A stretch of 64,000 nucleotides of DNA from Roseibium sp. Sym1 (GTDB lineage: Bacteria; Pseudomonadota; Alphaproteobacteria; Rhizobiales; Stappiaceae), in the NCBI RefSeq assembly GCF_027359675.1, contig NZ_CP114786.1, positions 3,756,501 through 3,820,500 on the forward strand. Direction: 5' to 3'. The translations under genes were made by a program, and so were the position numbers. Under the pieces are notes generated by a model, which worked only from the letters and a program-made list of their open reading frames with translations, searched no databases and was not told where the DNA came from. Of this stretch, positions 1 to 64,000 are shown in pieces. The stretch's first letter is position 1, and every line of letters starts with the position of its first letter.

Positions 1-2254
<2,254 letters not shown>

Positions 2255-2319
2255 GCTCCTTACGGGGATATCGCCCTTGACTGCATGTCGTTGCGAGGTG
2301 TCGAAGCTGGAGGTCAAGA

Positions 2320-3927
2320 TTGACGGATGTTCTCATTTGTGGAGCCGGCCCGACAGGTCTTGCCCTCGGCATTGAACTTGCCCGCCGCGGCATCCGGATC
2401 CGCGTTGTCGACCGGGATCCGCTTCCGCCGGCAAACCCGCGCGCCTTTGTTCTGAAACCCTCCACCCTTGTCGCTGCCGAACGGATGGGCCTTCTTGAAC
2501 AGCTTCTTGACGAAGGCATTCCGGTCGAAGCGATGTCCTACTCCTTCGAAGGCCGGATCCTGGCAACCGCCATGTCGCCAAGCGAGCGCTGGCCGTGGCA
2601 CATGAATCTGGGTGAAGACCGGCTGGTGCCGCTTCTGACGGCCAGGCTGGAAGCGCTCGGAGCCGTTGTGGAACGGGGCCTTGATCTGACAGGCTTCGTT
2701 CAATCGGAAAACGGGGTTTGCGCTACGCTCAAGAACCGGGCAGGGCGCGAGGAGAATGTTGAAACCGGTTGGTTGATCGCCTGCGACGGTGTCCACAGTT
2801 CGCTGCGGCGGGATGCGGGTATCGGTTTTGAGGGGCACGAGCGCTCACTGTACTGGCACGTCCTGGACGTCCAGATCGAGGGATGGCCCTACAGGGACAC
2901 GCAGGGGATATTGTATTTCGAATCTCTTCTTGTTGCGGTGTATAGAACCAGGGAAGTCTTCCGGATCTATTCGTTGTCCGCCGGGCCGAGTTCGGACAGC
3001 TGGGGCAGGATCAGGGACTTCTTCCGTGAGCATCTGCCATCCGTGCACCTGGGGCCCGCCCTGAACGACACTGCGTTCCACAGCGTGGCGAAACTGGCGC
3101 AGAGGTTCCGCCAGGGACGGCTGTTCCTTGCGGGAGACGCCGCCCATGCCATGTCACCAAGCGGCGGCCTTGGAATGAACAGCGGTATCCAGGACGCACT
3201 CAATCTGGGCTGGAAACTGGCCGCGGCGGTCAAGGGCGAGGCCGGCGACGAGCTGCTCGACACCTATGAGAGCGAGCGACGCCCCGCCGCGGAGGCGGCA
3301 ATCGCTCTCAGCCAGCAAAATGACGATCTTTTCTCCATTGCGGACCCGGCTGAACGGTCCCGGGCATTCCGCAGGTTTGCCGTGACGCTCACACATTATC
3401 TTGCAAATGGCGGCACGGGGTACGAGGCCGTTCTGGGAACTTATGGCGAGAGCCCGGCGGTCGCCGGTCCCAGGCCCGAGTTCGGGCCGGGCCCGGGCGA
3501 ACTGTTGCCCACGGATGTCCGGGTGTCCGGCGTGGATGGTCAGAACGGATACCTGACAGGCCATCTTGGTTCGGTCGGGCAGACCATCCTACTGTTCATC
3601 GGCGATGGCGGCGTGGAAGCGGAACGGCTTGTCAGGTCGGCGATCGAGCTTTGCCGATCATCCGGGGAGCGCCTTTCGCTCCGCGTCGTTGCCAGGAGCA
3701 TCGAAGGTGCCGCAGCCAGGACCGTCCTCGGCCATGAGCCTGCTGTCCTCCTGACGGATCTGGAGTTGAAAGCCCATAATCGCCTTGGCATCATCGAGCG
3801 CTGTGCGATGTGGATTCGGCCTGACGGGCGGATCGGAACACGGCAGGATGATGTCGGGGATGTTGCCGGATTGCAGGCTGTTCTTGAGACCGCTCTGTCC
3901 GGGGCTGTCACCGGTATGGTGCCGTAA
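2320..3927 (+). CDS. FAD-dependent aromatic-ring monooxygenase (PheA/TfdB type)
   Basis: A class A flavoprotein monooxygenase of 535 residues. The N-terminus has the FAD-binding Rossmann motif GAGPTG (residues 8-13), and residues about 268-290 carry the second FAD motif LFLAGDAAHAMSPSGGLGMN, in which the GD contacts the flavin ribityl chain and the HxxxPxxGxGxN pattern is typical of phenol and polyketide hydroxylases. The start is a TTG with GGAGG seven bases upstream; no better start lies nearby. The C-terminal 150 residues resemble the thioredoxin-fold tail of the PheA group only loosely. The substrate cannot be read from the sequence, and the neighbours ligA and uvrD give no metabolic hint. 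Confidence 0.85.
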   Translation: MTDVLICGAGPTGLALGIELARRGIRIRVVDRDPLPPANPRAFVLKPSTLVAAERMGLLEQLLDEGIPVEAMSYSFEGRILATAMSPSERWPWHMNLGEDRLVPLLTARLEALGAVVERGLDLTGFVQSENGVCATLKNRAGREENVETGWLIACDGVHSSLRRDAGIGFEGHERSLYWHVLDVQIEGWPYRDTQGILYFESLLVAVYRTREVFRIYSLSAGPSSDSWGRIRDFFREHLPSVHLGPALNDTAFHSVAKLAQRFRQGRLFLAGDAAHAMSPSGGLGMNSGIQDALNLGWKLAAAVKGEAGDELLDTYESERRPAAEAAIALSQQNDDLFSIADPAERSRAFRRFAVTLTHYLANGGTGYEAVLGTYGESPAVAGPRPEFGPGPGELLPTDVRVSGVDGQNGYLTGHLGSVGQTILLFIGDGGVEAERLVRSAIELCRSSGERLSLRVVARSIEGAAARTVLGHEPAVLLTDLELKAHNRLGIIERCAMWIRPDGRIGTRQDDVGDVAGLQAVLETALSGAVTGMVP

Positions 3928-4045
3928 AGGCCGGAAAACGGGTTTTTTGTCCCCACCAAATCCCCTGATCCCGCCTCGCCAGCGCCGCTTTGTTGCTATA
4001 TTGTTCTTTTCCAAGAGCGCTCAAGATACACCGGACCAGTAAACC

Positions 4046-6484
4046 ATGACCGACCCGGACGGGTACGACGATCCATTTGACGATCCCTTTCAGCCTGTCG
4101 GGACACGGGCCGAGCCCGCGCCAGTGCCCGAGCGCCCGCAGGGGGGGATTGCCGCGCGGGCCATGGCGGCGCGGCGGGCGCCGGATTATCTGACCGGTCT
4201 CAACCCTGAACAGCGGCTGGCCGTGAAAACCACGGAAGGTCCCGTCCTGGTGCTGGCCGGTGCGGGAACCGGCAAGACCCGGGTGCTGACCACACGCATC
4301 GCCCACATCCTTGCGACCGGGCTGGCACGGCCGTCGGAAATTCTGTCGGTGACCTTCACCAACAAGGCCGCGCGCGAGATGAAGGAGCGTATTGCCGCTT
4401 TTGTCGGCGGCAATGTCGAGGGCATGGCCTGGCTCGGCACGTTCCACTCGATCTGCGTCAAGATCCTCCGGAAACACGCCGAGCTGGTCGGCCTGAAATC
4501 CTCGTTCTCGATCCTCGACACCGACGACCAGATCCGGCTGATCAAGCAGATTATCCAGGCCGAGGGGCTGGACGACAAGCGCTGGACGGCAAAGGCCTTC
4601 GCCGGCATGCTCGACAGCTGGAAGAACCGGGCGTGGACGCCGAAGGACGTTCCGGAAGGCGAGGCGCGGGCCTTCGCCAACGGCAAGGGCCGCAGGCTCT
4701 ACGAGGAATACCAGGAGCGCCTGTCGATCCTGAACGCGGCTGACTTCGGCGACCTGCTCCTGCATGTCATCACGCTGTTCAAGACCCACCCGGATGTGCT
4801 GAAGGACTATCAGCGCCGCTTCCGCTACATGCTGGTCGACGAATACCAGGACACCAACATCGCCCAGTATCTGTGGCTGCGGCTGCTCGCCCAGGGCAAT
4901 CCGAATGTCTGCTGTGTCGGCGATGACGACCAGTCGATCTACGGCTGGCGCGGGGCGGAGGTCGACAACATCCTGCGCTTCGAGCACGACTTCAAGGGCG
5001 CGGAAGTAATCCGGCTGGAACGGAACTACCGCTCGACCAGCCACATTCTGGCCGCCGCTTCCCACCTGATCGCCTTCAATGAGGGCCGGCTCGGCAAGAC
5101 GCTGTTCACCGATTTCGACGAACCGGATCACGACCTGGTTTCGGTCGCCTCGGTCTGGGACTCGGAAGAGGAAGCCCGCACCATTGGCGACGAGATCGAG
5201 GCGCTGCAGTCCAAGGGCCACGCGCTCAACGAGATCGCGGTGCTGGTACGCGCTTCCTTCCAGATGCGCGAGTTCGAAGACCGTTTCGTCACGCTCGGCC
5301 TGAACTACCGCGTCATCGGCGGTCCGCGCTTCTATGAGCGCATGGAGATCCGCGATGCCATGGCCTATTTCCGCTGTGTCGCGCAACCGGCCGACGATCT
5401 GGCGTTCGAGCGCATCGTCAACACGCCCAAGCGCGGTCTTGGTGATGCCACGCTGAAACTGGTGCATGGCCTTGCCCGCGCCGAGCGTATTCCGCTGATG
5501 CAGGCGGCCGCGCAACTGATCGATACCGAAGAGCTCAAGCCCAAACCGCGCAATGCGCTCAAGACCGTGCTCGACAATTTCGAGCGCTGGCGCCGTCAGC
5601 TCGACCAGATCAAGCACACCGAACTTGCCGAAATCATCCTGGATGAAAGCGGCTACACGGAAATGTGGCGCCTGGACCGGTCGGCGGAAGCGCCGGGCCG
5701 GCTCGACAACCTGAAGGAACTGATCCGCTCCATGGAGGAGTTCGAGTCCCTTGCCGGGTTCCTGGAGCATATTTCGCTGGTCATGGACCGGGACAGCGCC
5801 GATGCCAGCGATGCGGTCTCGATCATGACGCTGCATTCCGCCAAGGGCCTGGAATTCGACACGGTGTTCCTGCCTGGCTGGGAAGAGGGGCTCTTTCCCC
5901 ATCAGCGTGCCCTGGACGAGAGCGGCCGGGCCGGCCTCGAAGAGGAACGCAGGCTGGCCTATGTCGGCATCACCCGTGCCAAGAAGCGCGCCAAGCTCTA
6001 TTTCGCCTCCAACCGGCGCATTCACGGGCTCTGGCAATCGACCGTGCCGTCACGTTTCCTGGACGAATTGCCGCCCGATCATGTCGAGATCGCCGAGCCG
6101 TCCTCCAATTACGGCGGCTATGCCGGTGGCGGCTATGGCCCCTCGCGTTTCGACAGCCACGATCCCTTCGAAGGCGGCAGCTATTCGACACCGGGCTGGA
6201 AGCGGGCACAGCGCAACCGCAAGTCCTCGGACGGCTTTTCGGACGGCGGCGGACGCGGCTACCAGTCCGCGCGCCAGAAACGCCAGGGCCCGCTGACCAT
6301 TGAGGGCGAGCTGGTGGCCAAGTCGGTCAGTGACACCCCGTCGGACTATTCCCTTGGCGAACGGGTCTTCCACATCAAGTTCGGCTATGGCGCGATCAAG
6401 TCGATCGAGGGCAACAAGCTGACCATCGATTTTGAGAAGGCCGGGGTGAAAAAGGTCATCGACAGCTTCGTCGAGCGGCATTGA
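4046..6484 (+). CDS. uvrD: UvrD/PcrA family DNA helicase
   Basis: Superfamily 1A 3'-5' helicase of 812 residues for nucleotide excision and mismatch repair and for clearing stalled complexes. Walker A is GAGTGKT at residues 72-78, Walker B DEYQDT at 265-270, followed by GDDDQSIYGWRGA (motif III), LERNYRS (motif IV), the VSIMTLHSAKGLEFDTVFLPG block (motif V) and VGITRAKK (motif VI). An N-terminal acidic extension of about 45 residues precedes the helicase core. A Gly/Ser-rich linker leads to the C-terminal Tudor-like domain that binds RNA polymerase in PcrA/UvrD (GERVFHIKFGYGAIKSIEGN). The gene converges on the TPR gene downstream. Confidence 0.95.
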   Translation: MTDPDGYDDPFDDPFQPVGTRAEPAPVPERPQGGIAARAMAARRAPDYLTGLNPEQRLAVKTTEGPVLVLAGAGTGKTRVLTTRIAHILATGLARPSEILSVTFTNKAAREMKERIAAFVGGNVEGMAWLGTFHSICVKILRKHAELVGLKSSFSILDTDDQIRLIKQIIQAEGLDDKRWTAKAFAGMLDSWKNRAWTPKDVPEGEARAFANGKGRRLYEEYQERLSILNAADFGDLLLHVITLFKTHPDVLKDYQRRFRYMLVDEYQDTNIAQYLWLRLLAQGNPNVCCVGDDDQSIYGWRGAEVDNILRFEHDFKGAEVIRLERNYRSTSHILAAASHLIAFNEGRLGKTLFTDFDEPDHDLVSVASVWDSEEEARTIGDEIEALQSKGHALNEIAVLVRASFQMREFEDRFVTLGLNYRVIGGPRFYERMEIRDAMAYFRCVAQPADDLAFERIVNTPKRGLGDATLKLVHGLARAERIPLMQAAAQLIDTEELKPKPRNALKTVLDNFERWRRQLDQIKHTELAEIILDESGYTEMWRLDRSAEAPGRLDNLKELIRSMEEFESLAGFLEHISLVMDRDSADASDAVSIMTLHSAKGLEFDTVFLPGWEEGLFPHQRALDESGRAGLEEERRLAYVGITRAKKRAKLYFASNRRIHGLWQSTVPSRFLDELPPDHVEIAEPSSNYGGYAGGGYGPSRFDSHDPFEGGSYSTPGWKRAQRNRKSSDGFSDGGGRGYQSARQKRQGPLTIEGELVAKSVSDTPSDYSLGERVFHIKFGYGAIKSIEGNKLTIDFEKAGVKKVIDSFVERH

Positions 6485-6504
6485 ACCGATGAATTGACAG
6501 GAAC

Positions 6505-6524
6505 CGGCCACCCGAAGGTGGCCG
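6505..6524. terminator. Hairpin between convergent uvrD and TPR gene
   Basis: A perfect 8-bp stem (CGGCCACC/GGTGGCCG) closed by a CGAA tetraloop sits in the 41-base gap between the two stop codons. It lacks a clear T run on either strand, so it may only be a weak two-way terminator or a 3' end stabiliser. Confidence 0.5.
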
Positions 6525-6525
6525 A

Positions 6526-7092
6526 CTAAAGATCCACGCCACTGGGCTGGATCAGCATGTTGCGTTCCTTCAGATAGGGGTGGATTTCGACAGCTTCGCG
6601 CAGGGCCTTTTGCCCGAGTTTCACGCGGCCAAGGGTCATGAAGATCATGGCCTTGCCGGAGAGGGCGCCGAAATGGCGCGGTTCAAGTTCCAGCGCCCGC
6701 TCGATGTCTTCCAGGCTGGCTTCGTAATTGCCCTGGAGAAACAGCACGTAGGCACGCTGGTTCCAGCCTTCGGAATAGTCCGGCGCTTCCGCAATGACCT
6801 CGTCGAGCAAGTCCCTTGCACCCTGGAAGTCATAGACGTTTCGCCGTTCCATAGCCTGCTCGAGCTTGGCCTGAATTTCGGGTGTCGGTGCGGATTCCAG
6901 CCAGGATTTCCAGATCTCGTTCTCGATTTTTTCTGCTTCAAGCTCGTTCGGGGCGTTTTTCAGGGCCTCGAACAGGGGCTCCCTGTCGGGAGCGGATGAA
7001 ACAGGCGACATCAGGACAGCAAGACCGAACAAGGCAAGCACGGCCGGGCGCAAGCTCCTGCAAAGCCGGGCAAGGGGTGGGAGGGGCGACAT
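6526..7092 (-). CDS. Secreted tetratricopeptide-repeat protein
   Basis: A 188-residue protein with an N-terminal signal peptide (basic LARLCRSLRP, then hydrophobic AVLALFGLAVLMS, cleavage near SSA). The mature part is helical with at least two TPR units; the clearest is AEAPDYSEGWNQRAYVLFL with the following GNYEASLEDIERALELEP. Such proteins act as periplasmic scaffolds. Start ATG 7092 is chosen over a longer reading because AAGGAA lies seven bases upstream and because it puts the signal peptide at the N-terminus. The exact partner is unknown. prmA is transcribed divergently. Confidence 0.75.
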   Translation of the reverse strand: MSPLPPLARLCRSLRPAVLALFGLAVLMSPVSSAPDREPLFEALKNAPNELEAEKIENEIWKSWLESAPTPEIQAKLEQAMERRNVYDFQGARDLLDEVIAEAPDYSEGWNQRAYVLFLQGNYEASLEDIERALELEPRHFGALSGKAMIFMTLGRVKLGQKALREAVEIHPYLKERNMLIQPSGVDL

Positions 7093-7233
7093 GGCACTGT
7101 TCCTTTCTGCTGGATGTAGAAATGGGGCGCGGCGCCGATTTGCCCAGCCTTTTGACCTCAAGACGCTGGTTTGCTGACCGTCTTGCCGTTATACCGCACG
7201 CTTTGAAGCCAACAAGCGAAAGCAATTGCGGTC

Positions 7234-8124
7234 ATGAATACCATCCGGGTGCGGATCACAGCCGAAGAACTGGAAGCCAAACGGATTTCCGAAATCCTGG
7301 AGCGCGCCTTCGAGGATGACGGCAATCCGGTAACCATCTACGAGGCGTCGCCGGACGGTCGAATCTGGTCGGCCGAGATTCTGCTGTTCGGCATGAAACC
7401 GGACGAAGCGGCCACCCTTGTGCGCGACCGGGTGGGGGCCGACGCTTTCGCAGCCCCTTTGGAAGCCGAGGAGCTGCCGGATATCAACTGGGTGGAAAAG
7501 AGCCTGGAAGGCCTGAAACCGGTCCGGGCCGGCCGGTTCATCGTTCATGGCGGCCATGACCGGGACAAGGTCGTCCCGGGTGCCATCGGCCTGGAAATCG
7601 AGGCGGCGCTGGCCTTCGGCACAGGGCATCACGGCACCACAGCAGGCTGCCTGGAGGAAATCGACCGGCTGTTGTCCCTGCGCGAATATGACAGGATCCT
7701 GGATCTGGGGACGGGCACGGGTGTTCTGGCCATCGCGGCTGCCTTGAAGGGCCGCCAGAGCGTGCTGGCGACCGACATCGATCCGGTCGCGACACAGACG
7801 GCGTTGGAAAACGCCCGGCTCAACGGCGCGTCCCACCTGGTGAAGGGATTTACCGCAAACGGCATGGAAGACCGGCGGTTCCGGGTCTACGGGCCGTTCG
7901 ACCTGGTGATCGCCAACATCCTGGCGCGGCCGCTCATGAGGATGTCCAGGTCCATCGGAGAACACATGACGCGAACGGCGACGCTCGTCCTGTCCGGCCT
8001 CAGGGTCGAGGACGGTCCGCGAATCCTGTTCGCCTATCGCTGCCAGGGATTTGTTTTGGACCGGCGCCGTGAAAAGGACGGCTGGCTGACGCTGACGCTG
8101 GTGCGCGGCCGCAAGGCGGCGTGA
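7234..8124 (+). CDS. prmA: Ribosomal protein L11 methyltransferase PrmA
   Basis: Uses S-adenosylmethionine to methylate ribosomal protein L11. The 296-residue length matches the family. The N-terminal substrate-binding domain is followed by a class I methyltransferase fold: AFGTGHHGTT at 127-136 is a family hallmark, DLGTGTGVLA at 157-166 is the SAM-binding motif I, and the IANILARPL segment is the equivalent of motif IV. Stand-alone gene, ending in a strong terminator 100 bases downstream. Confidence 0.93.
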   Translation: MNTIRVRITAEELEAKRISEILERAFEDDGNPVTIYEASPDGRIWSAEILLFGMKPDEAATLVRDRVGADAFAAPLEAEELPDINWVEKSLEGLKPVRAGRFIVHGGHDRDKVVPGAIGLEIEAALAFGTGHHGTTAGCLEEIDRLLSLREYDRILDLGTGTGVLAIAAALKGRQSVLATDIDPVATQTALENARLNGASHLVKGFTANGMEDRRFRVYGPFDLVIANILARPLMRMSRSIGEHMTRTATLVLSGLRVEDGPRILFAYRCQGFVLDRRREKDGWLTLTLVRGRKAA

Positions 8125-8150
8125 GAAGGGCGTGAAAAAGTCCTCGGTCG

Positions 8151-8195
8151 GTCATTCCGGACAAGTGCAGCGACGCTGCAGACACCCGGAATGAC
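8151..8195. repeat. Nested palindromic intergenic repeat
   Basis: Outer arms GTCATTCCGG (8151-8160) and CCGGAATGAC (8186-8195) enclose a second inverted repeat TGCAGCG/CGCTGCA (8166-8180). The pattern GTCAyyCCGGACAAG...CCGG recurs at 47649-47681, which points to a dispersed palindromic element rather than a gene-specific site. Confidence 0.7.
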
Positions 8196-8216
8196 GGAGC
8201 GAGTTGGCAACAAACG

Positions 8217-8249
8217 AAAAGGCCCGCCGCTTGAAGCGGCGGGCCTTTT
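8217..8249 (+). terminator. Rho-independent terminator after prmA
   Basis: A 10- to 12-bp GC-rich stem (GGCCCGCCGC...GCGGCGGGCC, loop TTGAA) is flanked by AAAA on the left and TTTT on the right. It can therefore stop transcription from prmA and from the small minus-strand gene that ends at 8290. Confidence 0.9.
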
Positions 8250-8289
8250 CCAGTGCACAGTGTTTTCGTCGTAAAACGTCCTGAGCCCC

Positions 8290-8493
8290 TTAGAAACCGC
8301 GGGTCGTGGAGCCTTCGCGTTCCAACTGGTCGCGGTCATAGCCGTGCGCCGCCAGGGTGGCATCGTCCAGAGACAGCAGGTAGCCGTTGACATAACGGCG
8401 GGCCTGGGCCGAACGGGCTTCAATCATGCGGTCGAATGCACGGCGCATGAAAGTGCTGCCGGCGCGGGTCGAAGTGGTCGTTTTCAGGGTCAT
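8290..8493 (-). CDS. Small DUF1127-like protein
   Basis: A 67-residue basic protein. The C-terminal half (RRYVNGYLLSLDDATLAAHGYDRDQL) follows the pattern of DUF1127 proteins, where an Arg-rich helix leads to an L..L.D..L...G..R motif. In alphaproteobacteria some members of this family bind small RNAs or influence phosphate and C1 metabolism; no role can be inferred here. The gene stands alone, with its own upstream AT-rich stretch and a shared terminator downstream. Confidence 0.7.
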   Translation of the reverse strand: MTLKTTTSTRAGSTFMRRAFDRMIEARSAQARRYVNGYLLSLDDATLAAHGYDRDQLEREGSTTRGF

Positions 8494-8620
8494 CGTGATC
8501 TATCCCATTTGAAGTTTAAGAGCTTCCCTAGGGAGAAACGTCTTTGTTCTTGTGTGCTCCTTATATGCGCCTTCCCGCCCTTCTCCGGTAGGCCTCCAGA
8601 CGCATGACAGCCTTGCACTC

Positions 8621-8634
8621 TTCGCATATGCGAA
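8621..8634. promoter_or_regulatory. Perfect 14-base palindrome upstream of aminopeptidase P
   Basis: TTCGCATATGCGAA is a perfect inverted repeat lying between the divergent small gene and the aminopeptidase P gene. Its size and placement suit a dimeric regulator (Lrp/AsnC-like or similar), but no regulator gene is adjacent. Confidence 0.4.
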
Positions 8635-8742
8635 ATGACTTGTTGCGCTGCGATATCCGGAATGCCTGTTTTCGTTGAAGAGGTTGATCCGGAATAATTA
8701 TCCGTCTTGATCCCGGCTTGCGGCCAAATTACCGTGCAGCGC

Positions 8743-10557
8743 ATGTTCCAGACTTTCGACGATCTCAGCGATCCTTCCTGCGGAGCGCCGCATGCAGCGC
8801 TTCTCAGGACCGAACTGGCCCGCCGCGGCCTTGACGGCTTTCTCGTGCCGCGTGCCGACGCCCACCAGGGCGAATACGTGCCGCCGCATGACTGCCGGCT
8901 GCAATGGCTCACCGGGTTTACCGGATCGGCCGGCATGGCGGCGGTGCTCGGCAACGCTGCGGCGATCTTCGTGGACGGGCGTTACACCATCCAGGTGCGC
9001 GAGCAGGTCGACCTGGACGTGTTCCCGGCGCGCCATCTGATCAATGAACCGGTCACGGACTGGCTGGCCGAACATCTCGAACCGGGCCAGAAACTCGGCA
9101 TCGATGCCATGTTGCACACCGTGCGAGAGGTTCGCCGCCTTCGAGAGGTCTGCCGGGACGCAGGCGCAGAGCTGGTGACGCTTGGCGACAATCCCGTCGA
9201 CGATGTCTGGGACGATCGTCCGGAGCCTCCGCTCGGAGACGTCTCGCTCTATCCCGTTACTCTTGCCGGCCGCGATGCGCAGGACAAGATCGCCGAGATC
9301 CAGGCCGCACTTGGCGACAAGAAAGCCGATGCCTGTGTGCTGACGCAGCCCGACTCCATCGCCTGGTTGTTCAATATCCGCGGTTCCGACGTCAACCACA
9401 CGCCGTTGCCGCTTTCCTTTGCGACGGTGCCCCGCGAGGGCAAGCCGGCGCTCTATATCGATGGCCGCAAGCTTTCCAATTCCGTACGCGACGCCCTGTC
9501 GGACCTGGCCGACCTGGGTGAATCCGACGGTTTCATGCCTGGGCTGAAGGCGTTCGGGGAGGCCGGCGCACGAGTCCTGATCGATCCTGCGCTCGCCGGG
9601 ATCGGCATCGCCGACGCGATCACCGGTGCCGGGGGAACCCTGGTCGAAGCCCAGGACCCCGTGCTTCTGCCCAAGGCGATCAAGAACGAGATCGAGCTCA
9701 AGGGCGCGCGTGAGGCCCATATTCGCGACGCGGCGGCTTATGTGAACTTCCTGTGCTGGTTTGACGAGGTTGCCCCGAAGGGGGATCTGGACGAGATCGG
9801 CGCCGCGGAAAAACTGGAGGAGTTCCGGAGGCAGACCGGCGTCCTGAAGGACATCTCCTTTGACACGATTTCAGGAGCGGGCCCGAACGGTGCGATCTGC
9901 CACTACCGGGTCAGCCGGACCAGCAACCTGAAGATCCCGGTCGGCAAGCCGTTCCTGATCGACAGCGGCGCGCAATATGAGGATGGGACCACGGATATCA
10001 CGCGCACCATCGCGGTCGGCGAGGTGAGCGCGGAGATGAAACGGCACTTCACGTTGGTGCTGAAAGGGCATATCGCGATCTCGATCGCGAAATTTCCCGC
10101 CGGAACGACCGGTGCGCAACTCGACACGCTTGCCCGGATCGATCTCTGGAAGGCCGGGCTCGACTTCGACCACGGTACCGGGCATGGCGTCGGGGCATAT
10201 CTGAGCGTCCACGAAGGTCCGCAGCGCATCGCCAAGACAGGCACGGTGCCGCTGAAACCCGGCATGATCCTGTCCAATGAGCCCGGTTACTATCCGGCCG
10301 GCGAATACGGCATTCGCCTTGAGAACCTGGAAATCGTGACCGAAGCGCGCGACATTCCGGGCGGCGAGCGGCCGATGCTCGGCTTCGAGACGATCACGCT
10401 CGTACCGATGGACCTGCGTCTTGTCGAGCCTGCGCTCCTGACGGGGCCGGAACGGGACTGGCTGAACCGGTATCATGAGCGCGTGCGGGCGGAAATCGGT
10501 CCGCTGGTCGGCGCAAGGGAACGGATCTGGCTGGAACAGGCGACAAAAGAGATTTAG
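8743..10557 (+). CDS. Xaa-Pro aminopeptidase (M24B, aminopeptidase P)
   Basis: Metallopeptidase that removes an N-terminal residue preceding proline, likely cytoplasmic and dimanganese dependent. With the start at 8743 it has 604 residues, matching the long three-domain aminopeptidase P (XPNPEP1-like) rather than the 440-residue PepP. The catalytic pita-bread domain is C-terminal: the metal Asp block LIDSGAQYEDGTTDITRT begins near residue 406, HGTGHGVG is at 477-484, and the two Glu blocks are SNEPGYY and RLENLEIV. The frame is open to 8707; ATG 8743 was chosen by alignment with typical family starts (MFQTFDDLSD), and neither start has a strong ribosome site. Confidence 0.9.
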   Translation: MFQTFDDLSDPSCGAPHAALLRTELARRGLDGFLVPRADAHQGEYVPPHDCRLQWLTGFTGSAGMAAVLGNAAAIFVDGRYTIQVREQVDLDVFPARHLINEPVTDWLAEHLEPGQKLGIDAMLHTVREVRRLREVCRDAGAELVTLGDNPVDDVWDDRPEPPLGDVSLYPVTLAGRDAQDKIAEIQAALGDKKADACVLTQPDSIAWLFNIRGSDVNHTPLPLSFATVPREGKPALYIDGRKLSNSVRDALSDLADLGESDGFMPGLKAFGEAGARVLIDPALAGIGIADAITGAGGTLVEAQDPVLLPKAIKNEIELKGAREAHIRDAAAYVNFLCWFDEVAPKGDLDEIGAAEKLEEFRRQTGVLKDISFDTISGAGPNGAICHYRVSRTSNLKIPVGKPFLIDSGAQYEDGTTDITRTIAVGEVSAEMKRHFTLVLKGHIAISIAKFPAGTTGAQLDTLARIDLWKAGLDFDHGTGHGVGAYLSVHEGPQRIAKTGTVPLKPGMILSNEPGYYPAGEYGIRLENLEIVTEARDIPGGERPMLGFETITLVPMDLRLVEPALLTGPERDWLNRYHERVRAEIGPLVGARERIWLEQATKEI

Positions 10558-10631
10558 AAGAAAGCGCAGAGCCTTTGGTTGCCGGTTCCCCGGTGGACAT
10601 GGGTCTCGTAACGAATTGCTTCGAGGTTTGA

Positions 10632-11666
10632 ATGCGCACGGTTGATGTTCTCAAGATGCCATTATACGCGGCGGAACTGGCCAGCGGAGCCAAGTCCTTT
10701 CGCAACAATCCTCTGATCGGCAGCCGACGGCTGAATGAAGCGGGACTGCATGTCAAACGCATCAAGCTGGCAGAAAAACTCGCGGATAGCCGGCGCAAGC
10801 GCCTGGAACATCTTGTCAGCGAGGAAGACCGGCTTGCGTATCAGCGCGACGGTTTCATCGCCTCGCCCGGCCTGTTGACGGAAACGGACCTGGAAGGCGT
10901 TCGCCGGGAAATCGAAACAACGCGTTTCCACGCCTGGGACATGCGGCAGGGCAATGCGGTGACGCGCTTCATTCCCCTTCCGCCTTCCGTCTTGCAAGAC
11001 CTCCCTTTCCTGAGAGCCGCCGTCTGGCACCAGCAGATCCAGAACGGTTTGCGCTATGTCGGGTCCTCTAACGGCGACCCGCTGATGTATCTGCACATCG
11101 TGATGACCAATCCGGACGGAAAGCAGAAGGCGGACCCGCAAACGGCCTTTCACTCCGATACGTTCCACCCGACGGCCAAGTGCTGGCTGTTTCTCTATGA
11201 CATCGACGATGCCTCGGGGCCGTTCAGCTACATTCCCGGTTCGCACAAGCTGACACGGGAAAGGCTGGACTGGGAACGCGAGCAGAGCCTGGCGGCTTCG
11301 ACGGCGAAAAACAGCCATCACGCGGGCGGTTCGTTCCGGCTTCCGGCCAGTGAACTGGGCCGGCTGAATTATCCGGAACCCGTCCGGTTCGCGGTGCCGG
11401 GAAACACCCTGGTTGTCGCTGACACCCACGGGTTTCACGCCCGGGCCACGAGCACGCAACCGTCCGTCAGGGTGGGGCTCTACGGGTCGCTTCGCAGAAA
11501 TCCCTTCCTGCCCTGGACCGGCCTTGACCCGTTCAACCTGCCGGGGCTGAAAGGACGGCAGGCCCGGATACACATGGCGCAAAAAGATCTTGAAAAACGA
11601 CTGAAAGGCCGGACGTCGCACAAGTATGCCGGCAAGATCCCCGCAACCGAACCGTCAAGGTTCTGA
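10632..11666 (+). CDS. Phytanoyl-CoA dioxygenase (PhyH) family protein
   Basis: Fe(II)/2-oxoglutarate-dependent oxygenase fold of 344 residues. The metal-binding facial triad is visible as H-x-D in FHSDTFHPTAKCW and the distal His in VADTHGFHARA, with the 2-oxoglutarate-binding Arg a few residues on (VRVGLY region). The N-terminal 90 residues are helical and lysine/arginine rich. GAGG sits just before ATG 10632. Many bacterial PhyH proteins hydroxylate small metabolites (for example ectoine or secondary metabolites), so the name does not imply phytanate degradation. It is 75 bases after the aminopeptidase gene and may be co-transcribed with it. Confidence 0.8.
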   Translation: MRTVDVLKMPLYAAELASGAKSFRNNPLIGSRRLNEAGLHVKRIKLAEKLADSRRKRLEHLVSEEDRLAYQRDGFIASPGLLTETDLEGVRREIETTRFHAWDMRQGNAVTRFIPLPPSVLQDLPFLRAAVWHQQIQNGLRYVGSSNGDPLMYLHIVMTNPDGKQKADPQTAFHSDTFHPTAKCWLFLYDIDDASGPFSYIPGSHKLTRERLDWEREQSLAASTAKNSHHAGGSFRLPASELGRLNYPEPVRFAVPGNTLVVADTHGFHARATSTQPSVRVGLYGSLRRNPFLPWTGLDPFNLPGLKGRQARIHMAQKDLEKRLKGRTSHKYAGKIPATEPSRF

Positions 11667-11690
11667 CGGGGGAGCCGGGACCGGACAGCC

Positions 11691-11990
11691 TAGAGCATGT
11701 CGCGTTTATTTGGGTTCATTTGACCGAGACAATTTTGGTCACCGGCGAGGCGGTTTGCGCGCCGTGGTGCCGCCCACCACAAGGGCAAGCCAACGACGCA
11801 GGTGGCCAAAATTGTCCGGCCCATTCTAGGGCCAACGCCAAGAGTTTCGCACCTATCCGGGTGGCGCGAAACGGCCCATCGTCAGCGTTGCGCCGCTTGC
11901 CTGATGCATTGCATCGCGCTGCGCGACGCACCTTGCCGAGTGAACCGTTTTGCGCCATCAAATGAACCCAAATAATCGCGACATGCTCTA
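11691..11990. mobile_element. 300-base MITE-like element with 33-base terminal inverted repeats
   Basis: The left end (11691-11723) and the reverse complement of the right end (11958-11990) agree at 32 of 33 positions; both begin TAGAGCATGTCGCG. The outermost TA at each end, inside a CTAG on both sides, looks like the TA target duplication of IS630/Tc1-mariner type transposition. The interior has no credible gene (only frames of 80-130 codons with no family features) and no transposase, so the element would be non-autonomous. Its right end coincides with the TAG stop codon of clcA, which the TA duplication leaves intact. Confidence 0.85.
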
Positions 11991-13631
11991 GTGATGTTCT
12001 TCCTTGGTCGCGTTGATCAGGGCGGCATTGAAGTACCGCAGCCCGCGGACGTGGCGGGCTATCCCGATGATCCGGCTTGCGTCGCCCTTGGCGACCACGG
12101 GAAGGGCCGCCCTGCCGCAACTGTCAAAGCTTTTCAGCGCGCTTTCCAGCGTGTCCGTGTCATGCAGATAGGGGCCGTCCTCGCCCGGATTGAAAGCACG
12201 GTCTTCCTCGGCGTCCGGCGGCGGATCCATGAAGTCGCGCACTTTCACGGTTTCGCTCAGGAACTGGTGAACCCCTTCATTGACGAAACAGCCCCGCATG
12301 CCGAGCTGCCAGTGGAAATATGATTTTCCGTGGACCGCCTGCGTGAGGCCCGTCGCAATCGACACGGCCAGGAGAAGGGCGATGGACAGGGCATAGCCAC
12401 CGGTCAGCTCGAACACGATCACGGTTGTCGAAAACGGCGCGCCCAGGACGGCGGCCGCAACGGCGCCCATGCCCAGGATGGCGTAGAGGCCGTGGCTGGA
12501 AGCCATTTCCGGAAAGACGGATGCGGCGATCAGTCCGAACGCGCCTCCCGTCATGGCGCCGATGTAGAGCGACGGGGAAAAGATGCCGCCGCCGAAACGC
12601 GAGGCGAGCGTGATCGCGGTGGCCGCCGTCTTGACGACGAGAAGCGTCAGCAGGGTAGTGATCGGCAGGGAATGTTTCAGGGCAAGGTCCGTTGCCTCAT
12701 AGCCCACGCCCAGAATGCCGGGAAAGAAGATACCAAGCGCTCCGACCGCCAGGCCGCCGATCACCGGCCTCAGCCAGAGCGGCATGGTGATGTTGCGGGC
12801 GGTCCAGTCCGTGCCGATCAGGGCAAACTGAAACAGGATGGCAACCGCCGCGCAGGTCAGTCCCAGCAAGGCAAAGGCTGGGATCTCCAGATAGGATGTG
12901 ATCTCGTATTGCGGGATCTCGAAGGCGGCGACATCGCCGAACCAGAGCCGCGAGAGAAGTGTTCCCATCACCGAGGCCAGAACGATCGGCACGAAGGCCG
13001 AGACGGCATAGTGGCCGAGGATCACTTCATGGGCGAACAGCACACCCGCGATGGGGGCGTTGAACGAGGCCGAGACGCCACTGGCGACCGCACAGCCAAG
13101 CAGGATGCGCCGGGCGGAATCGGGCAGGTGGAAATAGCTGCAGACCGCGGTTCCGAGCGTCGCGCCGAGATGCACGACGGGCCCTTCGCGACCGGCGCTC
13201 GCGCCGCTTCCGAGCGACAGGGTGGTCACGAGGGCCGACCAAAGGCCGGACTTCAGCGGCAGGCCGCGCCCGCCATAGGCCCTTGCCTCGATGACGTCGG
13301 CGACACCGCCGGCGCGCTGCTGGGGGTGGAACTTGTGCAGGATCCAGCCGACCAGCAGTCCGCCGACAGCCGGCGCCAGCAGAATCACCCACCAGGGCTG
13401 TTCGGCGGCCGCCTGCCAGGTGCGTTCCGTCGTCGTTTGCAGCCAGGGCCACTGGACAAGGCCGATCGCCGTGCGGAAAGCAATGGCGGCCAGGGCAACC
13501 AGCGCCCCGACAAAGATGGACAGCCCCCAGACGACATGCAGCCGGCTCGAGCGGTATTGGCGCACATTCGGTGTGATCCAGCTGACGAGGATGGAGGGAA
13601 GCTGTGCGGCTGTTTGCAGTATCTTGCGCAT
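11988..13631 (-). CDS. clcA: ClcA-type chloride channel/antiporter with C-terminal CBS segment
   Basis: A CLC family membrane protein of 547 residues that moves chloride, probably in exchange for protons. The selectivity motif GSGASAGREGP ends at residue 151, with the gating glutamate E149 in GREGP. The usual GSGIP stretch is replaced by AGGVAD. About ten hydrophobic segments run to residue 430, and a C-terminal cytoplasmic piece (VRDFMDPPP onward) resembles a CBS domain, which in this family senses nucleotides. The stop codon overlaps the end of the MITE-like element, and the protein is not truncated by comparison with the family. The gene lies downstream of a thioesterase gene but is separated by a terminator. 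Confidence 0.9.
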   Translation of the reverse strand: MRKILQTAAQLPSILVSWITPNVRQYRSSRLHVVWGLSIFVGALVALAAIAFRTAIGLVQWPWLQTTTERTWQAAAEQPWWVILLAPAVGGLLVGWILHKFHPQQRAGGVADVIEARAYGGRGLPLKSGLWSALVTTLSLGSGASAGREGPVVHLGATLGTAVCSYFHLPDSARRILLGCAVASGVSASFNAPIAGVLFAHEVILGHYAVSAFVPIVLASVMGTLLSRLWFGDVAAFEIPQYEITSYLEIPAFALLGLTCAAVAILFQFALIGTDWTARNITMPLWLRPVIGGLAVGALGIFFPGILGVGYEATDLALKHSLPITTLLTLLVVKTAATAITLASRFGGGIFSPSLYIGAMTGGAFGLIAASVFPEMASSHGLYAILGMGAVAAAVLGAPFSTTVIVFELTGGYALSIALLLAVSIATGLTQAVHGKSYFHWQLGMRGCFVNEGVHQFLSETVKVRDFMDPPPDAEEDRAFNPGEDGPYLHDTDTLESALKSFDSCGRAALPVVAKGDASRIIGIARHVRGLRYFNAALINATKEEHH

Positions 13632-13689
13632 CGGTCACGTGCGGTGTGCGGTTTGCTGTGGAAGCCATTGTGCCCGAGTCGGTTCGAAA

Positions 13690-13723
13690 GAACAGGCCGG
13701 CGATCGGGCAAGCCGGCCTGTTC
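13690..13723 (-). terminator. Terminator after the thioesterase gene
   Basis: A perfect 12-bp stem (GAACAGGCCGGC/GCCGGCCTGTTC) with a 10-base loop lies between the thioesterase stop (13754) and the clcA start (13631). On the minus strand it is followed by a short T-rich tract (TTCTTTCG), so it probably ends the thioesterase transcript. Confidence 0.75.
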
Positions 13724-13753
13724 ACATGGTTTTGCGCCGGTTTGACCGCGCAA

Positions 13754-14248
13754 TCAGCCCTTTTTCCGGATTTCGATATGCCGGCCAGCGCGTTCCGGAC
13801 GGGGCAGGCCTGCATGGGCTTTCCCGAGCGCTGTCAGGTTCGCCAGGATGTCTTCGGGCCAGGGCGCCACCTTGCGGGCGTTCATGTCGACGTGAAGGCT
13901 CATCTGCTCTGAGGTCGCCGACAGCCACCGCTCTTCCGCGTGGCGCAGTTCCTGGTAGAAATGGGCCCGTTTGCCGTCGAAATCGATGAGTTGCAGCGTC
14001 GCGATCACCGGCATGCCTTCGCTCAGTTCACGCACGTAGCAGACATGGACCTCGGCGCTGAAATACGAGGCCCCACGGGTTTTGACATAGTCCGGACCGA
14101 GTCCCAGACGGTTGAAAACCTCATCGACAGCCGTGTCGAAGAGCACATTGTAGTAGGCCATGTTCAGGTGGCCGTTATAGTCAATCCAGTCCGACCTGAC
14201 CGTCATCAGGCTGCTTTCGACGGGTTCCGGCTTCCAGGTCTCTGTCAT
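13754..14248 (-). CDS. Acyl-CoA thioesterase (hotdog fold)
   Basis: A 164-residue single hotdog-domain protein of the 4-hydroxybenzoyl-CoA thioesterase group, predicted to hydrolyse acyl-CoA thioesters. The catalytic Asp is expected in SDWIDYNGHLNMAYY, the standard D-x-x-GH-x-NxxxY signature, followed by the long central helix FDTAVDEVFNRLGL. Start ATG 14248 has GGAGGA ideally placed upstream, so the longer open frame to 14326 is rejected. The gene is divergent from the D-lactate dehydrogenase-like gene, with both promoters in a 128-base gap. Similar proteins occur in carnitine degradation clusters, but no such genes are present here. Confidence 0.82.
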   Translation of the reverse strand: MTETWKPEPVESSLMTVRSDWIDYNGHLNMAYYNVLFDTAVDEVFNRLGLGPDYVKTRGASYFSAEVHVCYVRELSEGMPVIATLQLIDFDGKRAHFYQELRHAEERWLSATSEQMSLHVDMNARKVAPWPEDILANLTALGKAHAGLPRPERAGRHIEIRKKG

Positions 14249-14376
14249 ACATTTCCTCCGGGTGGTATCAGAACGTTGAGCGTCGGTGCCCGGTTTGGCT
14301 TTGACCTTTCGGGCTCGCGCTAACATATTCAGATTTTGACCGCACAGCCAAAGCCGTGCGCTCTGGAGGACAGAAA

Positions 14377-15801
14377 ATGCCGGAATTGGCGACGACGACG
14401 GACAACACCCAAACCGTTGATGGAAAAAGCGGGATTGCCGCCGTTATCTCCCAGCTGAAGGACAGGTTCGCCAACCGCTGCTCCACGTCCGCGGCGCTGC
14501 GCGAACAGCACGGGCACACCACCACCTGGCTGAAGAACCAGCCGCCCGAAGCGGTCGTTTTTGCCGAATCGACCGAGGATGTGGCGGATGCCGTGAAGAT
14601 CTGCGCGCATGCCGGGGTGCCTGTCATCGCCTTCGGTGCCGGCTCCTCCCTGGAAGGCCATGTCAACGCGCCGTTCGGGGGCGTGTCGATTGACCTGTCT
14701 CGGATGAATGCGGTTCTTGAGGTGAATGCGGCCGACCTCGATTGCCGGGTTCAGGCCGGCGTCACGCGCAAGCAGTTGAACAGTTACATCCGCGACACGG
14801 GCCTGTTCTTTCCCATCGATCCCGGCGCCGACGCGTCGCTGGGCGGCATGGCCGCGACCCGAGCCTCCGGCACCAACGCGGTGCGCTACGGCACCATGAA
14901 GGACGCGGTGCTCGGACTGACCGTGGTGACCGCGGACGGACGCATCATCAAGACAGGAGGGCGCGCGAAAAAGTCGTCGGCCGGCTACGACCTCACCCGC
15001 CTCTTTGTCGGGTCCGAGGGGACACTCGGCGTGATCACGGAACTCACCCTGCGCCTGCATGGCCAGCCGGAAGCGATCTCCGGCGGGATCTGCCCGTTCC
15101 CGGATGTCGCCTCGGCCTGCAACGCGGTCAGCACCACCATCCAGATGGGGCTGCCGGTGGCCCGTATCGAGCTTCTCGACGAGGTTCAGATCCGCGGTTG
15201 CAACATCTATTCGAAGCTCGGCCTGGCGGAGACGCCGACCCTGTTTCTCGAGTTCCATGGTTCCGAAGCCAGTGTGCGCGAGCAGTCGGAGATGTTTTCC
15301 TCGATTGCCGAGGAGTTCGGCGGCGGTCCGTTCGAATGGGCAACGGCCGCGGAGGACCGGACCCGTCTTTGGACGGCGCGTCACGACGCCTACTGGGCCG
15401 GCAAGGCACTCAAACCGGACGCCGATATCATGGTCACGGATGTGTGCGTACCGATCTCGCGCCTGGCGGATTGTGTTGCCGAAACCGCCGAGGATATTCG
15501 CGCGGAGGGGTTCCTGGCTCCCATCGTCGGACATGTCGGCGACGGCAATTTTCACGTCCAGGTCCTGGTGAATCTGGACGATCCGGAGGAAAAGCACCGG
15601 ACCGAGAAATTTGTCGAACGCCTGTCGCTCCGGGCCATCGACATGGGCGGCACCTGCACAGGCGAACATGGCGTCGGGCAGGGAAAACAGAAATACATGG
15701 CGCGTGAACACGGCGAGGCACTGGAGGTCATGCGGGCGGTCAAGCAGGCCCTGGATCCCCACAATATTATGAATCCCGGCAAGATCCTGCCGCAGTCGTG
15801 A
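14377..15801 (+). CDS. FAD-linked D-lactate dehydrogenase / GlcD-like oxidase
   Basis: A 474-residue flavoprotein of the vanillyl-alcohol oxidase superfamily that oxidises D-lactate or another D-2-hydroxyacid. The N-terminal FAD-binding PCMH domain shows IAFGAGSSLEGHVN and DPGADASLGGMAATRASGTNA. The C-terminal FAD-oxidase domain has GHVGDGNFHVQVLV and GGTCTGEHGVGQGK, both typical of the mitochondrial LDHD/GlcD group and containing the metal-site His residues. ATG 14377 is preferred over the upstream in-frame codon because GGAGGA lies seven bases before it. No separate Fe-S subunit (glcE or glcF) is adjacent, favouring a cytochrome-linked D-lactate dehydrogenase. Confidence 0.87.
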   Translation: MPELATTTDNTQTVDGKSGIAAVISQLKDRFANRCSTSAALREQHGHTTTWLKNQPPEAVVFAESTEDVADAVKICAHAGVPVIAFGAGSSLEGHVNAPFGGVSIDLSRMNAVLEVNAADLDCRVQAGVTRKQLNSYIRDTGLFFPIDPGADASLGGMAATRASGTNAVRYGTMKDAVLGLTVVTADGRIIKTGGRAKKSSAGYDLTRLFVGSEGTLGVITELTLRLHGQPEAISGGICPFPDVASACNAVSTTIQMGLPVARIELLDEVQIRGCNIYSKLGLAETPTLFLEFHGSEASVREQSEMFSSIAEEFGGGPFEWATAAEDRTRLWTARHDAYWAGKALKPDADIMVTDVCVPISRLADCVAETAEDIRAEGFLAPIVGHVGDGNFHVQVLVNLDDPEEKHRTEKFVERLSLRAIDMGGTCTGEHGVGQGKQKYMAREHGEALEVMRAVKQALDPHNIMNPGKILPQS

Positions 15802-15961
15802 TATTGTATCGAATCAGACCGGCAAGCTCGATCCGGCTGACCTCCGGTCGAGTTGCGACAGGTTGCCTGCCGGAAACAATTCCGTATTTGCAGTGCAGCA
15901 GTCATCAGGTACAGCTATCCGGTCTGATTTCCGGTGACTTTGGAGAACAAGGAGACAAGGC

Positions 15962-18900
15962 CTGAACTCCGTCTACATCACTTTGGGAATAACCGTGATC
16001 CTGGTGCTGGTGGCAGCACTGGTGGGGCCGTATTTTATCGACTGGACGAATTACCGCTCCACTTTCGAGACCTACGCGGAGCGTGCGCTCGGACATCGGG
16101 TGACCGTTCTGGGAGAGGCCGATCTGCGGTTGCTGCCGGCGCCCTCGATCAGTTTTTCCGATGTTCGTGTCGGGGAAGCGGAGGACCCGCTTCTGGTGGT
16201 CTCCAAATTCGACATGCGCATAGAGCTTCCGCCGCTCCTGAAAGGCGAGATCCGGGTCCTCGAAATGGAACTGGATCGTCCGCACCTGTCGCTTGCGCTG
16301 GACGAGGACGGCCGGCTGGACTGGCTGACAGCGATGACGTCGGATGGCGCCCTGGCCAAGCTCGCGCCGCAGGACCTTGCCTTTGAAAAGGTGTCGATCC
16401 GTGACGGCGCCCTGACGATCGTGGATGCCAGGTCGGGTGAAACCCACCGGATCGACAACGGCAATCTGTCGGTTTCCGCCCGCACGCTGGCCGGGCCGTT
16501 CAAGGCATCGGGCAGCCTGACGCTGAATGACGCGCCCTACATGGTGAGCCTTGCGACGGGGCAGGCGCGGGACGAGACCGGCATACGTATCAAGGGTGAA
16601 GTCACACCGACCGACATGCCGGTCAATTTCACATTTGACGGCGTGCTGCAGGAAGTCGACGCGGCGCCGGCTTTCGAAGGCGACTTTGGCATTGCCTCCG
16701 TCGCCCTGGAGGAGGATGCAGAGAACATCTGGCTGGCGGAAGGCACGTTTGCCGCCGACATCGCCGAAGTGTCCGTCCCGGAGTTCGAGTTCCGCTATGG
16801 TCCGGAGGACCGGCGCCTGAGCATGAGCGGCAATGCCGACCTCGTCTATGCGGGCGACAAGCGGTTTGTGGTCCGGGCCAAGTCAAAGCAGATCGATCTC
16901 GACAGGCTGCTAGGCGGCGGTCCCCAGGCGCCGGTCGACATTGAATCCGCCGGTGCGCAACTGATCGCGGCCCTGCGCGCCGTACCGCTGCCGTCCATCG
17001 ACGGCGCGATATCGATGGATGTGCCGGCGCTGGTAGCCGGGGGCGGCATCATCCAGAATGTGCGGCTTGACCTGGAAACCATGCTGGGCGGCTGGCGTAT
17101 CGCCCGGCTGGCGGGGCGTCTGCCCGGGCGCACCACCGTCGCGACCCAGGGCGATCTCGGACTGAAGCCGGCCATGACCTATCGCGGCGCCGTTTCGGTC
17201 AGTTCCGACCAGCCGGGCTCGCTCCTGGGCTGGTGGCGCCAGAAGGATATCGGCGTCAGCACCATGGAACCGGTGTCCGTGGAAGGCCGGCTGAACCTCG
17301 TGCCGGAAGGGGCGGCGCTGGACAATCTGCGTGTCACGCTTGCCGGCGCCGAGGCGCGCGGCGGCATGGCCTATCGCAAGCCGCGCAACGGCAATTCGGT
17401 GTTTTCGCTCAGCCTTGACGCGGACCGTCTTGATCTCGACCAGGTCGAGGGACTTGCCGCCCTGATCCGGCCCGAGCGCAATGCCGCGGGCAACACGCAG
17501 GATCCGACCGGGCTGGATGTATCCGTCCGCCTGCGCGCACGGGAAGTCGTCGCGCGCGGCGTCGAGGGCGAGGGGCTGACGCTGGAGGCGGAATATTCCG
17601 ATGGCGGCGTGCGCATCGACCGCCTGTTCGCCGATGACCTGGCCGGTGCCCGGCTGGATGTTTCCGGTGACATCCGCAACCTGTTCTCGGCACCCGAAGG
17701 GGCCGTTGCCGGGACGCTTGACGCCAGGGACCTGTCAGGGCTTGTGGCGCTGACCGGCAGTCTCTTTCCGGAAACGGTGTTCGCCGAGCGGCTGGAAAAG
17801 GCCGCGGCCAGCCTTGTTCCCGCGAAATTCGATGCGGAGCTGAAGGCGGCCGCCGCCGCTGATGCAACGGACATGTCCCTGCGCCTTGACGGCACGGCGG
17901 GCGGGGCGGAAACCGCGCTGCAGGCGGCCCTGAAGGGGCGTGTCGATGATTGGCATGCCGCCGATATCGACCTGTCGCTCGCCCTCAAAGGCCCCGATGG
18001 CGGCAAGATGCTGCAGCAGCTTGGCCTTGACGTGATCCCGGTGGAGACGGCGGGAACGGGACAGTTGTCGCTCTCCGCATCCGGCAGGCCCGAAGAGGGG
18101 CTGTCCGTCGAACTGGCCGCGGCCGTGGGGGACACGCGGCTTGACGGCTCCGGTTCCCTGACACTTGCCGAGGACGCAGAGCCTGAATACCGCCTGGCGC
18201 TCAAGGCACAAACCGGAGATCTCGCACCGCTGGCGCTGATGGCCGGGCGGGTCATGCCCGTCATGACCGGCACGATCCCCGCAGAGCTTTCCGTCGATCT
18301 GGAAGGGGTCGGCAGTGCGCTCGCCATTTCCAGAGCCGAAGGCGAGGTTGGTGAAACCCGCTTCAAGGCCCGCCTGGAAGGGGACCTGGAGCCAGCACCC
18401 GGAGAACGCAACCGCCGCTTTTCCGGTGAACTTTCCGTCAATCAGGCCGATTTGCGCGGCCTGACCGAACTTGTGCTTGGCCCAGACCAGTGGTTCGGGG
18501 CGGGGGACGGTTCCAGCATCTGGCCGGTTGCGCCGTTTGGAGCGCCGCTTATGGACGGCGTCGATGTCACGCTGGCCTTCGAGGCCGACCGGTTGCGCCT
18601 TGACGAGGAAACCGAAGTGACCGGGCCGCGCGCCGAGCTGCGCCTGTCACCCACCCTGTTGCGTCTGGACGGGCTTTCAGGCGCGTTTGCCGGTGGCAGC
18701 CTGGAAGGCAGTCTGTCGATCCGCCGCACGGAGGCGGAGGCGGCGGCTTCGGGACGGGTCAAGCTCGACGGCGCCGATCTGCGCCAGGTCGCCTGGCGGC
18801 CGAGCGGCCGGGCGGTCGCTTCCGGCACGCTCGACCTGTTCCTGGAATTCGAAGGTGCCGGCCGGTCGATCTCCGCCATCGTGACCGGGCTCACCGGCGG

Positions 18901-19837
18901 TGGCACGTTCGTCATGGAAAACGGCGAGTTCCGGGGCCTCAATCCGCAGGCCTTCCCGCTGGTGACCCGGGCCGTGGACGCGGGACTGGAACTGGCCGAT
19001 GACAAGATCCGCGAAGTCTTTGTCAGTCACATGGCCGCGGGCAGCCTGCCGTTCCAGCGTGTCGACGGCACGCTGACCATGGTCGGCGGACGCCTCAGTG
19101 CCCGCAATGTGGTGGTCGATTCCGAGCGTGCCGAAATCTTCGGGTCGGCCGAGGTGGATCTCGGCACATATGATCTGGATGCGGACTTCTCGCTGAAGGT
19201 CGATCCCGGCGAGGACGCGGTCACCGGGGCGGAACCCCAGGTCGGGCTGCTGTTCCAGGGGCCGGTCGACGTGCCCGCCCGTCGGGTAGACATCGCGCCG
19301 TTCACCGCCTACCTGACCCTGCGCGCCTTCGAACAGGAGGTTGAGCGGGTGGAAAAGCTGCAGGCGGAAATCCTGGAGCGGGACCGCCTGATGCGCGAAC
19401 TGAAACGGCAGAGGGAAGCGGAAGCCCGCCGCGTGCGCCTGGCCGAAGAGGCGGCGCGCAAGGCCGAGGAAGAGCGCCTGCGTCTCGAGGAAGAACAGTC
19501 CGGCAATGCCGATCCCGCTCAGGAGGAGCAGGAGAATTCGGCTTTGCCGCAAGAAAGCGCACCGGCGGCTGATACAGCGGCGGTCACCACCGAGGTGCCG
19601 GCCAAACCGGAGCCTAGCCAACAGGGCAGCGTGGTACCTGCCGAACCGGCCGAACCGTTTGCGGATCGCATCCGGGCGCTTCTGGAAACACCCGGCGCGG
19701 ATGCCATATCAGCCCCGGCGGCGGCGCCGGCCGCCAAACCGGCCAACAGCCTGCCCCCGCTCGAGCCGCCCGTTTCCATCGGTGACCTGATCACCCAGGA
19801 TGTCGGCGGACCGCTGGTGCTGCCCGGGGCACAGTAG
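15962..19837 (+). CDS. AsmA family envelope protein, likely CTG start
   Basis: A 1291-residue member of the AsmA-like bridge proteins, which span the periplasm and help lipid traffic to the outer membrane. One N-terminal membrane anchor (GITVILVLVAALVGPYFIDW) is followed by the AsmA domain and a long beta-rich repeat region, then a charged C-terminal helix (about residues 1120-1190, rich in E, R and K) and a proline/alanine-rich tail. The first standard start in frame is TTG 15983, but CTG 15962 restores the residues NSVYITL before the anchor and has GGAG seven bases upstream; the next stop upstream leaves no ATG or GTG. I infer CTG initiation, with TTG as the alternative. Confidence 0.85.
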   Translation: MNSVYITLGITVILVLVAALVGPYFIDWTNYRSTFETYAERALGHRVTVLGEADLRLLPAPSISFSDVRVGEAEDPLLVVSKFDMRIELPPLLKGEIRVLEMELDRPHLSLALDEDGRLDWLTAMTSDGALAKLAPQDLAFEKVSIRDGALTIVDARSGETHRIDNGNLSVSARTLAGPFKASGSLTLNDAPYMVSLATGQARDETGIRIKGEVTPTDMPVNFTFDGVLQEVDAAPAFEGDFGIASVALEEDAENIWLAEGTFAADIAEVSVPEFEFRYGPEDRRLSMSGNADLVYAGDKRFVVRAKSKQIDLDRLLGGGPQAPVDIESAGAQLIAALRAVPLPSIDGAISMDVPALVAGGGIIQNVRLDLETMLGGWRIARLAGRLPGRTTVATQGDLGLKPAMTYRGAVSVSSDQPGSLLGWWRQKDIGVSTMEPVSVEGRLNLVPEGAALDNLRVTLAGAEARGGMAYRKPRNGNSVFSLSLDADRLDLDQVEGLAALIRPERNAAGNTQDPTGLDVSVRLRAREVVARGVEGEGLTLEAEYSDGGVRIDRLFADDLAGARLDVSGDIRNLFSAPEGAVAGTLDARDLSGLVALTGSLFPETVFAERLEKAAASLVPAKFDAELKAAAAADATDMSLRLDGTAGGAETALQAALKGRVDDWHAADIDLSLALKGPDGGKMLQQLGLDVIPVETAGTGQLSLSASGRPEEGLSVELAAAVGDTRLDGSGSLTLAEDAEPEYRLALKAQTGDLAPLALMAGRVMPVMTGTIPAELSVDLEGVGSALAISRAEGEVGETRFKARLEGDLEPAPGERNRRFSGELSVNQADLRGLTELVLGPDQWFGAGDGSSIWPVAPFGAPLMDGVDVTLAFEADRLRLDEETEVTGPRAELRLSPTLLRLDGLSGAFAGGSLEGSLSIRRTEAEAAASGRVKLDGADLRQVAWRPSGRAVASGTLDLFLEFEGAGRSISAIVTGLTGGGTFVMENGEFRGLNPQAFPLVTRAVDAGLELADDKIREVFVSHMAAGSLPFQRVDGTLTMVGGRLSARNVVVDSERAEIFGSAEVDLGTYDLDADFSLKVDPGEDAVTGAEPQVGLLFQGPVDVPARRVDIAPFTAYLTLRAFEQEVERVEKLQAEILERDRLMRELKRQREAEARRVRLAEEAARKAEEERLRLEEEQSGNADPAQEEQENSALPQESAPAADTAAVTTEVPAKPEPSQQGSVVPAEPAEPFADRIRALLETPGADAISAPAAAPAAKPANSLPPLEPPVSIGDLITQDVGGPLVLPGAQ

Positions 19838-19845
19838 GCTCCGGT

Positions 19846-20067
19846 TCAGTTCATTGCTGATGTTTTTACCCGCTTCAACGCCCAGACCCTGACCGCCGAC
19901 GACAACGGATCGTCCGGATCGCGGTTGTCGTCGATTTCGGCGATCAGCCCCGCCAGGGACCGCCTCTCCGAGGCAACAAACCCGTCAACGACGTCCCAGA
20001 ATTCGGGTTCGAGGGCAAGGCTTGTGCGGTGGCCGTGCAGGGAGAGGGAGCGTTTGATCAGCGCCAT
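19846..20067 (-). CDS. Ribbon-helix-helix domain protein
   Basis: A 73-residue protein with an RHH-type DNA-binding fold: beta strand IKRSLSLHGHRTSLALEP, then helices FWDVVDGFVASERRSLAGLIAEI and the C-terminal SSAVRVWALKRV. This arrangement is the conserved alphaproteobacterial RHH_4 family, which is normally found with DUF4169 and sspB as here. The three genes are in the same direction with gaps of 6 and 27 bases, suggesting one operon. Function unknown. Confidence 0.82.
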   Translation of the reverse strand: MALIKRSLSLHGHRTSLALEPEFWDVVDGFVASERRSLAGLIAEIDDNRDPDDPLSSAVRVWALKRVKTSAMN

Positions 20068-20073
20068 CAGACT

Positions 20074-20283
20074 TCAGCTGCCGGTGTCGTTGCCGGACGG
20101 ATCATCCTGGCCCAGCTTGTGACCGTCGACGTGGTGTTCAAGGTCCTCCCGCCGCTTGCGGGCGGCCTCACGTTCGGCCTTGGTTCGGCCGAACTTGCGG
20201 CGGTTGTCTTCCGCGGCCTTGTCCTTGTCCTGACGTTGCTTGTGTTTGCGCGCCATGCGCAGATTGATGATCTCCGCGCTCAT
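20074..20283 (-). CDS. DUF4169 family small protein
   Basis: A 69-residue, highly charged protein beginning MSAEIINLRMARKHKQR and ending in an Asp/Gly tail, the pattern of DUF4169. It is probably a single long helix, with no catalytic motif visible. It lies between sspB and the RHH gene in a compact minus-strand group conserved in Rhizobiales; no function is known. Confidence 0.8.
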   Translation of the reverse strand: MSAEIINLRMARKHKQRQDKDKAAEDNRRKFGRTKAEREAARKRREDLEHHVDGHKLGQDDPSGNDTGS

Positions 20284-20310
20284 GGGTCTCTCCCGAAAAG
20301 TGCCTTCGGA

Positions 20311-20889
20311 TCAGGTCTTCTTGCGGAACGCGTCCAGCGAAACCACTTCGCCGCCGCCCTCGCCGGCAGGTGTCTTGGTGGTTACGTCGTCCGTGTTGTC
20401 GGGGGCCGCGCTGGCCGCTTCCTTGCTGTCGTCCTGGTCGCCGGCCTTGGACTGGCTGTCCGCATGCTCCTGCTCGGCCTTGGCGAGCTCTTCCACGGCT
20501 TCCAGGAGCTCCTCGGGAAGTTCCTCGGCCGTCTTGCCCGGATCGAACTCCAGGGCAAACTGGACGGAAGGATCGAAGAAGCCCTTGATGGCCGAGAAGG
20601 GGACCAGCAGCTTTTCCGGAACGCCGCCGAAGGACAGGCCGACCTCGAAGGCGTGCTCACCGATGGCAAGGTCCCAGAACTGGTGTTGCAGCACGATGGT
20701 CATTTCCTGCGGGTAGCGCTCTTTCAGGCGCTGGGAAATGCGCACCCCGGGGGCATTGGTGTCGAAGGCGATATAAAAGTGATGGTCCCCGGGCAGCCCG
20801 GTGCGTCCGACTTCGGCAAGGATTTTCTTGACCGCGCCACGCAGCGCGTCCTGGATCAGAATGTCGTATCGCAGAAGGTCTTCAGACAT
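20311..20889 (-). CDS. sspB: SspB-type ClpXP adaptor (alpha type)
   Basis: Binds ssrA-tagged proteins and delivers them to the ClpXP protease. The 192-residue protein has the N-terminal tag-binding fold (EDLLRYDILIQDALRGAVKKIL, then HHFYIAFDTNAPGVRIS and the QEMTIVLQHQFWDL strand) and a long acidic, low-complexity tail; in SspB proteins the extreme C-terminus docks on ClpX. Start ATG 20889 is chosen because the family begins MxEDLxRYD; an in-frame ATG at 20934 would add 15 unrelated residues. The tmRNA gene that encodes the tag lies directly upstream on the same strand, and the DUF4169 and RHH genes follow. Confidence 0.9.
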   Translation of the reverse strand: MSEDLLRYDILIQDALRGAVKKILAEVGRTGLPGDHHFYIAFDTNAPGVRISQRLKERYPQEMTIVLQHQFWDLAIGEHAFEVGLSFGGVPEKLLVPFSAIKGFFDPSVQFALEFDPGKTAEELPEELLEAVEELAKAEQEHADSQSKAGDQDDSKEAASAAPDNTDDVTTKTPAGEGGGEVVSLDAFRKKT

Positions 20890-21049
20890 CAGTATTGATC
20901 GAATCTCGCTGGGAATGTTGTCTCTCTGCAGCACATTGACGGGACGGGATCAAAAAGAAAAGGCTCTTTTCCCGGTGAACCCAGATTAATGTGCCGCTTC
21001 GCTCCGGATTTGCTGTGTGCCTACCGGAACAAACTAGGACACTTGAAAA

Positions 21050-21375
21050 AAGTGGAAAGATCAGTGGAGGCTTCTGTTGCCAGGTGCCTCCGAACCCCGC
21101 CCGATGGTGCTACCCAACAGGACTTAGTGGACTACCGGCGCAGCATTACGCTGCGACAGCGTTGTCCATAGCATAGTTGTCATTTGCAACTATTAGAACA
21201 GCCCGATAACGGTGGTACAATGCCGAGCAAAAGCACAGTCTTTACGCCCTCGTCGATCCTATTTCGCCCCCGCCGAAACCCATGAGGTTCCAAAAGCTTA
21301 AGCCTCATGGGCTTGGGTGGAGGCGCCGGGTACCGCCCCCGGGTCCGATAGGTTTATTGCACTGACAGTTTATTG
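21050..21375 (-). ncRNA. ssrA: tmRNA, circularly permuted alphaproteobacterial type (ssrA)
   Basis: Rescues stalled ribosomes. On the minus strand the tag reading frame runs 21187-21146: ANDNYAMDNAVAA then TAA, preceded by the usual TAGTT. The gene order is permuted. The acceptor piece comes first: T-arm and acceptor strand CGCCTCC at 21325-21319. After it comes an intervening hairpin (CCCATGAGG/CCTCATGGG, 21279-21311), then the coding piece starting at G 21271 with GGGGGCGAAATAGGATCGACG. GGGGGCG pairs with CGCCTCC to rebuild the acceptor stem. The discriminator A is followed by CCC, so CCA appears not to be fully encoded. A GGAGGC/GCCTCC hairpin at 21066-21091 lies near the 3' end. Outer limits are approximate. 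Confidence 0.9.
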
Positions 21376-21586
21376 CCATAGCTGGCGAACCAGCACGCCT
21401 GATATAGGGGTTCTGCGTTTGAATTGAAAGGGGCTTTCGCTTTTCGCTCCTGTTTGCCGGCTCACGGCGGATTGATCCACAAAGGCGGACGCAAGCTGGG
21501 GAAAGTCGGCGCCAAGGGCTGTGTTTTTACGAAAATCTGCCACATTAACCCCAACAGCAGAAACCCGGCGAGCAGAGGCCTCTCAC

Positions 21587-22381
21587 GTGCAGCAGTATCT
21601 CGATCTCCTGTCGAAAATCCTGGAGGAGGGCGTCGACCGGGGCGACCGCACCGGCACGGGCACGCGCTCCATTTTCGGCCATCAGATGCGCTTCGACCTG
21701 TCGGCAGGCTTTCCGGTGGTCACGACCAAGAAGCTGCACCTGAGATCGATCATTCACGAGCTGCTCTGGTTCCTCGCCGGTGACACCAACATCCGTTACC
21801 TGAAGGAGCACGGCGTCAGGATCTGGGACGACTGGGCCGACGAGAACGGCGAACTCGGTCCGGTCTACGGCTACCAGTGGCGCTCCTGGCCGGCGCCGGA
21901 TGGCCGCTCCATTGATCAGATCGCCAATCTGCTCACCATGATCCGCACCAATCCGGAAAGTCGCCGGCTGATCGTCTCGGCCTGGAACCCGGCGCTGGTC
22001 GACGAAATGGCCCTGCCACCCTGCCATTCCCTGTTCCAGTTCTATGTCGCCGACGGCAGGCTCTCCTGCCAGCTCTACCAGCGCTCGGCGGATGTGTTCC
22101 TGGGCGTGCCCTTCAACATCGCCTCCTATGCGTTGCTGACCATGATGGTCGCCCAGGTCACCGGCCTGAAACCGGGAGACTTCGTGCACACATTCGGCGA
22201 CGCCCACCTCTATTCCAACCATTTTGACCAGGCGCGCGAGCAGCTGACCCGCACACCGCGCGCTTTGCCGGAAATGAAGATCAATCCGGATGTGACGGAT
22301 CTGTTCGCGTTCAAATTCGAGGATTTCGAGCTCACCGGTTACGACCCGCACCCGCACATCGCGGCGCCGATCGCGGTGTGA
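21587..22381 (+). CDS. thyA: Thymidylate synthase
   Basis: Converts dUMP to dTMP with methylenetetrahydrofolate. With a GTG start at 21587 the protein has 264 residues, the same length as the Escherichia coli enzyme, and the catalytic cysteine falls at C146 in ALPPCHS, exactly the E. coli number. Other signatures are [25 protein letters not shown], and [26 protein letters not shown] lies eight bases before GTG. The longer open frame from 21521 would add 22 unrelated residues and is rejected. folA, which recycles the folate, is 5.6 kb downstream rather than adjacent. Confidence 0.95.
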
Positions 22382-22394
22382 TCCCGGAGATTGC

Positions 22395-23783
22395 CTAAGC
22401 CACCTCGAACCAGGTCGTCATGCCCGAGGCCGCATGGCCCAGCATGTGGCAATGGAGCAGCCACTTGCCGGGATTGTCGGCGACGAAGGCGATCTTGACC
22501 GTTTCCTCCGGCACCGTGGTGAAGGTGTCCCGCCAGTCCGGATGCTCCAGGTTTTTGCCGTTGCGTTCCAGCACACGGAAATGATGTCCGTGCAGATGCA
22601 TGGCATGGGCAAAGGCGGTGTCGTTGCGGCTTTCGATGAGGATGGTGTCGCCGCGGCTGGCCTTGAACATCGGCTCGTCGCCCATGCCGGCCTTGCCGTT
22701 AAGGACCCAGAACAGGCCGTCCTGCATCATCTGGTTGAGTTCTTCCCGCGTGCGGCCGTCCATCATCGAACGCATGCCCCCCATGGCTCCGCCCGCCATC
22801 AGCAGCGGGATCTCCCAGGCGGCCTCCAGGTCAGGTTCCGGCAGCCTGTTGATCGCGGGCTGTTTCAGTGGAAGGTCGTCTCCCTTGCCGTCGCCGACCT
22901 TGAAGGTGGCGAAGGTGAACGGCTTGCCGGTCATGGTCTCGAAGGGAATGTCCCCTGTTTCCCCGGGTCGCATGACAAGATCCATCCGCTGCGCCGGGGC
23001 AAGCTGCAGCGTGCCGTCCATGTCGCGCGGGGTCTCGAAGGGTTGGCCGTCCAGGGCGATCACCTTGGCACCGAAGCGGGACGGGGCCAGATCCAGCACC
23101 CGGGACGCGGACGAATTGATCAGGCGGATGCGGTGCCAGCGCCCCTGCTGCAGCGGGATCTCCGGCATGGAGACGCCGTTGATCGTCAGCCAGTTGCCCA
23201 GCCGTCCGGCATGGGAGAAGTCATGCATGGCACCGAAGCTGGCGGTTTCCAGGGTACCGTCTTCATCCAGGCGCCAGTCGCTCAGCATCAGCGTGATGTC
23301 GCGTTCCAGATCGAACAGCTGTTCGTCTTCCTCGACGATCAGCGGGCCGGCAAGGCCGCGTGGCACCTGGTTCCAGCTCATCGTGTGGGCGTGGTACCAG
23401 TAGGTGCCGGCGTCGGGCGCGATGAAATCGTAGTCGAAACTTTCCCCGGGCTCCACCGGCGCCTGGGTCAGGCCGGCGACGCCGTCCATGGCATTGTCGA
23501 TGCGGATGCCGTGCCAGTGCACGGAGGTCGGTTCGTCCAGTTGGTTGCGGAACCGGACCCGAACGCGCTCACCGCGTTTCACCCGGATTTCCGGACCCGG
23601 CAGCTTGCCGTTGTAGAGCCACAGGTCGGAGAGGCCGCCGTCCTCGCCATAGAGCCGGGCCTGGCCCTTTTGCGCGGTCAGCTCCAGGACACCGTCCGTG
23701 GTTTTTGCCAGGGAAAACTTCGGCAGCAATGTTGCGGCACATCCGGCCAAGGACGTTTTCAGAAACGATCTGCGATTCACCAT
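22395..23783 (-). CDS. CueO-like multicopper oxidase, Tat-exported
   Basis: Periplasmic cuprous oxidase or laccase-type enzyme of 462 residues. The N-terminus has a twin-arginine signal (NRRSFLK followed by a hydrophobic stretch). All four copper motifs are present: HWHG at 89-92, HAH at 131-133, HLHGHHF in the C-terminal domain, and HCHMLGHAASGM ending at Met455, the axial type 1 ligand. A methionine-rich insert (MAGGAMGGMRSMMDG and NQMMQDG) resembles the copper-capturing segment of CueO. A CueR-type promoter site precedes the gene, so copper induction is expected. The gene converges on thyA with 13 bases between stops. Confidence 0.92.
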   Translation of the reverse strand: MVNRRSFLKTSLAGCAATLLPKFSLAKTTDGVLELTAQKGQARLYGEDGGLSDLWLYNGKLPGPEIRVKRGERVRVRFRNQLDEPTSVHWHGIRIDNAMDGVAGLTQAPVEPGESFDYDFIAPDAGTYWYHAHTMSWNQVPRGLAGPLIVEEDEQLFDLERDITLMLSDWRLDEDGTLETASFGAMHDFSHAGRLGNWLTINGVSMPEIPLQQGRWHRIRLINSSASRVLDLAPSRFGAKVIALDGQPFETPRDMDGTLQLAPAQRMDLVMRPGETGDIPFETMTGKPFTFATFKVGDGKGDDLPLKQPAINRLPEPDLEAAWEIPLLMAGGAMGGMRSMMDGRTREELNQMMQDGLFWVLNGKAGMGDEPMFKASRGDTILIESRNDTAFAHAMHLHGHHFRVLERNGKNLEHPDWRDTFTTVPEETVKIAFVADNPGKWLLHCHMLGHAASGMTTWFEVA

Positions 23784-23827
23784 TGAACTCCCGGAGTGCC
23801 TTTGCCGCCGCCTTCAGGACTCATGAT

Positions 23828-23850
23828 GGTTCCAGTTGGGGGAAGGTCAA
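23828..23850 (-). promoter_or_regulatory. Candidate CueR-type promoter box of the copper oxidase gene
   Basis: Read on the minus strand, a -35 hexamer TTGACC runs straight into CTTCCCC and CTGGAA, matching the layout of the CueR operators of copA and cueO in enterobacteria (TTGACCTTCCCC-x-CTGGAA). A -10 region near 23821-23826 at the long 19-20 base MerR-type spacing is plausible but weak. No cueR gene is in the window. Confidence 0.6.
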
Positions 23851-23944
23851 GATGGAAACTGCTTGCAATTGGTCAAAAAACATTCGCAATTCGGCGCGAG
23901 ACTGCGCACTCTACTTCCGGATTTGACTTCAGGAATTTCAGGCA

Positions 23945-25015
23945 ATGGTTTCATCTGGCGGGCTTTCCCTTTCACCGCATGCGCTCGCCGCCGAGCGGCG
24001 CGGCTTTGACACGTCGATCGGCCGCAGGCTCTGCGCAGGCGCCGAGGCCGGTCTGTTGCCGCACCTGCATGTGGTGCTGGCGGAGAGGGGCGGCGAGACG
24101 GTCCTGGAAAGTTACGGCAGCGGCCCGGATGAGAACTGGGGCCGGTCCATCGGTGACGTGTCCTTCGCCGCGGACACGCTGCACGACCTGCGCTCGGTAT
24201 CGAAAAGCATCGTCAGCCTGCTTTACGGGATTGCCCTGGAACGGGGCGAGGTGCCGCGTCTCGACACGCCGATCCTCGACCTGTTTCCGGACTATCCGGA
24301 TCTCGCCGCCGATCCGCAAAGACAGCAATTGACGATCGAACACGCGCTGACCATGACGCTCGGCATGGAGTGGGACGAAACCCGTCCCTATACCGATCCG
24401 GAAAACAGCGAGATTGCCATGGAAATGGCACCGGACCGCTACCGCTATATCCTGGAGCGCCCCTTTGTGGCCGAGCCGGGCGCGCGCTGGATCTACAGCG
24501 GCGGCGCGACAGCGCTGGTCGGCGAGATCCTGCAGCGCGGCACGGGCAGAAAACTGCCGGATTTCGCACGCGAGAGGTTGTTTTCACCGCTCGGCATCGA
24601 AACCTTCGAATGGGCCGCCGGTCCGGACGGAACCCATTCCCCGGCTTCCGGCCTGCGCTTGAGCGCGCCGGATCTGCTGAAGATCGGTCGTCTGGTACTG
24701 GGCAACGGGCTCTGGCAGGACCACCGGATCGTTCCCGAAGCCTGGCTGACGGCCTCCCTGAGGCCGGTGATCGCGACGGGGGAGGGGCCGGATTACGGCT
24801 ATTTCTGGTTCTGCGGTCAGGCGCCGGTCCCGGCGCTCGGCGGGCCGGTGCCCTGGTTCGCCGGTTTCGGCAATGGCGGCCAGCGGCTGTTCCTGTGCCC
24901 GAAGGCGGACGTGGCCGCCGTCATCTTTTCCGGCAACTACAACAACTGGAACGCCTGGATCCCGCCGACCAGGGTGTGGAGCGAGATCATCCTGGCGAAC
25001 CTGGTCAGGGTGTGA
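23945..25015 (+). CDS. Serine hydrolase, class C beta-lactamase / esterase fold
   Basis: A 356-residue member of the penicillin-binding-protein-like esterase family. The nucleophile motif is SVSK in LRSVSKSIVSLLYG, the second motif is the YSG of IYSGGATALVGE, and the third lies in the GFGNGGQRLFL segment. No signal peptide is visible, so a cytoplasmic esterase or peptidase is more likely than a true beta-lactamase. AGGAA lies about nine bases before ATG 23945. It is divergent from the copper oxidase gene and followed by two copies of a palindromic repeat. Confidence 0.82.
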   Translation: MVSSGGLSLSPHALAAERRGFDTSIGRRLCAGAEAGLLPHLHVVLAERGGETVLESYGSGPDENWGRSIGDVSFAADTLHDLRSVSKSIVSLLYGIALERGEVPRLDTPILDLFPDYPDLAADPQRQQLTIEHALTMTLGMEWDETRPYTDPENSEIAMEMAPDRYRYILERPFVAEPGARWIYSGGATALVGEILQRGTGRKLPDFARERLFSPLGIETFEWAAGPDGTHSPASGLRLSAPDLLKIGRLVLGNGLWQDHRIVPEAWLTASLRPVIATGEGPDYGYFWFCGQAPVPALGGPVPWFAGFGNGGQRLFLCPKADVAAVIFSGNYNNWNAWIPPTRVWSEIILANLVRV

Positions 25016-25038
25016 CTGAATCTGCCACAAACTCCGTC

Positions 25039-25144
25039 GTCATCCTGAGGAGCGCGCTAGCGCGCGTCTCGAAGGAGTGGCCTCAGGCACCAGAGCAAGC
25101 AGCTCGTCCTTCGAGACGCCGCTAACGCGGCTCCTCAGGATGAC
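25039..25144. repeat. Palindromic intergenic repeat, copy 1
   Basis: A 106-base inverted repeat whose ends are GTCATCCTGAGGAG and CTCCTCAGGATGAC, with inner arms GTCTCGAAGGA and TCCTTCGAGACG. It follows the serine hydrolase stop codon. The same unit recurs at 25221-25336 and in half form at 33241-33283. Such elements fold into long hairpins in the transcript and are common between genes in Rhizobiales. Confidence 0.85.
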
Positions 25145-25220
25145 GCTGAAGGAGGGGCCGGCTCAAAAAAGATATGCCTTTGCGGCAAACCTGCAGAACG
25201 GCCTCTCCACACACTCCGCC

Positions 25221-25336
25221 GTCATCCTGAGGAGGACCGACAGGTCCGTCTCGAAGGAGCGGCTTCAGGCGCCTGCCTGGCAACAGAGCAAGCGGTCGTC
25301 CTTCGAGACGCCGCTAACGCAGCTCCTCAGCATGAC
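25221..25336. repeat. Palindromic intergenic repeat, copy 2
   Basis: A 116-base copy of the element at 25039-25144, in the same orientation, with the same outer and inner arms but one mismatch near the right end (CAGCATGAC for CAGGATGAC) and a longer central loop. Confidence 0.85.
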
Positions 25337-25382
25337 GCTGAATTGGGTGCAGACGCTGCAGGATGCCTTAGTCCGGCCAAAC

Positions 25383-26747
25383 CTACCGCGCCACCAGCAA
25401 CGCCCGATACCAGAGCGCGCTGGCCTTGGGGGTGCGCACCTGGCTGTCATAGTCGACATGGACGATGCCGAAGCGCATCCGGTAACCTTCGGCCCATTCG
25501 AAATTGTCCATCAGGCTCCACAGGAAATAGCCGCGGACCGGCACGCCGGCCTCGCGGGCGTCGGCAATCGCGCCGAAATGCGCGGCGAGATAGTCGATCC
25601 GGCCCTTGTCGTCGATGACGCCGTCAACGGGCTCGTCATTGTAGCAGGCACCGTTCTCGGTGATGTAGCAGTCGGGCAGGGAATAGCGCGCGTGGAGGTC
25701 CTTGAGGAGATCGGAAAGGCCTGGCGAAAAGACCTCCCAGCCGATATCCGTCACGGGAACAGCTTCATTCGGCGGCACCGCCACGGCTTGCGGATAGTCC
25801 GCCTCCAGGTCGCTGTCCTCGCGCACCCGCCAGGGGGTGTAGTAATTCAGGCCCCACCAGTCCAGCGGCTGGCTGATCGTGTCCAGGTCTCCTTCGCGAA
25901 TGTCCATCGAGGTGCCGAAGGCCGTCAGGAAGTCCGCCGGATAGGCACCTTCGAAGAGCGGCTCGAAGAAAACCCCGTTGTGGAACGTGAAGGCCCGCTG
26001 CGCGGCGGCCTTGTCTTCCGGCCGGTCGGTGGCCGGATAGATGGAATAGGCATTGAGCACGATGCCCATCGGCAGGTCGGCGCGTTCAGAGCGGGCGGCC
26101 TGAACACCGAGGCCGTGGGCGAGATTCAGCGTATGAACGGCGGCGGCAAATGCCTCCGGGCTCTTTTCGCCGGGCGCATGGATGCCGTAGAGATGGCTGA
26201 GGTGGCAAATGCACCAGGGTTCGTTGATGGTCGCCAGCGCGTCCATGCGGTCGCCGAGCCGCCGGACCACGATTGCGGCATAGTCGGCAAAGGCCTCCGC
26301 CGTGCTGCGCGCCGTCCAGCCGCCGTCACCCGCCAGCATCAGGGGCAGGTCCCAGTGGTACAGCGTCGGGTAGACCTTGAGGCCGCGGGCGACCATGCCG
26401 TCGATCAGGCGGTCGTAGAAGTCGAGCCCCTTTTCGTTCACCTGGCCACGGCCGTCCGGCAGGATGCGCGGCCAGGCAATCGAGAAGCGGTAGGCGTCGA
26501 CGCCCAGTGACCGGATCAGGTCGAGATCGTCTTCCCAGCGATGATAATGGTCGCAGGCGACGTCACCCGTGTGGCCCTTGTAGACCCGGCCCGGCATCTT
26601 CGAAAACGCGTCCCAGATACTCGGTTTGCGGCCGTCCTCGGCCACAGCGCCCTCGATCTGGTAGGCGGCGGTCGCCACGCCAAACTGGAAATCATCGGGG
26701 AAGCGCTTTGCAAGGTCTTTTGGGGACACCATCGAATCTCGTCTCAT
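25383..26747 (-). CDS. Family 1 glycoside hydrolase (beta-glucosidase)
   Basis: Retaining beta-glycosidase of 454 residues, cytoplasmic by lack of a signal peptide. The N-terminal family signature FPDDFQFGVATAAYQIEGA is present, the acid/base glutamate is in TINEPW, and the nucleophile is in YITENGA. YHWDLP and the C-terminal GYFLWSLMDNFEWAEGY supply the sugar-binding residues. Start may be ATG 26747 or ATG 26732; neither has a strong ribosome site, but GAG lies close to the second. A perfect LacI-type palindrome sits 32 bases upstream of the outer start, so the gene is probably sugar-regulated. No transporter or regulator gene is adjacent. Confidence 0.92.
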   Translation of the reverse strand: MRRDSMVSPKDLAKRFPDDFQFGVATAAYQIEGAVAEDGRKPSIWDAFSKMPGRVYKGHTGDVACDHYHRWEDDLDLIRSLGVDAYRFSIAWPRILPDGRGQVNEKGLDFYDRLIDGMVARGLKVYPTLYHWDLPLMLAGDGGWTARSTAEAFADYAAIVVRRLGDRMDALATINEPWCICHLSHLYGIHAPGEKSPEAFAAAVHTLNLAHGLGVQAARSERADLPMGIVLNAYSIYPATDRPEDKAAAQRAFTFHNGVFFEPLFEGAYPADFLTAFGTSMDIREGDLDTISQPLDWWGLNYYTPWRVREDSDLEADYPQAVAVPPNEAVPVTDIGWEVFSPGLSDLLKDLHARYSLPDCYITENGACYNDEPVDGVIDDKGRIDYLAAHFGAIADAREAGVPVRGYFLWSLMDNFEWAEGYRMRFGIVHVDYDSQVRTPKASALWYRALLVAR

Positions 26748-26778
26748 GGTCGTGGGAGCATGCCGAGGTGATAGGTTT

Positions 26779-26790
26779 CAAAGCGCTTTG
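26779..26790. promoter_or_regulatory. LacI-family operator candidate upstream of the glycosidase gene
   Basis: CAAAGCGCTTTG is a perfect 12-base palindrome with the central CG typical of LacI-family operators, and resembles sites of sugar regulators such as AglR in alphaproteobacteria. It lies in the 45-base gap between the glycosidase start and the stop of the gene upstream. Confidence 0.65.
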
Positions 26791-26792
26791 GA

Positions 26793-27473
26793 TCAAGCTT
26801 TTTCCTGCAGGCTCAGAAAGTATTTCCAGAAGGGCAGGCTCGGCGCCCAGCTTTCCACCAGTGTCGCGACAGCCCCGTCGCCGAGAACCGCCTTGGTGTC
26901 CGGAAGCGACTTCCAGACGGCCAGGCCCTTGTGCCTGGCCAGCTCCGCGTGAGGATGATCCTTTGGGAAACCGCGCGGGATCCTGGCAAGATCCGGTTCG
27001 GAAATCTCGAAACCCTGCCTTTCCAGGTCCGTTAGCAAACCCGCGATCGTTTCGCCGTCGCCTGTCTCGAGGGCGTGCAGGTAAGCGCCAAGAACCGCTT
27101 TGGAGAAGGCCATGCAGCCGGTCCCGAAACGCAGGTGATCGCGTTCGACGGACAGGAAGAATCCGGGTGGCTGCGCTTCCTTGCCTGCGAAGGTGGCACC
27201 GCTCGGCCAGAAGGCCATGCGGATGTGGGTGTTGTAGGGCGTCTTGTCCTTAGAGAACCGGAGGTCCCGGTTGATGCGAAACTGCTTGGAGGCAAGGGCG
27301 TGTCCGGTGACCTCTTCAAGCGCATGCAGAAGCGCGGGCCGGAACGCGTCGGCCGGTTTCTTGACAAACCGCTGGTAGTCCGCCTTGTGGGCTTCGAACC
27401 AGTCCCTGGAATTGTTGGCGGCGAGGTCTTCCAGGAAGCGGAAGGTCTCCGACTGAAATCCGGCGGATGTCAT
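26793..27473 (-). CDS. DUF2461 family protein
   Basis: A 226-residue protein recognisable by FLEDLAANNSRDWFEAHKADYQ, RINRDLRFSKDKTPYNTH and PPGFFLSVERDHLRFGTG, the conserved blocks of DUF2461. The family has no known biochemical role. Start ATG 27473 overlaps the stop codon of the upstream TfoX-like gene as ATGA, showing translational coupling; the longer frame to 27641 only shadows that gene. It is not clearly coupled to the downstream glycosidase gene, which has its own operator. Confidence 0.88.
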   Translation of the reverse strand: MTSAGFQSETFRFLEDLAANNSRDWFEAHKADYQRFVKKPADAFRPALLHALEEVTGHALASKQFRINRDLRFSKDKTPYNTHIRMAFWPSGATFAGKEAQPPGFFLSVERDHLRFGTGCMAFSKAVLGAYLHALETGDGETIAGLLTDLERQGFEISEPDLARIPRGFPKDHPHAELARHKGLAVWKSLPDTKAVLGDGAVATLVESWAPSLPFWKYFLSLQEKA

Positions 27474-27844
27474 CGGGCGGCCTTTCCGGTTCTTGTCTTT
27501 TTCGGCTTCGCGGCCTTGGGCGGCAGGGCGCAGACGTAGGTCCGGGCCATCTCGACCCAGTCCTTCAGATCCTCGTCCGTCTCGATGCCGTCCGGCTCGA
27601 TCCGGATGAAGCCGGGCATCGGCCGACCGGTCGGCCGGCATTGCGAGGCGTGCGGTTTCGACAGGGCCGCGGCTTCCTGGTCCTTGCCGACGCGGGCCAT
27701 GAGACCGCGTTTCGACACGCAGACCAGCATGTTGCCGTTGACCATGAAACAGGTGCCGCCGAACATGCGTTTCTGCTCGACATTGCCATCGGGAATGAAC
27801 GAACGGGTGCGTTCGATCAGAACGGTGTCCATCAAGTCCGACAT
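27470..27844 (-). CDS. TfoX N-terminal domain protein
   Basis: A 124-residue protein formed by the TfoX N-terminal domain: DGNVEQKRMFGGTCFMVNGNMLVCVSK, and then the strand/helix segment ending in a lysine-rich tail (PPKAAKPKKTRTGK). Full-length TfoX controls competence in gamma-proteobacteria, but isolated N-terminal domains like this one are common elsewhere and unstudied. ATG 27844 follows GGGAG by eleven bases; the 30 residues upstream in frame look non-coding. Forms a two-gene operon with the DUF2461 gene. Confidence 0.85.
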   Translation of the reverse strand: MSDLMDTVLIERTRSFIPDGNVEQKRMFGGTCFMVNGNMLVCVSKRGLMARVGKDQEAAALSKPHASQCRPTGRPMPGFIRIEPDGIETDEDLKDWVEMARTYVCALPPKAAKPKKTRTGKAAR

Positions 27845-28005
27845 GGGTTGCAATACTCCCTTCAGTTCGTGATCACCTTTCCAGGACGTTCCAGACCGGC
27901 AAAAACCGACAGCAGGGCCAAAAGAAAATCGCATGCACTGCCATCGCGCTTCAAATTCATGCTAGGAGGCCCGTTGAGGAAAGAAAACCGGATTCGGAGG
28001 ACTGC

Positions 28006-28527
28006 TTGCCCGAACTCGTCTTGATCGCCGCCGTGGCACGCAACGGGATCATCGGCGCGGACAATGACATGCCCTGGAGGCTGTCGTCCGACCTGAAACA
28101 TTTCAAGAGCCTCACGCTCGGCAGACCCGTGATCATGGGACGCAAGACGTTCCTGTCCTTCGGCGGCAAGCCGCTTCCCGGACGGCCGCATATCGTGATC
28201 TCGCGCGATCCCGGCTACGCACCGGAGGGAGCCGAGCGTGCGCTGTCCTTCGACGCGGCTCTTGAGCGCGGAGCGGCTCTTGCGGCAGATCTCGGCGTCG
28301 GCGAAATCATGTGCATCGGCGGTGGCCAGATCTACGCCCAGGCCATGCCCCGGGCCGACCGGCTTGAAATTACCGAGGTCGATGCGGCGCCATCGGGCGA
28401 CACGCGGTTTCCCGAAATCAGCCCGCAGGTCTGGCAGGAAACGTCCCGGGTGCCGGGCGCGCGCACGGAGCGCGACAGCGCGGATTTCACCTTTGTCAGC
28501 TATCGCCGCAAGGCGGATGGGACGTGA
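28006..28527 (+). CDS. folA: Dihydrofolate reductase
   Basis: NADPH-dependent reduction of dihydrofolate, needed after thymidylate synthesis. The 173-residue protein has IAAVARNGIIGADNDMPWRL (the substrate-binding Asp in the DMPW segment), GRPVIMGRKTFLS, and the IGGGQIYAQAMPRADRLEITEV block. A TTG start at 28006 follows GGAGG by five bases, the only well-placed ribosome site. An acetyltransferase gene follows after 10 bases, suggesting an operon. Its partner thyA is 5.6 kb away. Confidence 0.94.
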   Translation: MPELVLIAAVARNGIIGADNDMPWRLSSDLKHFKSLTLGRPVIMGRKTFLSFGGKPLPGRPHIVISRDPGYAPEGAERALSFDAALERGAALAADLGVGEIMCIGGGQIYAQAMPRADRLEITEVDAAPSGDTRFPEISPQVWQETSRVPGARTERDSADFTFVSYRRKADGT

Positions 28528-28537
28528 CCCGGACGCG

Positions 28538-28999
28538 ATGACCATTCCAGATGCAATGACTGCCCAATGGGCGGCCTTCGACCAACTCAGCCTTCAGCAG
28601 CTCTATGGCCTGCTGAAACTGCGGCAGGATGTTTTCATCCTGGAGCAGGCATCGTTTTATGCCGATATCGATGGCAAGGATCCGCAGGCGCTGCATTACC
28701 TGATCCAGGACCCGGCGACGCAAGCCGTAACGGGGGCCATCCGAATCTTTGTCGAGCCGGAGGTGAGCACCGCGCGGATCGGACGTGTTGTGATCGCGCC
28801 CGAAGCCCGTGGCTCGGGTCTCGGCCGGGCCATGATGCAGGCGGGCATAGACAAGGCCCGTGAAATGGCCCCGGGTTGCAGGATCCATGTTCGTGCACAG
28901 GCCTACCTTGAAGACTTCTACTGCTCGCTCGGATTCGAGACCGTTTCCGAAGCCTTTGTGGAGGACGGAATTCCGCATATCGACATGATCCGGCCCTGA
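28538..28999 (+). CDS. ElaA-like GNAT acetyltransferase
   Basis: A 153-residue GNAT protein of the ElaA group: LQQLYGLLKLRQDVFILEQ at the start, acetyl-CoA-binding motif A as IGRVVIAPEARGSGLGRAMM, and C-terminal AQAYLEDFYCSLGFETVSEAF. Substrate unknown. The open frame extends far upstream inside folA in another phase; ATG 28538 fits the family start, while ATG 28556 is possible. Very likely co-transcribed with folA. Confidence 0.85.
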   Translation: MTIPDAMTAQWAAFDQLSLQQLYGLLKLRQDVFILEQASFYADIDGKDPQALHYLIQDPATQAVTGAIRIFVEPEVSTARIGRVVIAPEARGSGLGRAMMQAGIDKAREMAPGCRIHVRAQAYLEDFYCSLGFETVSEAFVEDGIPHIDMIRP

Positions 29000-29127
29000 T
29001 ATTCGGGCAGGCTCTTTGGCAGAGTGCGGCCAAATGTGCGCCGGGGCTTGACAGTGACCGTTTCAGGACCCACCTCCGGCGCGGGAAATCATATGGGTTT
29101 TAGGAGGTTCCGGCGCCGGTCTATCCG

Positions 29128-29156
29128 TTGAAAGCGGTCGGTAACCTCCCTATAAC
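29128..29156 (+). promoter_or_regulatory. Sigma-70 type promoter for hflK-hflC-degP
   Basis: TTGAAA (29128-29133), a 17-base spacer, and TATAAC (29151-29156) form a near-consensus promoter whose start would fall around 29163, about 65 bases before the hflK start. Confidence 0.6.
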
Positions 29157-29227
29157 CAACCATGAGTCAGAACGGGCGAATGCCCATGTCCGGCGGGTTC
29201 CGCCGGATCTCGAAGAAGGAATTTTTG

Positions 29228-30415
29228 ATGCCTTGGAGCAATCAGTCAGGCGGCGGTGGCCCCTGGAAGGGTGGCGGAAACGGCGGCGGTCCCTGGGGCG
29301 GCGGCGGAAACAACAACGGTCCCTGGGGCGGAGGCGGTCCGAACAGGGGCGGCAACAACCCGCCGGACCTGGAAGAGCTCCTCAAACGCACGCAGGACCG
29401 CATGCGCACCGTTCTCCCGGGCGGTGGCGGCGGCGGTCTCGGCACCATCGGTGTCCTGATTGTCTTTGGTGTCGTCGTGATCGGTTGGCTGGCGACCGGT
29501 TTCTATGTCGTCGACGAAGGTGAGGTCGGTGTCGAGCTCGTGCTCGGTGAAGTGACCGATCAGACGCCTCCGGGCCTCAACTACAACTGGCCCTACCCGG
29601 TCGGTGAAGTCTACAAGCCCAAGGTCGAACAGCAGCGTGAAACCACGGTCGGGGTCGATGAAACCGTCAGCGGCTCCGGCGTCGTGCGTGCGCGCGACGT
29701 GCCGGAAGAAAGCCTGATGCTGACGGGTGACGAGAACATCGTCGATGTCGGCTTCAAGGTCCTGTGGCGTATCAAGAACACCCGCGAAGGCATCAGCGAC
29801 TACCTGTTCAACATCCAGGATCCGGAAGGCACCGTGAAGGCTGTCGCCGAGAGCGCGATGCGCGAAGTCGTCGGCAGTTCCAACATCGACGCCATCCTGA
29901 CGGAAAACCGCGTGGCCATCCAGAACGACGTCGTCACCCTGATGCAGGCGACGCTGGACACCTACCGTGCGGGCGTCGAGGTCGCCGAAGTGCAGATGCA
30001 GCGCGTTGACCCGCCCTCCCAGGTCATCGACGCGTTCCGTGACGTCCAGGCGGCCCGTGCCGATCAGGAACGTATTCGAAACGAGGCGGAAGCCTATGCC
30101 AACCGGATCGTTCCGGAAGCGCGCGGTGAAGCGGCTCGCGTTCTTGAAGCAGCCAACGCCTACAAGGAGCAGACGATCGCGGAGGCGACCGGTCAGTCCC
30201 AGCGTTTCACCAAGATCTACGAACAGTACAAGAATGCTCCGGACGTGACCCGTGAGCGCCTTTACCTGGAGACCCTGGAAAAGGTTCTTGGCTCCAACAA
30301 CAAGATCATCATTGACAGCGAGTCCTCCGGATCTGGCGTGCTGCCGTTCCTGCCGCTCAATGACCTGAACCCGCGCGGCGGCGCCGCCGCGACGGCACGG
30401 ACCGGAGGAAATTGA
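29228..30415 (+). CDS. hflK: Membrane protease modulator HflK
   Basis: Forms with HflC a large periplasmic cage that surrounds FtsH and controls its membrane proteolysis. The 395-residue protein starts with a Gly/Asn/Trp-rich stretch with repeated GGGPW units (residues 8-40), then one membrane helix (IGVLIVFGVVVIGWLATGFYVV), an SPFH/band 7 domain (VDEGEVGVELVLGEV onward) and a long coiled-coil region rich in Ala, Glu and Arg. ATG 29228 has AAGGAA seven bases upstream; an earlier in-frame ATG at 29162 lacks one. First gene of hflK-hflC-DUF2065-degP. Confidence 0.94.
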   Translation: MPWSNQSGGGGPWKGGGNGGGPWGGGGNNNGPWGGGGPNRGGNNPPDLEELLKRTQDRMRTVLPGGGGGGLGTIGVLIVFGVVVIGWLATGFYVVDEGEVGVELVLGEVTDQTPPGLNYNWPYPVGEVYKPKVEQQRETTVGVDETVSGSGVVRARDVPEESLMLTGDENIVDVGFKVLWRIKNTREGISDYLFNIQDPEGTVKAVAESAMREVVGSSNIDAILTENRVAIQNDVVTLMQATLDTYRAGVEVAEVQMQRVDPPSQVIDAFRDVQAARADQERIRNEAEAYANRIVPEARGEAARVLEAANAYKEQTIAEATGQSQRFTKIYEQYKNAPDVTRERLYLETLEKVLGSNNKIIIDSESSGSGVLPFLPLNDLNPRGGAAATARTGGN

Positions 30416-30417
30416 TC

Positions 30418-31350
30418 ATGCGTAGCGGAATTCTCGCAATCATCCTGATCGTCGTGGCCGTGCTTGGCTACATGTCGATCTACATCGTCAATCCGACCCA
30501 GCAGGCCCTGGTCCTGCGGCTCGGCCGGATCGTCGAGGAGCCGAAGACCACACCCGGTTTTTATCTCAAGTACCCGTTCGTGGAGAACGTGGTCTACATG
30601 GACAAGCGTGTCCTCAACCTGAACATGCCGCCTCTGGAGCCGATCTCCTCGGACAAGAAACGGCTCGTTGTGGACGCGTTCGCAAGGTACAGGATCTCCA
30701 ACCCGGTGCTCTTCTACCAGCGCGTCTCGAACGTCCAGACCGCCAACCGGCGCCTGTCGACGTTGCTGCAGTCGTCGCTGCGTTCGGAACTCGGCCGGAC
30801 CAGTTTCGTGGCGCTTGTGCGTGACGACCGCTCCGGTGTTATGGAGGCGATCCGCCGTGACGTCAGCGCCAATGCGGAAGAACTCGGCATCGAGGTGATC
30901 GATGTGAAGATCCGCCGCGCCGACCTGCCGGATGCCAACTCCCAGGCGATTTACGCCCGGATGCAGACGGAACGTCAGCGGGAAGCGACCGAAATCCGCG
31001 CACAGGGTGAGGAAGTCGCCCGCCGGATCCGTTCGCGTGCAGACCGTGACGCCACGGTCCTTGTCGCGGAAGCAAGGCGGGATTCTGAAATCACCCGTGG
31101 TGACGGCGATGCCGAGCGGAACAAGATCTTCGCGGAGGCTTTCGGAGCCGATCCGGAGTTCTTCGCTTTCTACCGGTCCATGCAGGCCTATGAAGCCGGG
31201 CTCCAGGCAGGAGATACAAGCCTCGTCCTGTCACCGGATTCCAGCTTCTTCCGGTTCTTCAAGGATCCGTCAGGCGTGCTCCCGCCGGCTGCCGACGGCA
31301 ATGGCAGCCAGGGTGTCTCCGACCGGTCGCCGTCGCTCGCCGCTCAATGA
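30418..31350 (+). CDS. hflC: Membrane protease modulator HflC
   Basis: Partner of HflK in the FtsH-associated cage. A 310-residue SPFH protein with an N-terminal anchor (GILAIILIVVAVLGYMSIYIV), band 7 domain (NPTQQALVLRLGRIV, KRVLNLNMPPLEP) and a coiled-coil segment (MQTERQREATEIRAQGEEVARRIRSRADRD). GGAGG precedes ATG 30418, which is two bases after the hflK stop. The C-terminal 30 residues are Pro/Gly/Ser rich. Its stop overlaps the start of the DUF2065 gene. Confidence 0.94.
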   Translation: MRSGILAIILIVVAVLGYMSIYIVNPTQQALVLRLGRIVEEPKTTPGFYLKYPFVENVVYMDKRVLNLNMPPLEPISSDKKRLVVDAFARYRISNPVLFYQRVSNVQTANRRLSTLLQSSLRSELGRTSFVALVRDDRSGVMEAIRRDVSANAEELGIEVIDVKIRRADLPDANSQAIYARMQTERQREATEIRAQGEEVARRIRSRADRDATVLVAEARRDSEITRGDGDAERNKIFAEAFGADPEFFAFYRSMQAYEAGLQAGDTSLVLSPDSSFFRFFKDPSGVLPPAADGNGSQGVSDRSPSLAAQ

Positions 31351-31532
31351 GCGAACTGGTAACGGCGCTGGGTCTGGTGCTCGTGCTTGAGGGTGTGCTC
31401 TACGCACTTGTGCCCGGTGGCATGAAGGCCATCATGCGCAGCGTGATGGACACATCGGACCAGACCTTGCGGGTGACCGGCCTGCTTGCCGCGGTGATCG
31501 GCGTATTTCTTGTGTGGATCATTCGCGGATAA
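31347..31532 (+). CDS. DUF2065 family small membrane protein
   Basis: A 61-residue protein with two hydrophobic helices (LVTALGLVLVLEGVLYALV and VTGLLAAVIGVFLVWII) joined by a short polar loop containing MKAIMRSV. It is the YjeT-like DUF2065 family, usually found right after hflC. Its ATG overlaps the hflC stop as ATGA, so translation is coupled. A role in the HflKC-FtsH complex is plausible by position only. Confidence 0.88.
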   Translation: MSELVTALGLVLVLEGVLYALVPGGMKAIMRSVMDTSDQTLRVTGLLAAVIGVFLVWIIRG

Positions 31533-31543
31533 CGAAAAGTTTT

Positions 31544-31573
31544 CGGGCGGGAGGCGCAAAAACGTCCCGCCCG
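31544..31573 (+). terminator. Hairpin between DUF2065 gene and degP
   Basis: A 9-bp stem CGGGCGGGA/TCCCGCCCG with a 12-base loop, followed by TTCTATATTC. It may partly terminate the hflKC transcript, allowing degP a lower or separate level of expression. Confidence 0.6.
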
Positions 31574-31675
31574 TTCTATATTCTGGTTCAGGACCAGTAA
31601 GTAATAACCCATCGGCTGCCGGCCGTGGAACACATTGGCTGGCGGTCCACCCGGCCGGGATGAGGAGAAAGCCCT

Positions 31676-33163
31676 ATGGCTCCAGATTTTGTTCGCCGTC
31701 GGATGACCCGGGTCGCAGCTGCTGCGGCGGGTATCCTGCTTGGCGGAATGGTTGTGTTTCAGCCTGTCGACGTGGCCCATGCACAAGGCCCGGTGTCCGT
31801 CGCCGACCTGGCGGAGGAACTCGGCGATGCCGTGGTGAACATTTCCACGGCCCAGACCGTTCAGGGGCGGCGGTCGGTTCCGATGCCGGAAGTGCCGGAC
31901 GGCTCGCCGTTCCAGGAGTTCTTCGAGGAGTTCTTCAATCGCCAGAACCGGGACAACGATCAGCCGCGGCGGGTTCAGTCGCTCGGCTCCGGCTTTGTCG
32001 TGGACGGCAAGGAAGGCATCATCATCACCAACAACCACGTCATCGAAGGTGCGGACGAGATCACCGCGAACTTCAATGACGGCACCAAGCTCCGGGCGGA
32101 AATCATCGGCACCGATGAAAAGACCGACCTGGCGGTCCTGAAAGTCGAGCCGGAGACACCGCTCAAGGACGTCAATTTCGGCGACAGCGACGCGATCCGC
32201 GTCGGGGACTGGGTGATGGCCATCGGCAACCCGTTCGGCCTTGGCGGCACGGTGACGGTCGGCATCGTGTCGGCGCGCAACCGCGACATCAATTCCGGAC
32301 CCTATGACAACTTCATCCAGACGGACGCGTCCATCAACCGGGGCAATTCCGGTGGCCCGCTGTTTGACATGCAAGGCAACGTGGTCGGCATCAACACGGC
32401 GATCATCTCGCCGTCCGGCGGCTCGATCGGCATCGGTTTCGCGATCCCGGCCAAGACGGCGATGAACGTGATCGAGCAGCTGCGCGAGTATGGCGAAACC
32501 CGCCGTGGCTGGCTCGGCGTGCGCATCCAGGAAGTCACCGACGAAATCGCCCTCAGCCTGGACATGGATGAGGCCATGGGCGCGCTGGTCGCCGGCGTGA
32601 CCGAGGATGGTCCTGCGGCGAAGGCGGAGATCGAGCCGGGTGACGTGATCATCAAGTTCGACGGCAACGAGGTCGAAACCATGCGGGAACTGCCGCGCAT
32701 GGTCGCCGAAACCGACATCGGCAAGGAAGTCGAAGTCGTCGTCCTGCGCAAGGGCGAGGAAGTCAACATCACCGTGACCCTCGAGCGCCTGTTGGAAAAC
32801 GAGGTGACCGAAGCCAGTGAAACCACGGAAGGCGAGCCCGAAGACAAACCTGCGGAGAAGAGCGAAGTTCTCGGCATGATGCTCGCGGAACTCGACGACA
32901 GCCTGCGAGAACAGTTCTCCATCGACGAGGACGTGACCGGTGTGGTCGTCACGGAAGTCACGCCCGGCTCATCCGCCGAGGAAAAGCGGGTCATGGCGGG
33001 CGATGTCATCAAGGAAGTCGCCCAGGAACCCGTGGAGACGCCGGCCGATGTCGAGGCGCAGATCGAGAAGCTGAAAAAAGACAACCGCCGTTCGGCGCTG
33101 CTGCTTCTGTCCAACCCGACCGGCGATGTCCGCTTCGTACCGGTCCGGATCGAGGACGAGTAA
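31676..33163 (+). CDS. degP: Do/DegP family periplasmic serine protease
   Basis: Periplasmic chaperone-protease for misfolded envelope proteins. A signal peptide (RRRMTRVAAAAAGILLGGMVVF, cleavage near AHA) leads to the protease domain with His121 in NNHVIEGA, Asp151 in DEKTDLAVLKV and Ser225 in INRGNSGGPLF. Two PDZ domains follow (RGWLGVRIQEVTDEIALSLDM; then the segment around GVVVTEVTPGSSAEEKRVMAGD). The acidic linker between them (TEASETTEGEPEDKPAEK) is long. The 495-residue length fits. It follows hflKC, an arrangement common in alphaproteobacteria. Confidence 0.94.
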   Translation: MAPDFVRRRMTRVAAAAAGILLGGMVVFQPVDVAHAQGPVSVADLAEELGDAVVNISTAQTVQGRRSVPMPEVPDGSPFQEFFEEFFNRQNRDNDQPRRVQSLGSGFVVDGKEGIIITNNHVIEGADEITANFNDGTKLRAEIIGTDEKTDLAVLKVEPETPLKDVNFGDSDAIRVGDWVMAIGNPFGLGGTVTVGIVSARNRDINSGPYDNFIQTDASINRGNSGGPLFDMQGNVVGINTAIISPSGGSIGIGFAIPAKTAMNVIEQLREYGETRRGWLGVRIQEVTDEIALSLDMDEAMGALVAGVTEDGPAAKAEIEPGDVIIKFDGNEVETMRELPRMVAETDIGKEVEVVVLRKGEEVNITVTLERLLENEVTEASETTEGEPEDKPAEKSEVLGMMLAELDDSLREQFSIDEDVTGVVVTEVTPGSSAEEKRVMAGDVIKEVAQEPVETPADVEAQIEKLKKDNRRSALLLLSNPTGDVRFVPVRIEDE

Positions 33164-33190
33164 GCCGCCCAGCTGGCAGAATGACATGAG

Positions 33191-33214
33191 AAAGGCGCCG
33201 GTAACGGCGCCTTT
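33191..33214 (+). terminator. Terminator after degP
   Basis: A 10-bp stem AAAGGCGCCG/CGGCGCCTTT with a GTAA loop followed by CTTGT, 27 bases after the degP stop codon. Confidence 0.85.
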
Positions 33215-33240
33215 CTTGTAACAAATCCCCACCTTCAACC

Positions 33241-33283
33241 GTCATCCTTCGAGACGGACCTGACGGTCCTCCTCAGGTTGATG
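33241..33283. repeat. Half copy of the palindromic intergenic repeat
   Basis: GTCATCCTTCGAGACGG...CCTCCTCAGGTTGATG matches one arm of the elements at 25039 and 25221, with small changes. The other arm is missing. Confidence 0.7.
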
Positions 33284-33393
33284 CCCCTGTTTTGTGCCGC
33301 CATCGCCCGGGGTTGGGGAGGCAGCTCGGCGGCTGTTTTGTCTCCGAGCCGTTATGCGGTGCGGTCCGACCCGACCCTTCGTTTCGTTCAGGG

Positions 33394-34284
33394 TCAGCTC
33401 AGAACGAAGTCGCTTTCCGCATAGCCCTGCAGGTAAAGCAGCGCCGTGAGGTCGCCGTGGTCGACCCGGATGTCGGCGGCTTCCGCGACAGCGGGCTTGG
33501 CGCGGTAGGCGACACCGGTGCCGGCGCGTTCGATCATGGAAAGGTCATTGGCGCCGTCGCCGACGGCCAGGGTTTCCTCGAAGGCAAGACCTTTCTCGGC
33601 AACGAGATACTCCAGGCGGGCCCGTTTGGCTTCCCGGCCCAATATGGGCTGTCCGACCTTGCCGGTCAGCTTGCCATCCGCCTCAAGCAGCGTGTTGGCC
33701 TGGTTCTCGTCGAAGCCGATCATGTTGGCGACGGCCTTGGTGAAATGGGTAAACCCTCCGGAGACCAGGGCACAATAGGCGCCGTTCGCCTTCATCGTCT
33801 GCACCAGCGTGCGTCCACCCGGCATCAGCTGGATGCGGTTGCTCAGAACCGTGTCGATGGCCGAAACGGGAAGGCCCGCCAAAAGGCCGACGCGCTCTAG
33901 CAGGGCCGGTTCGAATTCGATCTCTCCGCGCATCGCCCGTTCGGTGATCGCGGCGATCCGGTCCTTCAGGCCGAGTTCGGCGGCGAGTTCGTCGATGCAT
34001 TCCTGGCGGATCATGGTGGAATCCATGTCCGCGATCAGCAGGCGCTTGCGGCGGCCGGCTTCCGGTTGCACAAAGACATCCACGCGGGCATTTCCGACGA
34101 TTTCGCGCAGAATATTGTCGGCGGTGCTTGCGTCGCACCCGTCAAAGCGGATATCCGCGGCGACACCGGACATCAGTACGGTCGCCGTGCCGGATACGCC
34201 GAGCGCGTCCGATGCCCGGCCGATCAACTCCGCGTCGACCGCGGGCGCAGTAGGAGTGGACACCAGAGTGGCAACAAGCGACAT
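33394..34284 (-). CDS. serB: Phosphoserine phosphatase SerB
   Basis: Last step of serine synthesis: removes phosphate from L-phosphoserine. A 296-residue HAD-superfamily enzyme with an N-terminal ACT-like regulatory region (about 75 residues). The catalytic DMDST is at residues 86-90 (nucleophile Asp86). Motif II is in ALVSGGFTHFT, and motifs III-IV are around AVGDGANDLSMIERAGTGVAYRAKP. ATG 34284 has AAGGAA seven bases upstream; 48 extra in-frame residues upstream overlap miaA and are rejected. serB and miaA are divergent, with only 28 bases between their start codons. Confidence 0.94.
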   Translation of the reverse strand: MSLVATLVSTPTAPAVDAELIGRASDALGVSGTATVLMSGVAADIRFDGCDASTADNILREIVGNARVDVFVQPEAGRRKRLLIADMDSTMIRQECIDELAAELGLKDRIAAITERAMRGEIEFEPALLERVGLLAGLPVSAIDTVLSNRIQLMPGGRTLVQTMKANGAYCALVSGGFTHFTKAVANMIGFDENQANTLLEADGKLTGKVGQPILGREAKRARLEYLVAEKGLAFEETLAVGDGANDLSMIERAGTGVAYRAKPAVAEAADIRVDHGDLTALLYLQGYAESDFVLS

Positions 34285-34312
34285 GGACGGTTCCTTGGAT
34301 AAAGACGGGATC

Positions 34313-35233
34313 ATGGCTTCGGGCAATCGCGCCATCCTGATAGCCGGGCCAACCGCCAGCGGCAAGTCCGCCCTGGCGCTGGACCTGGCAAAAACGATGA
34401 ACGGCGTCATCATCAATGCCGATTCCATGCAGCTTTACAAGGATCTCAGGCTGGTGAGCGCGCGTCCGGGCAGCGACGAGGAGGCACAAGTTCCCCACCG
34501 GCTCTACGGCATCCTGCCGGCGTCGACTGCCTCCTCGACCGGCGCCTGGCTGCGCCTGGCCGAACGCGAGCTCGACATGGCCCGGGACAACGGCCGGCTG
34601 CCGATCCTTGTCGGCGGAACCGGGCTCTATTTCAAGGGACTGACGGAAGGGTTCGCAGAGTTGCCGGACATTCCCGTGGAGGTGCGCGCCAAGGCCAGGG
34701 AAATGGCCGACCGGCAGGATCTCGACGGGCTCAGACAGGCGATTTTTGATCTCGGGGATCCGCAGGCGGCCCGAGATCTTGCCGACCCGCAACGCCTGGC
34801 CCGTGCCCTGGAGGTGCTGATGGCCACCGGCAGGCCGCTTGCCCGCTGGCAGCAGGAGCACCAGTCGTCGCCTCTGCTGGCGCCGGACCGGTGCCTGAAA
34901 ATCGTCCTGGCGCCACCGCGGCCCTGGCTGCACGAGCGGATCGCGCAGCGCGCGAAATTGATGCTGGCGGATGAAGGCATCGCGGAGGTCCGCGCCTTGC
35001 TCGCACTGGGACTTTCAGACAAACTTCCGGCCATGCGGGCCATCGGCGTACCGGAAATCGCCGCGTTTCTGGCGGAAACGGCCGATTATGCAGAAACGCT
35101 CCACAGGCTGACTGTTGCAACGCGGCAATACGCAAAGCGTCAGGAGACCTGGTTTCGCAACCAGATGAGTGACTGGCAACGGGTTGATCCGTCGGACAAA
35201 ATCAATCTGGAAAAGTTTCTGAAGATTTGCTGA
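34313..35233 (+). CDS. miaA: tRNA dimethylallyltransferase MiaA
   Basis: Transfers an isoprenyl group to A37 of tRNAs reading UNN codons. The 306-residue protein has the P-loop GPTASGKSALA at its N-terminus, then NADSMQLYKDLRLVSARP and the GTGLYFKGLTEGF substrate site. The C-terminal KRQETWFRNQM is the family hallmark. Start ATG 34313 fits the family; ATG 34283 in the same frame would add 10 residues and overlap the serB start. The usual neighbour hfq is not adjacent. Confidence 0.94.
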   Translation: MASGNRAILIAGPTASGKSALALDLAKTMNGVIINADSMQLYKDLRLVSARPGSDEEAQVPHRLYGILPASTASSTGAWLRLAERELDMARDNGRLPILVGGTGLYFKGLTEGFAELPDIPVEVRAKAREMADRQDLDGLRQAIFDLGDPQAARDLADPQRLARALEVLMATGRPLARWQQEHQSSPLLAPDRCLKIVLAPPRPWLHERIAQRAKLMLADEGIAEVRALLALGLSDKLPAMRAIGVPEIAAFLAETADYAETLHRLTVATRQYAKRQETWFRNQMSDWQRVDPSDKINLEKFLKIC

Positions 35234-35441
35234 CCGGAAGGCATCAACCTCTGGGGTGTGCGGTGCAGCGCCGGGTATCTCATTAACTCGTTGGAAATAC
35301 GAATTTATTTTTTCGGAATTTGTACCTATACTTTGGTCTGCCATCGGGTTGGCACAATTCAGGGTTACATGGATCCCGGCTACAGCAATTGTCGATTCAG
35401 CATAGAACCGGCAAACAGGAATTCTAAAACGGGAGGACACG

Positions 35442-35981
35442 GTGCAGACGATTTACCTCGAATGCGGCGCAGTGCGGCTTGTCCCTTTTTCGCCCAGCGA
35501 TATCAATCTCGTGAAGGGCCTTCATTCCGACCCGTTTGGAAACCAGTGTTCCGAATACTCCACCAATTGCACGGTGGTCGATGCAGCCGAGCTGGTGCGC
35601 TCCGCGCTCAAGCACCAGAACGATCATGGCTTTGCGAAATGGAAAGCCGTGTCGCCGGAAGGCGATTTTCTTGGCTGGGCGGGATTCACGCCGCTTGCGG
35701 AAACCTCCGAGATCAGCGTCAATTACTGCCTGCGCAATGATGTCCTGGACAACGATCCGGATCTGCCGAAGCGGCTTTTCCTTGCGCTTTCGGACTGGTT
35801 CTTCGAAAACACCTATTTCTCGCACCTTGTTGCGGTGGTGCGCACCGACAATCGCACCATGCGGGATGTCGTTCTGGAAGCCGGCTTCTATCATCGTGAA
35901 AGCAAGGTGATCGAGGGCATGCAGGCAGACGTGTTCCAGCAGCTCAGCCCCTCCATGCAGTCCTATTTGATGAGCGCCTAG
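35442..35981 (+). CDS. RimJ/RimL-like GNAT acetyltransferase
   Basis: A 179-residue GNAT protein with the RimJ/RimL layout: N-terminal RLVPFSPSDINLVKGLHSD, middle strands (WKAVSPEGDFLGWAGFTPL and SEISVNYCLRND), and C-terminal LVAVVRTDNRTMRDVVLEAGFYHRESKV. The acetyl-CoA loop is poorly conserved. It starts with GTG 35442, seven bases after GGGAGGA. A strong terminator follows, so it is monocistronic. The 208-base upstream gap is AT-rich and likely holds its promoter. Substrate unknown. Confidence 0.8.
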   Translation: MQTIYLECGAVRLVPFSPSDINLVKGLHSDPFGNQCSEYSTNCTVVDAAELVRSALKHQNDHGFAKWKAVSPEGDFLGWAGFTPLAETSEISVNYCLRNDVLDNDPDLPKRLFLALSDWFFENTYFSHLVAVVRTDNRTMRDVVLEAGFYHRESKVIEGMQADVFQQLSPSMQSYLMSA

Positions 35982-36019
35982 CCGGCGCCCCGGGAACCAA
36001 AATCGATCGGGCAATGATA

Positions 36020-36053
36020 GGGGGTCGTGATCAGCCACGGCCCTCTTTTTTTT
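36020..36053 (+). terminator. Strong terminator after the GNAT gene
   Basis: A 10-bp stem with two wobble pairs (GGGGGTCGTG/CCACGGCCCTC region, loop ATCAG) followed by eight T residues. Confidence 0.9.
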
Positions 36054-36175
36054 GAAAGACATCTGTTGCGATCAAGCCCGTGTTGGAGACCGAGCTGTTC
36101 TGTCCATGCGGCGTCACCGGCTATCTGATCTGTGTCAGCTGCCGCGGGCTGCCTTTCCCGGCAGCGCTGCTTTTT

Positions 36176-38029
36176 TCAGGACTCCGGCAAACCGGTCGGG
36201 TCAAGCCGGTTCCGCAGAGAAGTGCCTATCTGCTCAGCCATGTCCGGCAGCAGCATCGCCCAATGTCCGGAATGGGGCGCGCGAATTACCTCCAGGCTTG
36301 GATACCAGAGGCTCCTGCCGTCTTCGGCGTACCAGTACCAGGGCGGCACATGTGCGATGAGTGCCAGTCCCGGAGTGCCGGCCGCACCGGCTGCATGCAG
36401 CACCATGCCATCGGGGGCGATGACAAGATCCAGGACGCTCAGAAGCGCTGCGAGGTCTTCAAGCTGGCGGATATGCCGGCCGGCGTCGATGATCCCGTTT
36501 CTGCCGCTCAACTGGGTCCTGCTGTGGTCCCAGACCGTGCTGACCAGGGTGCCGGGCAGCATCGGCAGCGCCGACAGAAGCGGTTCCAGCGTCAGGCCCG
36601 GTGCGGTCTCGTTCCAGGCAAGGCCGATCCAGGGGCGGGGAAATTCGGCAAGGGCATCCAGCCAGCGTTCGCGCAGGTCTTCTCGCACCGGCAGATAGGG
36701 AACCTTGCCGGTGAGCCCGCCTCTCACCTGCGCCGGCAGGCCGAGAAGCTGCGACACGGGAAAGCCGCCCGAAATCTCCGGCAGGGTCTCGGTCGAGCCG
36801 GGAGCGTCATTGGGCAAATAGGTGTCATACCCGAACAGGCGGGGCAGCCCAGAGATTGCGGAGGAGCCTGCAACGGGTGTCGACAGACCCCGTCCCGTTG
36901 CGCCGAGAAAACGGGCCAGGACCATGAATTCAAGATTGCCGAGGTCCGGGTCGATCACCATGGCAGCCGTTTCAAGCGTTCTGTTCAGGTCGCCGTCGCC
37001 GGGGTGGAGGGACGGGCCGGCCAGATCCGGAACCTTGTCGATCTGACCGGTGGAGAGGTAGGCGTCCCTCAGGACACCGAAGAGCCGGGCCTTTTCTGGA
37101 GGCTTGAGCTGCGCCGTTTCCGCCAGGAGCGGTTCCAGTAGCTGCAAGGTCTTGTCCGGTTCTCCGGCAAGAGCATAGGCGGTGCCCAGGGTCAGGATCG
37201 CGTCGGTCCGGTCTTTCGCGGATTTGGCGACCGGCGCAAATGCGCGCAGCGCGTCCGTGGCCTCGCCGCGGTTGGCCTTGACCTTGATGTAACAGAGCCA
37301 GGCGGGCATGAGGTCGGGGAAGAGGGTCCGGGCCCGCTCCGCATATCTCAGGGCTTCCGTGAGCTGTCCGGTGGCGGCGGCGTTGTTCGCCAGGGCGATC
37401 AGGTGATCCGGATTGGCAGGAAACTGCAGATGCGCGGTTTCCAGGAAAGGCGCCGCCTTGCCATGGTCGCCGAGTGCGGTGAGGATCCGGCCTGCCAGGG
37501 CATTGAGGGCGGCATTGTCCGGTGCCAGGTCGAGCCCTTCCTGCACGTTCACCAGTGCCGGGCCAAGCAGCCCGTGGGCAAAATAGAGACGGGCGATGCC
37601 GAGCAGCAGATCCGGGTCGCTCTTGCGGGCGCGAATCCCGTTCAGGAGGTCCTCGACCTCGGCAAGCTCCCCGGTCGCGGCCAGGAACTCGGCCTTGAGC
37701 AGGGCGGCCTGAACATGAAGCGGGTCAAGCGCCAGCGCACGCTCCGTGAGCTGTTCCGCCTGGCGGCTGTCGTCGTTCAACAGGGCGATCCTGGCGGCCA
37801 GCGTCAGAAAGCCGGGATCCCGCTCGCTGCTGGCTGTCGCATTGGCCATAAGCGCCTGCGCGGCCTCCATGTCGCCATGGGCAAGCCGGGATTCGATCAG
37901 TCCGCAGAGCGCCTCCGGATGGCCCGGAGACAGGTCCAGAATGCTTTCGTAAAGCAGCGCCGCATTGTCGTGCCGGCCAGCTGCGGCATGGTCATGGGCT
38001 GCCTTCAGCCTGTCATCCACCAGGAGCAT
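36176..38029 (-). CDS. TPR protein with C-terminal glycosyltransferase-like fold
   Basis: A 617-residue cytoplasmic protein and last gene of the six-gene secretion cargo block. The N-terminal 340 residues are TPR units (AALLYESILDLSPGHPEALCGL, AEQLTERALALDPLHVQAALL, NVQEGLDLAPDNAALNAL). The C-terminal part resembles the GT9/GT41-like domain seen fused to TPRs (FPRPWIGLAWNETAPG, LEDLAALLSVLDLVIAPDGMVLHAAGAAGTPGLAL, WYWYAEDGRSLWYPSLEVIR), where the APDG...HAAGA block is the nucleotide-sugar-side loop. It is separated from the DUF3540 gene by 10 bases, so it is co-transcribed. It could be a modifying enzyme, a chaperone or a cargo protein; the sequence does not decide. Confidence 0.78.
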   Translation of the reverse strand: MLLVDDRLKAAHDHAAAGRHDNAALLYESILDLSPGHPEALCGLIESRLAHGDMEAAQALMANATASSERDPGFLTLAARIALLNDDSRQAEQLTERALALDPLHVQAALLKAEFLAATGELAEVEDLLNGIRARKSDPDLLLGIARLYFAHGLLGPALVNVQEGLDLAPDNAALNALAGRILTALGDHGKAAPFLETAHLQFPANPDHLIALANNAAATGQLTEALRYAERARTLFPDLMPAWLCYIKVKANRGEATDALRAFAPVAKSAKDRTDAILTLGTAYALAGEPDKTLQLLEPLLAETAQLKPPEKARLFGVLRDAYLSTGQIDKVPDLAGPSLHPGDGDLNRTLETAAMVIDPDLGNLEFMVLARFLGATGRGLSTPVAGSSAISGLPRLFGYDTYLPNDAPGSTETLPEISGGFPVSQLLGLPAQVRGGLTGKVPYLPVREDLRERWLDALAEFPRPWIGLAWNETAPGLTLEPLLSALPMLPGTLVSTVWDHSRTQLSGRNGIIDAGRHIRQLEDLAALLSVLDLVIAPDGMVLHAAGAAGTPGLALIAHVPPWYWYAEDGRSLWYPSLEVIRAPHSGHWAMLLPDMAEQIGTSLRNRLDPTGLPES

Positions 38030-38039
38030 TCAACAGTGC

Positions 38040-38681
38040 CTAACCAACGCTGACGCGCTTGCCGTCGAGGCGAACGTCCTCTTCCGCCGTGATCATCGAG
38101 ATTTCGCTGTTCTGGGTGGCGATGCTGTCGATGTTCTGAACCAGGATGCCGGCCTTCAGCGTCTCGGTCTCCTTGATGGCGCTGCTCCGGCTCTGTGCCG
38201 TGGTGGTGATCGTGCGCGCGTTCAGCATCTTGTCGACATAGGTTTCTAGCGACCGGCTGAAATTGCTCACCAGCTTCTTGCCGGTCTGCATCAGGCTGTC
38301 GGTCAGGATCGTCATCCGGCGGGCGCTGACCTGGACATCAGGCGCGGACAGCGCCAGGCGGCCGTCCGTCTTCAATGCCACATCCTTGGCTCCGGTCACG
38401 CCGATCTCGGCCGTTACGTCCGCGTTCCTGGTCAGGACCGACAGCATGAAGGACTGGTCCGGGCCGCGAAAGACAAGAACGGTGTCGCCGATCACCGGTG
38501 CGAGCAGGCAACTGGTCGCCTGAACCGCGTGGATCTGGTCCCCGTCCGCCAGCGTCACCATGGCTTCCTGCTCCGTCACCAAGGCCTTGACGGTTCCGGT
38601 GTCGAGGCCGTTTGCCGCCGGCGCAGGGTTGGAAGTCGTGTTGACCAGGGCCTCTGTGTTTGTGTCTTTCTTCACCATCAT
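38040..38681 (-). CDS. DUF3540 protein of a type VI secretion accessory locus
   Basis: A 213-residue protein with the DUF3540 pattern: an N-terminal OB-like part (GTVKALVTEQEAMVTLADGDQIHAVQATSCLLAPVIGDTVLVF), then repeated short beta segments (KDVALKTDGRLALSAPDVQVSARRM) and a helical stretch. The beta repeats resemble the needle part of VgrG, so it may be part of a tip or spike. Family members sit with DUF4150, DUF2169 and pentapeptide genes, as here. It could start at either of the two initial Met codons. Confidence 0.82.
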   Translation of the reverse strand: MMVKKDTNTEALVNTTSNPAPAANGLDTGTVKALVTEQEAMVTLADGDQIHAVQATSCLLAPVIGDTVLVFRGPDQSFMLSVLTRNADVTAEIGVTGAKDVALKTDGRLALSAPDVQVSARRMTILTDSLMQTGKKLVSNFSRSLETYVDKMLNARTITTTAQSRSSAIKETETLKAGILVQNIDSIATQNSEISMITAEEDVRLDGKRVSVG

Positions 38682-38740
38682 GCTCGGCTTACCGTTTCGC
38701 GTTGCTGCGTTATCATATCAGATCCGGGCTGCCACGGCCT

Positions 38741-39142
38741 TCAGGTAAGGCTTAAAAGGCGGACCTGCGAGGGAACCAGGGTGGTGCCGACGGAATTCGG
38801 GGACAGGCCGTTCTGGGCCGTCGGGTTCACGAGGGCGCGGGTCGCCGGCATGCACTGGAAGAAGAGCTTGAACGATCCAATGATGTTGCGGCTGTTGGAG
38901 CAGACCATGGCGGAGACGACGCCGGGGCCGGGGCCGCTGACCGTCACGGGGGCGACGCTGGTCATGTTGTGCACGGGCGTGCACTGGGCATAGGTGCGGA
39001 AACAGGTCGGGATTTCGGTGGACCGGTAGCCCATGGAGAACAGCGGAACCGGCACGGGGCCGGCCGGTGTCGTTTGCAGGTAGATGTCGGGAACCGAAAA
39101 ATCCAGACCGGGCAACGGACCCTGTGAATTGACAAAGCACAT
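38741..39142 (-). CDS. DUF4150 PAAR-like tip protein
   Basis: A 133-residue protein of the PAAR-like DUF4150 family, which caps VgrG spikes and recruits effectors in type VI secretion. Typical features are PVPLFSMGYRSTEIPTC, several conserved Cys residues, and the region SVAPVTVSGPGPGVVSAMVCSNSRN resembling the family's SSG-containing loop. No toxin domain is attached, so cargo would bind non-covalently. Its ATG overlaps the stop of the upstream pentapeptide gene (ATGA), showing coupled translation. Confidence 0.85.
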   Translation of the reverse strand: MCFVNSQGPLPGLDFSVPDIYLQTTPAGPVPVPLFSMGYRSTEIPTCFRTYAQCTPVHNMTSVAPVTVSGPGPGVVSAMVCSNSRNIIGSFKLFFQCMPATRALVNPTAQNGLSPNSVGTTLVPSQVRLLSLT

Positions 39143-40260
39143 CAGGCTGCCCCCTTGTTGATCGGCAAATCGCTGTGGAGGGCGATCTTGTCCGGATTGT
39201 ACAGTTCCGCTTTCAGGCGTTCAGTGTCGGTCTCGATCCGGCTGCCGGCTGTGCCGAGCATCACAGTTTTCTCGATTTTGGCGCCGTGGAACTTGGTATT
39301 GAAGAAGTGGCTTGCGCCGAGATTGGCCCCGGACAGGTCCGCGTGGGAAAACTCCGTCTGGCGCAGATCGCAGCGGTCCAGCAGGACGGCCCGGCAATCG
39401 GCTTCCAGGAACACGGCCGAAAACAGCTGGGAGCTGGTGAAGCGGGCGCCCGACAGGCCTGCACCGGCGAAGTTGGCCATGGTGAACTGGCCGCCCGAAA
39501 GGTCGACCCCGTCCAGCCGGCACTTGGTGAAGCAGGTGGTGTTTGCCGTCACGCCCGTGAGGCTGGCGCCCTCGAAATCACATTCGGCAAAGACGGAAGC
39601 GGTCAGGTTGGCGCCGTCCATGAGGGTGCCCTTGAAGCTGCCCTGGTAGAAGGTGCAATGCTGCCAGGACTGGCCGGCAAGGTCGAGGCCCGACAGGTTT
39701 GCATCCGCAAACAGCGCGATGTCGATTTGGGCACCGGTGATGTCGACGGGGCGCAGGTCGGCTTCGGTGAGCATGAAATTCGACAGGACCGCATCCGCGA
39801 ATGTCGCGTTCCTGATATCGGGGGCGAGCAGGGCGGCGCGGTCGAATGTCGTGCCGGAGAAATCGGCATTGGCGAGCTTCGGCTGCGCCACGGACAAATC
39901 GCTGAACGTGCTGCCTGCAAAGCTGCTGTTGCTGGCATCGCCGCCGACGATCTGCAGCCGCTCGACCTTTGTCTCGCGCATCTCGGTGCCGCTCATGTCG
40001 CAGCGGATAATCTGGGTGTTTTTCAGGTTCGACCCGTTGAACCTGGCCTGCGTCAGCTTGCAGGAAACGAACTGGGCGTTACCGAGATCCGTTCCGGAAA
40101 AATCGCAGCCGGAGAGATCGCATTCGATGAAGCGGATCCCGGACAGGTCCTCTCCGGCAAAGGAGTGTCCGGTGGCGATCCGCAGTATGACCGGCTGTTC
40201 GTGGTCCCGGAACGCCAGAACGTCTTCCCGGCTCACCGGTTTCCTGTCTGCCTTAAGCAT
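39142..40260 (-). CDS. Pentapeptide-repeat protein
   Basis: A 372-residue protein made almost wholly of pentapeptide repeats of the A(D/N)LxX type (residues 35-335), such as CDLSGCDFSGTDLGNAQFVS, which build a square right-handed beta helix. The N-terminal 30 residues (VLAFRDHEQPVILRIATGHSF) and a short C-terminal tail cap it. In DUF2169/DUF4150 loci, such proteins are thought to act as loading platforms beside the spike. Its start overlaps the end of the DUF2169 gene by 8 bases. Confidence 0.88.
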   Translation of the reverse strand: MLKADRKPVSREDVLAFRDHEQPVILRIATGHSFAGEDLSGIRFIECDLSGCDFSGTDLGNAQFVSCKLTQARFNGSNLKNTQIIRCDMSGTEMRETKVERLQIVGGDASNSSFAGSTFSDLSVAQPKLANADFSGTTFDRAALLAPDIRNATFADAVLSNFMLTEADLRPVDITGAQIDIALFADANLSGLDLAGQSWQHCTFYQGSFKGTLMDGANLTASVFAECDFEGASLTGVTANTTCFTKCRLDGVDLSGGQFTMANFAGAGLSGARFTSSQLFSAVFLEADCRAVLLDRCDLRQTEFSHADLSGANLGASHFFNTKFHGAKIEKTVMLGTAGSRIETDTERLKAELYNPDKIALHSDLPINKGAA

Positions 40261-43200
40261 GGGTGGGTTGCTCCAGCAGTGTCAGGCCGAGATTGGCGCC
40301 GGAAAAGTCGCAGGCAGCCAGTTTGGCATCCATAAGATCGGCGGCATAAAGATTGGCGGCACGCATGGAACAATGACGCAGGTCGACGCCGGTCATGGCC
40401 GCCATGAACAGGTTGGCGCCAAAGAAATCGCTGCCCGTGAAATTCGAGCGTCCGAACAGGGAATTCTTGAACGAGGCGAGCCTGAAGTCATTGGCCTCCA
40501 GGTCGCAGGTATTGAAGAAACAGGTTTTTCCCTTGGCCCGCAGAAAGCAGCTTTCCGCCATCTTCGCCATGTTGAAGGAGCTATCCGTGGCCTCAAGCGC
40601 ATCGAACCTGGATCCGGTCAGGTCGCATGCGCCCATGAAGCCGACAGAGTTCCATATGCCGTTCCGGCAATCCGCCCCGGGCGCGTTCACTTCGATGAAA
40701 GCGACACGTTCCAGATCGCTTGACGAGAATTCCATGCCCGCCATGGACAGCATCACGAACATGTTTCGCTGAAGTTTCGATGCGGTCGCGGCAAATCCGT
40801 CCGCGCGTCCGGAGAGAAACTGGCAATCGGTTACGCGGCTTTGCTTGAGGCGAAGTCCGACCAGTGTCGTCTCGATGAAACGCACCTGCTCCAGCGTGAC
40901 CTGGCTGCCGGCCGACTGCGAGAAGTCGGACTGAAAAATGTGCAGATCGCGCAGGAGTGCCTTGTCGAGGCGCAGTTCCCTGGCGCTGACCTTGCTGAGA
41001 TTGGCGTGGGTGAGATCGGCGCCGGAAAAATCGGCCTTGTCGAGGGTCGCTCCGGTGAAGACGGCGCCCGTCAGGTTGCAGCCGGCAAAGCGGGCGCCGG
41101 TCAGGTCGGCCTGTTCGAAAAAGGTCTCGGAGAGATCCCGGCCGCTGAAATCGGCGCCGCGCAGATCGGCGCCGGCCAGGTCGGCCCCCTTGAAATCATG
41201 CCGCTCCCTGAGCTTCTCCGTCACGAGCGTACCAAGGCGCAGCGCGACGCCGTCCGGCAGCGGCTCGATCGGGAACAGCGCTGTCGGCGCGTGCTGGCGC
41301 GCCATCACCATGCTGTCGTCGACGGTTGCCTGGGCTTCCTCAAGCCGGTCCATCACCATGTCGATGGAGGTCGGGGCGGCCTCGGACGGCGGACGGGGCG
41401 CCGGCGGCTGGTTCCCTTCCGTCTCGGCGCTGTCGACATGCGCCATCAGCTCGTCCAGCATGTCGCCGAACGTGTCCTTCCGGACAATCGGCGAACCGGA
41501 TTGAGCGGCTTCCTTTTCCAGGCGCTCGGTCAGCATCGTTTTCGGCGGAGTGTCCTCGCTGCCGAGAGCCTCGGCTGGGGTATCTTCGGTATCTTCCGGC
41601 ACGGCATGGGCAAGGCCCGAAAGATCCATCTCTTCGACGGCCTTGCGAAATTCGGCCAGAAGGCTGCCTTCCGGCTGCCGCAGCGCCCGGGCAACGGCCT
41701 TTCGGTAGGCGGTTTCGACGGCTTCTTCGTCCGCGCCGAAAAGCTCATCGAGGCGGCCGAGGGCCGCAGAACCGTCGCCTTCATCCGCAGCGGCCGGCAG
41801 ACCGGTCTTTTGCTCCTCGACCACCGCCAGATCGGTCCTGATCTGCTCCAGACCCCGGGCCAGTTCGGGGTCGAGCTCGATATCGGGATACCGGGCCATC
41901 AGCTCGTCGTCTGCAATCGGTGTCTTCATGTTCGGCTGCAGACGATCCGGCGGTGTCACGGCAAGCACCGCCCTGCGCTGCAGCTCGGCCTTGACCATTT
42001 CCCGGTCCCGCTTTTCCAGCAGCGCATCTTCCACCGCCTGGATGTCGTCGAGCAGCATGGCGATATCGAGGTCGCCATTCTCCAGCTCTTCCTGGGTCGG
42101 CTGGGGAACAAGCGGAAGGTCGTCGAGGATGCTGGTGTCCCGATCCGGCAGCAGATCGGGGGGAATGCCCTCGTCTTCCAGCATCTTGCGGGTGGCCCAG
42201 GTCTGATTGTCCTGGAATTTCTGGCGATCCGCGGCCGCCTTGTCCAGTTTGGCCTGCCGCCTGGCGCTCAGGATCGCGGCGTCGACCATCGGCATCAGCT
42301 GGTAATCGGCAAGCGCATATTTGTATGCGTCGTCCTTGGACGTGCGCTTTTGAAAGACATCCGCGTAGTAGACGCCGTCCCGGCGGGGAGCGTCGGTCTC
42401 CTCGAACGCCAGCATCAGTGTTTCGATGTCCTCGGCGAAACGGTTGCTGCCGCGGATCAGGCCGCGGAAGGTGAGCACCGCCTTCTCGACATTCGGGAAC
42501 AGGGTGACCGTGTCGCAGCGCATGTCGGTTTCCACGAGGTCGATGTTCCGCGCCAACTTGTAAAAGCAACGGGCGACGAGGCGCGGGAGCACGCCACCGA
42601 CCGATGCCGCGCCGCGCGACATGCCGGTGATCATAAAGCTTTCGCCGCCTTCAAAGAACGTGTCGAAACGCTGCTCCAGCGGTGCGTCGCAGTGATAAAG
42701 CGGATTGAAGTCCTCAGGCTTGAGCGGAGAGACGTTGTCGATCCAATGCTGGTCATAGGTGCCCAGATATCTCAGGCGGGCCGGGTCGTCGGCCGGGATC
42801 GGCCCGAAATGGGCCGGGCGCGGCTGATCGTCGAGCGATTTGATGAGCCGCGCGGGATCCTCCACATTCGGCAGCGGCGCGTCATAGCCGGCGTCGACCA
42901 GTTGCCGCGCGCCAAAGCCCTTGCCGCGCGGGTTTTGCGGAAAGGACTGTCCGCCAAAGGCCTGGCAGTCGCCGATCGGCATCTTCAGGAACGGCACCGG
43001 CCGGCTCATCTTCACGCCCTGATCGGTCATTTGCCAGAAGCGGTCGCCGAAGACGGCCAGGCGCTTGTGAAACGATCCGAACCGGGCGGATACTTCAATG
43101 CCCTCGACGGGAGTGTCTCCAGGCGAGAGCGCGCAGCCGGCGATGATCAGCTCCGCTTTCGGTTTCAGCTGTCCCTTGTCGAAAATGGCCCCATTTGGCA

Positions 43201-43363
43201 TTTGTTCGACCACCATCGGCCAAAGCGCCTGTTCCGTGAGGAAGCGCTTCGGGTCTGAAAAATCAAACAGGGCATGGGCGGAGACGGTGGTCAGCGCACC
43301 ATTCCGGGAGGGCTCCGTCTGGTGAGCCACCGAGATCCGCGATGGTTTTATGATTGCTGGCAA
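40253..43363 (-). CDS. DUF2169 / pentapeptide-repeat fusion, secretion adaptor
   Basis: A 1036-residue protein. The N-terminal 310 residues are a DUF2169 domain (ALWPMVVEQMPNGAIFDKGQLKPKAELIIAGCA, IDNVSPLKPEDFNPLYHCDAP, VTLFPNVEKAVLTFRGLIRG). DUF2169 proteins are chaperone/adaptors that load effectors onto the VgrG-PAAR tip. A long acidic, helical linker follows (about 350-700, many Asp/Glu/Leu). The last 320 residues are pentapeptide repeats (ADLAGADLRGADFSGRDLSE and so on). The fusion of adaptor and beta-helix in one chain, followed by a second pentapeptide protein, is notable. An 8-base overlap with the next gene indicates coupled translation. Confidence 0.88.
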   Translation of the reverse strand: MPAIIKPSRISVAHQTEPSRNGALTTVSAHALFDFSDPKRFLTEQALWPMVVEQMPNGAIFDKGQLKPKAELIIAGCALSPGDTPVEGIEVSARFGSFHKRLAVFGDRFWQMTDQGVKMSRPVPFLKMPIGDCQAFGGQSFPQNPRGKGFGARQLVDAGYDAPLPNVEDPARLIKSLDDQPRPAHFGPIPADDPARLRYLGTYDQHWIDNVSPLKPEDFNPLYHCDAPLEQRFDTFFEGGESFMITGMSRGAASVGGVLPRLVARCFYKLARNIDLVETDMRCDTVTLFPNVEKAVLTFRGLIRGSNRFAEDIETLMLAFEETDAPRRDGVYYADVFQKRTSKDDAYKYALADYQLMPMVDAAILSARRQAKLDKAAADRQKFQDNQTWATRKMLEDEGIPPDLLPDRDTSILDDLPLVPQPTQEELENGDLDIAMLLDDIQAVEDALLEKRDREMVKAELQRRAVLAVTPPDRLQPNMKTPIADDELMARYPDIELDPELARGLEQIRTDLAVVEEQKTGLPAAADEGDGSAALGRLDELFGADEEAVETAYRKAVARALRQPEGSLLAEFRKAVEEMDLSGLAHAVPEDTEDTPAEALGSEDTPPKTMLTERLEKEAAQSGSPIVRKDTFGDMLDELMAHVDSAETEGNQPPAPRPPSEAAPTSIDMVMDRLEEAQATVDDSMVMARQHAPTALFPIEPLPDGVALRLGTLVTEKLRERHDFKGADLAGADLRGADFSGRDLSETFFEQADLTGARFAGCNLTGAVFTGATLDKADFSGADLTHANLSKVSARELRLDKALLRDLHIFQSDFSQSAGSQVTLEQVRFIETTLVGLRLKQSRVTDCQFLSGRADGFAATASKLQRNMFVMLSMAGMEFSSSDLERVAFIEVNAPGADCRNGIWNSVGFMGACDLTGSRFDALEATDSSFNMAKMAESCFLRAKGKTCFFNTCDLEANDFRLASFKNSLFGRSNFTGSDFFGANLFMAAMTGVDLRHCSMRAANLYAADLMDAKLAACDFSGANLGLTLLEQPTHA

Positions 43364-43459
43364 GTTGCTCTCTCACCGTGTGTTGTCTTTGGGCCGGATG
43401 CCGGCTGTTAGCGCTTTGTCATCCGGCCATGAAGTCGGTACCCCTGGGGCGGAACCGGG

Positions 43460-44377
43460 TCAGACGTAGCAGGTGAGGTTGCCGAGTTTGACATCACAGC
43501 CGGAACTTTTCAGATCGGCCTGGACGGTCTCGACCTGAAGGTTGCTGCACATGCCCTTCATCTGGCTGTTTTCGACTTTCAAGCTCTCCAGGCCAACCAT
43601 GATCTGGTTCCATTCGGCCGTGCAGTCGGTGGATCCGAATTTTGCCGTCACCTTTTTCATGACGATGGCCTTGAGATCTATCTGGGTGCCTTTCCAGTTC
43701 AGGCACACCCAGTCGGAAAAGAAGTTGAACTTGTCGAACTGCATGCGCACGCCATAAACGGATTCCATGATGCCGCCGTAGTAGGAGGTCATGTTGAAGC
43801 CATAGATGCTGTTGAAGTCCCAGCCGTATTTGTGGCTCTCGTAGGAGTCCTTGTATTTGATCAGGTGCCACTTGTCGTAGGTGTGCTCGGACTTGTCCTT
43901 GATCTTGCGCTCTTCCTTCTGGCAGGTGACCTTCAGCTTGCTGGCGCTGGTGATGGTCATGTCGCCTTTTTCGGTGCTCAGATCGTATTTTTTCTCGGCC
44001 GTGGTCTTCAGGTCGCCATCGACATCAAGCGTGTGATCGCCGTTGGTCTTCTGGTGATAGTCGCCCGATTCCAGGTACATTTTCTCCGCCGCCCTGACCA
44101 GGATGCGGCCGTCGCAGGACATCATGATGCCTTCGGAGCCGCCCGCGGCATTGGTGTAGACGGAACTGTCGTCGCCTTCATCGGAAATATGCTGCGCAGG
44201 AAACAGGTCGTCCTGGTGGCCGTGATCGAAAACCCTGTGTTCCACGTCGGAATATTCTCCGAGGCGCAGAAAGGCCCCGACATTGTCGGTCGTCGCGGAC
44301 GGGCTGCCGGACGGGACCAGGTAAAAAACGGTCCGTCTTGCAGCAGGCGCGTTGTGACGGTGAGAATGCGGGGGCAT
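43460..44377 (-). CDS. Spike-like beta-repeat protein, first gene of the secretion cargo block
   Basis: A 305-residue protein I do not recognise as a named family. The N-terminal part contains FPAQHISDEGDDSSVYTNA. The central part is made of short alternating strands (IMMSCDGRILVRAAEKMYLESGDYHQKTNGDHTLDVDGDLKTTAEKKYDL), as in the needle of VgrG and in DUF3540. The C-terminal half is rich in Tyr, Trp, Phe, Lys and Cys. The gp27-like base and OB domain of a full VgrG are absent. GGAGA precedes ATG 44377 by seven bases; a longer frame to 44464 is rejected. Its GC content is lower than that of its neighbours. Alternatives are a truncated VgrG-like spike or a cargo protein. Confidence 0.6.
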   Translation of the reverse strand: MPPHSHRHNAPAARRTVFYLVPSGSPSATTDNVGAFLRLGEYSDVEHRVFDHGHQDDLFPAQHISDEGDDSSVYTNAAGGSEGIMMSCDGRILVRAAEKMYLESGDYHQKTNGDHTLDVDGDLKTTAEKKYDLSTEKGDMTITSASKLKVTCQKEERKIKDKSEHTYDKWHLIKYKDSYESHKYGWDFNSIYGFNMTSYYGGIMESVYGVRMQFDKFNFFSDWVCLNWKGTQIDLKAIVMKKVTAKFGSTDCTAEWNQIMVGLESLKVENSQMKGMCSNLQVETVQADLKSSGCDVKLGNLTCYV

Positions 44378-44828
44378 GGTTGTTCTCCACGTTCGGGTTT
44401 GGTTGAGCCTGCTGGTGGAGGGCAGGCTCTTTACGGGACGTCCGGTTCGCTTCCGACGCGCCAATCAGGCGGGGGTCATGTCGTCCGATTCCGCCAAAGC
44501 ATGGGCATCCTGCGGCCCGGACGTAAAAACACCTGATGGCGTCCAATCTGCCACCCGGTGGCCGGGTGGTACATATATCCTTCGTTTAGGCAGTCGTATC
44601 GGCATATGACGGCGGCTCGAGAACTTGCCACCAACTGGTAACAATTCACTTGCTCATCGCCGGAGTTTTTTTCAAGAGGAAGAAAACTTCAGAAATAGAA
44701 ATTAACTGTTAATTCTTGTTCATGTCTTTGGGGCTGATTGTACTTTTCCTTTTCACAAGCCAACTTGCCTCTTTACCTGAGATGTAAGGCGGCAAATTTC
44801 TCTATTTGCGAAATCTTGAATTCAGAGC
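44378..44828. other. AT-rich intergenic stretch with promoter region of the cargo block
   Basis: About 450 bases with no credible gene. The stretch 44640-44830 is distinctly AT-rich compared with the flanks. It holds the perfect 13-base palindrome ATTAACTGTTAAT at 44701-44713 and several A/T runs, which fits a regulated promoter for the minus-strand cargo operon. Confidence 0.5.
44701..44713. promoter_or_regulatory. Perfect palindrome in the promoter region of the cargo operon
   Basis: ATTAAC-T-GTTAAT, 6-bp arms around one base, about 325 bases upstream of the spike-like gene. It could be a dimeric repressor or activator site, or chance in AT-rich DNA. Confidence 0.35.
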
Positions 44829-44881
44829 CGAAAACAGAAAACCCCCGGAACGGATCCAGCGATGAGGTCTGTTCCAGGGGT
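44829..44881 (-). terminator. Terminator after leuA
   Basis: On the minus strand, ACCCCTGGAAC pairs with GTTCCGGGGGT over 11 positions (one wobble) around a 19-base loop, followed by TTTCTGTTTTC, 30 bases after the leuA stop codon. Confidence 0.85.
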
Positions 44882-44910
44882 CTGCCGTGCAAGACGGGAA
44901 GGGCGGCGTA

Positions 44911-46467
<1,557 letters not shown>

Positions 46468-46551
46468 GATGTTTCGTCCCTGGCTTGGATCGGCGCCGTG
46501 AAACGGTTTGGGCTTGAGAGGCGCGATCCGATTGTCGTGATGCGGTTATTG

Positions 46552-46612
46552 AAAACTCTCCCCTAAGTGCCCGTTCCGTAGAAAATCACGCGGAACAGCC
46601 GACGCTCAGGGG
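46552..46612 (-). terminator. Attenuator terminator upstream of leuA
   Basis: On the minus strand, CCCCTGAG (46612-46605), which overlaps the end of the leader peptide gene, pairs with CTTAGGGG (46567-46560). Inside is a second stem GTTCCG/CGGAAC (46596-46573), and after the hairpin comes GAGAGTTTTC. This is the layout of an attenuator whose formation depends on where the ribosome is on the leader. Confidence 0.75.
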
Positions 46613-46707
46613 CATCTAAGAAGGAGGAGATCGCCAAGTAGGATGAGGCCGCCGCGCTGGGTCAGCGCGGTCGCAGAAGAACCGGAAATGTCGCGTGCCG
46701 CGATCAT
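46606..46707 (-). CDS. leuL: Leucine-rich leader peptide of leuA
   Basis: A 33-codon frame, ATG 46707 to TGA 46606. Its C-terminal part is GGLILLGDLLLLRCP: seven of ten consecutive codons from residue 21 are leucine (CTC, CTA, CTT, CTC, CTC, CTT, CTT). The TGA lies inside the first arm of the attenuator hairpin. When charged tRNA-Leu is scarce, the ribosome should stall on these codons and allow an alternative fold that lets transcription enter leuA. The Shine-Dalgarno site is weak. It is too short to be found by usual gene callers. Confidence 0.78.
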   Translation of the reverse strand: MIAARDISGSSATALTQRGGLILLGDLLLLRCP

Positions 46708-46909
46708 GGTTTCGACTTGGGCCTTTGGTCGTCTTCAATTCTGTCTACCGTCAAGGGTGGCGCAAAAGCGTGACCCGACGGTTAACGGGTTCTGTTCATA
46801 AGTCAGGTTGAAGAATGATGCAACCGGCTTTTGCGGAGCTTGCAGATGTGGCGAAAACTCCACTCAAGCTCCTGGACAATGAAGTGCGGCCGAAAAGATG
46901 GTGGAGGGC

Positions 46910-47617
46910 TCACCCCTCCACCCCATACCTGTCTCGTCTGCGAAGCCAGGCCATCGGCCAGGGCAGGCCGTCTTCGTGACGTCCCATGGCGGTGAGATCG
47001 AGGAGGTTGTAGGCCATGTTGAGCATGTCGAGGCCGCGCCCGTAGGTGGAGTAGGTATGGGCGATGCGTCCGTCGTCGAGCTTCAGGAACGCGCTGACAC
47101 CCGGCATTTCCTCGCCGAAGACCCTGCCCGTGAAATTGTAGCCTTCGCCCGCCGGATCCTGCTTGTCCGGGAAGGTCACGCCGAAATCCTCGCCGAAACC
47201 ATTGCCGGCCGTGGACACCCAGTCAAAGCTCCAGCCCATGCGATTCTTGTAGGCCACAAGCCTTTGAAGAGGCGCGTTGGAGATTGAGACCAGGGCCGTA
47301 TCGCGCGCGGCCAGATGCACGTCGAGCCCATCGTAATTGTCCGCCCAGAAGGAACAGCTCGGGCAGCCTTCCTCCCAGGTTTCGCCGAACATGAAATGGT
47401 AGACGAGCAGCTGCCTGTGCGGGCCGAACAGGTCGGCGAGGGTCTTTTGGCCGTCCGGTGCGTCGAAGACATAGTCCTTGTCGACGATGATCATCGGCAG
47501 GTCCCTGCGTGCGGCCGCAAGGGCGTCCCGCTCGCGGGTGAAGGCCTTCTCCTTTGCCAGAAACGCCTTGCGTGCCTCCAGCCAGTCCTCGCGGCTGACA
47601 ATCTTCGGATTGGTCAT
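46910..47617 (-). CDS. DUF899 family thioredoxin-like protein
   Basis: A 235-residue protein of the DUF899 family: KIVSREDWLEARKAFLAKEKAFTRERDALAAARRDLPM, LVYHFMFGETWEEGCPSCSFWADNYDG (the CPSC pair is the thioredoxin-like site), and the C-terminal YSTYGRGLDMLNMAYNLLDL. A redox role is inferred from the fold; no substrate is known. ATG 47617 has GGGAG seven bases upstream, so the longer frame to 47692 is rejected. It stands alone between the leuA leader region and a repeat-rich gap. Confidence 0.88.
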   Translation of the reverse strand: MTNPKIVSREDWLEARKAFLAKEKAFTRERDALAAARRDLPMIIVDKDYVFDAPDGQKTLADLFGPHRQLLVYHFMFGETWEEGCPSCSFWADNYDGLDVHLAARDTALVSISNAPLQRLVAYKNRMGWSFDWVSTAGNGFGEDFGVTFPDKQDPAGEGYNFTGRVFGEEMPGVSAFLKLDDGRIAHTYSTYGRGLDMLNMAYNLLDLTAMGRHEDGLPWPMAWLRRRDRYGVEG

Positions 47618-47648
47618 GGTAATCTCCCTGCTTTCGGTTTGAACCGGT

Positions 47649-47681
47649 GTCACCCCGGACAAGCGAAGCGCAGATCCGGGG
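47649..47681. repeat. Short palindromic repeat (CCCCGGA...TCCGGGG)
   Basis: GTCACCCCGGACAAG at the left and TCCGGGG at the right enclose a short loop. The left half matches that of the element at 8151-8195, so both belong to one dispersed family. Confidence 0.65.
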
Positions 47682-47806
47682 CCCACTCGCATTTCAGCTT
47701 GTCGAGGCCGAAACCTTTTTCTGAAGGCCGCGCCTCACACGTCTCTCCTCTTCCTTGAGGCCAGGCACTCACATTTGACCGGCGCCTTGTCTGCCGTCGT
47801 CAAAGT

Positions 47807-47930
47807 CACCTCTCCCACTGGGAGAGGTCGGACCGAAGGTCCGGGTGAGGGGGCAGACCTCGCCGCATTACTCGGGCGTTTGTTCCCTCACCCCAACCCT
47901 CTCCCACCGGGAGAGGGGGCAGGCTTTGCC
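47807..47930. repeat. Composite palindromic repeat with CTCTCCC/GGGAGAG hairpins
   Basis: Two hairpins, CTCTCCCACTGGGAGAG (47811-47827) and CTCTCCCACCGGGAGAG (47900-47916), flank GACCGAAGGTCC and CCTCACCC motifs in mirrored order. It is a well-known type of intergenic repeat in proteobacteria and fills most of the 387-base gap between the SRPBCC and DUF899 genes; nothing else is seen there. Confidence 0.8.
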
Positions 47931-48004
47931 ACAAGGCGATTGCTCTTCCGGACAGAGGAGGGCGCAAGTGCCTAGCCCGCGTCCCAAAGGAGATCTGCCG
48001 CACT

Positions 48005-48496
48005 TCACTCGGCCACCAGATCCGCCAGCCGGCCGAAGCAGCCGTTCCAGCCGCCGCCGACGCCGCGGCGGGCATCCTCGGTCCTGATGGCCTCGTGGCG
48101 AAGCTTGACCTCCGTCGCCTTGCCGGCCTCCGCAAAGGTGACGGTGACCTTCGAGCTGTCGGTGGATTCGCGCGTACCGTCGGCGAATTCCTGCACGTGA
48201 CGCCACGAGAATTCCAGCCGGTTCGGAGCCTCGATCGCAAGGTACTCGCCTTCGAAATGGATCTGCTTGTCTTCCGTTTTCTCGATGACGAAACACCAGC
48301 GGCCGCCGACCTTCAGGTCGATATCCGCCGAGACCAGGCTGCCCCCCTTCGGCACGAACCAGCAGCGGACCTGGTCCGGCTCCGTGAAGGCCCGGAAAAC
48401 ACGGGCGGGGGAGGCCCGGAACAGGCCCTCGACCATGACCGGTTCCATGCCGGGCTCGGACTTCAGAAACTCTCGGGAAGGCTGTTGAACGGTCAT
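48005..48496 (-). CDS. SRPBCC (AHSA1-like) domain protein
   Basis: A 163-residue START/Bet v1-fold protein: GLFRASPARVFRAFTEPDQVRCWF, LKVGGRWCFVIE, and the C-terminal helix GGGWNGCFGRLADLV. Members bind hydrophobic ligands or act with Hsp90-like partners; those next to an ArsR regulator, as here, form a common but little-studied pair. Its start overlaps the stop of the ArsR gene by 4 bases, so the two are translated together. Confidence 0.88.
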   Translation of the reverse strand: MTVQQPSREFLKSEPGMEPVMVEGLFRASPARVFRAFTEPDQVRCWFVPKGGSLVSADIDLKVGGRWCFVIEKTEDKQIHFEGEYLAIEAPNRLEFSWRHVQEFADGTRESTDSSKVTVTFAEAGKATEVKLRHEAIRTEDARRGVGGGWNGCFGRLADLVAE

Positions 48497-48831
48497 GTGT
48501 CTTTGTCCTCATTGGCAAGATGTCGGGCGAGAGCGTCGAACCTGTCGATCCAGAAGCTCTCGTATTTGCCGAGCCAGTCGACGGCTTCCTTGATCGGTGC
48601 GCCGCGCAGGCGGCAGTGGCGTGTGCGGCCGCGTTTCTCGATGTCGACCAGGCCGGCATCCGACAGCACCCGCAGGTGCTTGGAAACCGCGGTCAGCGAC
48701 ATGTCGAACGGTTCCGCCAGCTCCGACAGCGGCGTTTCGCCGTCGGCAAGGCGGGCGACAATCGCGCGGCGGGTGCCGTCGCTGAGGGCCGCAAAGGTGG
48801 CATCGAGTTGGGGCATGTCCTGCACAGTCAT
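48493..48831 (-). CDS. ArsR family transcriptional regulator
   Basis: A 112-residue winged helix-turn-helix protein: LDATFAALSDGTRRAIVARLADGETPLSELAEPFDMSLTAVSKHLRVLSDAGLVDIEKRGRTRHCRL. No metal-binding cysteine motif (ELCVCDL type) is present, so it is of the metal-independent type that is usually paired with an SRPBCC gene. An inverted repeat overlapping its promoter suggests autoregulation. ATG 48831 is preferred; ATG 48816 is possible. Confidence 0.9.
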   Translation of the reverse strand: MTVQDMPQLDATFAALSDGTRRAIVARLADGETPLSELAEPFDMSLTAVSKHLRVLSDAGLVDIEKRGRTRHCRLRGAPIKEAVDWLGKYESFWIDRFDALARHLANEDKDT

Positions 48832-48848
48832 ATAAAGTGAACCTTTTG

Positions 48849-48880
48849 GTTGACTATCATCTGAAGCTATTATAGTCAAC
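48849..48880. promoter_or_regulatory. Inverted repeat operator between arsR-like gene and GST gene
   Basis: GTTGACTAT (48849-48857) and ATAGTCAAC (48872-48880) are perfect 9-base arms 14 bases apart. On the minus strand TATAAT (48874-48869), with TTTTAC 17 bases upstream, gives a likely promoter for the ArsR gene, and the repeat covers its -10. The glutathione transferase gene starts 95 bases to the right and may share control. Confidence 0.6.
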
Positions 48881-48974
48881 TGATTGGTTGAGTAAAAGTG
48901 TGGCGCGCGACACGGCTCGGCTTTTCCCCGGATCCGGCCGGCCCGGGCCCAATCGAATGACAGGAGAGACAGAC

Positions 48975-49622
48975 ATGAAACTCTTTACGACGGATCTTTC
49001 ACCCAATTGCCGCCGCGTGGAGGCAACGCTTCATCACCTGGGCCTTTACGACGAGGTTGATGTCATCCGGCTGAACCTGGCGACCGGCGAACACCAGCGG
49101 GACGACCTGCGGGCCGCAAACCCGAACGGCAAGGTGCCGACGGTGGTCGTCGGCGACATGAGCCTGTGGGAATCCAATCCGACGATGATCTACCTGGCCG
49201 ACAAGGCCGGTGCCGAAGACTTCTGCCCGTCGGACGCCAAGACAAGGTTCGAGATCCTGCGCTGGATGTCCTGGGAACTGCAGCACTACAACCGGGCTCT
49301 GGGCGACATTCTCTGGGAAACGATCGCCAAGGCGAAGTTTGGAATGGGAGCGCCGGACCAGGAGATCATCGCAAAGCAGATGGACAATTTCCACCGCTTC
49401 GCCGCCGTTCTGGATGCGCAGCTCGAGGGAAGGGACTACATTCTGGGCGACACGGTGACCGTGGTCGATTTCGCAGTCGGTGGCCCGTCGGCTCTTGCCC
49501 TGCACCCGGCCTCGCAGGTGCCGCTGGACGCCTATCCGAACGTGAAGGCCTGGTATCTGCGCCTGGAGGCGCTGCCCGCCTGGGCGGCAACGGCGCCCAA
49601 GATCTTGTCCGAAGCGGCCTGA
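48975..49622 (+). CDS. Glutathione S-transferase family protein
   Basis: A 215-residue GST: thioredoxin-like N-terminal domain (MKLFTTDLSPNCRRVEATLHHLGL, NPNGKVPTVVVGDMSLWESNPTMIYLADK, with the cis-proline in KVPTVV) and an all-helical C-terminal domain (ILGDTVTVVDFAVGGPSALAL). Likely conjugates or reduces electrophiles with glutathione. AGGAGAG lies eight bases before ATG 48975. It is divergent from the ArsR/SRPBCC pair across a shared inverted repeat, so co-regulation is plausible. Confidence 0.9.
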   Translation: MKLFTTDLSPNCRRVEATLHHLGLYDEVDVIRLNLATGEHQRDDLRAANPNGKVPTVVVGDMSLWESNPTMIYLADKAGAEDFCPSDAKTRFEILRWMSWELQHYNRALGDILWETIAKAKFGMGAPDQEIIAKQMDNFHRFAAVLDAQLEGRDYILGDTVTVVDFAVGGPSALALHPASQVPLDAYPNVKAWYLRLEALPAWAATAPKILSEAA

Positions 49623-49641
49623 GACCTTCGGCACGCAAGCC

Positions 49642-49669
49642 GGCGGCCCCGATGACGGGCCGCCGTCTT
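49642..49669. terminator. Terminator between convergent GST and phzF-like genes
   Basis: A 9-bp stem CGGCGGCCC/GGGCCGCCG with a 7-base loop and TCTTG after it, in the 56-base gap between the two stop codons. Confidence 0.7.
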
Positions 49670-49678
49670 GCCGATATG

Positions 49679-50590
49679 TCAGAGAAACAGTTCGCCGCGT
49701 GCGACCAGCGTTGCCTGGCCGCCGATGCGAACAGCATGCATTCCGCCGTTCTCGATGTCGATTTCCAGGTCGATCAGGGACGGCCGGCCCATCTCGAAGC
49801 CCTGCTCGATGCGGATGTGGTGGGTGCCGTTGGGCAGGTCGTCGTAATAATCGACAACACCTGCAAAGGCGGCCGCGGCGGACCCGGTGGCCGGGTCTTC
49901 GGGAATGCCCATGTCGGGGGCGAACAGGCGCGCGTGAAAGGCGCTGTCATGGGAGCGGGTTTCCCGGCAATAGACATAGGCGTCCGAGTGCCCGTTCTTG
50001 CCGAAACCGGCCTTCCACATGGACTGGACAGGCTTGGCGCGGGCAAGGGCATCGAGATCGCGCACCGGGACGAACGTAAAGGGCGGACCGACACGAAAGG
50101 TCGACGGGGCATGGTTCTCGAAGCCGATGTCGGAAGGTTCCAGGTTGAGCGCGGCGGCGATCAGCTCGGCATTGTGTGTCGGGCCTGCGGGTTCCGGGAG
50201 GCTGGGAACGTCGAATTCGGCGAAGGCGGCCGCGTTTTCCCTGAGGATCACGGCGCAGCGCACGGTGCCGATCTTCTGTTTCAGGACGACCACGGCATCC
50301 TGCTCTCCGGAGATGTCGCCGAACCGCTCCTTGGCCATCAGGATCGCGGTTCCGACCGTCGGGTGGCCGGCAAAGGGCAGCTCCATCTTGGGCGTGAAGA
50401 TCCGCATGTTGGCGGAATGTCCGGGGTTTTCCGGGGGAAACACAAAGACCGTTTCGGAGAGATTGAACTCGCCGGCGATTTTCAGCATCTGCGCGTCGCT
50501 GAGGCCTTCTGAGTCCAGAACCACCGCCAGGGGGTTCCCGGCCAGGCTGGTGTTGGTGAAGACATCCAGGATCGCGTAGCGGCGGCTCAT
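49679..50590 (-). CDS. PhzF family isomerase/epimerase
   Basis: A 303-residue protein with the duplicated diaminopimelate-epimerase-like fold of PhzF. Signatures are [22 protein letters not shown] at the start, the catalytic Glu in [22 protein letters not shown], and [15 protein letters not shown] in the second half. Outside phenazine clusters the substrate of such proteins is unknown, and no phenazine genes are here. ATG 50590 was chosen because the family starts right at the YAILDVF strand. Confidence 0.9.
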
Positions 50591-50666
50591 ATTTTGTTTC
50601 TCCCTGGATCGGCCTGCGTTCGAAACGTGGTGCTCGAACACAGAAAACCGATCGGTCGCAAGCTGT

Positions 50667-50706
50667 TAGAGCATCCGTCGCGTTTGGACCAACCGCATAT
50701 GCTCTC
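50667..50706. repeat. Short remnant resembling the 11691-11990 element ends
   Basis: TAGAGCAT, two extra bases, then GTCGCGTTT matches the first 17 bases of the terminal repeat at 11691, and ATGCTCT appears inverted 25 bases later. It may be a solo, collapsed copy. The rest of the 242-base gap around it holds nothing recognisable. Confidence 0.4.
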
Positions 50707-50832
50707 ACGAATTACCCATATACCCGTGCGGGGTGAGCGGACTTTTGCATGTTAGGACACGTCCTGCCAGTGCTTAGTGCGCGAACATGGTGAACAAATC
50801 CTTGTTGTCTTGGGGACGGACAATCGGCTCCA

Positions 50833-51984
50833 TCAGGACAACAGATAGCGGCCGACAGCCCGTGCATAAGGAACAACGGCCGGGTCCTCGAGGTCCGCGC
50901 GGGTTCTCATGATCCTGACATCGGCCAGTTCCTGTTCCGGCGATGCTGTCGAGTGGCGCATGATGGCGTCCCGAAGATCCTCGGCGGACCGGTCGAGTTC
51001 CATGACCAGGCCGACGGAAATGCGCGGGCCGTCAAAAGCGACCAGCAGATCCCTCGCCTCGACGTCGTCGCGGGTCAGGCCCGTCTCCTCTTCCAGTTCC
51101 CTGTAAATCGCCCCGACAACATCCACCTTGCCGTCGGCCTGCAGGTCGGTCGGGTCGAGATTGCCGCCCGGCGGGTAGATCATCCCGCCCGTGGCCGTGC
51201 GGTCGGACATGACACCGTAAAGCAGCGCGCCGTCGGCGGCGCGCAGGATCGCGGAGCCGAACAGGTTGAATGCGGAGCTGTCGGGGGCGCCCCAGTCGCG
51301 CCAGGCGAGATAGGCGGCGAAGGAACATTCCGTGCAGGTGCCGTTGAAAACGCCGTCTTCAAACCTGTAGCCGGTCAGTTTCAGCGTTCGCCCGTTCCAC
51401 AGAAGCGCGATCCGTTTCCTGGCTTCCTCGAAATGGTCGAGGATCTCCCGTTCATGAGCAGCCTCGAAGGACCAGGGCGTTTTCGAGATCCTGATATTCA
51501 GGGCGCTGACCTTGTGCACGCCGGGAGACAGCGGCCTTTCCATCAAAGGGATGTCCTTGCCAGGGGACATCTCGCTGGGCCGGGTCGCGATCGTCCGGAA
51601 ACCGCGCCTTTCGTAAAAGGGCGCGGCATGGGCATCGGATTCAAGATACAGCCGGGTGAGGCCTTCCTGCCGGGCCCGGTCTTCGGCGCGGGTCAGCAGC
51701 AACGCGCCGATGCCCTGGCCGTGGAGCTCGGGCTGCACGAACAGGAAGTCGATCAGCAGGGTGGTGGCGTCCTGTCTGGTGACGCCGGAAAAGGCCACCG
51801 GGGTCCCGCCGCGCTCGGCGACGGTCATGGTCAGCGAGCGGATCGTCGCTTCGGAAATCTGCCAGTGTTTGCGAAACTCCGCCATCAGGTGATCCGGATA
51901 GCCCCAGGACGCCTTGGCCCGGTGGAGGATCTCGGTAAGGGCAGGCGCGTCGGAAACAACGGCTGGACGGAGTTTGAGCGGCAT
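50833..51984 (-). CDS. GNAT acetyltransferase - Nudix hydrolase fusion
   Basis: A 383-residue two-domain protein. Residues 1-155 form a GNAT domain (RPAVVSDAPALTEILHRAK, IDFLFVQPELHGQGIGALLLTRAEDRA with the acetyl-CoA loop QGIGA, and YLESDAHAAPFYERRGF). Residues about 165-383 form a Nudix domain with the box core GAIYRELEEETGL preceded by GGNLDP; the first Glu of the classic GX5E is not obvious. A CTECS motif lies before the Nudix fold. Such fusions are uncommon; the second domain may hydrolyse a nucleotide derivative linked to the acetylation substrate. It starts at ATG 51984. Confidence 0.82.
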   Translation of the reverse strand: MPLKLRPAVVSDAPALTEILHRAKASWGYPDHLMAEFRKHWQISEATIRSLTMTVAERGGTPVAFSGVTRQDATTLLIDFLFVQPELHGQGIGALLLTRAEDRARQEGLTRLYLESDAHAAPFYERRGFRTIATRPSEMSPGKDIPLMERPLSPGVHKVSALNIRISKTPWSFEAAHEREILDHFEEARKRIALLWNGRTLKLTGYRFEDGVFNGTCTECSFAAYLAWRDWGAPDSSAFNLFGSAILRAADGALLYGVMSDRTATGGMIYPPGGNLDPTDLQADGKVDVVGAIYRELEEETGLTRDDVEARDLLVAFDGPRISVGLVMELDRSAEDLRDAIMRHSTASPEQELADVRIMRTRADLEDPAVVPYARAVGRYLLS

Positions 51985-52057
51985 GGGCGGTCCGGACGGT
52001 TGGCGTTCCGGACAGCCCTAGCCAGACTTTGTGAAAGTTACAAGGCAGGCAGTGCTG

Positions 52058-52960
52058 CTATCGAATGAACGTGCCGTTCTGCAATTCGCTCACCGCCTGG
52101 ATCAGTTCCTGGCGCGTGTTCATGACGATCGGGCCGTGCCAGGCGACGGGTTCCTTGATGGGGGCGCCGGAAACCAGCAGGAAGCGGATGCCCTCGTCAC
52201 CCGCCTGGACGACGATCTCGTCGCCGGAACCGAAGATCACCAGGGAGCGGTTGCCGGTTTCGTCGCGGATTTTCAGTTCCTCGCCGCCGAACTCCTTTTC
52301 CGTCAGCACGCCGAACGGGTCGGACGCGCCCTCGAAGCTGCCCGAGCCTTCGAAGACATAGGCGAAGGTCTGCTTGTAGGTGTCGACCTTGAAACGTTTT
52401 TTCTTCCCCGCGGGAACAAGGATGTCGAGATATTGCGGATCGGCCGCGATGCCGTCGACCGGGCCGTTCTTGCCCCAGAAGCTGCCGCAGATGATCCGGG
52501 CGGAGGTGCCGTCGTCGTCCACGACCACCGGGATGTCCTTCGAGGTGACGTCCTGGTAGCGCGGTTCGGTCATCTTGAGCGAGGAGGGCAGGTTGGCCCA
52601 GAGCTGGAAGCCGTGCATGCGGCCGCTGTCGTCGCCCTTGGGCATTTCCTGGTGCATGATGCCCCGGCCCGCGGTCATCCACTGGACGTCGCCTGCGGAG
52701 AGATTGCCGGTGTTGCCCAGGCTGTCGCCATGCTCGACCGTTCCCGCCAGCACATAGGTGATGGTTTCGATGCCGCGATGCGGATGCCAGGGGAAGCCTT
52801 TCAGATAGTCCTCCGGCCGCTCGTTGCGGAAATCGTCGAGCAGCAGGAACGGATCCAGCATCTCCGGGTCCTGGAAGCCGAAGACACGCTCGAGCCGGAC
52901 ACCGGCCCCTTCCAGGGTTGGCTGTGTCGAGCCGATATGGGTGACGGGACGAATGGACAT
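52058..52960 (-). CDS. Pirin family protein
   Basis: A 300-residue bicupin. The N-terminal metal site is in FPWHPHRGIETITYVLAGTVEHGDSLG and the following GDVQWMTAGRGIMHQEMP; these give the three His and one Glu that bind iron. Bacterial pirins include quercetin dioxygenases and redox-responsive regulators. The C-terminal cupin has lost most metal ligands, as usual. Start ATG 52960 (MSIRPVTHI). It is divergent from the ABC exporter. Confidence 0.92.
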   Translation of the reverse strand: MSIRPVTHIGSTQPTLEGAGVRLERVFGFQDPEMLDPFLLLDDFRNERPEDYLKGFPWHPHRGIETITYVLAGTVEHGDSLGNTGNLSAGDVQWMTAGRGIMHQEMPKGDDSGRMHGFQLWANLPSSLKMTEPRYQDVTSKDIPVVVDDDGTSARIICGSFWGKNGPVDGIAADPQYLDILVPAGKKKRFKVDTYKQTFAYVFEGSGSFEGASDPFGVLTEKEFGGEELKIRDETGNRSLVIFGSGDEIVVQAGDEGIRFLLVSGAPIKEPVAWHGPIVMNTRQELIQAVSELQNGTFIR

Positions 52961-53200
52961 GGTGTTTCCTTTGCGGGACTGGCTTTACCGCAAAGATAGA
53001 GGTTCTTTTCGCGAAACCCAGCCGCAGGCCGGAAAACGCTCTGTTTCCCGGTCCGAAACAATGTTTTTTTGCCACACGGGCATTGCTGAACCGATTTAGA
53101 CCGGCCTGCCTTGCAACTTGCGGCGGCTCTGCCCACATGCGAGTGTGCTCGCCCGTTTGCCCGTCTGGTCAAAACCCCTTTTCAAAACCGGTTGGATCTG

Positions 53201-54124
53201 ATGTCTCCGATATTGTCCGTACGCGACCTGGAAAAGACCTATGACGGTGGCTTTCAGGCACTCAAATCCGTGTCGCTGGACATCCACCAGGGCGAGGTGT
53301 TCGCACTGCTGGGACCGAACGGGGCCGGCAAGACCACCTTGATCAGCACGATCTGCGGACTGGTGACACCGACATCCGGCAGCATCTTTGTCGGCGGGCA
53401 CGATGCGCTGAAGGACTATCGCGCAGCGCGTCAGCTGATCGGGCTGGTGCCGCAGGAAATGCCGACGGCGCCATTCGAGATGGTCGGCGACACGGTCGCT
53501 TTCAGCCGCGGCCTGTTCGGCCTCCCGCCCAACCGGGAGCTGGTCGAAGGTATCCTCAAGGACCTGACGCTCTGGGAAAAGCGCGACAATCCGATCATGG
53601 CGCTGTCCGGTGGCATGAAACGGCGGCTGCTGGTTGCCAAGGCGCTGGCGCATGAGCCGCAGATCCTGTTCCTGGACGAGCCCACCGCCGGTGTCGACGT
53701 CGAGCTGCGCCACGACATGTGGCGCATCGTCGACGAGCTGAGGCAGAAGGGCGTCACCATTATCCTGACCACCCACTATATCGAGGAGGCCGAGGAAATG
53801 GCCGACCGGGTGGGGGTGATCAACAAGGGCGAGATCATTCTCGTGGAGGACAAGGCGGAACTGATGCGCAAGCTCGGCCGCAAGTTGCTGAGGCTGCATC
53901 TGAGTGAACCGCTGGCCGCGGTGCCGGCTGCACTTTCCGGCTATGACCTCAGCCTGGAGGACACGGGCTCAAGCCTGGTCTACACCTATGACAGCCAGGC
54001 GGAGCGGACCGGGATAACGTCGCTGTTGACGGACCTTTCCAAGGCCGGGGTGCGCTTCCAGGACCTCCAGACCGACCAGTCCTCGCTCGAGGACATTTTC
54101 GTCGATCTCGTCAGGCAGGGATAG
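53201..54124 (+). CDS. ABC-2 type exporter, ATP-binding subunit
   Basis: A 307-residue ATPase of the CcmA/YadG-like drug and polysaccharide export group. Walker A is GPNGAGKTT, the signature is [16 protein letters not shown], Walker B is [12 protein letters not shown], and the H-loop is [18 protein letters not shown] 53201 is used because the upstream frame to 53111 has no family similarity. The permease gene follows after an intervening acetyltransferase gene. In layout it matches E. coli YadG/YadH, whose cargo is unknown. Confidence 0.92.
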
Positions 54125-54128
54125 CACG

Positions 54129-54605
54129 ATGACACGGCCCCTTGCCTATACCATCCGCAGGGCGGAGCTGAGCGACAGGGATGCGCTCACGGACCTGTGC
54201 ATGCGCTCCAAGCAGTCCAACGGCTATGACGATGCCTTCATGGCGATGTGTACCGGGGAACTGAGGGTTCGCGACAGCTGGATCCTCGACGATGATTTCT
54301 GGCTGGCGGAGACGGAAGAGGGCGCGCTTGTCGGCTGCATCCGGCTTTCAACCGGGACCGATGGCGTCACCGGCGAACTGGAAACCTGTTTCGTCGATCC
54401 GGACCGGCAGGGTCAACGGATCGGCCAGAGGCTGTTCGATGCGCTGCACGGCCGCGCCAGGGACCTCGGGCTGACCCGGATCGGGCTGGATGCCGATCCG
54501 TTCGCCGAGCCGTTCTACGCCCGCATGGGATTTGAGACAGTGGGCCGGACACCGTCCGGTTCGATCCCGGGGCGCACCTTGCCCCGGATGCAGATGGCAC
54601 TTTGA
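54129..54605 (+). CDS. GNAT acetyltransferase within the ABC exporter operon
   Basis: A 158-residue GNAT protein: YTIRRAELSDRDALTDLCMRSK, acetyl-CoA motif LETCFVDPDRQGQRIGQRLFDAL, and the C-terminal IGLDADPFAEPFYARMGFETVG. It starts 4 bases after the ATPase stop and ends 18 bases before the permease start, so all three are co-transcribed. The enzyme may modify the exported compound. Substrate unknown. Confidence 0.86.
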   Translation: MTRPLAYTIRRAELSDRDALTDLCMRSKQSNGYDDAFMAMCTGELRVRDSWILDDDFWLAETEEGALVGCIRLSTGTDGVTGELETCFVDPDRQGQRIGQRLFDALHGRARDLGLTRIGLDADPFAEPFYARMGFETVGRTPSGSIPGRTLPRMQMAL

Positions 54606-54623
54606 GACGGGGCTACGGGGCAG

Positions 54624-55385
54624 ATGAATTTCGAGGCAGTCAAGTCGATCTATGTTGCGGAGATGGCCCGCACCCGGCGCACGATCATGCAGAGCGTGAT
54701 TTCGCCGGTCATCTCCACGGTGCTCTATTTCGTCGTCTTCGGCGCGGCCATCGGCTCCCGCATTTCGGAAGTTGACGGTGTCAGCTATGGCGCCTTCATC
54801 GTGCCGGGACTGATCATGCTGTCGCTGATGACCCAGAGCCTGTCCAACGCGTCCTTCGGCATCTATTTCCCGCGCTTCACCGGCACGATCTTCGAGGTGC
54901 TGTCCGCGCCGGTGTCCTTCCTGGAGATCACCATTGCCTATGTCGGCGCGGCGGCAACCAAGTCTGTCATCGTCGGCGTCATCATCCTGATCACGGCGAA
55001 CTTCTTCGTGCCGCTGGAAATCCAGCATCCGTTCTGGATGGTGGCGTTCTTCATGCTGACGGCGATCACGTTCGCGCTGCTCGGTTTCATCATCGGGATC
55101 TGGGCGGACAATTTCGAAAAACTGCAATTCGTGCCGCTCCTGATCGTCACGCCTCTGGCTTTTCTCGGCGGCAGCTTTTATTCCATCAACATGCTGCCGG
55201 AATTCTGGCAGAAGGTCACGCTGGTCAACCCGGTCGTCTATCTGATTTCCGGGTTCCGCTGGAGCTTTTACGGCCAGGCCGATGTCAGCCTGTGGCTGTC
55301 GTTGCTGGCAACCACGATTTTCCTCGGCGCGTCACTGGCCGTGGTGCACTGGATATTCAAGACCGGTTACCGCCTGAAACCGTGA
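54624..55385 (+). CDS. ABC-2 type exporter, membrane subunit
   Basis: A 253-residue permease with six predicted membrane helices and the ABC-2 signature in the last third ([37 protein letters not shown]). It resembles E. coli YadH. It works with the ATPase two genes upstream. A D,D-carboxypeptidase gene follows 28 bases later. Confidence 0.92.
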
Positions 55386-55413
55386 GGCGCGCCGGACGCG
55401 GGATGGGATTGGA

Positions 55414-56304
55414 ATGCGCTGGATTTCCACTTTGAAACGCGGCTCCGTCCTGCTTCTGGCCGTTGCATTGGCGGCTTGCCAGACGGCGCAGGGACCGGCC
55501 ACAACGGCGGCTTCGGCCTCCGCAACGCCAGCGGTTCAAAGTGCCTCCCTGCCGGTCATCAGCTATGCCCCGGCCACGGCGGTCGAGCGCGGCTTTTCGG
55601 CGCTTGTCCTGAATGCCGCGACAGGCGAGGAACTCTACGCCGTCGACGCCGACGCGCCGCGCTATCCCGCGTCGCTGTCGAAGATGATGACGCTCTACCT
55701 CCTGTTCGAAGCCGTTTCCGAGGGACGCTATTCCCTGTCCTCGCCGCTGACCGTGTCGGCAAAGGCGGCCGCCGAGCCGCCGGCCAAGATCGGTCTGAAG
55801 GCAGGCTCCACCATTACCGTGGAACAGGCCGCCCGTGCGCTGGCCGTGAAGTCGGCCAATGATGTTGCGCTCGCGATTGCCGAAAACCTTGCCGGTAGCG
55901 AGGCGGCCTTCGCCCGCCAGATGACGGAGCAGGCGCGGGCGCTGGGCCTGTCGCGGACCCGGTTCGTCAACGCCACCGGGCTGCCCGATCCGTCCCAGGT
56001 GACCTCGGCGCGCGACATGGCCAAGCTCGGTCTCGCGCTGAAGCGGCGGTTTCCGCAATATGGCAGCTATTACCGGGCGAAGTCGTTTTCCTATAACGGC
56101 CGCTCCTTCCGGGCGACCAACAACCTGATCGGCAAGGTCGCCGGCGTCGACGGTCTGAAGACCGGCTATATCCGCATGTCCGGCTACAATCTCGTGGCCA
56201 CGGCCAATCGCGGCGGCAAGCGCCTGGTCGTGGTCGTCATGGGCGGGCAGAGCGAAGCCGCACGCGACAGGGAAGTCACGCGGCTGATCGAGGCCTATTC
56301 CTGA
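55414..56304 (+). CDS. D-alanyl-D-alanine carboxypeptidase (S11 family), lipoprotein
   Basis: Trims pentapeptide side chains of peptidoglycan. The 296-residue protein has a lipoprotein signal with lipobox LAAC (Cys22), which is unusual for this family, followed by a Ser/Ala-rich linker. The three catalytic motifs are present: SLSK (Ser87-Lys90), SAN in VKSANDVALAIAE, and KTG in DGLKTGYIRMSGYN. The usual C-terminal amphipathic anchor of PBP5 is absent, so the lipid would replace it as the membrane tether. Confidence 0.9.
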   Translation: MRWISTLKRGSVLLLAVALAACQTAQGPATTAASASATPAVQSASLPVISYAPATAVERGFSALVLNAATGEELYAVDADAPRYPASLSKMMTLYLLFEAVSEGRYSLSSPLTVSAKAAAEPPAKIGLKAGSTITVEQAARALAVKSANDVALAIAENLAGSEAAFARQMTEQARALGLSRTRFVNATGLPDPSQVTSARDMAKLGLALKRRFPQYGSYYRAKSFSYNGRSFRATNNLIGKVAGVDGLKTGYIRMSGYNLVATANRGGKRLVVVVMGGQSEAARDREVTRLIEAYS

Positions 56305-56340
56305 TCGGGCCGCCGGAGCGCCGGCCGGGCCGATGGTCCG

Positions 56341-57486
56341 TCAGGCCGCGTCCGCTATGGTGACACGGTTGCGGCCGGCCTTCTTGGACTGGTAGAGCCC
56401 CTTGTCGACCGTCTTCAGAAGATCCGCCGAGGCGAGATCCTTGCCGTCGCCATGATAGACGCCGGCAGAGGCGGTCAGGCGGAAATCCTCCGGGGCGAAG
56501 TCGAAACGCAGACTTGAAATGTGCTCGCGCAGGCGATCGGCCACCTTGCAGGCGACGTTTCGGGAGACGCAGGGCAGGAGAACGGCGAATTCCTCGCCGC
56601 CAAGCCGCGCAAAACAGTCGTCCTGCCGCAGATGGGCCCTTATTTCCGAGCAGATCCTGACAAGGGCCTCGTCGCCGGCGACATGACCGAAGCGGTCGTT
56701 GACCTGCTTGAAATGGTCCAGGTCGAAATGGATCAAACCGAAATCCTCCCGGTTCGTGCCGTCGAGAATGCTTTCCAGGCGTGCCTGGAACTCCCGCCGG
56801 TTGAAGGCGCCGGTCAACGGGTCGCGCCGGGCGGCTTCCTCGTTGCGGCGGGCGACGAGCTCGAAGGAGAGCGCCAGGGTGAACGCTCCGGTCAGCGTGA
56901 CGAAGACCAGCGCGCACATCAGGTGAATGTCGAGGATCATGTCGGCGATCATGCCCGGACCCTGCGGTCCGCCGGAGACAAGGCCGTGTACGGTTCTCAG
57001 GACGCCTTCGGTGCCGAGGAAGAAAAACGCGAGGATCAGTCCGACCGGCGACAGCAAGCCGCGAAACGGCCCGGACGCATAAGCGCTGATGGTTGCGATC
57101 GACACGATCGTGAAGATGACGTTCGAGGCGATGTAGGCGAGCGCGTAGTTGGACAGCATGAACGCCGCAGCCGCGAGCACCAGATAGGCGGCAGACGGCG
57201 CCAGGAGGCTGGAGAGGCTGCAAGGCAGTTGCGCGATCTGGCGCGCAGCGCGCAGGTGAAATCCAAAGCCGAGCAGCAGCAGGGAGTTGGGGAGCAGATA
57301 AGCGGCCAGGACCGGCACATGTGCGTCCAGCGCGAAACACAGCAGGGCGGCGGCCAGCAAGGCGTTGGCAGCGGCCCAGCTCTGCCAGTGGCCGCGCGGA
57401 GAAACCTGGAAGGAGATCGCCAGGAAGGTGATGGCAAAGATCGACAGGAGCAGCACATTTGCAAAAAAGAGCGTCGATGGATCCAT
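56341..57486 (-). CDS. Membrane diguanylate cyclase (GGDEF)
   Basis: Makes cyclic di-GMP. The 381-residue protein has an N-terminal membrane region of six to seven helices (about residues 5-205) with no known sensor signature and a C-terminal GGDEF domain. The active site is LGGEEFAVLLP, and RQDD five residues before it is an intact RxxD inhibitory site, so product feedback is expected. GGAGA lies about eight bases before ATG 57486; an upstream GTG at 57513 is the alternative. A decayed copy of its first 80 codons lies upstream at 57826-58062. Confidence 0.92.
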   Translation of the reverse strand: MDPSTLFFANVLLLSIFAITFLAISFQVSPRGHWQSWAAANALLAAALLCFALDAHVPVLAAYLLPNSLLLLGFGFHLRAARQIAQLPCSLSSLLAPSAAYLVLAAAAFMLSNYALAYIASNVIFTIVSIATISAYASGPFRGLLSPVGLILAFFFLGTEGVLRTVHGLVSGGPQGPGMIADMILDIHLMCALVFVTLTGAFTLALSFELVARRNEEAARRDPLTGAFNRREFQARLESILDGTNREDFGLIHFDLDHFKQVNDRFGHVAGDEALVRICSEIRAHLRQDDCFARLGGEEFAVLLPCVSRNVACKVADRLREHISSLRFDFAPEDFRLTASAGVYHGDGKDLASADLLKTVDKGLYQSKKAGRNRVTIADAA

Positions 57487-57825
57487 CAGGGCAATCTCCG
57501 GGCCGTTGCCCACAACTCTGAAAAACGTCGTATCACCTTACGGAAGCAGGTCTTGCTATCCGGTTAGTTCGGGAAAAAAAACTTTCACTAAAATGGGAGG
57601 TTTGTCAGCAAACTTTTGTTTACCACCTTTGCGAATTGCGGCGAGGGCGCGAAATCGGCCCGATTGGCGGCAGATGTCCCCAGTTTGATGTGGATTACGT
57701 CCGCCGTGAGCGGAGGCAGGGCTGGCTGGGAATAGGAACAAACCGGTGCGATGACATGACTGGTCCCGCTGTAAGGCTGAACAAGCTGATGGGCGGCATG
57801 CCGATGGCAACTGACCTCGTCAAGA
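57487..57825. other. Intergenic region upstream of the cyclase gene
   Basis: No credible gene. It includes an A-rich run near 57568-57580 and the likely cyclase promoter. The right part continues into the decayed copy described next. Confidence 0.5.
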
Positions 57826-58062
57826 GAAGTGTGTTGTGTAGCAGTTAGGCGGTGAGGAAGGGCAGGTGCCGGTCGTGGACGAAGCACAGGTGGGCGGCGT
57901 GCATAGGGTACCGGCCACAGCCCGGCTGAGCTCGTGGCTGTGCGAGGGGATTTGGAATGCAACGGCAAGGCAGCAGATGGCAAAGCTCGACAACGGAAGC
58001 ACATTTGCAAAATAAAGTCTCGACGGATCTATCAGGGCAGTCTCCCGAAAAGACATCCTGTC
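57826..58062 (-). pseudogene. Decayed duplicate of the 5' end of the diguanylate cyclase gene
   Basis: On the minus strand the DNA GGAGACTGCCCTGATAGATCC copies GGAGATTGCCCTGATGGATCC at the start of the intact gene, with the ATG changed to ATA. The translation IDPSRLYFANVLPLSSFAICCLAVAF parallels MDPSTLFFANVLLLSIFAITFLAISF. A frameshift follows near 57906, and then LCFVHDRHLPFLTA, a stop codon and LLHNTLL parallel LCFALDAHVPVLAAYLLPNSLLLL. Similarity then fades. It is a non-functional tandem remnant. Confidence 0.85.
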
Positions 58063-58311
58063 TCGAAAATGACGCTGTGAAGTAATGGAAAAAATCGTTG
58101 CAATCCCGGCATCTGCTTTCAAGAAAATTTTGTCCAACGAGGAAGATGCTGATCAGATCTCATTCATTTTCAAGAATATTTTTTGTGTCGCGGTTGTAAA
58201 TGTGCTTGGAATCTGCCGCAAGTGCTGGTGTATTGCAGCCGCCGGGTGCTCGCTGAGATTGGTAGGCAGTTGGGCGGTGAAACTTGTCCAAATGGACTGG
58301 GTATTCAGGCG

Positions 58312-59556
58312 TTGACATACATTTATCGATTTTCCATTTGCCTCGCAATACTGGCAGCAATCCTGGTCGCAAGTGTTGCCGGCAGTCCGGTTGTTCTTGG
58401 GGTCTTGGCCGACGCAGGGAGCTCTTACGCGGCTTATCGACTGGCGCAACATTTCAACAATCAAGCGGACGTGAAGGACTACAATCCTGCTTCAGCGCTT
58501 CATTGGTATGAAGTAGCCGCAGAGTCGGGAAACCTAGACGCGCTCTATGAAATAGGTATGTTGCATTTTTCGGCGGCAGTAAAAAATCACTCCTACAAAA
58601 AAGCTTATGACAGTTTTCGTCAGGGAGCTGAGGCAGGTCATGTAGGGGCGGCGCATAATTTAGCAATTTTCTATGAATTTGGCCTTGGCGTTGAACAGGA
58701 TCTTTTTGCCGCGGAGCGCTGGTTTCAAAAAACGATTGCTCTGGGGAACCGGGAAACCGAACACAATCTGGTGTTGTTGTATGTCAACCATCCCAAGGAC
58801 TTCCAAGCGGATAAGGTCGAAAAAGCATTCATGGAACTCAGGAAGCAAGCCGATGCGGGCGACCCAAGCGCAGTAATGACGCTTGCACTGGCATTGATCG
58901 AAGGTGAATGGATCGAACAAAACGAAGAAAAAGGTTTGGCACTTTTGCATAAAGCAACGGAAACCATTCCGGATTTCGCCTTCTTGATGATTGGAGACTA
59001 TTACCTAAACAGGAACAATGGCGCTCCCGACTATGCCAAGGCGATGAAATATTTTGAGAAGTCTGTTGAGAGCGGAGGTGTCGTCGCCAACTATGAACTG
59101 GGCAAAATGTTCGAACATGGACTTGGCGTGGAAAGGAATTACTTCAAAGCCGCTAGGCTGTACAAGGCATCAATAGAGGGCAAGTACTTTCCCGGCTTGA
59201 TTTCACTCGGGCTGCTGTATTGCGATGGCAACGGCGTAGAACGTGACTATCACGAAGCAAACCGTCTGTTTCGTAGGGCCAAAGAGCTCGATCTACCGGG
59301 AGGTGCTGCTAGTGTCGGATGGATGCTGATTAACGGTTTCGGTGTCCCTGAGAACAAAGAAGCCGGGCTTCGCATGATCAAGGAAGCCGCCGACAATGAG
59401 GATTACTTCGGCACCTATTATTTCGCAAAGCTGCTGGAAGAAGGTGTGCTGGTTCCGCAGGACCACGAGCAAGCCGTAGAGCTCTATATCGTGTCCGCAG
59501 AGAAGGAAAACCAGCACGCAATCGCGGCGCTCAAAAGGTTGGGCATTCAACAGTGA
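58312..59556 (+). CDS. Sel1-repeat protein with N-terminal membrane anchor
   Basis: About 414 residues. A hydrophobic N-terminal segment (FSICLAILAAILVASVAGSPVVLGVLA) is followed by at least eight Sel1-like repeats of about 36 residues, for example AYRLAQHFNN, YYLNRNNGAPDYAKAMKYFEKS and LYCDGNGVERDYHEANRLFRRA. Such proteins scaffold signalling or envelope complexes. The start is uncertain: TTG 58312 places the anchor at the N-terminus, while the frame is open to 58183. Codon use is less GC-rich than in the flanking genes, suggesting recent arrival. It ends in a terminator. Confidence 0.78.
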   Translation: MTYIYRFSICLAILAAILVASVAGSPVVLGVLADAGSSYAAYRLAQHFNNQADVKDYNPASALHWYEVAAESGNLDALYEIGMLHFSAAVKNHSYKKAYDSFRQGAEAGHVGAAHNLAIFYEFGLGVEQDLFAAERWFQKTIALGNRETEHNLVLLYVNHPKDFQADKVEKAFMELRKQADAGDPSAVMTLALALIEGEWIEQNEEKGLALLHKATETIPDFAFLMIGDYYLNRNNGAPDYAKAMKYFEKSVESGGVVANYELGKMFEHGLGVERNYFKAARLYKASIEGKYFPGLISLGLLYCDGNGVERDYHEANRLFRRAKELDLPGGAASVGWMLINGFGVPENKEAGLRMIKEAADNEDYFGTYYFAKLLEEGVLVPQDHEQAVELYIVSAEKENQHAIAALKRLGIQQ

Positions 59557-59578
59557 CCGTCTTAGCTGCCGAACAAAT

Positions 59579-59606
59579 AGGCCGGGCATCGTTGCCCGGC
59601 CTTTTC
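59579..59606 (+). terminator. Terminator after the Sel1-repeat gene
   Basis: A 9-bp stem GGCCGGGCA/TGCCCGGCC with a short TCGT loop followed by TTTT, 23 bases after the stop codon and 24 before the end of the convergent ilvC. Confidence 0.88.
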
Positions 59607-59629
59607 GTCTGGTCGATGGGGCTTTTGGC

Positions 59630-61401
<1,772 letters not shown>

Positions 61402-61442
61402 GTCGGTCTGATCGGTCGGTTGTGGAGCGGATATTGTTGGTG

Positions 61443-61459
61443 AACCGTACGGTACGGTT
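61443..61459. promoter_or_regulatory. Operator palindrome of the TetR gene
   Basis: AACCGTAC-G-GTACGGTT has perfect 8-base arms around one central base. It lies 42 bases upstream of the TetR start, where an autoregulatory TetR operator is expected. Confidence 0.75.
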
Positions 61460-61678
61460 CGGGTTATGGCAAAGCTGAAGCGGCAGGTCAAGAGGGATTT
61501 TCAGGTCATTTTGAAATCGGGCGTCATGCGGGGAGAGCCGCAGATTTCATATGAGCCCTGACGTTTGCGTTAAGTATCGACAGGGTTTGCCCTTGATCGG
61601 GGTTGGACCTTCAGAATATCGTTCTGTGTCCATTTTCAATCAAAATAATAACCGCAAGAGTTCGTTGGGTGGCTTAAC

Positions 61679-62119
61679 ATGTTCAGATGGAAAAGGTTTG
61701 CATTCCTGCCGTTGCTCCTGGCGCTTGTTGTTGCCGGTGTTCCCCGTGCGGAAGCCGCGCAGCAGGTGACGGCCAAGATCGACCTGTCCGAGCAGCGGCT
61801 CTATCTTTATGTTGACGGCCGCCTGCGCGGCAAATGGCCGGTGTCGACAGCCCGCAAGGGCTATCGCACGCCGACGGGAAGCTGGCGTCCGACGCGGCTG
61901 GAGCGCGACTGGCATTCGCGCAAGTACAACTGGGCACCGATGCCCTATTCGGTGTTCTTCTACGGCGGCTACGCCATCCACGGCACCACCGACCTCAAGA
62001 ACCTCGGCCGCCCGGCCTCGCACGGCTGCATCCGACTGCATCCGAAAAACGCCGCGCGGCTGTTCAACCTTGTCCGCCAGGTCGGCCGCGGCAACGCACG
62101 GGTGGTGGTCACGCGGTGA
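61679..62119 (+). CDS. L,D-transpeptidase (YkuD domain)
   Basis: A 146-residue secreted enzyme that crosslinks peptidoglycan or attaches proteins to it. A signal peptide (FRWKRFAFLPLLLALVVAG, cleavage near AEA) is followed by a minimal YkuD domain. The catalytic block HGTTDLKNLGRPASHGCIRL has His101, His115 and the nucleophile Cys117. There is no LysM or other binding domain. ATG 61679 follows an AT-rich promoter region. Confidence 0.92.
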   Translation: MFRWKRFAFLPLLLALVVAGVPRAEAAQQVTAKIDLSEQRLYLYVDGRLRGKWPVSTARKGYRTPTGSWRPTRLERDWHSRKYNWAPMPYSVFFYGGYAIHGTTDLKNLGRPASHGCIRLHPKNAARLFNLVRQVGRGNARVVVTR

Positions 62120-62250
62120 GTGATTTGCCATCTTGCTAAGTCTTTTGGAGGCTACGTCAGTCGAATTTTGAAACATTAATTTGTGTATTTTTGATGCCGT
62201 GATTTAGAGTTGAACTGTCAAGTTATTCGTTTGATTTAGGGCCTTTTCAG

Positions 62251-64000
62251 ATGCTCAAGCTCGATTGTTCCTCGCCGGAGATGGCGTCCAAAAAAGCCGT
62301 GGAGGCCCTGGCGAAGACGGCCGTCAAGATCATCAAGGGCGACATGATCGGCACGGCCTTCGGGTTTTACGATGCATATAAAGCCTATGCGCCAAAAGAC
62401 CCGAGCCGGGAACAGATGGCCTTTATGTTTTGGCGGGCCGTCTTTTTCCTGAGTATCACCGATGCGCTGACCCGCAACCGGCTGGCACGGATGGCGCCGC
62501 CCGATCAGATCGAAAGTCACGCCACCTGGCTTCTGCAAACGGTGTTTAGCCCAGACAATCCAGAAACGTTCGACCTCTCACACTTGACAGAGCCAACCAC
62601 CTGGGCGCTCTACCAAGAATACCTGCGGCCTCGCTTTCCCGCCATTGTCTTCGCCCTGGAACCCGCTTCGGGTTTCTCGGAAGACGATCTAAAACACCAG
62701 CTGGACCTCAGTCTCCGGGCTAGCCTTTACAAGGTCTGGTCAGACGAACGGTTCAGCGCGTTTCAGGACTATATCTCGACGCTGAAAACCGACCCGGTCT
62801 TTGACGGTCTGATGCGGCGGCGGAAATGGCGGCGGCATTACGACTGGATCGAACAGAAACTCAGCGGCAAGGCCCTCTTCGGCCAGCCAGAGGACAGCGG
62901 CATAACGGTGCGCAGCGTCTATACGCCTTTGCGCTGCGCCTGGGAGGAGATTGAAGACATCCCGGGCGCGACGGAAGAGGACCCGCGCCGAAGCGACAGG
63001 CCTGGCAGGCGGCGCAAACGCATCGTTCACGTCGATTGGCTGGAAGACGCTTTGAAAACCTGGCTGGAGAGGACCGCAGGCACCGACAGTGACGACACGC
63101 TTCGGGTTCTGTCGGGCGGACCGGGCAGTGGCAAATCCACGGTCGCGCGAATTTTTGCGACAGATGTTGCCCATGAAGAAAGGGTCAATGTCTGTTTCAT
63201 AGAACTACAGCATCTCAATCTTTCCGGTGATTTGCGTTCCAGCCTAGTGTCGGAAATGACGCATGCACGCGAAGGCGTTGGACTTGGAGAAGACCCTATC
63301 AAGTGGCAAGATCAATTTGACGAACGACCGATCCTTTTTGTGTTTGATGGATTGGACGAATTGGTTAATCACGCCAAACTCGACGAAGACATTAGCCGCG
63401 ACTTCTTTCAGAAGGTGCGAAACTTCCTTCGAGACGTCAACCGGGGTAAAGCCCGCGCATGCGCTTTAGTGACCGGGCGACCAGGGGCTGTATCAATAGC
63501 GTTAAACAACGCTCATTTGAACTCCAGGGTACTGCTGGAAATGATGCCGTTATGCTCCTTGCGAGATCTCCAATATCTAAAATCAATGGGTATGGCCGAT
63601 GAGTTGGAGATAATTGATCGACTCGATTTGGTAGATCGAGATCAGCGATCAGAGTTTTGGTGCATTTGGTGCAAAGGCACAAAGCAGGAAAAAGCTGCTT
63701 TGCCTGGTGCGCTTGAAGTTAAACAACTAAACGCATTTACAGCCGAGCCATTACTTTTTTTCCTGTTGATCTTGTCCGGATATGCCACAGAACCAGACCA
63801 AGCCGCAGAAAACAAGAATGTAATATATCGTAAGATTTTTGAAGATGTTCATTCACGTGACGCAGAAAAACGGGCTTCACGCGGAGATGAGCAAATAACT
63901 CAAGATCAGTTTTTCGTCTTGATGGAATGTCTTGCTTTGGCCATCTGGCATGGAGGAGGGCGAACCGGGTCAGACGAAAAATTCGAAGCGATAAGAGATT
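62251..64000 (+). CDS. NACHT/STAND-type P-loop NTPase, cut by the window end
   Basis: The reading frame is open from ATG 62251 to the last base: 583 codons with no stop. Walker A is VLSGGPGSGKST (G289-T297). Walker B is ILFVFDGLDEL (D366, D369, E370), and the DGLDE form is the hallmark of NACHT and related STAND NTPases. A VTGRPGA segment about 70 residues on fits sensor 1. Residues 1-280 match no domain I recognise and could be an effector or signalling domain. The sensor part would lie beyond the window. The ribosome site is weak (TTAGGG nine bases upstream). Proteins of this design act in anti-phage defence. Confidence 0.75.
   Translation, partial: MLKLDCSSPEMASKKAVEALAKTAVKIIKGDMIGTAFGFYDAYKAYAPKDPSREQMAFMFWRAVFFLSITDALTRNRLARMAPPDQIESHATWLLQTVFSPDNPETFDLSHLTEPTTWALYQEYLRPRFPAIVFALEPASGFSEDDLKHQLDLSLRASLYKVWSDERFSAFQDYISTLKTDPVFDGLMRRRKWRRHYDWIEQKLSGKALFGQPEDSGITVRSVYTPLRCAWEEIEDIPGATEEDPRRSDRPGRRRKRIVHVDWLEDALKTWLERTAGTDSDDTLRVLSGGPGSGKSTVARIFATDVAHEERVNVCFIELQHLNLSGDLRSSLVSEMTHAREGVGLGEDPIKWQDQFDERPILFVFDGLDELVNHAKLDEDISRDFFQKVRNFLRDVNRGKARACALVTGRPGAVSIALNNAHLNSRVLLEMMPLCSLRDLQYLKSMGMADELEIIDRLDLVDRDQRSEFWCIWCKGTKQEKAALPGALEVKQLNAFTAEPLLFFLLILSGYATEPDQAAENKNVIYRKIFEDVHSRDAEKRASRGDEQITQDQFFVLMECLALAIWHGGGRTGSDEKFEAIRD

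What the first reader, a model, noticed from the sequence alone, without database searches (positions are those of the whole stretch)
62251..64000. Partial NACHT/STAND NTPase with an unrecognised N-terminal domain at the window edge
The sequence shows GGPGSGKST and FVFDGLDEL at NACHT spacing, preceded by about 280 residues of unknown type. Bacterial NACHT and Avs proteins are known phage sensors whose N-terminal domain is the effector. An unfamiliar N-terminus here could be a new effector type, and the gene beyond base 64000 could complete a defence locus.
Basis: partly seen in the sequence, partly recalled or inferred. Interest (0 to 1): 0.75.

Follow-up and report, generated by a model that had tools for sequence, protein, structure and literature searches.

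The report
Chimeric NACHT–pentapeptide immune-sensor-like gene
The window edge cuts off a complete, stand-alone bacterial gene built like an animal NOD-like immune receptor (helical front, NACHT switch, pentapeptide-repeat tail); it belongs to a large, little-studied family, and its DNA looks like two genes joined at the ATP-binding loop.

Summary
Extending the contig completes an intact 997-residue gene (window 62251 to what would be 65244): an all-helical N-terminus (about 1-240), an NLR-type NACHT switch (about 260-780) and a pentapeptide-repeat solenoid (about 784-940). The model (pLDDT 87) aligns with NOD2, NLRP3 and NLRC4 and with MfpA/Qnr/HetL. The N-terminus is most likely not a new effector type but a divergent relative of the known NNH3 helical domain; its activity is unknown and no solved fold matched. 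No further gene completes a defence locus: the stop codon abuts a convergent LysR gene and the identified surroundings are housekeeping. In Roseibium a near full-length copy is sporadic (3 of 45 genomes). The slot is empty or otherwise filled in 14 of 14 relatives where both anchors could be read. Unexpectedly, third-position G+C breaks at codon 299, at the P-loop: 73% before, 38% after (LR 53; permutation maximum 12.5). This suggests a resident N-terminal module joined to an imported NACHT-sensor module. Most likely it is a single-gene NLR-like anti-phage or conflict sensor, a new member of a known kind. Phage defence itself is inferred, not shown.

The parts
62251..64000 (+). NACHT-pentapeptide gene, part inside the window (583 of 997 codons); it ends 1244 bases beyond the window (L002:12251-15244)
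62251..62970 (+). N-terminal all-helical domain, residues 1-240, divergent NNH3 relative
   Evidence: hhalign probability 98.9, score 120.8 over 220 columns; controls; models
63106..63543 (+). NACHT domain, Pfam match residues 286-431
   Evidence: 30.2 bits against cut-off 26.7
63115..63141 (+). Walker A / P-loop GGPGSGKST (residues 289-297)
   Evidence: sequence; G289, P291, G292, G294, K295 invariant in the 21 aligned sequences, own included
63337..63363 (+). Walker B / NACHT signature FVFDGLDEL (residues 363-371)
   Evidence: sequence; F365-E370 invariant in the 21 aligned sequences, own included
63124..63159 (+). GC3 change point, codon 299, support interval codons 292-303: putative recombination joint
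61679..62119 (+). Upstream neighbour: YkuD L,D-transpeptidase; in the 4 compared relatives that have it, DNA similarity ends at or up to 17 bases before its end
60751..61491 (-). TetR-family regulator, conserved anchor of the variable slot
59630..60649 (-). Ketol-acid reductoisomerase-like gene (called ilvC here), conserved anchor on the same side of all three Roseibium copies
   Evidence: KARI Pfam domains among the scanned neighbours; the name for this copy was read by eye

Best explanation
A single-gene, NLR-like STAND switch of Roseibium that most likely acts as an intracellular invader (phage) sensor. Shown here: three modules (divergent NNH3 helical domain, NACHT with intact Walker motifs plus an NLR-like helical region, acidic pentapeptide-repeat solenoid), a solitary gene in a variable chromosomal slot, sporadic presence, and a DNA composition break at the P-loop. 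Inferred mechanism: at rest the NACHT region holds nucleotide in a closed form; the solenoid binds an invader-derived ligand; nucleotide exchange drives NACHT oligomerisation; the clustered helical N-termini then act, most likely non-enzymatically, as an adaptor or death-inducing platform and stop the infected cell. The present gene is probably a chimera of a resident N-terminal module and an imported NACHT-sensor module.
Confidence: 0.62

Rival explanations
1. A STAND signalling or regulatory protein unrelated to phage (for example stress or developmental control), with pentapeptide repeats as a protein-binding scaffold.
For: Solitary gene; the neighbours identified are housekeeping; many of the relatives found are cyanobacterial; the solenoid also matches HetL, a heterocyst-differentiation protein.
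Against: No DNA-binding domain listed. Sporadic presence (3 of 45), presence or absence in a variable slot, and fast divergence (core 51% beside ilvC 96% and TetR 90% in the same genome) fit conflict genes better than regulators.
Confidence: 0.25
2. The N-terminus is itself an enzymatic effector of a type that sequence comparison cannot recognise.
For: No Pfam or NCBIfam family for residues 1-280 and no fold match. In the 22 nearer sequences H196 (19 of 22), Y224 (20 of 22), R228 (22 of 22), R126 and C229 (17 of 22 each) are conserved.
Against: Homologous to the NNH3 helical domain. Across 75 sequences the positions kept at 70% are P115, W163, P182, W193, Y224, R228 and hydrophobic ones, plus a Glu at 190 that the query lacks; H196 and C229 are not kept there.
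Confidence: 0.12
3. The GC3 break is not recombination but different codon selection along the gene, or an assembly artefact.
For: Repeats can carry their own codon bias; two relatives break near the repeat start (L076, L082). Two of 59 control ORFs also break strongly. The fall is not seen in Lys (6/17 to 8/22) and hardly in Phe (7/15 to 10/24) codons.
Against: The break stays at codon 299 (LR 43) when codons beyond 780 are left out. GC-ending codons fall within Leu, Ala, Asp and Ile. Ten other long window ORFs have LR <= 3.2 (some overlap on opposite strands and are probably not genes). The contig is 6.69 Mb long. Amino-acid identity to MMSF_3544 also drops, 66% to 51%.
Confidence: 0.2

Closest known systems
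NNH3-NACHT-pentapeptide proteins (PF22735 + PF05729 + PF00805), e.g. P0025 of Calothrix sp. PCC 6303
   Same: Same order of three modules, colinear alignment, P-loop, DGLDE and HKSFGEYL-type motifs
   Different: The N-terminus here is not detected by the Pfam NNH3 model, as in the 7 nearer relatives of 9 scanned; the nearest relatives are at 35-52% identity
bNACHT proteins with tested phage defence (bNACHT25 of clade 6, bNACHT02 and bNACHT12 of clade 14; PMC12169576, passages seen)
   Same: Central NACHT module in a single protein
   Different: Clade 6 has an N-terminal PD-(D/E)XK nuclease and an NCH1 domain, clade 14 a short SNaCT domain; here a helical N-terminus and a pentapeptide solenoid. 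Phage defence not tested here
Animal NLRs NOD2, NLRP3, NLRC4
   Different: Pentapeptide solenoid in place of leucine-rich repeats (recalled for the NLRs); no CARD or pyrin domain listed; identity 13-16%
Avs (AVAST) STAND systems
   Same: Single-protein STAND sensor concept
   Different: No PADLOC match beyond weak ATPase similarity, no nuclease or protease N-terminus found; that characterised ones sense with domains such as TPRs is stated in PMC10907252 (passage seen)

Membership tests
NACHT clade of STAND NTPases | NACHT model above curated cut-off with intact Walker A and DGxDE Walker B | tested here: met
   30.2 bits against 26.7; GGPGSGKST and FVFDGLDEL intact
NACHT clade of STAND NTPases | NLR-like helical region after the NACHT | tested here: met
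   Model residues about 183-820 align with NOD2, NLRP3 and NLRC4
Bacterial NLR-like defence protein (bNACHT) | C-terminal repeat or sensor region | tested here: met
   Pentapeptide repeats 78.7 bits, solenoid in the model
Bacterial NLR-like defence protein (bNACHT) | N-terminal effector domain of known activity | tested here: inconclusive
   NNH3-like helical domain, no catalytic set across the family, no fold match
Bacterial NLR-like defence protein (bNACHT) | Protects against phage | not testable with these tools
   Needs an experiment
NNH3 domain (PF22735) | Score above Pfam cut-off | tested here: not met
   Not listed at E<=1 for the protein or for residues 1-280
NNH3 domain (PF22735) | Homology by profile comparison | tested here: met
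Avs / PADLOC-described defence systems | Match to a defence-family model | tested here: not met
   Only TRIP13 (16.9 bits, E 8.4e-4) and weaker matches; that PADLOC 2.0.0 holds Avs models is recalled
Defence island gene | Neighbouring defence or mobility genes | tested here: not met
   One weak PADLOC hit (PtuA, E 0.006, in the Sel1 protein) among 10 scanned ORFs; at most 3 of 126 neighbour ORFs of 18 relatives at 1e-20

The most novel reading that the evidence does not exclude
Bacterial NLR-like NACHT genes exchange their NACHT-plus-sensor half at the conserved P-loop, keeping a resident effector/adaptor domain. This gene would be a snapshot of such a swap: host-like N-terminus, foreign low-GC switch and sensor. 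The chromosomal ilvC-TetR slot would be where Roseibium keeps and re-arms it.
Probability: 0.35. Interest if true: 0.6.

Novelty: new member of a known kind. Interest (0 to 1): 0.4.

Why it matters
NNH3-NACHT-pentapeptide proteins are a large, widespread class of bacterial NLR-like proteins for which I found no functional test in the papers searched, and this intact copy is a convenient representative. Two questions become testable. Does the helical NNH3 domain kill or recruit when clustered? Can the switch-sensor half be swapped at the P-loop, as this gene's DNA suggests nature did?

Tried and rejected

Literature. 'NNH3' as a word gave 124 papers; the 20 listed were off-topic, mainly chemistry. 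'NACHT N-terminal helical' or 'NACHT C-terminal helical' gave one paper. NACHT with 'pentapeptide repeat' gave 10 papers; I read passages of four of them, and none of those passages describes this architecture as tested. Passages also read: PMC12169576, PMC10907252, PMC13092281 ('pentapeptide' 0 times). Other searches were seen as listings only. Kibby 2023 (Cell) is not held, so whether it places such proteins in a clade could not be checked; a second paper, looked up by a recalled DOI, is not held either.

Weak points of the counts. The close set for the NNH3 comparison is 7 sequences. Conservation depends on the alignment. Protein lists show 120 of 164 and 120 of 480, after scoring only the 7993 and 7990 best candidates. 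The locus comparison used 20 of the 26 other genomes with a LysR hit; 6 of the 20 showed no TetR anchor on the fetched stretch (one at a contig end) and were not counted. In the family-wide GC3 scan 68 of 80 loci were usable. The 126 neighbour ORFs are those up to 900 aa among the four nearest on each side. ORFs were called mechanically, so some are not genes: for example L003:3065-4657 lies opposite an MdoG gene, and several control ORFs overlap on opposite strands. Pfam on the neighbours shows 25 of 73 families.

Full report
What is there. The ORF at 62251 runs off the window. The window lies in a 6.69-Mb contig of a 7.26-Mb genome. Extension gives an intact 997-residue gene ending at L002:15244, window-equivalent 65244. 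Pfam finds NACHT (286-431, 30.2 bits against a cut-off of 26.7) and pentapeptide repeats (78.7 bits); residues 1-280 alone have nothing above a cut-off. The genome search with NACHT returned this one match at E<=0.001, with 150 of 259 first-look candidates scored.

Family and distribution. 164 proteins match at E<=1e-3 (120 listed), and 480 match the core at E<=1e-30 (120 listed). In genome contigs 217 stretches encode relatives (80 kept), in Alphaproteobacteria, Cyanobacteria, Saprospiraceae and others. In the genus, 3 of 45 genomes, own included, have a near full-length relative: own, G035 at 52%, G013 at 42%. The best match of each of the other 42 lies in the repeats. A further Roseibium copy (P0128, 39% in the core) is named in the protein search.

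Locus. Of 20 fetched relatives, 14 show both flanking anchors (TetR and LysR) on the stretch, and 0 of 14 have the gene. Four (G025, G041, G017, G016) have only 189-204 bases between the matched ends of the anchors; ten hold other DNA or genes. By eye these look like GGDEF-EAL proteins (G024, G040, G022), channel- or receptor-like proteins (G002, G008, G003, G028) and a chemoreceptor (G027); I ran no family search on them. YkuD is present in 6 of 14. Ten genomes were compared by nucleotide BLAST. In the 4 with YkuD (G003, G008, G024, G027), similarity stops at L002:12103-12121, the YkuD end; in 3 without it (G016, G025, G040) at 11496-11524, beside TetR. It resumes at 15253-15292, inside the LysR end, in all 8 that have that flank. 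In all three carriers the gene lies on the ilvC-TetR side: G035 directly after TetR, G013 about 5.7 kb away. So the position is either ancestral with many losses or a recurrent slot; I cannot tell which.

Surroundings. Upstream are ilvC, TetR and YkuD; downstream LysR, a TauD-family gene, an aldolase-like and a DJ-1-like gene (ilvC and the last two named by eye). Of 10 ORFs from 12 kb upstream to 22 kb downstream, one had a weak PADLOC match (Sel1 protein, E 0.006). Among 126 neighbour ORFs of 18 relatives, PADLOC at 1e-20 lists mad3 for 2 members and mad8 for 1; Pfam at 1e-15 lists 2 phage integrases among the 25 of 73 families shown. This is not a defence island. No partner gene recurs convincingly.

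A composite gene. GC3 is 0.73 in codons 1-299 and 0.38 after; the break is at codon 299 (support interval 292-303; P-loop residues 289-297). LR is 53.2, with a permutation maximum of 12.5 in 500; ten other long window ORFs give at most 3.2, though several of them overlap on opposite strands. Flanking genes have GC3 0.80-0.86, somewhat above the N-terminal 0.73. GC-ending codons fall within single amino acids (Leu 24/28 to 30/59, Ala 21/27 to 21/46, Asp 19/25 to 13/33, Ile 9/12 to 5/24), but not in Lys (6/17 to 8/22) and hardly in Phe (7/15 to 10/24). The G035 and G013 copies show no such break: G035 0.65, 0.60, 0.54 and G013 0.57, 0.60, 0.72 for N-terminus, core and repeats. Identity to the MMSF_3544 protein is 66% in the N-terminus and 51% in the core. 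For P0002 it is 37% and 52%, and P0002 changes place between the N-terminal and core trees. Across the family 7 of 68 other genes exceed LR 12.5, against 2 of 59 long control ORFs, but only one (L141, 44 codons before the P-loop) breaks near the P-loop. A general habit of swapping at this point is therefore not shown. In the core tree the query still pairs with MMSF_3544 (support 0.986), and no close donor was found. I read the gene as a likely chimera, with about 0.7 belief.

How it may work. Shown: intact switch motifs, an NLR-like switch region and a repeat solenoid. From papers (PMC10907252 and PMC12169576, passages only): characterised bacterial STAND/NACHT proteins protect against phages, several through N-terminal effectors. 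Inferred: ligand binding by the solenoid, oligomerisation, clustering of helical N-termini, arrest or death of the infected cell.

Verdict. It is a new member of a known kind, with an unexpected composite structure.

Noticed in passing
window 62251-64000 and L002:12251-15244: GC3 falls from 0.73 to 0.38 at codon 299, at the P-loop, suggesting a chimeric gene; used in the report.
   Followed up: yes
L156:3754-12463: A relative (NACHT-pentapeptide, 1026 aa) lies beside Mu-type transposase and transposition-protein genes in a viral contig. It may be phage cargo or host DNA flanking a Mu-like prophage. Eleven of the 15 viral-contig loci (L146-L156) show the same match statistics and may be copies of one element; they were not aligned.
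   Followed up: partly
L076:9722-12733, L082:7083-10169: Two relatives show strong GC3 breaks near the start of the pentapeptide region (LR 40.6 and 19.5); could be sensor replacement or repeat codon bias.
   Followed up: no
window 58183-59556; L044, L055, L061: The Sel1-repeat gene upstream has several tandem relatives at the same place in three other Roseibium genomes, another variable block.
   Followed up: no
neighbours of L066-L083: Among 126 neighbour ORFs, MADS-system-like models (mad3 for two members, mad8 for one) and one Tle1-like phospholipase effector matched; not traced to a locus.
   Followed up: no
window 21055-21407: tmRNA gene on the minus strand reported by ARAGORN, tag ANDNYAMDNAVAA.
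   Followed up: no
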